Assembly: GCF_002775205.1 (NCBI RefSeq)
Contig: NC_036456.1
Location: 20,857,968 to 20,921,967, forward strand
Length of the DNA stretch: 64,000 nt
Source: Xiphophorus maculatus
Lineage: Eukaryota; Chordata; Actinopteri; Cyprinodontiformes; Poeciliidae
Direction of reading: 5' to 3'
The notes under the pieces: generated by a model
The model's database searches: none
Told to the model about the DNA's origin: nothing
Seen by the model: only the letters and a program-made list of their open reading frames with translations
Made by a program: the position numbers and the translations under genes
In this document: positions 1 through 64,000 of the stretch, one piece after another
Layout: the number at the start of each line of letters is the position of its first letter
How positions within the stretch are numbered: the first letter of the stretch is position 1

Positions 1-1720
1 TGTTCAGACTTTGATTCTTTCATCCTTGTTCCTCTTTTTACTCAGTTTTTTCCTCTCTAGTTTTTCTTCTCTTTTCCTGTCAGATCCTCTCTCTCTCTCT
101 CTCCTGAACTCCTCCATGTTTCCATTTCTTCTTTCTTTACATCCTGCTCTCTGTTACGTCGCCGTGGAAACCGCCTGGTCTCCTTTCACCTCTGTTTTCT
201 GTCTCTGGTGTCTCTGTCCACATCGGGACGTTGATACTCAGCTGATGATATTGAGCTGATATTGATTATTGATCGGCTCTGGAGGAACATCTGACCTCCT
301 CACCTTTAAACTGCTTCTGATTGATCTGATGTGAATAAATCTGAGCGTTACGTTGACCTGTGCTGAGATCCTCTAAACAGAAGATGTCTCACTCCTCCAC
401 TCCTCTTTGAACTTAAGGATTATTGTTTTTGAGTTTTGAATACTTTGAACAAGTTAAAGAAAATAAAATTAATTACTGCAGTTATAAATGGAGTCCTGTC
501 CCTTTAAATTGCCGTTTTTACAGATGTTGGATGTTTCAGAAGGCGAACTTGGATTTTTTTTATAGCTTTTTGATTTTGGTTTGATCTTTGTTAATTAAAT
601 ATCTCCTGTTTTTAACCAGTTCTGTGTTTCTGTTAGAAAAGCACCAGTATTCATGGTTTCCAGTCTGACCAGCCTGATGACCTCTGACCTGCAAACTCTC
701 CCTGATGGTTTTCAAGCTGGGGTTTGTTGCTGTTCATTCAGGCTGTGAGAGAGAGCGAACGTTTGATCTGATAACAGGAAGTCACTCTGTCGGAGCGTTC
801 AGCCTGTCAGTCATGGAAAACTCAGGTTTTAGAAATGTTGCCACCTTTTAGGAAATCTGAGTTACGGGATTCATGTACCGTTGCTTTATTAATGCTAGTC
901 ATGCTAATCGCTAACATAGCATGCTAAAAACCGCTTGAGTTGGGAAATGTTGGAAAGTTTTTGTAAAACTGTTTTACAGGAAATAAATAAGCTATGATTC
1001 CATCCAGATGTCAGGCTAATTTTAAAATGTGGATCAGTGTGATTTTGCCAGATGTTGTCATCACCCACGGCTGGAACAAACAGGAAGTAAAGGTTGTAAA
1101 CTGACATGGAGCAGAGAGCCCTCCCCTCCAGTTTGGTTCCTCTGGTAAGGCACAGACCAGTGGATGGGGACGTTCGCTACGTCACAAATTATTCACCAAA
1201 CGTTTCCCGTCTACTTCTTCAACGCTTTAACTCTAAATTCACCTCAGAGTAAAAACTTAGTTACAGAATTGATCAAATCTTTTCAAATGTTCCCATCAAC
1301 CATTTCTAATTCATTACTTCAAAATGAGCATAAAAATGATGGAAATAATTTAATGAGATGTCAGCTCTGTATGAATAATCAGACTTTAATTTTGTCTCTT
1401 CCTGTAGCCGCAGATTAAAGGTGTTAGTTTCTGTTCCCTTTAAACCTTTTCCCACTTTTCTCTCTTTCTATTTGTCTCCATTACATCTGAAGGCTTTTCT
1501 AATAAAGTTTCATATATTGATCAAGTGGAGCCTCATGGTGAAGCTGCAATGCTTCACTTATGAAAGTAAATCTGTTGGTTTCACTTTGACACTCAGACAA
1601 TTCTGATCTCCAAACTGCCAAACACAAAATGTTAAAAACAAAAAGTAAATATTGATAATTACTAATAATTATTCATTAATCAAACAAAATATTGCTTATT
1701 CAGCAGAAACAAAGTAACTT
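1..1720. other. intergenic or intronic sequence, no gene seen
   Basis: No conserved protein, RNA gene or convincing exon was found on either strand. The short open frames here have no family signature and are ordinary for AT-rich vertebrate DNA. The window may start inside an intron or downstream of a gene outside it. Confidence 0.5.
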
Positions 1721-1730
1721 GTACCAGAAA

Positions 1731-2054
1731 ACATGGAGCGGAGCAGAAGACACGGAGCGGAGCAGAAAACATGGAGCGGAGCAGAAAACACGGAGCGGAG
1801 CAGAAAACACGGAGCGGAGCACGAAACATGGAGCGGAGCAGAAAACACGGAGCGGAGCAGGAAACACGGAGCGGAGCAGGAAACACGGAGCGGAGCAGGA
1901 AACACGGAGCGGAGCAGGAAACACGGAGCGGAGCAGAAAACACGGAGCGGAGCAGAAAACACGGAGCAGAAAACACGGAACAGAAAACACGGAGCGGAGC
2001 AGAAAACACGGAGCAGAAAACACGGAGCGGAGCAGGAAACACGGAGCGGAGCAG
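1731..2054. repeat. 19-bp minisatellite
   Basis: About 17 copies of a GGAGCGGAGCAGAAAACAC-type unit occur, with some copies shortened by loss of GGAGC. Because 19 is not a multiple of three, the array is open in several frames on both strands, which gives long spurious frames rich in Glu-Arg-Ser or Cys-Phe-Leu. Confidence 0.95.
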
Positions 2055-3111
2055 CCAGTGTGTCTGAGTTCATCACCATGGTAACAAAGGGTCCATATAA
2101 AGTGATTGTCTCTGATTACAGCTGCAGTGAGAGAGGAGAGAAACTCACCCAGCATGCAAACGCATCCAAATGAAGCAGCTGGTCGGCAATGATGGAGCAA
2201 CCAGCAACCAGCAGCAGCAACTAGCAGAAACCAGCAACCAGCAGCAGCAGGTGAGTGGTCTCTAATCATCAGTTTCTCTGACCAACACTTCAGCCGTCTG
2301 ATGGTGAGCAGAAGCAGAGTTGCTGCTGGTTGCTGCTGATAGTTGCTGGTTGCTGCTGCAGTCAGATCTCTCTAATCTGGAAGATCTACATTCTTGGGGC
2401 AAATTTAATTTATTCTGCTTTTGATTTCATTTCCACGGAAAACAGACGTGTTGCTATGGTTATATAGTCAGTCTGCACAGGGAGCGGGTTTCTCTGGAAG
2501 AGACCTGAGCACACACACACACACACACCCAACCCCACACACACACCCAGACACACACACACACACACACTCGGATGTTTCAATCAGCACCAAGCCTGTC
2601 ACAATAAATAATAAACTGCACAATAAATTAAAACAAACTCAATAATTCCCATTTGCATGATTTATTATTTTTCTCTTTCCACCGTTTTCAGTTTGGTGTT
2701 TTGGTCTCAACTTGCCATTTCTTTATGAAGGATAATTTTTTTACAGACTTTATGATTCATTTTATTTGTTGTTTCCTTTTTTTGATTTTATATATTTAAA
2801 ATGTCTTCCATTTCCAGTATTAATTGTTCTTTAGAATTTAAAGTTTATTGACATTTGATAAGGTGTTATTGTATTATTTATGACATTATTACTATATTAC
2901 ATAAAAATGGTGTCAAAACAACTATATTATTGTTTATCATAATAATTTCTGGGACGATTTATCGTCCAGCAACATTTATTATCATGACCTGACAGCAGCT
3001 GGAAGTTTGATCCGTCAGAAAATACTGAACTGATCCAAACATGAGATCCAGCAAGGAGGACAGAGATCAGCCAGTGGAACTGAATGTGTTAATGTCCAAC
3101 CAGGTAGGACT
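2055..3111. other. gene-free stretch with CA microsatellite
   Basis: CAG-rich sequence lies at 2175-2365, where CAGCAACCAG motifs recur on both strands, and a CA run at 2508-2569. The rest is AT-rich. No exon is supported. Confidence 0.5.
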
Positions 3112-3951
3112 CATTACAGAGCGACACGCACAGGTCAGGGGAAACATTACAGAGCGACACAGAGGTCAGGGGAAACATTACAGAGCGACACGCACAGGTC
3201 AGGGGAAACATTACAGAGCGACACAGAGGTCAGGGGAAACATTACAGAGCGACACAGAGGTCAGGGGAAACATTACAGAGCGACACAGAGGTCAGGGGAA
3301 ACATTACAGAGTGACACGCAGGGGTCGGGGGAAACATTACAGAGCGACACACAGAGGTCGGGGGAAACATTACAGAGCGACACGCACAGGTCAGGGGAAA
3401 CATTACAGAGCGACACAGAGGTCAGGGGAAACATTACAGAGCGACACGCACAGGTCAGGGGAAACATTACAGAGCGACACAGAGGTCAGGGGAAACATTA
3501 CAGAGCGACACAGAGGTCAGGGGAAACATTACAGAGCGACACAGAGGTCAGGGGAAACATTACAGAGCGACACAGAGGTCAGGGGAAACATTACAGAGCG
3601 ACACAGAGGTCAGGGGAAACATTACAGAGTGACACGCAGGGGTCGGGGGAAACATTACAGAGCGACACACAGAGGTCGGGGGAAACATTACAGAGCGACA
3701 CGCAGAGGTCGGGGGAAACATTACAGAGCGACACACAGAGGTCAGGGGAAACATTACAGAGCGACACGCAGGGGTCGGGGGAAACATTACAGAGCGACAC
3801 GCAGGGGTCGGGGGAAACATTACAGAGCGACACGCAGAGGTCGGGGGAAACATTACAGAGCGACACAGAGGTCGGGGGAAACATTACAGAGCGACACGCA
3901 GAGGTCGGGGGAAACATTACAGAGCGACACGCAGAGGTCGGGGGAAACATT
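3112..3951. repeat. 31-34-bp minisatellite
   Basis: Roughly 26 copies of a unit built on CATTACAGAGCGACAC plus GAGGTCAGGGGAAA run through 840 bases. Variants differ by insertion of CG or GCAG and by AGG/GGG exchange. Open frames of 60-336 codons on both strands are by-products of the array. Confidence 0.95.
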
Positions 3952-4750
3952 GACAGTGAGGGACAGCAGGATCGGCTCCCCATCGGTTCTGGTTCTGATG
4001 CATCTGTCCACAATAACAATAATTGTGTTTTTAAAATTCAACAATTTCTGAAGACATTTTTAAATTATTAGCATCTTATAAGTTTATAAGTTTGAAGATA
4101 TTATTTATCTTTTTGTTCCTGATTACTTGCTCTAATACTTTTATTCACACTTTAATGATTTATTAACAGTTTGAGTTTTTGTTATTACATCGTATAAACT
4201 GTCATTTTTATCAGCAAAGTGAGTAAAGCACTTTGCTTTACTTCATATTTATTCTATATGAAGTGGACTTCATATAGAATAACTAAATAAAACACACTAC
4301 TAAAAGAAACTATTGCTGTTTGTTGTATATATTTTATTACTACAGATGAATCTGTTGCATTTGGACCAGAACTGTAAACATTCGGGTCCAGTCAGATAAT
4401 CCTCTGATTAATGGTTAAATCACACAGATAAACTGTCAGATCAATAATCCTCCACAGTAAAGAATCATTATCAATAATCACAAACACACAGCGTCAGGTT
4501 GGTTAATTAATGCCTGAAATATCGGCTGTCTGTTTTTATCTTCACTTTGAGTTGAAATCAGTTTGATCTGAAGCAGTGAGGCAACAACAGACGTCTGGAG
4601 GAGAGTGAACGTTTCAGCAGGACATTTATCTCTGTTGCACCCGATGTTGGCGCTGCGCTTTGGAAACCAGAGCAGAGAGCCGATCTGGGATCAGATTCCT
4701 GGAACGCCGGAGCAAAATTCCCTCCTGGAGACGTTTCTGCTGACACAGCG
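3952..4750. other. AT-rich gene-free stretch
   Basis: No exon was found. The stretch contains a perfect 13-bp-stem hairpin at 4251-4280 (arms ATTCTATATGAAG and its complement around TGGA). Confidence 0.5.
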
Positions 4751-5331
4751 CTAATGTTGCTAGCAGCGCTAACTGCGCTAATGTTGCTAGCAGCGCTAAC
4801 TGCGCTAATGTTGCTAGCAGCGCTAACGCTCCGTCCACAGAGCGTGTTTGCTCTGTCAACACGGCAACAGCAGGAACACACAGACAAGATGGTGGAAGCA
4901 GATACCGGCCTCATTGTGAGTGTGTGTTTAGGTGAGCGAGCAGACCCAGCGCTGACTTCATCCCCCAGGCATCCCAACACACACACACACACACACCCCT
5001 ACGCAAACACACACACAAACCGCTGCAGCTCCCAGCAGCTGAACTGGTCGGCCCAGTTCAACCACTGCAATCATCAGCTGTTCAGACTGGAGACAACAGC
5101 TTCTAGGGAAACGTTCCAGTCGTTCTCCTCGTTGTTGTGGCGGCTCAGAGATGTAAGACGGCGGCCAATCACATTCCTGCATGCAGCCAGGAATTACACC
5201 AGACTCAAACACAGCAGGAATTACACCAGACCCTAACACAGCAGGAATTACACCAGACCCTAACACAGCAGGAATTACACCAGACCCTAACACAGCAGGA
5301 ATTACACCAGACCCTAACACAGCAGGAATTA
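4751..5331. repeat. two 27-bp minisatellites and a CA tract
   Basis: Three copies of a 27-bp unit (GCTAATGTTGCTAGCAGCGC...) lie at 4751-4828. A CA tract lies at 4978-5020, and five copies of a second 27-bp unit (ACACCAGACCCTAACACAGC...) at 5193-5331. Both unit lengths are multiples of three and so keep frames open, but no gene context was found. Confidence 0.9.
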
Positions 5332-7355
5332 GTCAGTTTCTCCAACCTGAACCCATCAGCTGAGCTGCAGCCTGTAGTTTTTTCCTCGGTGTCTGAGCTA
5401 AATGATCTGCTGCTTTTTTCTCAGCAGTTTTTACTGGAACTAAAGAGGAGCTGCAGGTTTTCTCTGACCGTTGAGACGTGTTTCCCTGAGGGAAATCAGT
5501 TTTCTCCACTATAACGTTTCTTTATCTCGTCTGAATCCTCCTGAGCAGCAGATCAGAGATCAGAGCTGCTTTGATTCGCTCTGCTTTATGCTGCCGCCAC
5601 ATGACCTGCAGCTGATCTGAAGGTTTATGGCTCCATGATGAGCTGATTAGATCTGAACGTGAGCCGAACTCGTCCCACTGTCTGATCCAGGTGAACAACC
5701 AGCAGCTTCTCAGGGTTCAGATGTTCCAGTGATTCTCACTGCTCTGCCCGTTTCAGGTGTTTCCTGCTTTAATACGCCTGACTCAGCAGTTCACTAACCA
5801 CTAGTTTACTGAAATCACCTGAAGCAGGAAACACCTGGAGCCTGCAGGGCAGTGAGCCTGAGGACCAGGGCTGGGAAACACTGATCTACAGGACGCAGCA
5901 ACCAGGTTAGCATTTAGCATGCTAACACAGGCCTGCTGACTGTTGCTGCAAACTTTACAGACTGGAGATTAAATCCCTGATTTTAGACTAGAAGTCAATG
6001 TTGGGCAGCGCTAGTTAAAAAGCTAGCTGCGCTAACCCTAAAGCGCTAATCAAGCATCCCAGTTCTGGTAGAGCTCAATGTCAGTGAGAAACTTAGCATA
6101 AGCTAAAGCTAAAGGCTATACCACCATGGTATTTAGCATAAGCTAAAGCTAAAGGCTATATTACCATGGTATTTAGCAGCAGGCTTTAGGCTCCAGGTGT
6201 CTGAGAAAGTGTGGAGCTGAGGTGGAGGTCAGGGTGGAGCTGAGGTGGAGGTCAGGGTGGAGCTGAGGTGGAGGTTAGGGTGGAGCTGAGATGGAGGTCA
6301 GGGTGGAGCTGAGGTGGAGGTCAGGGTGGAGCTCTGGTCGTCTGCAGTGAGGTCAGCGTCTCTCCGCTCTGACTTGGTGAAAACAGCCAGAGGGAAAAGT
6401 TCTGGGATCCGGTCCGTCTGCATTCTGACCCGTGGGCCCAGATACAGATCAGGACCAGGGAGGAACGAGTTTGGACCGGTACCCAGAGACCCGGTCTGAG
6501 GTGAGCAGAACCAGCGCCAGACTAAAGGACACTGAAAGTTTGTTCCACTTTAGCGCGACTGCAGCTGATTCTTGATCTTCTTTATCTTATAAAAATGTTT
6601 TTGTTTGTTTTGGTGATTTTTCTGTCGTTTTGCTGAATCGTCTGCAGGAACCAAACGGAGGATTTTATCCTGCAAGGCATCAACTGAGAATCATTATTAT
6701 TTATTAGAACTCCAGTAATTCAGATTTTACTGTAACTCAGAGATTATAGGCTTTTATTTTTCTCCTGTTCTTTCACGTCTACACAAAATATCTGTGACCC
6801 AGATTAGTCAAAACAAGGAATATTAGGGAAAAGTAAAATAATAATAATGCAAATCAGGGAATAACTGCCCAGATTAAAGAACATCCTAATCCATAAATGT
6901 TAAAGTTTCATTTTTATTGACACCATTTGGTTTCGTTGTTTGGTCTTTATAATAAATATGTTAATGATGTTTTATATGTTTATTTTACTATTAGCTAATT
7001 ATCTAACTGACTGTATTATAGATGATTATCTGTTTGTTAATCTCTAATTTTGGTTTTTATGCATTAATTAGTGAAAATCAGATATAATCCAGCAGGAGTT
7101 ATTTGACGTCATAATTAGTAACTTTTCTGTCCTGGTAGCTGGTCCAAACTGGATCAGAACCAAAACAGGGTTTTGAGGTGATGATGAACAGCTGGATTAA
7201 ATTATAATCTGATCAGATTTATGTTCATTAATCTGACATCAGTTTCAGATGTGGACAAGTTCTGGTTCTGGTTCTGATCGGTTCTTGTTCTAACAGAACC
7301 GGCTGGTTCTCATGCTCAGGCTTCTGCAGGAATGTGATAATGAACGGTCTTCATG

Positions 7356-7413
<58 letters not shown>

Positions 7414-9075
7414 CTAAAGATAGATGCCGCGCTGCAACGCCCAGACTGCTGCTGCGTGTAGCTACCCAGTCCCAGTCTGCAGCTCCCAGTCCACTGGTCC
7501 CAGTCCACTGGTCCCAGTCCGCTGGTCCCAGTCGACTGGTCCCTGTCCGCTGGTCCCAGTCTGCAGCTCCCAGTCCGCTGGTCCTAGTCCCAGTCCGCTG
7601 GTCCCAGTCCCAGTCCGCTGGTCCCAGTCCCAGTCCGCTGGTCCCAGTCTGCAGCTCCGTGTCTCTGCTTACAGGACACCGTGTTGCCTTCGTGTGCAGT
7701 AGGAAACAGCAGCGTTATTTTCAGCTGCAGGCCAAATGTTCAGCTAATTTGCTGACGATCCCAGAGAACGCCTGGACGTTTAGCAGCGAAGACAATCAAA
7801 CTGAAACTGGTTTCAACAAACTGGTTTCAATAAACTGGTTTCAATAAACTGGTTTCAACCAGCACCTGTTCATTGAGGCTGCAGGAGAGCGAGAGAGAGC
7901 AGGACGTTCCAGCAGAGAACAGGAAGGCTGGACAAGCCTCTGCTTGATGTTCTGATGATGGCAGCTGGAAGTCCAGTGCTAAGCTAAGGCTCCAGGTCAG
8001 CGGTGTCCAAAGTGCGGCTCGGGGCCCATTTGTGGCCCTCTGAAGGATTTTGTGGTACAAAAAATTTATTATTTCTCCATTTGTCTACAACCACAAAATC
8101 TACAGACTTTTACTCAAAAGCAAACCCAAAAAGTCCTAAAAATAAAACTATGTTTTGTGTTTACAGTCATATTCAATACATTAGAATAAACGTTTCAGCG
8201 ATTCTGGTTCGTCTAGAATCAGACGCTAACATCAGAACTCTGGGTTTAAATCTGTCTGATTGGTCAATCTCTGGCTGCAGGAACGTCAGCAGGTCTGAAA
8301 TAAGCAGATGTTCCCTGTCGTTCCCTGATGATCCCTGTCGTTCCCTGATGATCCCTGTCGTTCCCTGATGTTCCCTGACAGAACGAACCTTTTCCCGCTA
8401 ATGAAGGCTGAATGCTAACCTGTAGCGATCCAGACGCTACACGCCTCCAGCGGCCCGTTTTGACACCAGATCAGAGAACCGCTGTGGGAACGTCCCCCCT
8501 CAGAGTGTGAAGAACTTCCTGAACATGTGCAGAACGCTCCAGGATTTATTCTTCACTTGGCAGACAAACGTAAAAACATGGCGGACAACGACATGAGCTG
8601 CTTAGCCTGTTCGGTTTCACACGTCTGATGTGGAATATCCATCTGCTACAGGAGCACTTTGTTAATCGGTTACTGATTTATAAATGAGCTGGAAGCTAAG
8701 GGTCAAAACTGCAGGCATGTTCCACCTCATGCTACAATAACAGCGCCGTCTGGTGGCCTGGCATGGAAACTGCAGCAGATTCCAGGTGAAAACGTGAAAC
8801 TTTTACTAATAAACATCAGAAAATAACCACAGCAGCCTGCTGTCCTCTGGAAACAGCAAGAGGAGACCAGTTCACCGTACTGGTCCCAGCTACGACTGGT
8901 CCCCAGTTCACCGTACTGGTCCCAGCTACGACTGGTTCCCAGTTCACTGTACTGGTCCCAGTTCCGACTGGTCCTCCCTCTCAGTCAGGTCTGGTCAGAG
9001 GTGTTGAGCTGTTGCCTGATAACACTGGAGCAGAATCCAAACAACATGCAGCTATAAATACACACACACACACAC

Positions 9076-9121
<46 letters not shown>

Positions 9122-11250
9122 CGACAGCTGAGATGCCAGCTAACTTTAGAGACGCTCCGAGTCTCAGAGTCCCGGTCCGGACCTGGAGGGACTCGGAGTC
9201 TCACCAGCTGCTCAGGTGAACAGCAGACGGTACCGGCTGTGATCGGACCAGCAACCAGAACCGGATCAGGAATCAGGATTAAACCTGTTGCTCTGATCCA
9301 GAGTGATCCGGGTGCAGCCACAGTGACTCCACCTGATCCTGCAGGTGTGGAAACTCCACCTGAGTGGAAACGTCCCAGTGGGACAGGAGGGTGGGGCAGA
9401 AAGGAGAGAGGGGCAGAAACCAGGTCAGGGCAGAAACCAGGGAGGGGCAGTTCTCACATTCTGAGTTTCTTTCTCATGATGATGGAACAGAGAAAGAGGA
9501 AAGCACTGCTGGTTCTGCTGAGGGTTTCCAGATTCACCTGGTTCTCTGCAGCAGGAGGTGGAGGAACGCAGAGAACCTCAGAACGTCAGAGAACCTCAGA
9601 ACGTCAGAGAACGTCAGAGAACCTCAGAACGTTAGAGAACCGGTGAAACCTCAGAATGTCAGAGAACCTCAGAACACAGAGAACCTCAGAACCTTAGAGA
9701 ACCTCAGAACGTCAGAGAACCGGTGAAACCTCAGAACCTCAGTAAACCTCAGGAATGAGGCGGGAAGCAGCAGATGGATCAGGAAGCTCATTATTGCTAA
9801 GTGGAAGCAGCTGACTGCAGAGTTCACTCTGAAAAACTCCATCTGAAGAGAAATCTGCAGACTGGATGGGAAGTGAATTATTCTGCAGGAAGATGACATC
9901 ACTGATGACATCACAGCATAGAGAAACAAGCTGTTCTTAAAATCAGGCTGGATGTGATTTTATTAACATTCCAGCTGCTGGAGCTCAGAGTTTTTCACAG
10001 ATTATTCATTAGATTATTTTTCATGATTTCAGAGCAGAACCGGGTCAGCGCTCCGGGTTCTGATCAGGTTCTGATCGCTGGATAAACTGGATTAAATACA
10101 AAAGTTTTACTTTCTCACATTATTTACACTAAAGTTTTAAACTAAAACGTCTAAAATGATCAAATGACTAAAAACAGAAAAATATTAATTTTCCTGCTGC
10201 AGCAGAAAAACATATTAATGATTAAATAGACATTAATACACGACCACTGGATCTGATTGATTATTAGGATTTTAACATGCTCCTAAAGAAAAATAACAAC
10301 TAGAGTGGAAATATTTCCTATCTGTATCCAACTGGTTTCAGCCAGCTGACCGGCAGTGCTCAGCAGCAGCAGATTAAACCTCAACCTGTTTTTAAACTTC
10401 CTGACAGGAAGTAACAACCAACGTTTTTCATCACTGAACTGATATAAAGTTGATAAATATTTAATATTTTATTGAACTTTTTCCTTCTTTATTTAAAAAG
10501 CTGCTGCAGAAGCTGAGTCTGAGCTGATCAGGCTTATCAGAAATATGTCAATATTCTGATAACAGTGATTGATGTCGTCATGGCGATGAAGACGTCTCGT
10601 CAATAAATTCTGCTTTTATTTTCCTTTTCCAAGAATCCCATGAAATATGATTTCAAATGTTAATAAAGTCCAGAAAGTTTGGAAATCTGATTTCTGGAGA
10701 AAAATGTTTCCAGAAAGGAGTTTAAAAAAAAACAAAACTAAAGAAAACAAACTTTAAATCAGGCGATTTGGTGAATCTAAGATCTGTTATTTACATTATT
10801 AGGATTTTTAGGTCCTTTAATTAATAAAAAAGTGAAAAATCCAGAAAAACAAACATTTTTCCAGAATCAGTTTCTGTTTTTCATACAATATAAAAACATC
10901 CATCAGAGAACAGAGACAGTGAACTGTCAGTCAGCCAACAAGGAGAACCGGGACAGAACCCAGAGAACCAGGACAGAACCCAGAGAACCGGGACAGAACC
11001 CAGAGAACCGGGACAGAACCGGGACAGAACCCAGAGAACATTCAGACTGACTGGACCAACACATCGGATCAGAACCGGTTCATCTCCTGTCCTCTGTCTA
11101 CTTGACATCAAACTTTTCTTTATGAGAAAATAATAAAAATGTTGGCAGGATTTTGATTTTTGTGTCTGATAAAGAAAATAAATATAAATAAATATAAATA
11201 ATAACCGGATGATTTTATTTTCTGAATGTTTTCACTGTTTACAGAAATAA
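5332..11250. other. repeat-rich gene-free stretch
   Basis: No gene was recognised. Arrays seen are a duplicated block at 6092-6172, a 24-bp GTGGAGCTGAGGTGGAGGTC unit at 6211-6338, CA tracts at 7357-7409 and 9060-9119, and CTGGTCCCAGTCC-type units at 7479-7660. Further arrays are a 20-bp unit at 8308-8378, a 36-bp unit three times at 8872-8972, an 18-bp AGAACCTCAGAACGTCAG unit at 9576-9752, and a 20-bp CCGGGACAGAACCCAGAGAA unit at 10945-11040. A dispersed fish repeat related to GTCCAAAGTGCGGCCC is seen near 8008-8045. Confidence 0.6.
5735..5882. mobile_element. small palindromic MITE-like repeat
   Basis: The segment is a loose inverted repeat. Its left side holds TTTCAGGTGTTTCCTGCTTT and its right side AAGCAGGAAACACCTGGAGC, with AGTGATTCTCACTGCTCTGC near one end and a matching complement near the other. 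This layout is typical of small non-autonomous DNA transposons in fish. The exact ends and family were not determined. Confidence 0.55.
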
Positions 11251-11299
11251 TTATTCATATCTAATTATGGAAACTGTCTTTACTAAACCTCTGATTATT

Positions 11300-12110
11300 A
11301 ATCCTGAAGGTATTACTTCTAACTTGTTCCGGTTCGATTGGACCCGGACCGGAGCTTGCCTCACCTGTACCGGAGGAAACCCGCAGTGCCGTGGGTCGGT
11401 TCACTCGGTCCACATGATGTCCTCCAGCAGCAAAACAAGTAAACAAACAATCCTGGTTCTGGTTCCGATTGGGTTCGGGCCTGTCGGTACCGGGGCAGCC
11501 GGGCGGTGCAGCGGGGGTCCGGCTCAGAATAAAACTTTATTCCCACTCCGACCGGATCTAACGGAGGATCCGGGCCGACTTTTCCCGGGTGACGTCACTG
11601 CCCGGTTCTGGAGGCCGTCAGAGGGACCGGAAGCCGGAGGGCCGGGCTGAGGGAAAGTTAGGCCCGGACCTGGAGCCAGGCAGGCCGGGCGGCGAATCAC
11701 GGCGGGTCCCGGGACAGAAGCGGCTGGAAGTCGGTGATCCGTCAGCGGGTCCGGCCGGGGTCCGCGGGTCCGGTCCGGTCCGACCGGGAGGGGGACTAGT
11801 CAAGGAGAACCGGGCCCGAACGGAGGAGAAGGAGAAGCAGAGAGGGGAGAGAGGCTGAGAGGCTGAGAGGCTGGCCGGTGGCCTGGCCGCGCGGCGGTGA
11901 GTGCGTGAGGAGAGCGCGGGCGCGTCCCCGTGGAGCGGAGAGCCGGGCGGCTCCGCCCCGCGTCAGGCCCGCTCCGCCCCGCGTCAGGCCCGCTCCGCCC
12001 CGCGTCAGGCCCGCTCCGCCCCGCGTCAGACCCGCTCCGCCCCGCTCCTCCTGCGGCGGGCCAACTCTCAGAGCTGCTGCACTGACAGAGGTCTCACTCT
12101 GATGAAGATT
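11300..12110. promoter_or_regulatory. GC-rich CpG-island-like promoter region
   Basis: CpG dinucleotides are dense across about 800 bases, unlike the flanks. A perfect palindromic CRE, TGACGTCA, lies at 11590-11597. Good splice donors face outward on both strands: GCGGCG|GTGAGT on plus at 11896/11897, and GTACAG|GTGAGG on minus with the last exon base at 11365. This would fit a bidirectional promoter with non-coding first exons. No coding exon could be joined to either donor, so the gene served is unknown. Confidence 0.5.
11953..12044. repeat. 21-bp GC-rich minisatellite
   Basis: Between four and five copies of a CCGCCCCGCGTCAGGCCCGCT unit occur inside the CpG-rich region. Each unit carries a GC-box-like CCGCCCC core, so the array multiplies potential Sp-factor sites. 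Confidence 0.85.
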
Positions 12111-12316
12111 CCTCCGTAGAGCTCCACAGCAGCAGAGTATCAAGGAAGTTAAGGATTTTGTTGTTAGGCATACAAAAAGCACCCAGAACGTTTTGACACT
12201 ATTAATCTCATTCTTTTAATGAGATTAAAGAATAAAATAAAAATAAAAATATTTTGGATTTTTGGATGAAAACATCTTGGAAGAACTGCTGTGGCATTTT
12301 TAAGATACTTTTATAT

Positions 12317-12530
12317 CAGTGGAGCCCAAAGTGGGTCCTGGAGGCCCGGCATCCTGCAGGTTCTGGTTCCCTCCCTGCTGGTACCAACAACCTTTCAGCA
12401 GGTCAAAGTTAATCTTAGGCCTCTAATGATCATCATTGGATCCAGGTGAGTTAAACCAGAGACTAAAACATGCAGGATGCCGGACCTCCAGAACCTCCAG
12501 AACCTCCAGAACCCACTTTGGACCCCCTGG
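12317..12530. mobile_element. palindromic MITE-like repeat
   Basis: The ends are inverted. The left reads GGAGCCCAAAGTGGGTCCTGG then GGCATCCTGCAG; the right reads GCAGGATGCC, then CCAGAACCCACTTTGGACCC. A related, opposite-facing partial copy lies at 59256-59397. These are typical of non-autonomous DNA elements common in fish. An ATTC tetranucleotide run follows at 12643-12687. Confidence 0.65.
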
Positions 12531-14454
12531 TTTATATGAAAAGGTTTAATTATTTAGCTGGTGCTTTTTTCATCTCCTGCTCCCTAACCTATCTGCTCTC
12601 CTTTGCTGAGGTGCTTTTTGTCATTTCCCTCCTTTTACCTTCATTCATTCATTCATTCATTCATTCATTCATTCATTCATTCATTCCAGCCAAAGTTACG
12701 AGGATCCACAGATCAGGAGCTAAATGTGGCTTCAGAGCCACAGGTCTGCTGTTCCTGTTTTCATTAATATGACGATAGGTTGCGTACTGTAAATATTTTA
12801 CATTTAACTTATATTTATTTATATTTATTCAGGTTGTTCTATATTTACAGGAATTACCTGGTTTAATGAACCAAAAACTAACAGAAAATTACAAACTCAG
12901 TAACAGGTGATTAAACCATTTAACTCATTAAATAAGCTACTAAAATCAAGGGCATAAGAATAAATCTACTTTAACATAATATGTAACTTTCTGAATGGAT
13001 CTGCTCTTTTTGTTTTTACTCAAAAACAAAAATCTAGCTGTTCATTAAATCTGACAGTTCCATATTTTATTTTGAACCTGAAAAGACCAAAATGTTTTCA
13101 GATCAATTTAAAAGAGTAAAATATAGAACTACAAACACAAACCCTGTCTTCTGGCTCCAGAGCTGGCGGTCGACTCCCCCTGGTGGTCTGGAGGTCGAAC
13201 ATTTGGAGCCAGTTTTCAGAGTTTCATACTTGCTTTTGTTTTTGCTATTTGTTGTTTTTCCCTTTTTGCTTTTCTGCTGCTTTTATTTTTTGGAGTTGCA
13301 TCATTCATGTGTTTGCAGCTCATTTGGCCGCTAGCTGCACATTCCCACCCGTCGGCCATCTTACAAATACGACTTTCATTTACAGCCAGGAAGGAATCTA
13401 TAAATCCAAAACCAGCTCCTAAAGTTTTCTTAGAGTCTTTAAACTGCAACAACAGGAGCAACAAGGTGAATTTCTTGGGACCAAACAGACGTTAATGTTT
13501 TTAAAACATTAGAGACGCCCTGTGGCAGCATGCCGCCCTGGGCAGAGAGCCAGAGGCCCAAAAAGCTGCAGGATGGAGGGAACAGCTAACAGAGCGCTGA
13601 GGATGAAGAAAACTGATGGATTTCTGGACCTGAAACTGGACCAGAACCAGAACCTGGACCAGAACCAAGAATGGGACTAGAAGCAGAACCAGGATCTGGA
13701 TCTGAAACCGGATCCAGATCCTGGAGAGAACCTGTTCCAGGTGCTCTCCTCTAAGAGACATGAGGCTCCTGATGAACAGAACCAGGTGAACAGAACCTAG
13801 TGAACAGAACCTCATGAACAGAACCTGTCCATCAGGTGAACAGAACCAGGTAAACAGAACCTGATGAACAGAACCTGGTGAACAGAACCAGGTCTAAGCC
13901 CGGATCAAAGCTCCAGTCCCATGATCTGCCTCTCTTTGTTTCTGCCAGAACACGGCGGCACAAAGACGGTTCTGTGAGTGTGGAAACAAGGGAGGGAGGG
14001 GCCAGGAAACACCTGGAGGTCAGGAAACACACACACACCCACACACACACACACACACACACCCACACCCACACACGCCCACACACACACACACATGCAC
14101 ACACACACACACCCACCCACACACACACACACATGCACACACACACACTCACCCAGCTGTAAAACAAATAAAACTTATTTCAGTTGTGCCCGTTCACTTT
14201 AAAGGCTGTTGCTCCTGACCTTTGACCTCCATGTGAGCTGCCTCTGGGCTGCGTGCTGATTGGTCCTCACAGCTCCTTGGGGCGGGGTTTGGGAAACTCC
14301 CTCTGCAGCTCCCCCTGCTGGTCATGAACACACATTACTGCACTGACATTAATTAATCTGAATTTTATTTCTGTTTATTTTTATTTCTGGATGGTTGATG
14401 TGAGGGGAATTTTTTTAAAAGGTTTTGTTGGCTCTAGTGGCCTTTATTTTAAAG
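12531..14454. other. gene-free stretch with simple repeats
   Basis: No exon is supported. The stretch contains the (ATTC)n run, GAACCAGAACCTGGACC-type repeats at 13620-13740, AACAGAACCTGGTG-type repeats at 13788-13893, and a long CA/CCCACA tract at 14028-14155. CTCF-like cores in reverse orientation lie at 13171-13191 and 14307-14325. Confidence 0.5.
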
Positions 14455-14602
14455 TAGTTCAACAGGAAACAGGGTAATGAGACAGGGGGAAGACATGCAG
14501 CAAATGTCGCCAGGCCAGGAATCGAACCAGCGACCACCGCCACGAGGACGAAGGCCTCAATACGTGGGTCGTGCTTTGCCCCTGCGCCACCACAGCAACC
14601 CC
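14455..14602 (-). mobile_element. tRNA-derived SINE (minus orientation)
   Basis: Read on the minus strand it begins GCTGTGGTGGCGCAGGGGC (box-A-like) and contains GGTTCGATTCC (box B). It then runs into GCATGTCTTCCCCC and CCTGTTTCCTGTTG. The head and body match the SINE at 46381-46564, so this is a second, diverged copy of the same family. The RNA polymerase III boxes are visible. No clean target duplication was found. Confidence 0.8.
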
Positions 14603-15279
14603 CTGTGAGGGGAATTTTACTGATCTTTCATCAGATTGACCTTTGACCTGTGGTCCAAATGGATTTTATCCATTCAAAAATAATTTAAGTGTTTTACATT
14701 TTAGAGAAAATATGTTGCTGCTTAATATTTCTGACAAACTGTAGAGGAGAATTTTATGAAGCGATTAATTTTCCATTTTGTTTGAAGAAATTTAAAAACT
14801 GCGGTTAAGTTTTCGATGCTTCCTGGATCGGATGTTTCTATCTGTTATATATCTATAGAAAGGAAACTATTTCATCTGGTTCTTAGCTCTCTTTCTCCAG
14901 TAGGTGGCGCATTTGAGCCATAAATCAAACTAAAGACATGGAGACTAAAGATAATCTCAAACCAGATGCTGACAGACCTTAGAGCTGAAGGAAACAGTCT
15001 CATGTCTGCTGAAGTGTTTTTCACAGGTAAAAACAGAATAAAGACATTTTAACAGGGCTTGGTTTGAAGGTTCTGGTTCTGGTTCTACAGGATTGTTAAC
15101 GAGAACAACAACTCTGGACCTTTTATCCACAAATATGTAAATATTTCCTGATTTATTGTCTGCTGGGTTACCAAAGTTATTCATCTTTGGTCAGAATAAT
15201 GAGACTTTCTTCAGATTCAAGACTTTACATTCATAAAATTAATATTCCTTGAAACAGTTTTAAAAGTCCAGACGGAGAT

Positions 15280-15900
15280 CTCAGACACATTGCTGCCTTG
15301 TCATGGAAATTAAAAGAAAATCAGGAAGATTTCCTCCACCAGTCTGATTCGTCTCAGAGCCTCATTTCTAGATGTCTGAAGGTTCCTGGTTGAGTTGTAG
15401 CTGTAAACAGGACAGGAACATCCAGGAAGGAGGTTCTGGGTCCTAGACGGGAAAAGGTTCTGGTGTAAAACAACTGCAGAACAAAAGCTAAAGAGTTTGT
15501 GTAGAAGAGTCAAACTTCATGGGAAACCATTCAGGTACCAACAGTGGATGAAAGGCCACACAGAGAAAGAAGCCATTGGTGGAAAAGCATCTAAAACCCC
15601 AGATTAGAGCCTGCAAACGAACTCTGGTACAAAAACCTGACATTCTGGACGAATCCCGTCCCAAAAGCATCATGTTCTGGGGTCGCTTTGCTTCAGGAGG
15701 AACTGGTGCACTTCACAAAATGAATGGCATCAGGAGAAAAGATTATGTAGAAATAGTAAAGCAACATCAGAACATATCAGCGAGGAAGTTAAATCTCGGA
15801 CACAGACGGTTGTCCAGATGGACGATGTCCCCCAGCAGATTAGTTAGAAAGTGATTTAAGGACAACGAAGTCAACGTGTTGGAGTGAGCATCACAAAGAT
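15280..15900 (+). pseudogene. decayed Tc1/mariner transposase, 5' and middle part
   Basis: The open stretch at 15576-15854 translates to a Tc1-like segment: KHLKPQIRACKRTLVQKPDI, then KSIMFWGRFASGGTGALHKM, then an NISARKLNLGHRRL-type stretch. Just after the stop, FKDNEVNVLE matches the region before the last catalytic Glu of the family. Stops and frameshifts interrupt the frame and the catalytic Asp regions are eroded. It is clearly older than, and from a different lineage to, the copy at 47.4-49.1 kb. Confidence 0.8.
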
Positions 15901-16604
15901 CTCACTTCTATAGATAATGTAGGGAGCTGAGGCGATATGGGCTAATTAGCTTAGCTCCCAACTAAGCACACAGTTAGCAGGCTAAGCATTTAGTTTGGAG
16001 CTAAATATGTAGCTCAGAGCCAAATATTTAAAAGCCGTCTTGTAAATCTCTTTATAAACTGTTGCTTCGTGTCAACTATTTATCATTTCTTTCCCTCTTT
16101 TCTTGTTCAACATTTCAGCTTTAAACAAAAGTTGGCTCGTTTTAAAAGCAATCCAGATGTTTTCCAGTGGCTCCACAGCAGCACTGAAGGTTTCTCACCA
16201 GCACAAGATTAGACGGATGTTCGCTACTTTGGTAGCCCACTTCCGCATATCGGCTAGTGAATTTGCGGATTAGTTTAATATTTAGCGGTGAGCTAGCTAC
16301 ATACTGCGTGTTAAACATTTAGTTAGCCCAGAGCTAATCACAGCTAAATTACCAACGAAGTGTTTACCTAGCTAGGAGGTAAATAGTTAGCTTGTTTACA
16401 GAATGTTGTTGGTTGGAGCTAATAGTTTATAAGCTAAATAGTTTGTTGATTAAATATTTATTTTAAAACATTTGCAAATGAATGAATAAAATGGTCAAAA
16501 TATGACTTTGGAAAGTGAATCTTTATATAAAATGTAATTTTCCTCCTATAACAGGCTGAATGACCCAAATAACTCTTCTTAATTTTGTACTATGCAACTT
16601 TACA

Positions 16605-16775
16605 AAATGGTGTGTAAGCGAGGCGGTCTACAAACCTGACCCAGTTCAACTGGTTCTGTTGGGAGGAATGGGCCAGAACTCCAGAAACCTGCTATTAGGA
16701 AGGAAACCCAATACAGTCAGGCAGTTTAAAGGGCAGCCCTACCCAAATAACCAGGAAATGGATGTAAACGCTGAT
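16605..16775 (+). pseudogene. decayed Tc1/mariner transposase, 3' end
   Basis: The bases resemble the end of fish Tc1 transposase genes: a ...CAAACCTGACCCAGTT... segment, GGAATGGGCCAGAACTCC, then CAGTTTAAAGGGCAGCCCTA and an ATGGATGTAAACG motif like the conserved sequence after the stop. It lies about 700 bases beyond the middle part at 15.3-15.9 kb on the same strand. The two are therefore probably one fossil split by later insertion (inference). Confidence 0.6.
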
Positions 16776-17794
16776 TGTAGGTGAAGCTCAACTGAATAGT
16801 TTTTTAAAAAAAATCTATCAAAAATTTAACATTTAGTAAATGAAAATAATATAATAGTCATAACTGAGAAAAAAAAGGAAAAGTGTGATTTAATATCTGG
16901 CGTTGAGGAATGACTGTATAGAGACTTCAAACTGATCAAGTTATAAATGGATCTAAATTTGTCTGAAGTGAACTGAATGTAAACCATTAAAATTTGAACT
17001 AAATTCCTCACTTGATGTTTTCAATAACATCCTCTGAGTCGCATTATAATTAAACATTAAATTAAACAGCAGGATATAAACAGACAGTGACAGAGTTTGT
17101 AGGAGTGAATGATTTATATAAAAATCCACATAAACATTGAGCAGAAGGGTCGACCCTTCCAGCTGGACCTTCATTTCTAAGCTTCCTGTTTACATAGCCG
17201 AACTGTATCCCAACATATTATAAAATAATAAAGACAGTTAAATAAACAGGATCAGCTGAACATGAACCTCATGTTCAGATCCCACCCAAAAGTGTTTCAG
17301 TGCTTCACTCTGACGCTTCATGGTTAGACGATAAACAAAGTTTAAAAATCACCAGGAGGAAATTACTGCAGGGATTATCTCCCTATAAACGGGTGATTGG
17401 GAGGCACAGGGAGCAGTGGTGCTTCAGGTCAATGGAAACTATCAAAACCCTGGAAACAAAGAAGGTTTCCTGTTCCTGTTCAGTCTGGGGCGTCCAGTCA
17501 GGAAGCAGCCTGAAGAGGGCGCTATAAGTTCACCTGCAGAACTGGATCCTGTCTTGCTGTACAACATGTTTTACCTGAACAGCACCCGTATGGAGGAAAA
17601 CCATGAAGGAGAACATGTGACTCCTTCCTGCTTCCTCTGGATTATAATCTGATCTCAACCTTCATCAAACTGGACATTACCAAAGAAAATGGAAAAATGA
17701 CAGAGATCAATCTGTGGTGGTGTGACTCAATGGCCATCGTCTGCAGCAGTTTCTCCTGAAAGTTTTCTAATTTTGGATGAAAACTGAGCACATT
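16776..17794. other. gene-free stretch downstream of the GPCR
   Basis: AT-rich sequence without a recognisable exon. Its right part is probably the 3' untranslated region of the minus-strand GPCR, whose stop codon is at 17795-17797. Confidence 0.45.
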
Positions 17795-20700
17795 TCAGTC
17801 ACAGGTCTCCTCCAATCCCAAAGGTTTCTCAGTCATTTGGATCTGCTGGTCTGTAGCAGGATGTTGTGTTTTTAACGGACTCTGCTCCATATCCTCTGCT
17901 TTAATGGACAGACCCTGTTGAGTTTTAACTTTCAACGACCCAGCCCGTCCAGTGGATCTTAAAGAGCCACTTCTGAAAGACAGCCGTTTACTGATATGTA
18001 AGCGAGTGTGCTCAATGTCTTCCTTGAAGTTCTTGGTGGAGTAGTAGTACAGCAGCGGGTTGACCACGCTGTTGGACGCCGCCATGCACAGCGTTATCGC
18101 CACGGCTCTCTGCAGCAGGTTGGTGACGCCACAGTTCCAGCCGCCGTTCACGGCGTAAAGGTGCAGGGTCCGGATCACGTGGTAGGGCAGGAAGCAGAGC
18201 AGGAAGGTCGCTATCACCATGATGAGCAGGTGCACTGAGCGCTGGTTTTTCTTCCTTAACTTCATGCGCGTTTTCGGGTCCTGAGAATAATGTGGGTGTG
18301 TCAGACAGTGGATGATCTTGGTGCAACACAGGATGATGGTGAAGAACGGCAGCACAAATCCAAAAATCAACGCCACGTAGTTCATGCTGAGGATGCGGGA
18401 CCAAGACTGTGGAGTCGCCGGCTCAAAGCAGCGAGGTATTCCACCTCTGGAAGGAAGCAGAAGAGAAACTTCAGCATCCCCTGATCATCTGCTTGATCCC
18501 AGGCAGCAACAAACAAAGATGCATCACTGGTGCTCTGACTCTTACCTTTTATTAACGCCGCTGCCTAGGAAGGGCAGAGAGGACACGGCCACAAACAGCC
18601 AGATTCCCAGACACGTCAGTAAGGCTAACTTGAAGCTTTTCACTTTCTTATGATGTAGTGGATAGACGATGGAAAACCAGCGGAGGAGGCTCAGGAACGT
18701 GAGGAACAGGATGCTGAAAGGCAGAGAGAGCGGGAATGAAACTGAAATATTCCCCAAACCAAAGGGAAACTTATGGCATGAGGACGTCTCCTGTCCCACC
18801 TGGAGTAGAGATTGACGTAGAAGGTGTAGACACAGAGTCTGCAGACCCAGTCAGGAAAGGACCAGTGGCCCTTGTTCATGTAGTACGCCAGTCGCAGAGG
18901 CAGGGTGAGGGAGAAGCTGCCGTCAGACAGCGCGAGGTTCACCATGATCACATAGGCAGGCTTCCTCCTGTGGATGGAAGAGGAGATGGAAAATCAGGGC
19001 AATGTAGGAATTCACAGCCTGATCTCTTCCCTCAGTAGCAGGAACCTCTGTTTGTAAGACATTTGTCTTCCTGTTGGACATTGGGACAGAGGACAACACA
19101 GAGGAGCAGTGACTGGTTCCAGTAAAGTCCACCTGCTGGAAGTTCTCCAGTTTTCTCAGAGTCCAAACTGATCAAGGCTATGAAAACAGAGGAGACGTGA
19201 CACCAAACCGAGGGCTGAGTGAGAAACGGTTCTGTTCTGGTGTTTTGACCCTGCGGTGACCTGAACACCTGTCCACAGTGTCACCTGCTGGGAGACGACA
19301 CACCCAGTCCAACGCTGGTCGACATGTAAATGCTCCAAAAAATCCCGCTGCCAAATCATTTTCCGGGTAAAGATAGGATCTACCACAATCTGCTGTCTGA
19401 CCTCAAAGAGCCGGATTCTGGGTCAGACCAGCACAAAGGGCTGCAGAGGACAGCAGGTTTTAACTTTCCCCTTTTACTCTAATTCACCTAAATAAAACCC
19501 AGCCTCCTTCAGAAGTTACTCAGTAATCAGAGTCCACCTGCACTGACAGTCTGGGCAAGGAGAGCATTAAACTCTGGGGGAGCTGCAGAGATCCACAGCT
19601 CAGGTGGGAGAATCTATGAAAAGGAGAACCGTCTCACTTCCACCACACAAGTCTGAACTTTAGCAAAAAGAAAACGGTAGATGTTTGTCCTGTCACCCAG
19701 AGGGGTGTTAAGGTCATGTGACTGAGACTGTTTCCCCTTGATGGTCCGGTCGACCCGGTTCTACTGGAACCAGAACATCTGTTCCACCTCCAGCTGCTGT
19801 GGCTCTGACCCAAACCAACCTGTTCCCCTCCTGGCCTGTGGGGGCGCTGCACCAAGAACCACTGAAGGAAACGACACAAAAACTCTGAAGACACTGAGAG
19901 CAACTTCCTGTTTCACCAGATGGAAACAAGATGGAGGCGTCAGATTTTAGTGTTGAAGGATTTCTCTTTAGTCTTTGGCTGAAGATCAGGAGACATTTCT
20001 GCTGCTAGCGCTAGGCTAGCATGTTAGCTTTGGCTGTATTTACCCAGAATGCCCGGCGCTGTAGTCCACTTCCTGAGTTTGGAGCACTTTCTGGTCCCCT
20101 TGGTGTTCACATTCAAACTAAGCCAGAGTTCACTTCAACCAAACCCAGACTGAGGTTTGGAGGACCAGAGTTAGCTTAGCATTCACATCTCCAAAAAACG
20201 AACCGGACTTTCTACACAGACGGAGTGGAGTTGGATTAAAGCGACTGAACAGGAAGGAGGGAATGAAGCCTCAGATTGTCAGCAATGCAATGAGGAGATG
20301 TGAGTTTAATTTGTGGCTTCATGAGTTAGAATGGCCTAGTTAAAGTTAAGACCTAAATCCAACTGGGAATCTGAGGGAAGACTTGAAAACCGATGTTCAA
20401 CCTGACTGAGGTTGGATGGAGTCACTTTGTGTTGAATCCAAATAAAACAGTCAAGTTGTAACAAACTGTGGAAAAGTTTTACAGGACATGGAAACAGAAA
20501 ACACCTGGAAAAACCTTGAAATGACTCCAGAAATCCTGGAGATCCGGATCAGGATCCGTTTCAGGAATCAAAAGATAGTCTGACCGTGATTAAGGACGAC
20601 TGTGGGTGGTTGTATAGCAGAGTACAACATGTTTCTGACTGTTTTTCTTGTTAAAATGAGAGATTTGAGTTTCAGTCCCATTTGTTTCAACGCTGCACAG

Positions 20701-23700
20701 CGGCCGCCGGATCTGGATCCTCCAGATCTGGATCCTAGTGATCTGGATCCTCCAGATCTGGATCCTCCTTATCTGGACCCTAGTGATCTGGATCCTCCAG
20801 ATCTGGATCCTCCTGTAACTATGCGGTTCAGCTCAAACTGCCCTCTGGCTCCACAAGGCTTTCATTGTTGACACACCTGCATGTTTCTGTGTTTATCTCC
20901 GATCTGATCAGCTGCTGGGATAATTTAATGGCTTCATTTCCTGGTTTCCTGCAGCGTGGTAAACAAATGACCGAGAATCAAATAAGCCTCCAGCCTCCAG
21001 CGTCAGACTGAAGCAGAAACAGAAGCAGAAACAGAAGCAGAAACAGAAGCAGAAGCAGAAACTCCTGCTGCTTGAGGGAAACTTCAGCTGGATGTTTCTC
21101 AGGTTTTAGGGAGAAGATTCACTGATGATTCAGCAAAACTTAAAATGCAACCAAACGTGTTTCTCTTTATGTTCCTGATGATTATGTGACACAATGAGGA
21201 TTCCACCCACATGCCGAAGATGCCCATCATCCTCCTCATCACAGGCATCCCATAAACACAGTGAAAGTGGATTTTACTATTTAATGAGGAGAAAGTCAAA
21301 GTTTTTACGCCTTTTCAGATTCATTTATTTAATGTTTCTTCTTGGTCTGATTCAGGGACAGGTTATCCCAGGAGTTTAAGGCTGCGCCATTCACACTTAT
21401 TCCACTTTAATCCAACTCCTGTCCGTCTGCCTAGTCAAAGTCTGGTTCCTTTGTGCAGGTGTGAATGTGTAAACGAACATTTATGTGGACCAAAAAATCA
21501 AACTCTGGTCCTCCAGACCTCAGTCTGGGTTCGGTTGAACTGAACTCTGGTTGGTTTGAATGTGAATGTGAACACCGAGCGGACCAGACTCCGCTCCAAA
21601 AGTAGGAAGTGGACTACAGCGCAGGGCATTCTGGGTAAATCCAACCGAAGCTAACATGCTAGCCTAGCACTAGCAGCAGAAATGGCTCCTGGTCTTTAGC
21701 CAAAGACTAAAGAGAAATCCTCCAACACTAAAATCTGACGCCTCCATCTTGTTTCCATCTGGTGAAACAGGAAGTTGCTCTCAGTGTCTTCAGAGGTTTT
21801 TGTGTCGTTTCCTTCAGTGGTTCTTGGTGCAGCGCCCCCACAGGCCTGGAGGGGAACAGGTTGGTTTGACTCAGAACCACAGCAGCTGGAGGTGGAGCAG
21901 ATGTTCTGGTTCCAGTAGAACCGGGTCGACCGGACCATCAGGGGGAAACAGCATAACCATTGCTAAGGCAACATCATGAACCCCAGGACCAGCCGGATCT
22001 GTCCATCGTGTTGCTTTGCCTTTATTCAGTGGATCATAATGTAACTTTAGGAAGCGGTTCTTCAGAATCATTCGGTCCGATCCCAGCTGGTTTCAAACAG
22101 GTTCCAGGATTAAAGACGACCTTTATTCCAACATGTTGTTGTTTCAGAGGAACCAACAGTTTAACCAGAACCAGACCGACCCGTCAACTCTCCGACTCAG
22201 CTCCTACTGATGATGCGTTCCTTCAGCTCCTGTAATTAGACAGCTGTTCATTAGCTGTTCATTGGCTGTTCATTAGCTGTTCATTGGCTGTTCATTGGCT
22301 GTTCATTAGCTGTTCATTAGCTGTTCATTGGCTGTTCATTAGCTGTTCATTGGCTGTTCATTGGCTGTTCATTAGCTGTTCATTGGCTGTTCATTGGCTG
22401 TTCATTGGCTGTTCATTGGCTGTTCATTTGCTGTTCATTAGCTGTTCATTGGCTGTTCATTAGCTGTTCATTGGCTGTTCATTGGCTGTTCATTAGCTGT
22501 TCATTGGCTGTTCATTAGCTGTTCATTAGCTGTTCACATTTAGACAGCTGCTCATCAGAACAAGGTGTGGCAGCTGAAGGAAACATTTCTTAGTAATCTC
22601 TAATTGGCAGCATAGATCCAGTTAATCACGTTTTATTTTCTTTATCTAAAAATTTCAATGCATTCTGAACCGTCTGGATTAAAATCTGACCTGATTGGCT
22701 AAACGACTCGCTAGAGAAATCTGGGAAATATAAACCTGGAAGAAATGACTTTTTAACAGAACCACTGAGGATCACAGAACCGATAAGGTTCTTCACAGAG
22801 ATGCAAACAGGACACTATAATAAAGCTAGGCAGTTAGCATCCTTTATCTAGGAATGTAACAGAATCCCAGAGGTTTTCTCTACACTCAGATTAAAATTAT
22901 TCAGCAGTTTGTAGAAACATCCAAACAGAAACCATGAGGTTCCTCAGTTTGTTTCAGCTCAGCTGATCCAGGCTGGAGTCTCCCTCTGCACCACCAACCA
23001 GAGCAACAGGAGGTCAGGAGGTCGGCGCAGAGATCTGGAGTGTTTTCCGTCAGTGGAGAGGTCACGGGGTCACGGGCTGTTTCTGTTCAGGGTCGTTTAG
23101 TTTGTTGAGTTGACCTTGACTGTCCTAGAAAACACTTTCAGTATCTGGTTGCTTCATGTCTGCGCTCCAGCTCTGCTGGTTTATGGCGACCAGGAACAGC
23201 TGCTAACAGTTTATACAGTGTTATTAGCACTGTAAAAGTAATTTGTTTATGACGATGTAAATTTTTACTGCAGCAGTTTCATGGTGACGTTTCCTTTTCA
23301 GCCTGTGTGAATATTTAAATCTAACAACATTTTCTCATGTTAGATTCCAAACAGCAACGAACAGAAACAGTGATCTTCACCTATGGAACTAAAAATGTGC
23401 TAACAGCAGAGCTAATGTTAGCACTGAAAACATTTAGCGCACTTAGCTTTCCTTAAATCCATTTCTCCAGATCATTTTAAAGTTCTAATTTGCTTGGCTG
23501 TTTTGTAAACTTTCAGGTGAATAAAGTTCAACCTCTGTGTTGAAGTTCTGGTTATTTAGTCGTTTTTATTGATGCTCTTATTTTGAAGTAGGTGAACTCA
23601 GTTTGTTGCCACAAATGACATTTATTCTGTACCCAGAATGCATCACTGCAGTGAATGGTTTAAAATCTACAGACTTCCTGTTGTTTTCCTATCCTGGTCC

Positions 23701-25134
23701 ATTAGGCAGAATCAGAAAGTTAGCAAAACGCAATAATTATAAAACTGAAACCAGAATAAAAGAATCACTTCCTGAAGTGCAAACAGGCAGGAGAGAGAGA
23801 ACAAATCTGATCCTGTTGTTGGCAATATACTATGTTGCTCATGTGTTGTCGTTGACACATTAGCAACCTTACTGAAATCAACGGTTTAGCACTAGGTTCC
23901 ACTAAACACCATGTTGGTATAGCATTAGCTAATGCTAAATACCATGTTGGTATAGCATTAGCTAATGCTAAGTACCATGTTGGTATAGCATTAGCTAATG
24001 CTAAGTACCATGTTGGTATAGCATTAGCTAATGCTAAATACCATGTTGGTATAGCATTAGCTAATGCTAAATACCATGTTGGTATAGCATTAGCTAATGC
24101 TAAATACCATGTTGGTATAGCATTAGCTAATGCTAAGTACCATGTTGGTATAGCATTAGCTAATGCTAAATACCATGTTGGTATAGCATTAGCTAATGCT
24201 AAGTACCATGTTGGTATAGCATTAGCTAATGGTAAATACCATGTTGGTATAGCAATAGCTAATGCTAAATACCATGTTGGTATAGCATTAGCTAATGCTA
24301 AATACCATGTTGGTATAGCAATAGCTAATGCTAAATACCATGTTGGTATAGCATTAGCTAATGCTAAATACCATGTTGGTATAGCACTAGCTAATGCTAA
24401 ATACCATGTTGGTATAGCACTAGCTAATGCTAAATACCATGTTGGTATAGCATTAGCTAATGCTAAATACCATGTTGGTATAGCACTAGCTAATGCTAAA
24501 TTCCATGTTGGTATAGCACTAGCTAATGCTAAATACCATGTTGGTATAGCATTAGCTAATGCTAAATACCATGTTGGTATAGCACTAGCTAATGCTAAAT
24601 ACCATGTTGGTATAGCATTAGCTAATGCTAAATACCATGTTGGTATAGCATTAGCTAATGCTAAATACCATGTTGGTATAGCACTAGCTAATGCTAAATA
24701 CCATGTTGGTATAGCACTAGCTAATGCTAAATACCATGTTGGTATAGCATTAGCTAATGCTAAATACCATGTTGGTATAGCACTAGCTAATGCTAAATAC
24801 CATGTTGGTATAGTGCTGTAGCTTTAGTGGAACTGATGTTTAGTGCTTTACGGTAAGTGCAGCTAACGTTTTCGTTAGCGGCGCCACCACGGCCATGTGT
24901 TTATGATTAAAGTGTTTCAGGGTCAAACCTGCGTTTCTTCTGCCTGAAGAAGACCACCAGTGCTAAGATGTTGCAGAGGAACGCCACGGGGAACACCAGG
25001 AAGTAGGTCAAGATGTAGGCATTGTATTTGAATTCGTCGTCGTCATGGGGACAGGTCCGCGTGTTGATGCTGCTGTTTGGGGCGGTCGTGTTGCCGGCCA
25101 GCCAATCTGGAAAACATCCACACACAGAAACCAT
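17795..25134 (-). CDS. cysteinyl-leukotriene-receptor-like GPCR
   Basis: Exons (minus strand): 24929-25134, 18800-18967, 18546-18713 and 17795-18446. All introns are GT-AG and the frame stays open for 397 aa from the ATG at 25134. It is a rhodopsin-class seven-helix receptor. The N terminus has NTT and NSS glycosylation sites. TM1 is AYILTYFLVFPVAFLCNILA; TM2 has NLALSD. RLCVYTFYVNLYSS in TM3 and RCFEP in loop 2 closely resemble CysLT1. TM5 is NYVALIFGFVLPFF, TM6 FLLCFLPYH and TM7 ending NPLLYYY. As in CysLT receptors, the DRY motif is absent (LRW here). The family couples cysteinyl leukotrienes to Gq calcium signalling at the plasma membrane. Multi-exon coding is unusual against mammalian single-coding-exon genes. 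Which CysLT paralogue it is remains open. An alternative first exon may lie at 30157-30232. Confidence 0.88.
19728..21953. repeat. long inverted repeat in GPCR intron 1
   Basis: Arms at about 19728-20245 and 21388-21953 are inverted copies of one another. Both read from an outer CTGTTTCCCC(C/T)TGATGGTCC edge through CGGTTCTACTGGAACCAGAA, GCTAGCATG and GTAGTCCACTTCCT, to an inner AGTTGGATTAAAG. The spacer is about 1.1 kb and carries a GATCTGGATCCTCCA array (20714-20815) and an AGAAGCAGAAAC array (21011-21061). The arms differ by point changes and small indels. They could be one foldback element, or two copies of a non-autonomous transposon in opposite orientation. Confidence 0.85.
22243..22536. 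repeat. 12-bp minisatellite
   Basis: About 24 copies of GCTGTTCATT(A/G)G occur. The A/G alternation at position 11 is irregular. The array lies in intron 1 of the GPCR. Confidence 0.95.
23377..24890 (+). mobile_element. MITE copy carrying the 33-bp array
   Basis: The flanks of the 33-bp array match the element at 37140-37660 in the same orientation. Shared on the left are TTTAGCGCACTTAGCTT, GATGCTCTTATTTTGAAGT and CCCAGAATGCAT. Shared on the right are AACT(G/A)ATGTTTA, AGCTAACGTTTT and GTTAGC. The terminal inverted repeat seen in the other copy is degraded here. The insertion sits in GPCR intron 1, just beyond exon 24929-25134. Confidence 0.65.
23909..24816. repeat. 33-bp minisatellite with internal palindrome
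   Basis: About 27 copies of a 33-bp unit occur that includes CATGTTGGTATAGC followed by the perfect palindrome GCATTAGCTAATGC. Some copies carry GCACTAGC or GCAATAGC, which weakens the palindrome. No unique spacers separate the units, so this is a plain tandem array. Confidence 0.97.
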
Positions 25135-26486
25135 GGAGGAAAAGGTCAAGAAAGATGATCAGAGTTCATCTTATCAGCATCCATGAGAGTTTGTCCTGTC
25201 TACCAGACTCTAGGCTGGAGCTAACAGCTGTTAGCATGAAGCTGAAATGAAATGTTTGCATTCTCTGGGATTCTGTCAGTCTGAGTTCATCTCTGTCCTG
25301 AACACAGTGAGCTCCGTTCCTCAGCAAGGCGCCGGGTTGTCGGATCGATTCCAGCTGCTTCAACATCCAGGCTGTTTCTGTCAGTCAGGATTCAAACTGT
25401 TTCTCAGTGAAACTTCTGCTTTACTCTCGTGATGTCACATCCCGTCACTTCCTGTCCGTGATGTCACTTCCTGTCAGTGATGTCACAAATGCTCATCATA
25501 TCATTGGTTCTGTTTTATAAGACAATAAATAGTTTTTGTCGTCATGTTGTTAACGTTTTCATTTGTTAATCTAAAGTGATAATTAGATTCATTAATTACA
25601 TAAATTTTGATTAATCAGATTTTCCTTACATTAAAAGGTTCCAGCAACATCCAGTAACAACAGTTTTGTTGTGCTAAAAGCAGTTAGCCTATCAGTATAG
25701 AATAGCATATTAATGCTAACATGTAGCAGCTAATGCTAATGTCAGCATCCAGATTTCTAAAGAAACTCCATGATCAAACTCTGATCATTCATCTGATGGC
25801 TGAAGATTAAAAACTATAAATATCTTTATTATTAAGTTCAAATGTCTGTTTATTCAATAATTTAGCAGCAAAAATAGATTTTGGAATAAAGAAGTTGATC
25901 ATTTCAGTGATAGTTTAATTACAGACCCTGAAATTAACTCAAAGTTTTAACCACTAGTTTAAATAAATATTTCATTTAATGAGGATAAAGACACAAACAA
26001 ACGTGACGCGATGAGAAAAGGTTTTAACTCTCCAGGTTTCACAGACATCTGATTCCTGCCAGACTTTTACAAACTACAGAACCGTCTGACAACCAGAAAC
26101 ACACGGCCAGGAACTGAAGCAGCTCAGTTTTAATATTTTATCTAAGTTTTAATGTCAGTTTCTGCAGGTTTCTCACTAAAACAACCTTTCTTATTTACAC
26201 TGCAGCAGCTGGACGATTCAGATAAACTCAAATATTTACATCATTTCAGTGGAAATAACAGAACGAGACTTTAGGGAGGAATCATTTGGTGCAGCTGTGG
26301 ATTGTAAACTGCAGATTAACAGATTAATCTGGTGTTTGATCCAGATTAACACTGACATTCAGAGTGAAACCAGCTGAACTGTTTGAGCTCCGTTGAGGCT
26401 TCTTGTTTGTCTCCTTGGTAAATAAACTTCCAGCAGGGGAGTGGCAGCTTCTCCTCTGAGTGGACTGTTCTGTAAACTTTGCTGCA
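25135..26486. other. gene-free stretch upstream of GPCR exon 24929-25134
   Basis: No exon is supported. It is 5' flank if the ATG at 25134 is used, or intron if the exon at 30157-30232 is used. It contains a direct repeat of GATGTCAC(T/A)TCCTGTC near 25430-25490. Confidence 0.45.
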
Positions 26487-28237
26487 CAGGGCCGTGCAGA
26501 GACCTTTGGAGGGTCAGGGGCTCAAATTAAAAAAGGCCCCATTGAACAAAATCTCCGTACAACAACACAGCAACAACCCACATGAACCAAGAATCTAACT
26601 GGATCCTACTGGATCATCGCCATCATGCAGGAAATGCAAAGCAAATCTAGTCTCTATTTTCCCCAACAGGTAAAAAGTTTCTGTTTCTGCTGCTGACAGT
26701 CCTGGAGGGCTGAGCTGATCTGAGACTGTAGCTGTTAAACAGACCAGAGGAGAGAAGGTCAAAGGTCATGAAGTTATGAAATAAGCTAATTTGCTGCCAT
26801 TTTACTAATGAAGCCCTAATAATATCTATTTAACCTCTAGAACAACCTGGCTGCAGACTGATTTATAGATCAGAAACTCAAAGGGGTTAAAACTATATAA
26901 TAGTTTGATGTTAAACCTCTAGATCTAGAATTATAAGACTGGAATATCAAGGCAAAGAAAACTGTAGCTGCTGGTAGGGGCCATTCAGGGGCCTCCAGAC
27001 ACTCAGGGGCCTCCAGACACTCAGGGGCCTCCAGACATTCAGGGGCCTCCAGACATTCAGGGGCCACCAGACATTCAGGGGCCTCCAGACACTCAGGGGC
27101 CTCCAGACACTCAGGGGCCTCCAGACATTCAGGGGCCTCCAGACACTCAGGGGCCTCCAGACACTCAGGGGCCTCCAGACATTCAGGGGCCTCCAGACAT
27201 TCAGGGGCCTCCAGACACTCAGGGGCCTCCAGACATTCAGGGGCCTCCAGACATTCAGGGGCCTCCAGACATTCAGGGGCCTCCAGAGACTCAGGGGCCT
27301 CCAGACACTCAGGGGCCTCCAGACACTCAGGGGCCTCCAGACATTCAGGGGCCTCCAGACATTCAGGGGCCTCCAGACATTCAGGGGCCTCCAGACACTC
27401 AGGGGCCTCCAGACACTCAGGGGCCTCCAGACATTCAGGGGCCTCCAGACACTCAGGGGCCTCCAGACATTCAAGGGCCTCCAGACATTCAGGGGCCTCC
27501 AGACACTCAGGGGCCTCCAGACACTCAGGGGCCTCCAGACATTCAGGGGCCTCCAGACATTCAGGGGCCCCTAGAAATGGTCTAATTGTACCACAGACCA
27601 TAGATCTAAACCTGTAGCATCATTTATAGAGAATAACAATGTTATTACATTTTATTTAATGCATCAGCCGAGAAAAAATAAATAGTACATTTAGGATTTA
27701 ACTAGGACGTTTACCCTGTAAAAGTTTAAAGAATCATCTTGATAGACTGCCTGTAGTGAACCGGGCTTTTAGCAGAATGATGAAGTTAAAGTCAGAAGTT
27801 TCTCTGCAGCATTTCTGAGTTTAGTGGTGAGGCGGGTTTTGTCCCACTATTGCAGGACGATTATAAAAATATAAATAGAAACAGTTTTTCTAACGTCAAC
27901 ATCAGACCTACGTTTTTATTCACAAACCAGTTAATGAAAATATTCTTGCCCATAATTAGATAGATAGAGGAACAGATCCTCCTCCTCCTCACCATGGAGT
28001 CTGAACAACATGGAGGCTCTGAGAGTCATTATTAGCCTGAGGGCAGCCAGACTAGTTTATTTTACTACATTATTATATTTAGAGAAATATTATTGCTGAG
28101 GGGAACAAGCAGGCCTTCTGACATACAGATTAAACATAAATTAAAAAAAAAACAACTCAAAAGGCCAGTAGGGGCATCAAGGATAAAAGGAGCAGGGGCT
28201 CAAGGCCCCCATCGCCCCCCCTCTCTGCATGTGCCTG
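26487..28237. mobile_element. hAT-like non-autonomous element
   Basis: The ends are imperfect inverted repeats: CAGGGCCGTGCAGAGA on the left, and CAGGCACATGCAGAGA read inward from the right. A GGGGCTCAA / TTGAGCCCC pair lies just inside. Flanking 8-mers TTGCTGCA (26479-26486) and TTGATACA (28238-28245) agree at six of eight positions, as expected for an old hAT target duplication. No transposase frame is present. The interior holds a large 18-bp array. Confidence 0.55.
26988..27568. repeat. 18-bp minisatellite
   Basis: About 32 copies of CCTCCAGACA(T/C)TCAGGGG occur. The unit length is a multiple of three, so the minus strand stays open for 243 codons of LEAPEC repeats. I see no start context, signal or splice structure that would make this a protein. 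Confidence 0.95.
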
Positions 28238-28395
28238 TTGATACAGGTCATAGTTCTGTTCAGGTTCTGACATGAAGGAACAGAACCAGGAACCGGTCCA
28301 GATTTAGTTTTGACAGAGCAAAGATAGAAAAACTGATAAAAGATCTGGAATAGAAATGTGAACCAGGAAGCGACAGGAAACGACTGCTGGCGTGT

Positions 28396-29010
28396 CAGAG
28401 TGTGTGTGTGTGCGCGCGCGTGTGTGTGTGTGTAGGTGTGTGTGTGTGTGTGGGTGTGTGTTGTTCAAACAGGTCAGCCTGTTGGAACAAGGCAGCTTTT
28501 ATTGGCAGAGCATCGAGGAAAACAGACGGTTTGTTCTGGACTCTGGATTTGAATGACGGTTCATCAGCTGGATTATAAAATGGAAATGAATGGTGATGCG
28601 TTCAGGTTCGGCTCTGACGGACTGTGATGCGTTCAGGTTCAGCTCTGATGGACTGTGATGTGTTCAGGTTCAGCTCTGATGGACTGTGATGTGTTCAGGT
28701 TCAGCTCTGACGGACTGTGATGCGTTCAGGTTCAGCTCTGATGGACTGTGATGCGTTCAGGTTCAGCTCTGACGGACTGTGATGCGTTCAGGTTCGGCTC
28801 TGATGGACTGTGATGCGTTCAGGTTCGGCTCTGACGGACTGTGATGCGTTCAGGTTCGGCTCTGACGGACCGTGATGCGTTCAGGTTCGGCTCTGACGGA
28901 CTGTGATGCGTTCAGGTTCAGCTCTGATGGACTGTGATGTGTTCAGGTTCAGCTCTGACGGACTGTGATGCGTTCAGGTTCAGCTCTGACGGACTGTGCT
29001 GCGTTCAGGT
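28396..29010. repeat. GT tract and 31-bp minisatellite
   Basis: A GT/GC tract lies at 28396-28460. At 28590-29010, about 13 copies of a 31-bp unit contain GATGCGTTCAGGTTC(A/G)GCTC and a GACGGACTGT-type junction. Variation is mainly CpG/TpG, which suggests methylation-linked decay. Confidence 0.93.
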
Positions 29011-29969
29011 TCAGCTGTGGGCTGATTTTATGCTAATCAGGGCTTTCTGCCTTTATTTGGTTAATAATCTCTAAATGAATCAGAATCAGATCATCATTAA
29101 TAAAATGATGTTTCTCTGGACCTGAGGCTGTGACCTCTGACCCCGGCTCTGAGCTGTTTAGAGTTTAGTTAACTGACCTTTAACCGTCCAGCAGCTCAGA
29201 AACAGACGAATCAAACCAGCTGGTTGGTCTTTATATTCCTTTAAATTATTCATTAATATGAACTTTTTTAGAAAATTTCAATCCGTCATTCAAGTTTTTA
29301 CTTTTTTACTTTTATTTTTGTTGTTTTCTTATTTTAGAGCAAAATATTGTTTAATTCTAATATTTTTTAATAAGACATTTTTTTTTGTAATTCAAATTTT
29401 TTATTGATTTTCTGAAAATTATCTCACATAAAACACAAATACAGAACAAAAAAAACAAAAAAGGCTGGTGCACCACCCCCCCCCCCCAATACCCAGGGTA
29501 CAGTCATATATTATATGTATATTACAGTGTCAATTCAAAAACATTCAGTAGTTGAGAAAAAGGTAATTGTCCGGGAAAATCAGACTTGATCCAGATACGT
29601 TACTCGAAGCCATAGTTCTTTTCAATGAGTCCCAAAAACTATCCCATTCCATGTCCCTGTTGTTGAGCATGACTTCATAAGTTTAATAAGACATTTTCAT
29701 TTCTAAGCCATTTTATGTTTAACTTAAGCATTTTATTTGTTAAATATGTTTAATCAAAATATGTTTTGATGTGTTTAATATTAATTTCTGCTGTTATTAG
29801 TTCCCATATGTTTGCACTTTGACCTTTAACCTAAAAATGCTTTAAAATAAAGTTACTTTGAACTTAACATGATTTCTTTTGAGCTTTAATATTGAATGGA
29901 AACATTTTAATTCTGTTGTAAAGTTTATTATTATGTTGTTTCTTTCTGAAAGTTTGAATAAATGCACAA

Positions 29970-30047
<78 letters not shown>

Positions 30048-30156
30048 CCTCCACAGTGAATCTCTAAATTGAATCTGCAGATAAATATTTGCTCTAGGAT
30101 CTGAACATAGATAATAATACTAGAAGTGCAGATTGTTTCTATCTAGATTTTCTCAC
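29011..30156. other. AT-rich stretch with possible retroelement tail and AAT repeat
   Basis: The segment at 29380-29690 has a poly-C run (29475-29486) and sequence that looks like a dispersed retroposon fragment on the minus strand. I could not assign its family. A perfect (AAT)n microsatellite fills 29971-30047. No exon was seen. Confidence 0.4.
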
Positions 30157-30232
30157 CCTCCAGCCTCGCAGCGGGTTCCGCCTGCAGCTCCTTCATCCAG
30201 GTACCGGTCCGGTTCCGGTCCGCTCCGGCCAT
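30157..30232 (-). CDS. candidate first coding exon of the GPCR gene
   Basis: On the minus strand an ATG at 30232 opens 25 codons (starting MAGADRNRTGTWMKELQAEP) that end in phase 1 at a good donor, GAGG|GTGAGA. The acceptor TGTTTTCCAG|ATTGG at 25106/25107 in the GPCR gene is also phase 1. Joining them gives GAG-GAT-TGG and a continuous 413-aa receptor (76+178+168+168+652 bases). The piece has one NRT glycosylation site and no hydrophobic segment, as expected for an extracellular N terminus. The competing model is that it belongs to another gene and the receptor starts at 25134. Confidence 0.45.
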
Positions 30233-30470
30233 CAGTCCCGGTCCGGTCCGATCAGCAGCAGCGCTCGCAGCCCTCTGGGTGTCGGTTCGGATCCCGGAGT
30301 GAAGTGGTTCCGTGAAAGGGGCGTGTTCTGGTCGGGCGTGGAGCCGCGGAGCTCCGATTCCTGGGAACTCCGGGTTTCTGTCCGGTTCTTCCTGATCCAG
30401 TTCGGTTCCTCTGAGCGGCGAGGGGTGTGCACTGGTGACGTCATAGATAACCTCAGGTTGGCGCTGGAGG
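30233..30470 (-). promoter_or_regulatory. CpG-rich promoter-like segment with CRE
   Basis: The segment is rich in CpG and CCGGTCCGG-type sequence and lies directly upstream of the minus-strand exon 30157-30232. It includes a perfect CRE, TGACGTCA, at 30436-30443. It is bounded upstream by AAT microsatellites at 30475-30612. Confidence 0.5.
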
Positions 30471-30474
30471 CCAA

Positions 30475-30487
30475 AATAATAATAATA

Positions 30488-30520
<33 letters not shown>

Positions 30521-30560
30521 GAATAATATAATAATAATAAACAATAACAATAACAACAAC

Positions 30561-30607
<47 letters not shown>

Positions 30608-30612
30608 CAACA
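30475..30612. repeat. AAT/AAC trinucleotide microsatellite
   Basis: Imperfect (AAT)n with AAC and AATAAT interruptions. Long poly-Leu, poly-Tyr and poly-Ile frames on the minus strand come only from this tract. Confidence 0.95.
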
Positions 30613-31680
30613 GCGGCAGGTTTCCAGCAGCCTGAGGGGAAAGAACCGGTTCACAAGAACCGGACTGGGCGGAACGACGTTCATTAAGTGATTCATTCCT
30701 TCAGTTGTTCAACATGGAAACAAATAAAGTTACATAACAGCTCATATTTAAAAATGTACCCAGAAACCATGAAGAGTAAACAACTAGACTGGAAACCAGC
30801 AAGACTCAGCAGGGACTGGGAGATTCCCAGTTCACCCAGTTCACCCAGTTCACCAAATCAAACTGTTATTTTAATCTCAATAAATGGATCAAATAACCCA
30901 GAAGCTGCTGTTTATGATCCTCTGGTTGGTTTTGGTTGATATGAAACATTAATGAGACAAAAACAACAAAACAAAACAGAGAATCTGTAGAAGAGATGAA
31001 TTATGTTTTCACTGCAGAACTTCAGTAAATTAATATAATTTAACTAATAAAAAAATTTATCATCAAACATCAAATTAAAGGATCAAAATTAATACAGTAA
31101 AATTCAAAAACAAAAATAAAAATAAAACAAAGTAATAATGAATAAATGATGCAGAATCAAAATTAAGAGATTTTAAAAAATAAAATCAAAAATAAAAATA
31201 GAAATAATGAAAAATATGAATAAATAGAAATAAAACATAAATACATTATTAACTGAATATTACAAAATGAAATGAAACAAAACGGAGGTAAAAAAATTAC
31301 TGAAAAAAACTGAAATAAAATATAAATAATACCATACCATACCAACTTTATTTATAAAGCACTTTAAAACAACCACAGCTGATACAAAGTGCTGTACATC
31401 AAAACACAACATAACAATAAAAAAAACAAAAAAAACAATACAAAACAAAAATAAACAAAAAATATTAAAATAAGCATAAAAATGACCAAAATTTTAAAAA
31501 TCTGTGTAATTTATAATATAAAACACATTAATACAAAATAATTGTAAATAATTTTGAAAATCTTTAGGAATTAAATAATAATAAAATAAAATAAAATATA
31601 AAATCAATAAAACATTTCAGTCCAAACAGACAGTCCAGAGTTTAGTTTGGAAACATGAAAACTTTCATAAATGTGTCATA
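30613..31680. other. AT-rich gene-free stretch with retroposon-like tail
   Basis: At 31330-31400, ACTTTATTTATAAAGCACTT and ACAAAGTGCTGTACATC form a segment found widely in fish genomes, resembling the 3' end of a non-LTR retroposon on the minus strand. A diverged similar segment lies at 32810-32870. No exon was seen. Confidence 0.45.
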
Positions 31681-31689
31681 AATCAAACA

Positions 31690-31935
31690 TCAGCGACGCT
31701 GCAGGTGAGTCAGACACCTGAGGAATGGACCAATCAGAGCGCACACAGCCAGTCACGTGACCAGCAGCCGCGCTTTGGGAAAATAAAAACCATGGATCCA
31801 TAATAAACACAGAAACTGAGCCAATCAGAGCGCAGGCAACAGGAAGACAAAATGACGTCATCAATGCAACATGGAGAGGACATGGCGCCACCTGGTGGCG
31901 ACTGAGGAAAGTAGGAACGGCAACTTCCGGTTTAG
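31690..31935. promoter_or_regulatory. cluster of promoter motifs without an identified gene
   Basis: Within 240 bases lie CCAATCAG at 31730 and 31821, the palindromic E-box GTCACGTGAC at 31752-31761 and the CRE TGACGTCA at 31853-31860. They are followed by a CTCF-like CGCCACCTGGTGGCG at 31886-31900 and the ETS core ACTTCCGG at 31923-31930. The order and density resemble a vertebrate promoter. No coding exon could be attached on either side. Confidence 0.45.
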
Positions 31936-33493
31936 TTAAAGGGAATAATTCATCTATTGATCATGAACATATAAAACATATAAAACATATAAAATATATA
32001 AATATATAAAATATTTAAATATAGCACCGCAGATGAATTCAGAACATTAAATATTTCTCTAAGGGAGACATTTGTGCAGAAGTCATTGGTCGCTTTTTAG
32101 ATTTAAATGAAAAAAAAAAATGAAAGAGGCGATTTTTAGAAATTCAGTAAAAACAGTAAAAACACAGAAATGCATTTTTATTTTCCTTTTTAATCTTTAC
32201 ATGTTTAAGTTTTGTCTTTCTGTGCAGCAGCAGAAGAATTACAGCAAATTCTCACAAATATAAAAATAAAATAAAAGTCTAAACATTAATAACAAAATTT
32301 AGTCAAAACTATCATGTAGTTATGAAAAAACTACTTCAGTCTAGAGAAATGTGCAACTGAGTTTAAGAAGAACCCGAACCGGTTCTGGTGAGTTACATCA
32401 TCAGAGCTCGTTGGTCTATTTGACTGATTGATTGATTGATTTATTGGTTGTTTGATTGATTGGTACCAGAACCGGTCCGGGTCTGGAAGGCGGGACAAAC
32501 CTCTCCAGGTCCCCTGGAGCCGACCTCATGGCCGAACCGTGGACTTGGATCAGAACCAGGACTGGAGCGGCTGAACGGAGCAGAACCGCGATGATCTATG
32601 GCAAGCCGTTTTAACATAAATTCGGACAGAGTCCAGATATCTCAAATTGTTTTATGACTAAACGTTTTAGTAATTTAAAATATCTCTAATTATTAGTCTA
32701 AATGACGTCATATACATCTACAATGAATTACTGAATTATCTACATTTAAATTATGACTAGTCACAAAGTAAATTCAAAATATCTCAATTTTAGTTTTGAG
32801 TAAAACTAATTTTATTTATGTAACACATTTTAAACAACAAGACAAAACAAAATGCTTTACAGGAAACGGAAACACAAATAAAACCAAAGTAAAGAGCAAA
32901 AGAAGAAAAAGTTGGATGAAAAGACAACATTGGGTAGAATATGGCACATAAAGCAAGACAAAAACAAAGACAAACGGGAAAAGTTATATGTTGGTGGAAA
33001 AATTAATCAACTTATTTACAAACTGTGTGCAGAATGTAAAACTGATGAGCAGTAAATATGTAAATATTGTGCTAGTTATCAGTATTGGACCAAAGGCTTT
33101 AAAATTGTGACACTTTTGATGGTTCAGATAAACTCAGGAAACTGTAACAGCAGCTGCTGGGGGCCAATTTAATTTTTTGTCATGGGGCCCCAGGTTCCTG
33201 GCAGCGGCCCTGCTGGCCCCTGAACTCGGTGCCAGTCTGTGGAAACTGCTGTAGAGGTGAGTTGTATTTTTCAGCCCACAGTAGAAAAGTGTTGGCAACA
33301 CAGAAAACATAATTCTTATTAACTAAGTCATGAATATTTACTAGATGTGAGACTGGAACCAACTTTTGTACGTTTATTTGTTAACACTATAAAACACTAT
33401 GTGTTAAATGCTATTTATTTAAATTCATCTGCTAAATAAAACCCACCGTTTTAGAGCGAAGACGGTTCAGAAACATGATCCTGTCTCCTGCCA
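31936..33493. other. AT-rich gene-free stretch
   Basis: No exon, RNA gene or clear transposon was recognised, apart from the weak retroposon-like segment near 32810-32870 and a short GATT run near 32430. Confidence 0.45.
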
Positions 33494-33840
33494 CAGGACA
33501 GGAGACAGGACAGGAGACAGGACAAGAGACATGACAGGAGACAGGACAGGAGACAGGACAAGAGACATGACAAGAGACAGGACAGGAGACAGGACAGGAG
33601 ACAGGACAGGAGACAGGACAAGAGACATGACAGGAGACAGGACAGGAGACAGGACAAGAGACAGGACAGGAGACAGGACAGGAGACATGACAGGAGACAG
33701 GACAGGAGACAGAACAGGAGACAGGACAGGAGACAGGACAGGAGACAGGACAGGACACGGGACAGGAGACAGGACAGGAGACAGGACAGGAGACAGGACA
33801 GGAGACGGGACAGGAGACAGGACAGGAGACAGGACAGGAC
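33494..33840. repeat. 12-bp minisatellite
   Basis: About 29 copies of GGACAGGAGACA occur with A/T and G/A variants. The multiple-of-three period keeps several frames open on both strands (Thr-Gly-Asp-Arg on plus, Ser-Cys-Pro-Val or Leu-Ser on minus). Confidence 0.96.
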
Positions 33841-35243
33841 ACGTTCTGCTGCAGGACGTCGACCTGCAGCTTCAGACTTTAATGTTCCTGAAGGAAACGG
33901 TTTTCCACAGACCGGCTGCTGGACTCCCGTCGCCAGCGGCAGCAACAACGCAGCTCCTGGTGCAACTGACCCAGGGAACCTCAGCAGGGCTGATGCTGAG
34001 CCGGCAGGATCTTCCCACATGGAGCCGACGACACCAGAGGTCCAATACCTGCAGCCTGGGACCAATCAGGGTTCCTGTTACCGAGGCAACGATCTGTTAT
34101 AGTTCAAATGATTGAACTATAGTGAGTTTGAAGACATGAGGGAAGCTGGACGATACGCCATAAAAATGAAACCTGACACCAGATCCTGTTTTAATTTTTC
34201 TTTCTTTTCTAAAATAAGAAATTGCAAATGACAGAAAACATTTTCAAAAAGTATCTTTTGGTTCCATCAGGGCCGGGCTGGAAGGGTTTGTCTCTATTTA
34301 TCAGAATATAGACATAAAATTAAGTTTCAATAATTTTACCTGAATTAATTATTAAAATTATGAGAAAGTCATTTTATTGAACAGAAAGTTTGGATTTATT
34401 GTGTTGAGTTCTCACAAAATGAATATTTCATCCTTCTAATATTACGACTGTATTCATTATGACTTAATTAATGTAATGATTATTTAATCATGTAAACAAT
34501 CAGCCTCTAATTCTGTCATGAAGTCCAAACAGAGGCAGTAAAACAAGATGGCCGCCCTGCGGTGCTGACATCACAAGAAGCATCAACAAAAAACATCCAG
34601 ATTTTCCAAACATGAAATCTTCATGAAGCAAAACATCAATAAAAATCTTTTATTCATTTCTTTCCCTCTCTTTTTTACCCCAACAGGATTTATTGCCCCT
34701 CCCTGTTGCCCTGCTGCCCAGTGGAGGGGCAGGAATCCAGATGTTTTGTGTCTTTCCAGAGGTTCGTCTGGCTCCTCTTCGTCTCTCTTCAGTTTGCTGA
34801 TTTTCTCTCAGCATCAATAAATAATCAAAGCTGATTTTTCTGATTCAACTAGAACTTCATAAAGTAGATGTGACACAAAGATCTTCCCAGATCAGCTTTA
34901 AACTTTTAGAATCAGCTTTAAACTTTTATAATCAGCTTTAAACTTTTATAATCAGCTTTAAACTTTTATAATCAGCTTTAAACTTTTATAATCAACTTTA
35001 AATTCCTGCAACAACCTGAAGAATAAACAAAGTCATGAAAAAAATAAAAACTGAATTTTACTGAAATCTCTGGTTTGGTAACATAAATATTTTCTCTCTA
35101 TAAATATTAACATTTTTTTCAGGTTATAATGAATTTAAATGATGAGTCAGCAGGACAGAACCCAGATCAACAGAACCAGATGGTTCTGGTCGGGCTCTGG
35201 GTTCGGACCGCAGCTGTCCAGAGGTCAGAGGTCAGAGGTCAGG
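33841..35243. other. gene-free stretch 3' of the FcR-like gene
   Basis: The stretch holds a 20-bp CAGCTTTAAACTTTTATAAT array at 34905-35000 and a CCAATCAG (34062-34069) plus RFX-like GTTACCGAGGCAAC (34077-34090) pair. The part next to 35244 is probably 3' untranslated sequence of the FcR-like gene. Confidence 0.45.
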
Positions 35244-38200
35244 TCAGCAGCTGGACGGGTCGGCCGGGTCCGGTTGGGTCACTCTCCACTTCAGCAGGGA
35301 GTAAACCACGTGTTGTTCTGGTACCGCCGCTGGTTCTGGAGGGAAACAGAACCCGGGTTAGGAACCGTTTCCATGGAGACGACGTTCCGTCTCCAGTCTG
35401 TCAGACTGGTTTATCGTTCAGAAGTTTAATGGGATCAACTGGGTTGACCAACATCTGACCAATCAGGAGCTGCTCTCACGTCTTCACCTGTTACCATGGC
35501 AACGCAGCTGCAAACATCTGCAGCGAGACGTAAAACTGTTTTCCATAACATTAATGAAATAAAATGTTAATTATTTCAGATCCAAACTTTAAAATGTTTT
35601 TCAGATTTTCCTTTAAAAAAATTATAATTTTTTAGGCAAATTGGAACAAAATTGATTTGATTCTGAGCAATAAAATCAGGATTTGTGTTTGTAAACATTT
35701 CACTGCGTTTCATAAATAATCAGATTCTGATGCGGTAAGGACGAGAGGTCAAAGGTCACCCGGAGCAGCGGCCTCACCTCTCCTGGTCCTGATGCTGACC
35801 GGCCCGTACGTCACGTCTCTCTCTCTCCTCACCGATGAGTAAACGGGTTCTGGACCGGGTTCTGCAGCAGAACAGAGTCCGTCACTGAAACGCTTCCAGA
35901 TGCTGAGCGGAACATAGATCTGTGTTTCTAGAAGTGACAGGAACTGGAGAGCTGCTGGTTCTGGTGGAAACCATCAGAGGTTCAGAACCATCAGAGGTTC
36001 TGGACCATCAGAGGTTCTGGACCATCAGGATGAAACTCAAAGTTCCTCTGCATGATGCTGCCACCGTTCACAGGATGAGAGAGAAACCACCGGATCTGAG
36101 GTCAAACCCAGAAACACTGAACCAGATCTGGATTAAACTGATCTGGATCAACCTGGTCTGAATTTAACCTGATCTTTATTAAACTGATCTGGATTAACCT
36201 GGTCTGGATTAAACTGATCTGAATTAAACTGATCTAGATTTAACCTGATCTGGAATAACCTGATCTGGATTAACCTGATCTGGATTAAACTGATCTGGAT
36301 TAACCTGATCTGGATTAAACTGATCTGGATCAACCTGGTCTGAATGTTCCAGTACCTGTTGTGTCTGGAGCTTCTGGTGTGGATGAATAATCAGCTGCTG
36401 AGTCTAAACAGTTTAGGAGAAAAAATACAGAGAATAAAACATGATGAATATTTTTATATTTGAGGTTTAAATAATCAAACTGTTTGATCAAATCTTCTGA
36501 GTGTTTGTGAACCTGAACTGTTTCAGATCCAGTCAGATCAGATGATCGATTAGTTATTGGTTCTGTGTTCTGGTGTCAGCTGGTTTCAGATCAGTGGTTC
36601 TGACCCAGGAACTGACCTGCAGCAGTGACTGACCCGGTTCTGTCTGGTGAATAAACAGCTGCTGAGTTTCTGCCTGCAAACCAAACAGGTTGAGAGAAAA
36701 TGAAATAAAACGTAAAACATGACGAAGGTTATCAGACGTTACAGCAGCTAGCTTAGCTTAGCTCAAGTTATTCTGATCGGTTCACCTTAATAATCGATCA
36801 GGAGATAATTATGAATATTCAGTGAAATTGTTTCCCACAGCTGGAAGAATCTGACTGTTAGCATGTTAGCATGACTGCCCCATGCTAACATGCTAACAGC
36901 TCAACGCCCAGGCAGCAGAGATGATATTCATGACCTGCGTCAGCTGCTAGCTAGCTCTGCTAATCCTAGCTAACATCCATGAAGCTCCATTTAAACTCCT
37001 CTGGATTTCAGTTAGTAGTTAAAATGTTATTTGAGTTTTTGAAAAGCTAATCAGCTGATCCCAGTTTTATAGGAACAGTCCTCCTTGTTGCTATGGCAAC
37101 ACATTATAAACAACTGCTCAAAGGTAAAAAGGGTGAGATCAGTGGTGGGAACACTTTGCTAATCTGCTGAAAGGTGAGCAAATTATTCATTTAGCACGTT
37201 AGCATTTTTGTTAATGCAGGAAAAGTTTAGCGCACTTAGCTTCACCTAAATTAATTCTTACGGATAAATTCTGAAATGCTAATTTCCTCTGGTTTGGTTC
37301 TTCAGGTGGTTGGACGTTTATATTCATGCTCTTATTTTGAAGTGGAGGAAGTCTGTTAACGCAGCAGTTTCATTTCCTCTCCTTACCTTTTTCACCTGCA
37401 GCAAAAGATGTTTATCCTGTTCCCAGAATGCATTGCGAAACAGTTTGAAATCTCCTGAAACCTGAACAGTTTCAGTTCAGGAAGAGCGGGGGCGCCATGA
37501 CACGTTTCATCCAGTAGAGGGCGACATGCTAAATGAAACGATGTTTATCAACGTGGTTGAAGTTAGCACTTTAGCCTTAGCCTGCTAGCAGAACTAATGT
37601 TTATGGTTAGAGCTTTGTGGTTAGCATAGCTAACGTTTTAGTTAGCAGTTCCCACCACTGGGTAAAAGGAAAAATGCTGCACAGCAACTAAAAGCAGAAA
37701 GAATAAATTTCCCAAAATGTAAGAAGTGAAGCAATAAATGAAGATCAGAATAAATAACAGAGCTGCTCCATCTACAGCCTCAGCCTTAAACACAAACACA
37801 TTTCTGTTTCAGCTCCAACCTCAGTCTGATTTTAGTCAGACATCCTCTGATTGAAATATCCTGTTTCTGAGCAGCTATCGCTACGTTAGCATCCTGATGC
37901 AAACCTTCCTGTTTGCTGCTCTCCTCATGGATAAATGAAGAGCTGCAGCGTCTCTGGCTGCAGATTAGAGGAAGGAGAAATCAGCAACAGCTAGCAGCTA
38001 GCGGTGAAGCAGAAGGAAAATGTTGCAGTTTCTTTACCAATAAAACCCTGAAGATGTCGTGTGCTTTGTTTAGACCACTGAATAAAATCTAGAGCAGCTC
38101 ATTGCCACTGAAAATCTAAAATCACTTCAGCTGATTCTGGTTCTTTTGCTGATTAAACAGTTTAAACATCAAAACCTCAATAAAATCATTTCTAACCAAA

Positions 38201-41174
38201 CATGATGAGATCAGAAGCTTCAGGCGTTAAATCATGTTTGTGTCACTGAGGTGAAAACCGAAAGTAGAGCCCAGAAGACAGGAAGCAGAACAAACTCCAC
38301 AGCTTCTCTCACACTTTGACCACAAACATAATATTGAGCCAAAAGCTGCTGATGAAGCCTGAAGCCCCCCCGACTCTGCTGCTAAAAATAAAAGCCACAT
38401 TATATAAACCGGCAGTAAGACACAAAGCGGATAAACAGAGGAGGAGCTCAGGAAGCTGCTGGAGGAAGAAACCTGATGAAGAGTTACCTGCTGGCTTCCT
38501 GCAGAGGCGCCGAGTCAGCAGAACCAGGAACAGGAAGAAAAGCAGAAAACCGAGAGAGGAGAGAGAGAGGACCATGGAGAGAGGAAGAGGAGAGGAGGAA
38601 GGTGGAGGAGGAGTGGAGGAGAGTCTCTCTGAAATGAATCAAAGGTAATAATTTATTTCTTGTCTCCTGATGAAGGTTGAAGCAGACAGAGAAGCTGCTG
38701 ACCTCTGACCTTTGACAGAGATCCTGCTGGATGGAGACTCTCCATGACGGCTGATGTTACATTTATAGAGGCCTTCATCAGAGCTGGAAACATGGAGGAG
38801 GGTCATGTGACCTGATGGTCCATCACCAATGAAGGAGCCATCTTTATAGAAAGCAGCTGGGAGGTTGTGGGTTGGATTCTTTGCTCTGCAGCTCAGAGTG
38901 ACGTCATCTCCCTCCATCACAGGGAGGACAGGACTCTGCAGGATCACTGATCCACCTCAACACAGAGACAAACTACAGCATTTCATCCATTTCCACACAG
39001 CTTCAGCAACACTAACTCCACAGTCTGATCTTACCAACAGTGAGGTTCATGCTGCTGGAGGATCCACTGATGGACTCACACCAGTACAGACCAGTGTCTA
39101 ATGGGACAAGACCAGTTAAAGTACATGAAGAGTTCGCTGGTTGACCCCAGTCCTCACACTCAGCTCTGGTGTCTCTGGTTGTGTTTCTCCTCACAGTCCA
39201 TCCATCAGATCCGTTTTCATCCTCACAGATCAGAGTCACTGATTCATCCTTAAAGAACTGAGATCTGCTGGGACTCACAGTCAGAGGAACTGGGAGGACT
39301 GGAAATTCAGAAAAATACATTAAAACATTTATTTAACGTCACAAACCAGGAGTGTCATGTTTTAGCTTTCACTAACTGAGACGTCACTACACACAGCGCC
39401 CCCTGCTGGACATAAAGAACAGTTTAATAATTATTTACTTCAGAAAGTTGGTTTCAAATCGATCTGTTAACCAGATGTTTGTGTTTGTTTGTGGAATATT
39501 TTTGGTGGAGATTTAAATGAACATGAAAACAGATATTTTATGAATTATTTTACACTTTATTGAATTCCTCAAGCTGTTAAACCATCAGCATATGGAGGCG
39601 TTGATGTCAGAACGACCCAGAGTTTGGATTTATTTCATGTTTCCGTCTCAGAGTGAAAACTCTTCGATTTGTTCTGGTCCAGAAAATAAAACATGTACAA
39701 CTTTAGATTTAACACAAACAAGATGTAGAAACGTTACATTATTATTGAACCGTTCCTCCATGTCCAGCAGGGGGCAGTAAACAGGATAACAGTGTTTAAC
39801 TGAAGAGCGATTTACTGACTGTGACATCTGAGATTCTAGATCTGTGGTGAATTTACTCACCTGGGCTTGATGGCCAGAGAAGTTCTGATGTCAGCACTGA
39901 AAAATCAATAAAATTTATAAAAAATCAAAAACAATAACAAGAAACATGTTAAAGAGAGAATAAAGAAAAGAACAGAGACGAAACGTTAGACATGAGTGAG
40001 ACGTTCGCTGTCCTGCAGGGTCAGTGTTACATCCTGCAGTCCAGCTTTGAGTCACATCAGATAAATATTAGGGTGATGGTTCGGAGGCCCTCCAGAGTTT
40101 TACAGCAGTTTCATTCTAGAAGCTCAAATCGGATTTTTTCTGCTAATGAAATGTGACGCAGTCAGATTTGTGTGTGAAAAACTTTTCAGTCGTTTTTTAC
40201 CGTCTGGATTCTTCTGCTGCAGAATTATGACAAAAATTAAAGTCTTATAAAAGCCTTCAGACTGCAGACGATACGGTTTGGTTCCACATGTGGAGGCAGA
40301 ACTGATCCGATGTTTAGAGGTTCAAAAGATCGGAATCGGGCCGATCAGAATCGGGCCGATCAGATCGCCGTGAAAAAATCAGATTTTTGTCGCATTTTCC
40401 TTCAGTGAGAACGAAGAGAAAAAGTTTAATGTTTCAGTTACTGGTGGTAAATAATCTGAGTCTGATTTTAGTTTCTGTCTCTTAGAGTCACTGGAAGAGA
40501 TCAATGTCCATCTGGATGGGTCACACACACACACACACACACCCACACTGAAGAACCGTGTAAGGAGAGCAGTTAACTGTGTTTTGCTCGGTGGGACCAG
40601 ACAGAACCAACATGCAGAGACCAACCAGGAGACTCTAACCACTTACTTCCTCATCAAGCAGCAGAAATACTAAATGTTAATCATATTTACTGAAAGTTCA
40701 TAAACGCAGCTTGATACGAGTTTCTAGACCAGCGGTGGTCCTGGTCCTGGAGGTCCGGTGTCCTGCAGCTCTTAAACATCTCTCTGGTCCAACACACCTG
40801 AATCCAACAGCTGAATCTCCTCCTGGTGCCGTCAGGTTCCCCAGGTTCTGCTGATGACCTCATTATTTGACCCAGGTGTGTTGAAGTAAAGAAACATCTA
40901 AAAGTTGCAGGAAACTTTTAGGCCCTCCAGGCCCAGAGTTGTTCACCTGATCTAGAAGTTTAGAAAAAGTTCAAATCTTCGCCAGCAGGCTGACTGGCTG
41001 CTTCTCTCTGGTTTCCAGACAAACAGAAATAAATATGAAATGCTAAATAAAAATGAGTGAATTTCTCATCCTGTCATATTTTTCAGTTTGTCTGGTAAAC
41101 AGCTGATTTAATGAAGGTCAACCTGCAGGTTAAATCGGATTAAACTCACAGATCAGCCATGATGCTCCTCTCAT
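35244..41174 (-). CDS. Fc-receptor-like inhibitory immunoglobulin receptor
   Basis: Nine exons, all introns phase 1: 41150-41174, 39861-39896, 39035-39298, 38710-38946, 38488-38628, 36617-36673, 36356-36403, 35778-35861 and 35244-35335. Together they give an uninterrupted 327 aa. The signal peptide (MRGASWLI...) is split over two exons, the second only 36 bases, as in FcR/FCRL genes. Ig domain 1 has VTLICED...GLYWCE with NTT and NSS sites; Ig domain 2 has VTLSCRA...GLYKCNIS. A Pro/Ser linker leads to the TM segment [11 protein letters not shown] and basic RRLCRK. The tail has five tyrosines, including VTYGPV and VVYSLL, which fit the ITIM pattern; YSPD, YSST and VYSSV are weaker. An Ig-binding or other ligand role is inferred; the inhibitory role follows from ITIM knowledge. 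The three tail exons 36617-35778 rest on splice signals and phase alone. Confidence 0.78.
36120..36340. repeat. 15-bp degenerate repeat in an intron
   Basis: About 14 copies of (A/C)TGATCTGGATTAA(A/C) occur, with CTGGTCT variants, in the intron between the tail exons at 36356-36403 and 35778-35861 of the FcR-like gene. Confidence 0.85.
37140..37660 (+). mobile_element. hAT-type MITE with perfect 13-bp ends
   Basis: The element starts CAGTGGTGGGAAC and ends GTTCCCACCACTG, a perfect 13-bp terminal inverted repeat. The flanking 8-mers GGTGAGAT and GGTAAAAG agree at five of eight positions. The interior lacks a transposase and matches the copy at 23377-24890. It sits in an intron of the FcR-like gene, between exons 38488-38628 and 36617-36673. 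Confidence 0.75.
39393..39412 (-). promoter_or_regulatory. CTCF-like motif
   Basis: Read on the minus strand, TGTCCAGCAGGGGGCGCTG fits the vertebrate CTCF consensus core very well. It lies in the intron before the first Ig exon of the FcR-like gene. Similar sequence can also be carried by dispersed fish repeats. Confidence 0.5.
39761..39779 (+). promoter_or_regulatory. CTCF-like motif, opposite orientation
   Basis: TGTCCAGCAGGGGGCAGTA on the plus strand, about 350 bases from the minus-oriented motif at 39393-39412. The two form a divergent pair within one intron. Confidence 0.45.
40728..40945. mobile_element. palindromic MITE-like repeat
   Basis: GGTCCTGGAGGTCCGGTGTCC at one end pairs loosely with GGCCCTCCAGGCCCAGAG at the other. 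CAACACACCTGAATCCAACAG pairs with CCCAGGTGTGTTGAA inside. This layout is common among small non-autonomous transposons of fish. It lies in intron 1 of the FcR-like gene. Confidence 0.6.
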
Positions 41175-41229
41175 CGTTTCTCTCAGTTTCTGTGAAATCT
41201 AGATGAAGTTTGCATTTCCATCGAGGTGA

Positions 41230-41260
41230 ACCCTCCCCTTCCTCTGTCCTGTGGTTACAA
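41230..41260 (-). promoter_or_regulatory. ETS/PU.1- and RUNX-like sites before the FcR-like gene
   Basis: About 60-80 bases upstream of the minus-strand ATG at 41174, the minus strand reads AACCACA (RUNX type) then CAGAGGAAGGGG (PU.1/ETS type). Such pairs are typical of myeloid promoters, which would suit an Fc receptor. This is motif reading only. Confidence 0.4.
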
Positions 41261-41982
41261 AACTTTAACAGGAAGCAGATCTGAGCCTCACTTCTTCAGC
41301 TCAGCCTGTCAGAAAAACCAGACAGTTAGCAACGTTAGCAACGTTAGCACTGCTAACCTCATCACCGGCTCAGCCATTCTCAGGACTTATTGATGATCCT
41401 CATTCATGTCACAAACTTCTGGAGTTTGAATCAAATACATCAAAATACAGAATAAAGATTAAGATGAATGAAGGTAGAAACTGAAACTAAATGCGGATCT
41501 TTTATGATTATTAGACAGTAAATATTGGAGGGAAAGATGGAGGCAGGACGGTGTGTGTTGAGCTCCCCCTGCTGGTGCCAACAGGTTACTGCATCTCGTT
41601 TCTGGGTCCAGTATTATTGTTGTTAATGTCTTGCCATACCAGGTGTTGCGTTCATTTTGGTTCATTAGGTTCAGGATTTTCCTCCTTGTTTCCGTCCCGG
41701 TTCATCAGCTGAATGAACTTTTTTACATTTATTTCCTTTTGTGTGTTTTTATCCATCAGTAAATAAATCCATGAATCTTTTAATCAGAAGGTTAAAGATG
41801 ATAAAAAGAATGAAACAGAAAATGATGAATAAAAGTCTCACTGAATCGGTTTCATCTTCAGTTTCTCGTTTAGTTCCAGTTTGTTTGATTTATAAAAAGT
41901 CCTGATTAATTCAACCTGACAGAAACTTTATGATCAATTTTTGAAGAACAGCAGAATAATTGGAGGTTGTTGCTCCTCTGTT

Positions 41983-42001
41983 TGTCCACCAGGGGGCGGA
42001 A
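41983..42001 (+). promoter_or_regulatory. CTCF-like motif in the divergent promoter region
   Basis: TGTCCACCAGGGGGCGGAA matches the CTCF core closely. It lies between the divergent FcR-like (ATG 41174, minus) and V-set (ATG 42107, plus) genes, about 105 bases before the latter. A weaker reverse core lies at 41561-41580. Confidence 0.55.
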
Positions 42002-42037
42002 GCCGCCATCTTGGTATCTTGTTTACTCCGTTTCTTC

Positions 42038-42049
42038 AGTTTCAGTTTC
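42038..42049 (+). promoter_or_regulatory. interferon-stimulated response element
   Basis: AGTTTCAGTTTC is a perfect match to the ISRE form AGTTTCNNTTTC. It lies 58 bases before the ATG of the plus-strand V-set gene, so interferon/IRF control of that gene is likely (inference). Confidence 0.6.
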
Positions 42050-42106
42050 TCTGGATGATCGTGCAGCTGATTCTCTGCAGTAACTCGATATTTTTCTGCT
42101 GCAGAA

Positions 42107-44602
42107 ATGATCGTGTTGCTTTTCGTCGCCTGTTTCCTTCAGGTTTCTGCTGCTGACGGTGAGTTTGTAGGTTTTATGTTCAGAAACATTAAGTTTGTAG
42201 GTTTTATGTTCAGAAACATGAAGTTTGTAGGTTTTATGTTCAGAAACATGAAGTTTGCTTTATGTTGGTGAGATTATGGTTTGAATATCTGACGGATCTT
42301 CATGATAAACAGTCTGAACTTCTGAACAGATGTTAGCAGGACGTCTAATGTTTTATTTATTATTCATCTTTTAGTACAGAAACATAATCTTAGCTTCATT
42401 TTAAAGTTTTCCTTCAAATCTAAAAAATGATCAACCAAGCAGAGCAGAGCAGGCTGGAGCTGGTTGGTTCTGCTGCTTTAACCAGCAGGGGCTCAGTAAG
42501 TAAGTAGGTAGGGAGGGAGGGAGTCTGTCTGTCTGTCTCTGTCTGTCTGTCAGTCAGTCTCTCTCTCTGTCTGTCTGTCTGTCTGTCTGTGTGTCTGTCT
42601 CTGTCTGTCTGTCAGTCAGTCTCTCTCTCTGTCTGTCTGTCTGTCTGTGGACAGAAACCTGACGGATCAGGAAATAACTCGAGCAGAAACGTCAAACATT
42701 CGTCCCATCACCACGTCATTAACTCGTTGCTCTTATCTGGCTCCTTGTTTCAGTAACAAGTGTTCTAACACGTTACTATTTATAATCCAATAATCAGATT
42801 AAAGTTATGAATCCATGTAGCAAAATGACTGTTATTCCAGGACTGAACACTAAACTTTATCTCAGCCAGATAAATCCTCTGCTGCACAAACAGGCCAGCA
42901 GATTCTGATGTTTCATTGGTCAAAATGCATTAATGTAAGTTGCCTGGTAACTGAACAGTTTCTGCCTTTTTCTAAAACCTTAAATTAAAAACAGCTCATA
43001 AAATAAGACTCAGCAGTTTTAAACTCAGTCCAGCAGTTTGACCAACAAAAATAAAATCTAAATAAGTTTTGTTCTTGAACAAACAGTTCAACAGTTTGAT
43101 CTACAAAATAAATAAAGTCTAACAGACATTTAGCTCCTCACTGATAACTACTAACTACTAACTACTAACTACTAACTACTAACTCCGTCTCTCTGCTTTC
43201 AGTAACTTACCAACCATGAGCCATAAAAACAATAAATGATTTTCTCTCCTGTCATTTTCAGCCACAAACATTAAACTAAAATATCCACTGATTGTGTTTC
43301 TGCCTCTGCAGCCTGATGCTCCTGCATGGATTCATGGATTCATGGATTCATGGATTCATGGATTCATGGATTCACAACAGACACTGCAGTGATGAACAGC
43401 ATCAGAATATGAATTAACTAAAGATAAAATAATATGATTTTATCAAACAGAATGAGAATTTAAACAACTTAACAATATTCAGATGGAAACATTATTATAC
43501 ATCTCAACTCTATTTACTGTTTAAATTGTTTCTGATAGCAAAACTTTTCACTCATTAATTATTAAACCTCAAACACTTTTCTTATCGTCTCCTAACCAAT
43601 AACCTTACAGTGTGGAAATAATGAAAAAATATTGAAACGTTGACAGAAATCAACCTGACATCAGTCTCACCTGTTCTATTATAATTAATATAATTTTATA
43701 TCCTCACATCCTGAAACTAAATGAAGACCTGACAGAGCTTCTTCATCATTCTAGCACTGCATATAATATAATATAATATAATATAATATAATATAATATA
43801 ATATAATATAATATAATATAATATAATATATTATAATACAATATATCAGTGTCCCATATTGTCCCTCAGCAGTATGAGTCTCTGTAGTAACTAATGTCTG
43901 GTTCTGCGGTCCGGTCCAGTGATGGTGACACCAGGGGGAGACGCTGACCTGCAGTGCCAGATTCCCGGCGCCGCGGCGGCCACCGTGGTGGAGTGGACCA
44001 AAGACGACCTGCCGGCCAACGAATACGTCTTCTTCTACCGCAACGGCCGGCCGTACGACAAGTACCAGCACCAGGCCTTCAGAGGCCGAGTGGCGCTGAA
44101 GAACCGGTCCGGCGCCGGCAGCGGGGACGTCTCTCTGGTCCTGAAGAACGTCTCCGTGGAGGACAGGGGGACGTTCCGGTGTCGGGTTCTGATGAGCAGC
44201 TCTGGGTCCGAGGCCAAGGAACACCTTCAGGTCAGCAGGCTGAAGGTCGCGCTGCGTTCAGGTACGTTCAGGTCACAGTGGTTCCTCTTCAGCTGGCAGG
44301 AAACTGATCCGATCCGATCTGCAGGAAACGAAGCAGGAAACGACGCAGGAAACGACGCAGGAAACGAAACAGGAAACGAAGCAGGAAACGACGCAGGAAA
44401 CGAAGCAGGAAACGAAGCAGGAAACGAAGCAGGAAATGAAGCAGGAAACGTCCAGAGCGTCGTCACAGACGGAGCAGCAGGTCCAAACGTTTTTGTCCTT
44501 GTTGGAGTTTTCATGCTTTGTGTTTCTGCTGTTGTTGTTGTTGGTTTTTATCTGTACAGGAGAAAAAAGAAAAGTTCACATCAGACGACAGAAGTCGTAT
44601 GA
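42107..44602 (+). CDS. V-set immunoglobulin membrane protein (B7/butyrophilin-like)
   Basis: Three exons, 42107-42158, 43920-44261 and 44325-44602, all joined in phase 1, give 223 aa. Exon 1 is a signal peptide ([17 protein letters not shown]). Exon 2 is one V-set domain: DLQCQ with the first Cys, [15 protein letters not shown], the teleost-typical [10 protein letters not shown], and DRGTFRC with Phe instead of the usual Tyr. Exon 3 encodes a stalk of ten GN(E/D)A-type tetrapeptides, a TM helix ([20 protein letters not shown]) and a short basic tail ending HQTTEVV. The product is a single-pass type I cell-surface protein, probably a co-stimulatory or adhesion-type ligand; the partner is unknown. 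It is a paralogue of the gene at 52382-54230. The start of exon 3 inside the repeat is the least certain boundary. Confidence 0.82.
42162..42652. repeat. 30-bp and GTCT repeats in V-set intron 1
   Basis: Three copies of a 30-bp unit (AAGTTTGTAGGTTTTATGTT...) immediately follow the exon 1 donor at 42159. A GTCT tetranucleotide tract fills 42520-42650. Confidence 0.85.
42653..43919. other. V-set intron 1, remaining part
   Basis: Non-coding intron. It holds CTAACTACTA repeats at 43150-43185, a TTCATGGA(T)-type 10-bp run at 43324-43374 and an ATATAAT tract at 43761-43840. The acceptor is GGTCCAG|TG at 43919/43920. Confidence 0.7.
44325..44455 (+). repeat. in-frame 12-bp coding minisatellite
   Basis: Ten full copies of GGAAACGA(A/C)GCA encode GN(E/D)A units in the stalk of the V-set protein. 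Because the period is 12, copy-number change alters stalk length without breaking the frame. Confidence 0.9.
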
Positions 44603-46368
44603 AACTGAGAACAAGAAAATCATCTTATTAGTTCAAAAGGTTTTTCAGAAACTGTTTAAAACGTTTGTTTTGCAGTTTTATCTGATTTGTGAATCTCTAG
44701 TTAGCTGAGTCATGATCAGAGTGTATTTATGTAAATGTTCAGTGTAAACAGTGTGTGTGTGGGTGTGTGTGTGTGTGTGGGTGTGTGTGTGTGTGTGTTC
44801 AGCTCATGTGGGTTTAAACAGGTTTGCTCTATTGTTTTTACAGCTTGTAATGTAAATTAATATTTCTATGTTTATAATGTTCTGTAAACTAAAATCACTA
44901 CATTAGAGTCATTTTACTTTAGTTAAAACTACAATGTGTGAAAATGTTTTTATATATTTTACTTACTAAAATCAAATTGAAGGTTTGTGTCGTTTTTCTC
45001 TTTGCTTCACATTTTGACTCAGAATTGAATCAACAGATTAAATGAGTTCATGATTGATTTAGTTTCTCTGAGCGTTGAGCTCAGCCGTTATGAACCGGCA
45101 CCAGAACCGCCTGACTGGGTCACATCCCGTCCTCTGACCACGGACAGATTTATGTCTCAGATATAAACAGTGGAGCTGAAACTCGTTGAGCTCAGATTAA
45201 CGTTTCATTTTGGTTTCATTTTAAAGAAAGTAAAACCTAAAATCAGTCTGGATCATTTCAGGTGAACAGAAATTTATTACATTAGTGTGTTTAGAAACAG
45301 ATGGTTTTATTAATGAAGACATTAATTAGTTAATAACGTTCATATGAGTTTCTGTGATTTTGATTTGTTTAATTCATAAATGTTTGGGTTCATTAAAAAT
45401 CATCCAGGTGTCAGAAGCTCCAACAAACATCAACTGGTTTTATTTTCTCTGAAATAAAATATTAAATTGTGGAAAAAACTTTAAATGTTTCCTTAGATGA
45501 TTTATGACAGAATATTAATAACTTTAATGGAAATGATTGGAAATTCACACAAACTGACAGACGAGAGGAGGATTCATCACCAAGATAAAAATATGGAAGC
45601 AAAAAGGGAGAATAACAGGCTGCAGTAAATTTATGGCATCATAAATAAATGACTGTTAAAAACAGCTTTAAAGAAACGTGGAAGTTTGCAGAAAATTAAA
45701 AATGTAAAAGTTGGACATTAATATTAAATATGATGAAAACAAGAAGAAACAATCACTGACCTACTGCTGACCGGGTCACTTCATCACTGCTTCCTGTGAT
45801 CATCATTCAGACGTTTGGCAACATCAGCTGGCCGATTATTAATTATTGATCCAATATTTCATCAATAAGAGGAACTTTGCTGCTCTGGGAGGCAGAACTG
45901 AGCTGCAGATGTTTTATTGAACCGTTTTGATCCGTTTAGATGTTTCTGGATGTTTTTATGTTTTCATGTTTCATGTTTTCATATTTCATGTTTTTATGTT
46001 TCATGTTTTCATATTTCATGTTTCCATGTTTTCATATTTCATGTTTCCATAATCCTGCAGGAATCGACACCAAACATCGACTCCTGAAAACTGCTGATGG
46101 AATCATAAGTTATTTGATGTAAAACTAAATCATTTTGTTTCAGATGAGATGAAAACATGAAGCAGTTTCTGATCCAGTTGGTAAAAATGACCAACAGGAA
46201 GTGATTTAACCACTTCCTGTGACTTATAACATTAAAAGATAAAACAGGAATAAAAACATTCATTAGAGCTTCAGTTTCATTAACACAAATAAACACATGA
46301 AAAATGATTTAATGCTTTATTTGGTCTGCAGAAACATTATATTCCACATTTATTCACAATCACTTTAA
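44603..46368. other. 3' flank of V-set gene and gene-free sequence
   Basis: A GT tract lies at 44754-44799, and repeats of CATGTTTTCATATTT type at 45953-46050. AT-rich otherwise. No exon is supported. Confidence 0.5.
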
Positions 46369-46380
46369 AATGATGCTGTG

Positions 46381-46564
46381 GTGGCGTAGCGGTTAGCGCG
46401 ACCCACGTTTGGAGGCCTTGAGTCCTCAACACGGCCGTCACGGGTTCGATTCCCGAACCCGGCAACATTTACTGCATGTCTTCCCCGTTTCCTGTCAGCC
46501 TAGTTTCATATAAGGGAAAAAAGAGAAAAAAGACCCTGGAGGGAAGAAAAAATAAAAATAAAAT
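46381..46564 (+). mobile_element. tRNA-derived SINE with 12-bp target duplication
   Basis: It starts GTGGCGTAGCGGTTAGCGC (box-A type) and contains GGGTTCGATTCCC (box B). A body follows with GCATGTCTTCCCC and CCTGTCAGCC, then an A-rich tail. The perfect direct repeat AATGATGCTGTG flanks it at 46369-46380 and 46565-46576. It is a retroposed element, not a functional tRNA: there is no closed acceptor stem and the tail is retroposon-like. A diverged relative lies at 14455-14602. Confidence 0.9.
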
Positions 46565-46598
46565 AATGATGCTGTGAACAAATTAATGTATACGGACA

Positions 46599-46852
46599 CT
46601 GGGCTGCAGCACCAAGAAGACACTGTGCTGCAGCACCACGAAGACACTGGGCTGCAGCACCACGAAGACACTGTGCTGCAGCACCAAGAAGACACTGGGC
46701 TGCAGCACCACGAAGACACTGGGCTGCAGCACCATGAAGACACTGTGCTGCAGCACCATGAAGACACTGTGCTGCAGCACCACGAAGACACTGTGCTGCA
46801 GCACCACGAAGACACTGTGCTGCAGCACCACGGAGACACTGTGCTGCAGCAA
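46599..46852. repeat. 24-bp minisatellite
   Basis: Ten to eleven copies of CACTGTGCTGCAGCACCACG plus AAGA occur, with GGGCTG and AAGA/CGAAGA variants. Each unit contains the palindromic GTGCTGCAGCAC core. The unit length of 24 gives open frames on both strands. Confidence 0.94.
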
Positions 46853-46985
46853 GTGATGCAGCCCAGTGTCTGACCTGGTCGACTGAATCTGGCAGCAGTG
46901 GAGAGAGAAAAGGTCCAGCTGTTGTTTTTACATTATTATGTCTAAAAGGTTCTGCAGGCACAAGGTTATAGAGAAAAATGTTATA

Positions 46986-47348
46986 TATAATCTGGCTGCA
47001 CAGTGGAGCAGTGGGTAGCTCTGTTGCCTTGCAACAAGAAGGTTCTGGGTTCGATTCCCGGCCCGGGGTCTTTCTGTACAGAGTCTGCATGTTCTCCCTG
47101 TGCATGCTGGGTTCTCTCTGGTTCTCCGGCTTCCTCCTACACTCTAAAAACATGACTGTCAGGCTAATTGGTCTCTAAATTCTCCCTAGGTGTGTGTGTG
47201 TGTGTGTGTGTGTCCCATCCGTCTCTGTGTTGCCCTGCAACAGACTGTCTACCTGTCCAGGTGACCCCGCCTCCAGGTGACCCCGCCTCTCATCCAGAAC
47301 GTTAGCTGGAGAGGCAGCAGAACCTCCTGACCCACTGGGACCCGGTGG
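46986..47348 (+). mobile_element. dispersed teleost repeat with box-B-like head
   Basis: It contains GTGGAGCAGTGGGTAGCTCT, GGTTCGATTCC at 47048-47058, CTGCATGTTCTCCCTGTGCA, GGCTAATTGGTCTCTAAATT and a GT run, then GTGTTGCCCTGCAACAGACT. This series of blocks is a very common fish interspersed repeat. The family name was not determined. Confidence 0.75.
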
Positions 47349-47418
47349 GTTGATGGTGTTTATATATAATGAACAAAAAACCTTCAGGAATTATTTAGCT
47401 TACACCAAAAGCTACATA

Positions 47419-49063
<1,645 letters not shown>

Positions 49064-49883
49064 TAAGTTGGTAAATCATGTGAGTAGGCCTGTCACGATA
49101 GCAAATTTTGCTGAACGATTAATTGTCTCAAAAATTATTGCAATAAACGATAATATTGTCTGAAGACATTTTTACACTGATTTAATGGAAATGACGTAAT
49201 AATGCAGGCGATTTCCTGCCAAAGATAAATACACTTTATTTTCAAAAGAACACTAAACACTGGAACTGATAAACTAAATAAACAAAACAACCAAAAACAA
49301 AAATAAAATGGATTCTCAGTCTCCATTAATAAAAAATGTACTTGATAAAAACTAAACAACATAAAGCCAAAGTGGAAATAAATACTGCATTCAACCAAGA
49401 ATGCAGATTATGAAGTCTGTATATTATGTTGCCCTTCAGTAATAATTAGATTTAAATAGAGAAGATGGGCACATCGACTACCTGATGCAATAATTCACAC
49501 TACATGATTTTTTGCTCCTATTTTTCCCCTTATGACAATCTTAAAACGTTGGTCTTTCTAAGATTGTGTGGTGTGTTACGGTAGATCATCGTTGCCGCTC
49601 CGATCTAAATCAGGTTTTTCCCCACTGGGATCTTAACACAGCCTGTTGAATGTGACAGGCAGCCAATCAGAAAGCGCGGATTCTCCTCAGTGTTTTCTGA
49701 GGGTAAATTACCGATGGGAATCCCAAACAGCTGATACGGCGCAACCCGAAGTCCAGCGGACATTGGAGATGATATGTGGAAACAACATTAATGTTTATTC
49801 AACATGCAAAGAATATAGAAATGACAAGAGGAGGAGTTGGAGCGAAATTGCTACCGCAGTTGATAAACCCGGTAACTTTTCAG

Positions 49884-51778
49884 CAGTGTTGTAAAGTAAC
49901 GAAGTAAAAATACTTCACTACTTTACTTAAGTATATTTTGGAGTACTTCATACTTTCCTGGAGTATGAAATTTTTTGATAACTTTCACTTTTACTTCACT
50001 ATATTTCCGAACTTAATTGCGTACTTTTACTCCGATACATTTTCAATGTGTGGTTTAGTTACTCGTTACAAAAAAGCGAGAGAGAGAAACAAAGTGTTTT
50101 GATCCCACCTACTGATTAGCAAGTAGCAAGTAGGCTACCGAACAAAGTCCGTAGCCTGCTTGCCTGGGCTTGTTCATCACCACCAATAGGATACTTCTTC
50201 TTCTTCTTTTCTATTATGGCGGATCACAAGCAACTTTAAGGTGCATACCGCCACCTACTGTACATGAGTGTGTAGAAGCATTACTTCACATCTATTAAAT
50301 TCTACTTTTTAATTTTGTATTCTTAAGATAAATAAACAATGCTTTCCTTAATTTGTGAATATCTGTTATGTTTCCTTCATTTCCTAATATACCTTTAAGA
50401 TTCCATTCATGCCCCATATTTCTAACTATTCTCTTTAATTCTTCCCTTTCGAGTTCATTTGACTTACATTTCATCAATATGTGTTCTACATTTTCTTTCT
50501 CTCCACATCTCTCACATTTATCATTATTTTTCCTCCCTATTTTATAAAGCATGTCATTTAAGTAGGTATGACCTACTCTTAATCTACTAATTATTATTTC
50601 TTTTCTTCTGTTTCTTTCATTAATGCTTCGAATTCAAACTGACTTTTGTACTTCATATAATCTTCTTCCTTTCTTATCTTCATTCCACATTTTTTGCCAT
50701 TTCTTGATTTCTTTACTTTTAATTAGGATACACCTGTTTCGCTTCTCCCATTAAACACAAAGCAAGTCTCGCAATCAGTAGCGGTCACATGGAAATTCTA
50801 TCTTACAAAAACTCCCCGTCCAACTTGAAGAAACACATCGAGGTAACTTCTTATGAAATGGTTATAATCCTCCTGTTTCAGTAACTATAGCTTGGTCGCT
50901 AGGCACTATTGTGAAATCTTGACCATAAATGAACTTTGTTTGGCATTGTTTCAGTTCCATACGTGGTGTATTTAGCTTAGGCCTAATGTTGACTGTAGCA
51001 GGCTACCTAGACTCCTCTGTTCAAGGGGGGACAGAAGCCATAGCGATAGCAATTTAGACTAAATTTAACGAATATAGGAAAGGCATGCAAGTTCAAAACC
51101 AGGTTTACAGATGCCAATAAGCTGCATTTCCCTCCCAATTCTTTTTTTCTTTTGCATAATGACCAGTTGTGTGCACCACCTACTGACTGTAGCATTGACT
51201 GATTCACTGATTTGTGAAGTAGAGTAATCGTAACAGCTCTTTTTCTTCATGTTGGCCGCATTTTCTGTACTATTTATTTTTCTCATTTTCAGCACTGACC
51301 TTACTTGAAGGGAAAACTTAAGGCTTACAAAAACTTTGTATTTTCTGTCCTGGAGGGTTTACTAAGAAGCTGGTTCAGTTGTAAAGCAGGTTAAGTTAAC
51401 CTTGTGCTATAGGTAAAGCACCTAATTTTCTTAACTAAATGATGCCTGCAGGTATATCTATTAGCAGGTTTAATTTTGCCTGCACTTGGTTGGGTACATT
51501 ATTTTAAGTGTATTTGACAAGTTTACCAAAATATAAAAAATGTCATTCAAACTGCATTTGCTTTGTTTTACTTTTTACTTGTACTTTTCATTACATTACT
51601 TGAGTACATCCATTTTTACAGTAATTTCCATACTTAAGTACAAGAAGTTTCAGATACTTTAAGACTTTTACTCAAGTAACATTTCAGTCAGTGACTTGGA
51701 CTTTTACCAAAGTCATATTTTGGAGAGGTACTTGTACTTTTACTTGACTCTGAGATTTCAGTACTTTATACAACACTG
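49884..51778. mobile_element. hAT element (inner, nested)
   Basis: It begins CAGTGTTGTAAAGTAAC and ends TATACAACACTG, with a perfect 8-bp target duplication CTTTTCAG at 49876-49883 and 51779-51786. The ends are rich in TACTT(T)TACTT-type subterminal repeats, as is common in hAT elements. There is no transposase frame. It is inserted in the outer hAT and itself carries a LINE fragment. Confidence 0.9.
50195..50735 (-). pseudogene. 5'-truncated non-LTR retrotransposon (LINE) ORF2 tail
   Basis: On the minus strand the frame encodes ISRLRVGHTYLNDMLYKIG, then CERCGEKENVEHILMKC. This pattern is typical of the C-terminal region of I/R1-type LINE ORF2 proteins, and the frame stops at 50295-50297. 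An earlier stop lies at about 50630. The 3' end after the stop carries a short UTR and an AAG-repeat tail (plus-strand CTTCTTCTT near 50199). Only the tail of the element is present. Confidence 0.8.
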
Positions 51779-52381
51779 CTTTTCAGCTGTTCTTCGTTAA
51801 CGTGACGTAAACAGGTTCTAATGATTTTCATTCAGTCAGGACTTTACGCTGACACTAGCCACATGCATTGCAGGTAGATTGTAGTAAAGCATTGATTAAT
51901 GCCTGGTTTTAAAATTAGTTCACTGAACTTGTAGCCATTATTTTGTGCCCATTGTTGGACACCACACGGCAGGACCGAACCCGATGGAACCGTTATACCT
52001 AGGATTTCTGTCGGCTAATGTGTGGCCTGTCAGGTTTTGAAAATGGGCCGACAATCGTCCGACAGCTCTAAGATCGTGTCGTGTGCGCTGGGCATTACAC
52101 TAAGGAAATGAGGTCAGAGGTCAGTGGAGAGCACCGGAGTTGAGCCTTTTTTCATTCAGTGTCATCAACAGAAAGAGGAAAAGGCCAGAAGAGACGATAA
52201 TGCCGATAATTAAAATGACGTCGATAGTTTTAATTTATCATACGATTAATCGATTTATCGTTTATCGCGACAGGCCTACATGTGAGTTATTTACCTAAAG
52301 CTAAACGTGTCACTAAGTTGCGCTTGTGATCAGGAATGTGTTTAATAAAAATCATCTTTTCTACATTCAGGCTGAGAAGAA

Positions 52382-54230
52382 TCAAATCACCTGCTGCTCA
52401 TCTTTAGGTTGTTGCTCTGATCCCAACCTGAACTTTGACAAAACTGCAGATCTCCTGAGAAAACAACCAATAATAATAATCAAGATGAGAAGAAGCAGCA
52501 CAGATCCAACGACGACAACAAATGGAAGTGAATCGTTTTCATGGCTCAGTTCTCCAGTTCTCCTAGTCTGGTCTTCATCCTGGTGTTGCTCCTCATCACT
52601 TCCTGCAGATCAGAAACCAGACAGACGTTGATCACCTGATCCTTCGGCTCCCGAAGGAAGAGAGACAGACATACAGAGAGACAGACAGAGAGACAGACAG
52701 AGAGACAGACAGACAGACATACAGAGAGACAGACAGAGAGACAGACAGACAGACAGACCAGAGGACACACAGTTACTGTTTTAACCATAAAACTGTGAGT
52801 AACATCAGCATCTGGAAGGATTTAGAATCTGAATCTAGGCGGTCTTCACCGTCTGACCTGATGGATCCACAGCTGGAAACTCACCTGAGACCGTCAGGTT
52901 GACAAACGAGTGACGGTTCCCATCATGACCTCCTGACCTCTGGGTGATGATCACACAGTGATACGTCCCTTCATCCATCTTGCTGACGTTGTGCAGAACC
53001 ACAGAGAAGTCTCCGTCCTTCAGGGAGCTCCTCAGGTCCACTCGTCCTCTGAAGGACTCGTGTTGGTACGACTCGTATGAGCGACCGTTACGGTAGAAAA
53101 ACACGTGATCCGAGTCCAGACCGACTTTGGTCCAGGTGAAGAGCAGAACTTCTTCATCCGACGGTCCGAGACACTCCAGAGAGACGTTCTGTCCCAGCTT
53201 CACGTTCACCTGCTGCTGACCTGGAAGAGCCAGAAAACAGAACCAGGTCTGATTGGACCCGACCTGAGCAGCTGCTGATCCAAAACCGGAGATAACTGAT
53301 AACTGGAAACCCAGAGCAGAACCACGAGTTTCATTTCAGAGAAATAAAAACTCTTTTTATGGGACAGATGAACCGCCGGTCTGCAGAATGCTTCTAATGT
53401 TGCAGGATTATGTATTATTATTATTAATAATAATTTTTGTTTGAGTGTTTATACCATCATAGATGCATAAGTGAATAATTTATAACAAATGCACCAACAG
53501 ATTTAAAGAAAGAAAATTTAGTAGGAGGATAAAACTCAAAACATCAAAGGAAAAAAAAACATAATTATGTTTTGAAAACAAGGAAGTGATTCTACAAACA
53601 TGATGAAAAATTAATTCCAGTCGCGTTTAATCAGTTCTGCTGTTATTAACTGTAAGTTTATATCTTTAACTTTACAGTTTCTTCATCATATTAGAAAAAA
53701 ACTGAGTATTTCACAAATGTTGCACATCAGCTGTGATGAAATGATGTCATGATCTGAGATTATTGCAAAACTAATATGACACATAAACAACAAACATGTT
53801 GGGTAAATTCATATAGAGTCAGAGGAGGTTCAGGAAACAGCAGCAGGAAGTTCTGAACGGGGCGGGTCCAGAACCGCAGAGACAAAACAAGTTCAAATAT
53901 TTAGCTGCAAATTAAAAACAGTCTCAATGAGCAGGTTTGAACATGAACAGTTCTTCTAAAGGCTCTTCGACCTGCTTTCATTTCCTCTTGCACAGTAAAT
54001 CCACAAAGAATCGATCAGGAAATTAAAACTACAGGTTCAACTTTTTTATTCGAATAAGATGCATATTAAACTGTTTACATTTTGCACGATGCAACATCGG
54101 TCTATTTATGCATGTTCACATTATTAACAGTCATTAAAACGGGCCGATCCTCCCCGACACGCAGCTTACCGAGAGTTTCTGAATAAACTGCAGACAGGAG
54201 GAAGGAGAGGAAAACCCAGAGAGGAGACAT
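52382..54230 (-). CDS. V-set immunoglobulin membrane protein (B7/butyrophilin-like), second copy
   Basis: Exons 54170-54230, 52885-53220 and 52382-52602, all phase 1, give 205 aa. Exon 1 is the signal peptide MSPLWVFLSFLLSAVYS. Exon 2 is a V-set domain with [29 protein letters not shown] and DEGTYHC, plus NVS and NLT glycosylation sites. Exon 3 starts with an acidic linker (GSDEEQHQDEDQTRR), then a TM helix (VVVVGSVLLLLILIIIIG) and a tail ending KDEQQVI. It has the same exon plan as the V-set gene at 42107-44602, and shares the VFFYRNGR and FRGRV blocks, so the two are paralogues, now in opposite orientation. The linker here has no repeat. Function is inferred as a cell-surface immune ligand or receptor; the partner is unknown. 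Confidence 0.83.
52665..52762. repeat. GACA/GAGA microsatellite in an intron
   Basis: AGACAGAC and AGAGAGAC units lie between exons 2 and 3 of the minus-strand V-set gene. Confidence 0.9.
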
Positions 54231-56187
54231 TTTCAGGAAACTTCCAGAACCTGCAGACAGATCGGGTTGTTTTGGTTCGGTTTGTTGTTCTGATCTGAGG
54301 AAGGGCGGAGAGGCGGGACCTGACCAAGATGGCGCCGTGTGCAAAGCCTCCAGCTCCAGAGTTCATTCAGTCATTTCAAAATGGATTTAAACCATCAGAT
54401 GATCACATTAGATCATTTCAACCGTGATGAGATTATCGATCCGATCAATAACAACAGGAGAGATTTGGACCGGAAACACTTAGAGAACATAGAGCTGAAA
54501 TATTTCTAACAAGAAGTGAAGATTAAACCCACAGAATTTAAAAAAAGGACAAACAGAACTAATCAAAGTTAACCAGAACAGAAACCAGAACCAGAACCAG
54601 AACCGAACAGAACCAGAACAGACCACCACGTGTTGACTCCCTCTGCCCATGTCTGCAGCATTTATCTTATCTTATCTTATTTTATCTTCCTCATGTTTCC
54701 GGACTTTCAGCTCCTAATTCTTCTGCCTTCGCATCTGCAGCCGAGCAGCTGGAGGAGAATCCAGGAAGCCCGAGGAGAGGCGACCTGCTGCGGCCACCCA
54801 GTTCTCGGTCCCTCCTCCCCACCGGCCCGCATCCGGTACCGGTCACACGAGGCATGACGTACCTGGGCCATGACGGCAACATGAGGGATAGTTATGGAAG
54901 TAGCGATGTCATCCATGTGACAATCATTTCTCATAAGTGGAAAAGTGGTGATATGTATATTTACCGTTTGAAAGGACAGTTAAAAAAAAAAAAAAAACCA
55001 TCAAAAGAAAACCAAAACAATAACATGGCCAGTTTATGGACAATAACTATCAACTTCATTAAATATATATATTTTTGTTTATTTTTTGTTTTCCAAGATT
55101 GTACAAATTCAACATTCAAAATTGATCCCGAAGGAAATTAAATAAATCATTGCAGGCTAAATGATTTATACTATATCTATCTTCTTGGTTTGTTTTTGTA
55201 GCCCAAATAAATGAATAATTTTAATCTATTCATAGTTGTGTTTTTCCCACCACCTATAAGTGTTATTTATTCAACAACGGTTGGAAATATTTAATTTACA
55301 ATGTCCTTTATTGTCCTTTAAAGTGCTGTTGAAAAATTAGCTAAGACTCGTATAAAACGGGTTTTAGTTTAGTTAATTATTAATAATTATTTTAGTAATT
55401 AAATGTTTTCACTGACATTATTTGGCTGCTGTTGTATGTCTATAGTTTTAAAATGTCATTTTTAACTATTAGTGTGAATATTATTCAGCATTAAATGTAA
55501 CTTAGCTGTTAGCCTCGAGCCGTTAGCATTAAGCCGTTAGCATTGAGCCGATAGCCTCGAGCCGTTAGCATTGAGCCGTTAGCATTCAGATGTTAGCATT
55601 GAGCCTTTAGCTTTTGGCTGTTGGTCAGATTGATTCCAGATGTTCAGCATTGTTCAGGTTGAAATATCATTTTTAATACTGATCAATATGTTAATGTGGA
55701 GTTTAAGATTGTCAATAAAATGATCAGCCTGCTGGTAAAGGAGCTTCTCTGCTCCTGGTGGCGTACGTGACAAACTGCAGCCTTCTGCTCCGTCTCCATA
55801 GTAACGGACTCGTTACTATGGCGACTGTCGCTCTCTGGTCTTGGCTGAACGTCGACCTCAAACTGTATTTTTATTTTTTTTTTTACATCTTATTTGTTTT
55901 TAATCTCAAATAAATTATTCATTTTAGTCTACATAGCTTTTCTGACTACCAGTAAGTATTGACATTAATTTCCAATAACCTTTAGAAATATTTTACAATG
56001 TATATTGTTGAAAATACTTAGCTAATGCCTAATTCACAACAGATAAATATACGACAATATTTATCACAATTGAAATAGTTTTACATATATTTAGATAACT
56101 ATTTGTTTGAAAAGAAGGCAGGCAGAAGTAAACTTACTTCACTTGCCCCAAGTTTGTGTCTATACTTTACACATTAAAAAAAATTAA

Positions 56188-56251
<64 letters not shown>

Positions 56252-56412
56252 CTGGCTATTTGATGGTCTACATGGCTATTGCACTTTAAGAGATTTACCT
56301 GTCATGTATATTATTTTTTTAAATTTTCTTAAATTATCTTTCTATGGACCTATTTGTGTCTTTAATAAAGCTGCTGAAGATGAATGTGGTGATCCTTAAG
56401 TCTGTTCAGACT
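54231..56412. other. gene-free stretch upstream of the second V-set gene
   Basis: The stretch next to 54230 holds a GAGGAAGG ETS core (54297-54304) and a YY1-like CAAGATGGCGCC (54327-54338), so it is probably the V-set promoter. At 54700-55140, open sequence with a poly-A run (54980-54996) looks like a retroposed fragment of unknown source. GAGCCGTTAGCATT-type repeats lie at 55505-55605 and a (TA)n run at 56190-56247. Confidence 0.45.
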
Positions 56413-57102
56413 AGCATTCAGGTAACAGGTAGCATTCAGGTAGCAGGTAGCATTCAGGTAGCAGGTAGCATTCAGGTAGCAGGTAGCATTCAGGTAACAG
56501 GTAGCATTCAGGTAGCAGGTAGCATTCAGGTAACAGGTAGCATTCAGGTAGCAGGTAGCAGGTAGCATTCAGGTAACAGGTAGCATTCAGGTAGCAGGTA
56601 GCATTCAGGTAACAGGTAGCATTCAGGTAACAGGTAGCATTCAGGTAGCAGGTAGCATTCAGGTAACAGGTAGCATTCAGGTAGCAGGTAGCATTCAGGT
56701 AACAGGTAGCATTCAGGTAACAGGTAGCATTCAGGTAGCAGGTAGCAGGTAGCAGGTAGCATTCAGGTAGCAGGTAGCATTCAGGTAGCAGGTAGCATTC
56801 AGGTAGCATTCAGGTAGCAGGTAGCATTCAGGTAGCAGGTAGCATTCAGGTAGCAGGTAGCATTCAGGTAACAGGTAGCATTCAGGTAACAGGTAGCAGG
56901 TAGCATTCAGGTAACAGGTAGCATTCAGGTAGCAGGTAGCATTCAGGTAGCAGGTAGCATTCAGGTAGCATTCAGGTAGCAGGTAGCATTCAGGTAGCAG
57001 GTAGCATTCAGGTAGCAGGTAGCATTCAGGTAACAGGTAGCATTCAGGTAGCAGGTAGCATTCAGGTAGCAGGTAGCATTCAGGTAGCAGGTAGCATTCA
57101 GG
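56413..57102. repeat. 18-bp minisatellite
   Basis: About 38 copies of GGTAGCATTCAGGTA(G/A)CA occur, with some units reduced to repeated GGTAGCA. Long minus-strand frames of CYLLPE/CYLNAT type are artefacts of the multiple-of-three period. Confidence 0.95.
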
Positions 57103-58156
57103 ACAGTCATGACGCAACTGGAAATAAGGTGAATATCTGAGATGAAAGAAAAAGTTGGAGAACTGCTCAGTATATGTGAGTTTATAGCTTAATGAAGCGT
57201 CAGAACAGAGAACAATCTGTACGCAGTAACAATCATTTCCAAGAGAAAGACAGAGCAGCACCTCCACACTTCATAGTGTCTCAGATCCTTTGTTCGCCCT
57301 ATTAGAACTTTTTTACCCACCAACGTTTTTGTATCATTTTTTTCTCACTTACTCCACAAACTGTCGCCGTTGCTTCTTCCTCATCGGAAGAGTTTATTTA
57401 TTCTGAAGTCACATGGTTTTACAGGACTTTCTGTCTGGCAGCTGTATGTTAGTGTGTGTATCGTCGATAGCAGTCGACATGGTGCCTTTGTCTGCTTGTA
57501 CGTCTGCAGCTTTTTGTGGAGGAAGTTCTAAACTGATTTGAATTGTCCGACCTTGATGGACCAGAGTCGCTTTCAACAGGAGATGAAAAACAGTTTAAAG
57601 TAGTTTTGGTTTCATCACCAAAACTACAAACAGAGATTTCTGCATTAGATTAAAGATGAAGTGGTTCTTGTTGAAATTTTTTTGTTTGCTGCAGGGAGGG
57701 AACGTAAATGTAAGACAGCGTTCTTTACAAACCTGTTTGAGTCCAGAGAGCTGAGAATTTTAAAAGTTTCTCAGCTGGCCATCAATGTTAAATATTTAGT
57801 CACTGAGAAACATCTAAAAAAACATCTGACTGAATATAAAAATAGTTTGCTGTCCCTGTACTTCATGAAGTGATGGTCAGTAGGTCAGGAACTGGCATCC
57901 TACATGTTTGAGTTTTGGATCAGATGATTTCTTGCTGGTCTGTGCAGGAGATTGAAGTTTCCTCCACCAGGGAGAGAAATGAACCTGCAGCAGGTTTAAA
58001 GGTCAGACTGTAGCTATCATCTAACCAGCTGCTGTAGATGCTGCTGAGCTCCAGGCTTCCAAAAGAAATGTTCAGTTTTCTTCACATGTTGTTCTTGATG
58101 ACCAAGTTCTTTATTGTTTTGTGTTAATTACTTTTTTAAAATTGTATACTATGTAG
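57103..58156. other. sequence before the first clear DUF4806-gene exon
   Basis: An open frame at 57661-57873 (70 aa) has no recognised family. The segment may include the promoter and first exon of the downstream gene, but none could be joined with confidence. Confidence 0.35.
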
Positions 58157-58992
58157 GCGATGTACCACATTATTGTTTTCCAAAAACAAATGAAGTTGAG
58201 GTGGCTGCAGTGAAGTGGGTTGAGGAAAGAAGCATGTGGCCTTCAGCAGCTGCAGGCTGCGTCACAACGACCTTCACATCCAGTAAGTACTTTTATGTTT
58301 GTGTTGTTTCCAGTGACACATCAACACACATTACTGGTTTCAAAAGTTCATTCATTTTTTTCCAAACATTTGTTGACATTCAACTTGATTCAACAATAAA
58401 ATAATACAGTGGTCAGAATCAATTGATCAATAATTAATCATCAGGGGTTCGGTTTATAAAAAGCAGCTGTTTTGAGCTTCTCTTTATGTTATAATGTTAT
58501 TCCCTCATCAGAAACACACCTGGAGTGTTTTCTTGATTCATTCATTCATGTTTGCATGGCAGCAACAGGATGTTGAAGAACGTCTCTGTTTCTTCAAAGC
58601 TGCTCCTCTGTGCTGCTCTTCACCCAGTTCCTCCAGACTAGCGGCAGCAGCAATGAACAAATGAGCCCAGAGGAGCAACGTCTCAGTGAAACTCTCCTAA
58701 CAACAGTTGCTAATGATTTAGTGATAAAGTGCTGAAGGGACAGACAGAGCAGGAGCTTCTTAAAGAGACAAAGACGTTACATTGTGAACTCAAATTTCTT
58801 TCAGGTAATATTTGACACGTACAGCATTTTAATAACAACTGAAGGTAACATAGATTACTGCACTATGTGCCAGGAAAACCATAATATTGCTCCATTTAAA
58901 ATGCTTTACCTGCATTATGCTGAGTTTGTGTAATGAGCTCAGCAGATGTTCAATTCCACCAGCTAATGGCTGCTGGCTAGTCTGAAGGAGCT

Positions 58993-59031
<39 letters not shown>

Positions 59032-62000
59032 GGGTTACGAGGGAGGAGTGAAGCTTAAAACCTTCAGCTCCAAGGAGGAGCTGGTCCCACATTGGTCCCA
59101 CATTGGTCCCACACTGGTCCCACACTGGTCCCACACTGGTCCCACAAGGTTTTTGTTGAATGGTTGCCACAGGAGATGAAATAATTTCTCAAACATGCAT
59201 GAAATAATCAAAGCAACACTCCAGGTACATTTTGATGTTTTAGTCTCTCCCTGGTTTAACTCACCTGGATCCAATGATGATCATTAGAGGCCTAAGATGA
59301 ACTTTGACCTGCTGAAATGTTGTTGGTACCAGCAGGGAGGGAACCAGAACCTGCAGGATGCCGGGCCTCCAGGACCCATTTGGGCTCCACTGGTTTAAAT
59401 GGTTTCCCTCACTTTATATGCTCACTTGCTCATTCACACATGGAAAAGTTTGGGTAACGTAAAAATGTTTTAGTAACTTGTGAAGCAGTAATGACAGAAT
59501 AGTTAGAAATCGTTGCTCTTGTGATGAAATGTAGATGATTACCATGAGACAAGGTGGAAACGTCCTGCAGCCGTGAGAAGCAGCGATGCTGGAACAGATG
59601 ATGATTCTCCAATCAAACACAAAAGAAGAAAATGGTGAGTTTATTTTTACATGTTTGGTAATACACAATTATCACTGATGCTTTGTGTTTGTGATTTTGA
59701 TGTTATTTTTCTTAAAACACTTTTAATAGAAAAAACTTTCTCTCCCTGTGAAGATGTTTAGAGAATCTGTTCAGTTCTGTTCTGACTTGGTTCTGTTGCA
59801 TAATCTAGAGTTAGTTTATCACTTAGTCTGGTTTGGTTTTCTCATTCTCAGTTAATATTCCAACCTGGGATTAAAATGGGTGAACTAGTGTGAACCTTTA
59901 TACTGAGGTTGCTGTTGCATCCAAATTGTCCCTTTGTGGGACAATAGAAGCTGTTTCTATTTTATTCTGTTTTAAATCAGAATGAAAAACTAATTGAATT
60001 GTATTAATGCATAAAGTTATAACTTTACTTGCACACATGCTGCATTACCACCAGCACCAAGAATGTCTTATCCTGTACATCTCAACCACCATAGCTCTGC
60101 TCCATCACCATCGAGCTATCGACCATCGAGCCACCGTAGCTCTGCTCCATCACCATCAAGCTATCGACCATCGAGCCACCGTAGTTCTGCTCCATCACCA
60201 TCAAGCTATCGACCATCGAGCAACCATAGCTCTGCTCCATCACCATCGAGCAACCATAGCTCTGCTCCATCACCATCGAGCAACCATAGCTCTGCTCCAT
60301 CACCATCGAGCTATCGACCATCGAGCAACCATAGCTCTGCTCCATCACCATCGAGCAACCATAGCTCTGCTCCATCACCATCGAGCTATCGACCATCGAG
60401 CCACCGTAGTTCTGCTCCATCACCATCGAGCCACCGTAGTTCTGCTCCATCACCATCGAGCTATCGACCATTGAGCAACCATAGCTCTGCTCCATCACCA
60501 TCGAGCTATCGACCATTGAGCCACCGTAGTTCTGCTCCATCACCATCGAGCTATCGACCATTGAGCAACCATAGCTCTGCTCCATCACCATCGAGCTATC
60601 GACCATTGAGCAACCATAGCTCTGCTCCATCACCATCAAGCTATCGACCATCAAGCCACCATAGCTCTGCTCCATCACCATCAAGCTATCGACCTTCAAG
60701 CCACCGTAGTTCTGCTCCATCACCATCAAGCTATCGACCTTCAAGCCACTGTAGTTCTGCTCCATCACCATCAAGCTATCGACCTTCAAGCCACCGTAGT
60801 TCTGCTCCATCACCATCGAGCCACCACCCTTCTACACCATCTCCAGTGACGCAGCATAACGCTCCACCGTCTCCAGGAATCCTCCGTTGTTCTTCCCGTC
60901 TTCATCTCTGTAAGTTTTCTACGATGGTCATGTTTTAGAGTCATAATGTTGTTGTGGTTAAAATAATCATTGATAATATTCTTTTATTTCACAGCACTCC
61001 TCAAAAATATTTTAATAAACCAGGAAGTTATGATGGATCAGATTAAAATAATTTACAAAACAATCCAAGGATTAGAAACTCCGTCTGAAGATGAGTTCTT
61101 ACTTTCCTCTTTCCCTCTAAACGATCAACAATCTGTTGAAGAGATGGAAGCTGAACTTCATGACAACCCTGAACTTCACAAGCATCTGGTAAGCATGAGA
61201 ATAAAACTGGAGGGAATATATAGTAAATGTAGTGAGCCTGTTGACCTGCATGTAACACATAAAAAGGTCTATATTCATGTTTTAATCCAGGTTTGATGTT
61301 TTCTTAAAGCATCTCAACATAAACTCTCAGATTTATCCTCTGCACTGGAGCAGAAACACAATATGTGGAAAATACTAAATAATATTAGAATAAGCAGCAA
61401 CTAACATCCTGCATTTATTTGGAAACGTTTTTACTCTCACTTATCCTGACATGAACCTGCTCTCTTCACTAAATGGTTATAAATAACTTACATTCATGAT
61501 CTTATTTCAAGTTCAGGACATTCAGTATCAGTATTTTATTGACATAAATAAAAGCTCAGTGTAGGAATGAGTCCTGGCCTGAATATGGACCTAAAGAACA
61601 GCTACAGTAACTCAGACCTGAGAAAAAGTTCAGTTCTAAGATTTCTGTTTCTTTACTAATCACAGTCCAAGATTGTTGGACTAATAAATTGTTCCTTGAT
61701 ACATTAACACATGATTGAATATTGAAGAAATGTTGTTGTGCTTACAGATCACAGCTCTGGCTTTAAAGGGTGGAGGATCACTGACGGAGTGTGTTGGAAG
61801 GATTATGGCAGCGCTCTTCACACACTCACTCAGCAAGCAGATTAACTGGCGCGGTGTGAACGGGAAGATCGGATTCCAGCATCTTCAAATTAAAAAACTT
61901 GTGACTGGTGAGTTCAGGATTTCATCTCTTCTGTTCATACACTGCAGGTTTGGTTCAACTGGCCTCAGAAAGTACTAAAACATTTAGTGATGGTCCAGAC

Positions 62001-62216
62001 ATGAGATTTTCTACTGACAGTCACCAACAGCATGTTTACACCTGCAGCACAGATTATTTTATTACAAACAAAAACAGAGTCAGAGAGTTTGACGTTTTCC
62101 ACAATGCAGAGCTTTCAGTTTTCACTGGAGTCCAGAGTTACTTTAGTACCGTTTGTAATCTAAGCCTCTTCTTATGTGATTGGACCTTCCTGGTTCTGGA
62201 GTCATGGGGTGTGTAA
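58157..62216 (+). CDS. DUF4806-domain protein
   Basis: Exons read are 58157-58282, 59535-59634, about 60055-60913, 60995-61188, 61748-61907 and 61948-62216. The first carries VAAVKWVEERSMWPSAA, like the N-terminal segment of DUF4806 proteins. The second has NDYHETRWKRPA and a basic KHKRRK, a possible nuclear signal. The third is a Ser/Pro-rich repeat exon. The fourth and fifth form the domain: LLKNILINQEVM, FPLNDQQSVEEMEAEL, then GGSLTECVGRIMAALF and the hallmark INWRGVNGKIGFQHL. Phases agree from the third exon to the stop at 62216, and AATAAA follows at 62315. The link from the second to the third exon does not fit in frame as read, so an exon is missing, the boundary is wrong, or the copy is damaged. 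The true start was not found. The biochemical role of the family is not established to my knowledge. Confidence 0.68.
58993..59150. repeat. GT tract and 11-bp repeat
   Basis: A GT run lies at 58994-59026, then about six copies of TGGTCCCACA(C/T) at 59083-59150. Both are in an intron of the DUF4806 gene. Confidence 0.88.
59256..59397. mobile_element. partial MITE-like repeat
   Basis: It is an inverted match to 12317-12530: GATGATCATTAGAGGCCTAA, GTTGGTACCAGCAGGGAGGG, CCTGCAGGATGCCGGGCCTC and GACCCATTTGGGCTCCACTG are shared. One end is missing or decayed. It lies in an intron of the DUF4806 gene. Confidence 0.7.
60092..60830 (+). repeat. coding 45/30-bp minisatellite
   Basis: Long units of 45 bases encode SSAPSPSSYRPSSHR-type blocks and short units of 30 bases encode SSAPSPSSNH. 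Both lengths are multiples of three. The frame is open from about 60054 through the array and runs into the phase-1 donor CTCT|GTAAGT at 60913, which joins the DUF4806 exon in frame, so this array is most likely translated. The long minus-strand frame across it is a shadow. Confidence 0.85.
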
Positions 62217-62314
62217 GGTGTTAAAAGGTTGTGTGTGAGGAGTCCAGTTGTCTACATGTAACAAACGAAGCCAACGCTTTTCCTGTGCAGATCTGTTTAT
62301 GCTTCTGATTTGTC

Positions 62315-62320
62315 AATAAA
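62315..62320 (+). terminator. polyadenylation signal
   Basis: AATAAA lies about 100 bases past the DUF4806-gene stop codon. This supports the gene ending here. Confidence 0.55.
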
Positions 62321-62834
62321 AATGTAAAGGCCAAATCTTCTCAGTAAATTGTAGCTTTCAGTTTTAATATTTAACATTAATTGTTACATATAAATGTTTA
62401 ACAATTTATATTTAACAATTTCACATTTATTGCATCCATGAGCGCCATGTCAGCCTCCATCTTTTTAAGACTTCTGGACCTGTGGTACCAGAACAATGCC
62501 TCCTTAATATATAAAGAATTATTATACAATATTGGGACGGAAACATTTTGGAATATTTTCATGTAGATAAAAACATAATCTGCTACAATAGCAGATAATA
62601 AACACTACAGTCTTCGTAGTTTTGGTTGGATGCTGGAGCTGCTTTGATGTAAAGATAATCCAGTTTTCAGTTTATGTTGGTATTTTTAATAAAAACTATT
62701 TTGTTCAATAAGCTGCATCTCATTTTCAGTTGTCTATTTTTCTTGTTTTCAGACAATGTTGAAATTGGTTAACTATCACATTCCTACTCTTGAAGGGCGC
62801 CCCCTGGAGGCAGGGTCATTCATGACAACAGCAT
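62321..62834. other. intergenic sequence
   Basis: AT-rich, no gene. A CTCF-like reverse core, GGGCGCCCCCTGGAGGCAG, is present at about 62797-62815, just before the hexanucleotide array. Confidence 0.45.
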
Positions 62835-63231
62835 GGTTCTGGTTCTAGTTCTGGTTCTGGTTCTGGATCTGGATCTGGATCTGGTTCTGGATCTGGATCT
62901 GGTTCTGGTTCTAGTTCTGGATCTGGTTCTGGATCTGGTTCTGGTTCTGGTTCTGGATCTGGTTCTGGATCTGGTTCTGGTTCTAGTTCTGGTTCTGGAT
63001 CTGGATCTGGTTCTAGATCTGGTTCTGGTTCTGGATCTGGTTCTGGATCTGGTTCTGGTTCTGGATCTGGTTCTGGATCTGGTTCTGGTTCTGGTTCTGG
63101 ATCTGGTTCTGGTTCTGGTTCTAGTTCTGGATCTGCTTCTGGATCTGGTTCTGGTTCTGGTTCTGGATCTGGTTCTGGTTCTGGTTCTAGTTCTGGTTCT
63201 GGTTCTGGTTCTGGATCTGGTTCTGGTTCTG
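62835..63231. repeat. hexanucleotide array
   Basis: About 66 copies of TCTGGT or TCTGGA in irregular order. The resulting 145- to 166-codon frames (Val-Leu/Asp-Leu on plus, Arg-Thr/Arg-Ser on minus) are artefacts. Confidence 0.96.
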
Positions 63232-64000
63232 GTCTGCACCCCCAGAACCAGAACCAAACGAGCAGAAGCAGCGTTCAGCTCCTACAAATCTGGAACAAAC
63301 TTCCAGAAAACTGAAAAACAGCCAAAACACTGATTTTTAAAAATGTAGCTATAAAAGCTGTTGTTTAGATTTAGATAAAAAATGAAACATTTGATGGCAC
63401 TCATCACAATCCAGTGTTTTCTTTATAATGTTTTCATCTCCTGTCATCTTGGACGCCACCTAGAGGCTGGAATGTGCTACACATTTAAACTTTGATCAAA
63501 AATAAGAAGAACTGCCAGAAAAAAACGACTGAATTAAAGTTGATATTGAAAAAGTTCCACCAACGACAGGAAATGATTGTTAAATTAGTGAAATCAAAGT
63601 TTATTTAAATAACACATTAATATATAATATTAACTTCAGGCGACCAAATCGATTCAGATCAATCACAGGTAGATTAATGATGGAACAGAAAATAAAATTA
63701 AGTCTAGTAAAAAGAAAAAAATAAGACAATTATAAAGTTGGTGGAAATAAAAACTAAGATTAATAAAAACTGAGACACTTAATTTCAGCTCTGAGTCCTT
63801 AAGAACTGGAATGAATAAATTACTAATATGAGCCTTTCGTATTTCTTTATTCCTTTATTTGTTTATTTCCATCCATATCTCACCCACTGGTTCCCAGTGG
63901 GACTGGGAGGGGTCTTGTTGACCCAGGGGTCACCGAGCGACAGACGGGGTCACCCTGGTCGCCAGGCCATCGCAGTTATTTATTTATGTAGTATTATTTT
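63232..64000. other. AT-rich gene-free end of window
   Basis: No exon or transposon with clear ends was found. A CACTGGTTCCCAGTGGGACT inverted motif lies at about 63885. Confidence 0.45.

Follow-up and report, generated by a model that had tools for sequence, protein, structure and literature searches.

A Probable Fish FcR-like Receptor Gene with Two ITIM-Type Motifs in a Four-Exon Tail

We describe here a nine-exon gene on the minus strand, running from position 41174 to position 35244 of the 64000-base stretch of DNA that was analyzed (hereafter, the window). The gene is quite probably a teleost FcR-like gene of the FCRL/LITR type, whose product would be a 330-residue type I membrane receptor that inhibits via SHP-1/SHP-2. 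The signal peptide is encoded by two exons and is followed by two Ig domains, a transmembrane segment lacking charged residues, and a tail in four exons of 57, 48, 84 and 92 bases. The gene is well formed and ordinary, combining features already described for the family. An inhibitory receptor is the likeliest reading, basing on the uncharged transmembrane segment and two ITIMs located 21 residues apart, and the main rival to this reading is a receptor of dual sign.

Structure of the Gene

The window has a G+C content of 41.6%, contains no N and is abundant in tandem repeats (112 rows in the repeat list). When the nine exons (Table 1) were joined, a frame of 993 bases (330 residues and a stop codon) was obtained, in which all eight junctions are in phase 1 and the sole stop is at the end. 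The first-pass annotation had proposed the same four tail exons, phase-1 junctions throughout and an open model, all of which we found again, the tail exons having AG/GT borders, but its length of 984 bases should be corrected. The shorter length would be explained if the D2 exon, placed here at 38955, began 9 nt further along, at 38946. We rejected this 984-nt model because the acceptor at 38946 scores -6.3 versus -0.6 for that at 38955; among the AG sites in the window, the two are at the 39.9th and 82.1th percentiles, respectively. Splice sites were scored here and below with a matrix of splice-site frequencies, and percentiles were taken against the AG or GT sites in the window. A TAG is found in frame with the ATG, 27 nt upstream, and the core of the signal peptide is only moderately hydrophobic (best 11-residue mean, 1.53). 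The possible polyadenylation signal in Table 1 is one of seven AATAAA/ATTAAA sequences found after the stop codon in the stretch scanned to 33500.

The acceptor of exon 4 is rather weak, as are both splice sites of exon 7 (acceptor at the 77.9th and donor at the 91.7th percentile), and together with the repeat-rich surroundings this could be taken as a sign of a decaying FcR-like gene copy, i.e., a pseudogene. We consider this highly improbable, however, because the nine exons have no internal stop, no frameshift and no broken GT/AG, and the tail motifs are intact.

Table 1. Exons of the FcR-like gene and associated signals, in positions of the window.
Feature	Position	Strand	Remarks
Exon 1: start codon and start of signal peptide	41150..41174	-	25 nt; ends in phase 1
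Exon 2: remainder of signal peptide	39861..39896	-	36 nt; phase 1-1; donor at 99.9th percentile
Exon 3: Ig domain D1	39035..39298	-	264 nt; phase 1-1; four cysteines
Exon 4: Ig domain D2	38710..38955	-	246 nt; phase 1-1
Exon 5: stalk and transmembrane segment, no charged residues	38488..38628	-	141 nt; phase 1-1
Exon 6: tail, Y245 (AVYSPD)	36617..36673	-	57 nt; phase 1-1; resembles exon 7
Exon 7: tail, Y262 (ADYSST)	36356..36403	-	48 nt; phase 1-1; poorest splice sites of the tail
Exon 8: tail, Y280 (PVYSSV) and ITIM Y291 (VTYGPV)	35778..35861	-	84 nt; phase 1-1
Exon 8, alternative borders	acceptor 35927, donor 35760	-	lower-scoring
Exon 9: end of tail, ITIM Y312 (VVYSLL), stop codon	35244..35335	-	92 nt
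Possible polyadenylation signal	34689..34694	-	first AATAAA past the stop, 550 nt away; pattern only, weak evidence

Ig Domains and Family Assignment

Four Ig families of Pfam (Ig_3, Ig_2, V-set and ig) were detected above the curated cut-off, with the best stretches in D2. In comparisons with PDB chains, the whole model matched FCRL5 (E = 5.7e-13), FcgammaRI (1.1e-8), FCRL4 (1.1e-7) and FcepsilonRIalpha (2e-5); the homology to mammalian FCRL5, FcgammaRI and FCRL4 extends across D1-D2 and is strongest between D2 and FCRL5 (E = 6.7e-15 for D2 alone, with FcgammaRI next), which supports the FcR-like identity given in the first pass. D1 alone gave weak matches; the best of them, to FCRL5 (E = 1.4e-4), fell on the third domain of that protein, and further matches were mixed V-type domains and FCRL4 (0.022). 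Ig proteins other than FcRs, such as DSCAM, contactins and NCAM2, were also among the PDB matches listed for the whole model and for D2, and neither KIR nor LILR was found among the best 60 of 128 matches of the whole model or the best 60 of 990 matches of D2. A scan of bacterial/archaeal and viral contig collections with D1-D2 gave no relative. We also searched the window for further FcR-like copies by tblastn with parts of the model, and rejected them: only the gene's own exons were found at E<0.001, exon 1 matched itself at 0.051, and the best other matches had E values of 0.091, 0.16 and 0.21, the one at 0.16 lying in a V-set gene near 53.0 kb.

Residues 30-191 of the model can be aligned with residues 13-172 of FcgammaRI. 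In this alignment, Ser and Lys face two tryptophans of FcgammaRI D2, which we take to belong to the classical IgG-binding site, and IgG-like binding by that site is therefore unexpected. D1 has cysteines at positions 45, 68, 79 and 94, and thus a second disulfide is possible.

The gene carries Ig domains of the FcR D1-D2 type, with D1 alone matching weakly, and has one Ig domain per exon with phase-1 junctions and a signal peptide split across two exons. The lengths of the two signal exons, 25 and 36 nt, differ from the 30 and 21 nt that excerpts of PMC2413239 give for mammalian FCRL1-6, FcgammaRI, FCRLB and a fraction of the Xenopus XFL genes, a feature that is not family-defining. The 20-residue core of the transmembrane segment has no charged residue and the tail is long, and the gene therefore does not belong to the activating, adaptor-coupled FcR-like class, for which the same excerpts give an NxxR motif or another charged transmembrane residue and no or only a short tail.

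Frog FcR-like genes, so far as they are described in parts of PMC2413239, have phase-1 exons and two signal exons, and include a class with an uncharged transmembrane segment and separate tail exons; XFL cytoplasmic regions are encoded by one to five exons and carry YxxL/I/V motifs. The present gene is like the XFL TM2 long-tailed class of that description in its phase-1 exons, split signal peptide, uncharged transmembrane segment and separate tail exons bearing YxxL/I/V motifs, but it is apparently a fish gene, with two Ig domains and four tail exons that include a tandem duplicate pair. According to excerpts, FcRL genes have been found from bony fish on, with four FcRL5L genes in zebrafish (PMC4016189), and predicted FcRL5-, FcgammaRII- and FcgammaRI-like proteins of teleosts have been tabulated (PMC4810170, Table 2). 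Judging from these partial descriptions, they are probably the same kind of gene as the one found here.

Tail Exons

The acceptors of exons 6, 8 and 9 are at the 99.0-99.9th percentile, and the donors of exons 6 and 8 are at the 99.4 and 99.8th percentiles. When the score of the weakest tail exon was used as the threshold, 11 candidate phase-1 internal exons were found between the transmembrane exon and the stop codon, and the five with a tyrosine comprised exons 6 and 7 together with exon 8 in three versions. The G+C contents of exons 6-9 are 0.53, 0.48, 0.60 and 0.62, and those of introns 5-8 are 0.41, 0.35, 0.44 and 0.40, in this order. The multi-exon tail of the first-pass annotation is thus supported.

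Exons 6 and 7 are probably diverged tandem copies in which both borders and frame have been kept, as suggested by the likeness of their DNA: their alignment score was 40, with none of 2000 shuffles as good (maximum, 32). When flanks of 100 bases were included, the score was 45, again with 0/2000 shuffles as good, the likeness extending into the acceptor region; in addition, the two exons were mutual best matches among 6732 windows of both strands (within the top 8 rows). This likeness serves as an internal check that both are exons. Clear duplication was not found for other pairs of tail exons; shuffles as good as the observed alignment numbered 2/300 for exons 8 and 9, 7/300 for exons 6 and 8, and 28, 41 and 196 of 300 for the pairs 7/8, 6/9 and 7/9, respectively.

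Intron 7, which separates exons 7 and 8 and is 494 bases long, contains a 15-base minisatellite (AACCTGATCTGGATT) at 36120-36342. This repeat accounts for 223 of those bases and begins near the weak donor of exon 7; its length may differ between individuals.

We also examined whether the main product could end in another tail, by read-through of exon 5 or by an alternative last exon, giving an ITIM-less receptor or a decoy. Intron 5 is open in frame for 59 residues past the transmembrane exon (38309-38487, minus strand) with one tyrosine and no ITIM, and read-through would therefore yield an ITIM-less tail; the same intron holds, at 37687, a candidate for an alternative last exon with a score of 4.5, and both long- and short-tailed forms are mentioned for frog FcR-like families in excerpts of PMC2413239. 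On the other hand, the donor of exon 5 is at the 99.2th percentile and the splice sites of exons 6, 8 and 9 are high-scoring, and we regard such a main product as very unlikely.

Tyrosine Motifs and Signaling

The tail has 100 residues and five tyrosines. Searching with [ILVS]xYxx[ILV], i.e., the ITIM pattern [S/I/V/L]xYxx[I/V/L] as given in the available part of PMC4810170, we found two of the five in agreement, Y291 and Y312; Y245, Y262 and Y280 do not fit. This is the tail that the first pass had described, with VTYGPV and VVYSLL as ITIMs plus three further tyrosines. To evaluate chance expectation, 100000 tails of 100 residues were generated by shuffling, among which at least one ITIM occurred in 16.0% and at least two in 0.94%. 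We also collected, from the whole window, candidate phase-1 internal exons with a length of 30-150 nt and a score no lower than that of the weakest tail exon: an ITIM was held by 0/95 on the plus strand and by 4/64 on the minus strand, three of these four being versions of exon 8. Candidate last exons with an ITIM numbered 15 on the plus and 24 on the minus strand of the 64 kb, and VVYSLL alone is therefore weak evidence, as such last exons are not rare by chance. When the region was shuffled 200 times, the combination of an ITIM in an internal exon with another in a subsequent last exon arose once.

In an inhibitory receptor of this type, co-engagement with an ITAM-coupled receptor would allow Src-family kinases to phosphorylate Y291 and Y312, the phosphorylated pair would bind both SH2 domains of SHP-1/SHP-2, and the recruited phosphatase would then damp the neighboring activating receptor. 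The three proximal tyrosines in exons 6-8 may tune the signal or bind other SH2 proteins. Everything in this scheme beyond the presence of the ITIM pattern is drawn from knowledge of the family.

ITIMs leave the sign of signaling unfixed. Y280 and Y291 form YxxV-x7-YxxV (YSSV-x7-YGPV), which has an ITAM-like spacing with valine at +3. The tail contains no strict ITAM (L/I at +3), and a scan of it for ITSM (TxYxx[VI]), YxN, YxxM, YxxP and strict Csk sites found none; YxN, YxxM and YxxP are sites for Grb2, PI3K and Crk, respectively. The Csk motif is given as Y[TAS][KRQN][MIVR] in the available part of PMC4810170, and YSSV at Y280 fits it at two of its three variable positions. The nearest parallel for the tail, by description, is channel catfish LITR 1.1b (IpLITR 1.1b), which in excerpts of PMC7404264 and PMC4810170 recruits SHP-2 and Csk and inhibits phagocytosis on co-crosslinking, yet can activate phagocytosis too. 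In both tails, the proximal part has three tyrosines outside any ITIM and the distal part has two ITIMs; the ITIM spacing is 21 here versus 22 in LITR 1.1b and PECAM-1 (PMC4810170, in part), and the present receptor differs in having two Ig domains rather than four and five tail tyrosines rather than six, as well as in lacking the ITSM and the strict Csk motif, so far as the two can be likened by such partial descriptions.

Because LITR 1.1b both inhibits and activates, and because Y280 and Y291 have ITAM-like spacing, the inhibitory reading is given as a probable one. A dual-function receptor like IpLITR 1.1b, whose proximal tyrosines would activate, or inhibit independently of SHP, depending on cell type, could work through Y280 as a near-Csk site or through the YSSV-x7-YGPV pair binding Syk. 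The pair starting at Y280, the partial Csk fit and the excerpted parallel of IpLITR 1.1b, with its tyrosines in the same order and both activities, speak for it, but the lack of a strict Csk motif and of a strict ITAM speaks against it, and we regard it as possible though somewhat unlikely. The prediction of an inhibitory receptor made in the first pass is therefore retained as the likeliest, on the basis of the uncharged transmembrane segment and two ITIMs, with the qualification that a catfish receptor with such a tail, as known from excerpts, also activates.

Skipping of tail exons was also examined in silico, and the frame was kept in all five forms. When exon 6, exon 7 or both are skipped, both ITIMs stay; skipping exon 8, or exons 6-8 together, leaves one, and after loss of all three this is VVYSLL. 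Transcripts skipping exons 6, 7 and 8 had been named in the first pass as evidence that would overturn its reading; this criterion partly misses its target, as skipping of exons 6 and 7 would not overturn it. A further idea, which we think rather improbable, is that exons 6-8 are frame-neutral tyrosine cassettes mixed by splicing, so that Y291 would act both as an ITIM and, with Y280, as half of an ITAM-like pair, giving inhibitory, mixed and activating forms.

Other Features of the Window

Several other features were noted. A Tc1-like element at 47414-49068 has 232-nt terminal inverted repeats that are 98% complementary and looks young and complete; it contains a frame of 321 codons, stop-free from stop to stop (47872-48837), which we take to be transposase-like from reading its translation. 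The presence of this element and the appearance of the FcR-like gene are the basis for calling the DNA teleost. A GPCR akin to cysteinyl leukotriene receptors lies at 17795-18993 on the minus strand (its 3' piece matches CysLT2 with E = 5e-23, and its 5' piece matches CysLT1 with E = 1e-12), and because it spans at least two frames, it has introns or is broken. A further short frame at 24907-25158 (minus strand) resembles by eye the N-terminus of such a GPCR; Pfam found no match in it. Two frames contain V-set Ig domains, one at 43895-44602 on the plus strand (Pfam V-set, 1.4e-12) and one at 52835-53335 on the minus strand (6.5e-16), the nearest solved structures of the latter being pIgR, JAML and butyrophilin 2A1. 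In the former, a 12-base minisatellite (44321-44450) is read in frame as an AGN-rich repeat and separates the Ig domain from a hydrophobic segment.

Concluding Remarks

The gene otherwise repeats a layout known from frogs and, for its tail, from catfish. What is provided here is the exon map of a gene whose tail escapes simple open-frame scans, together with a clear test of signaling by a fish relative of Fc receptors.
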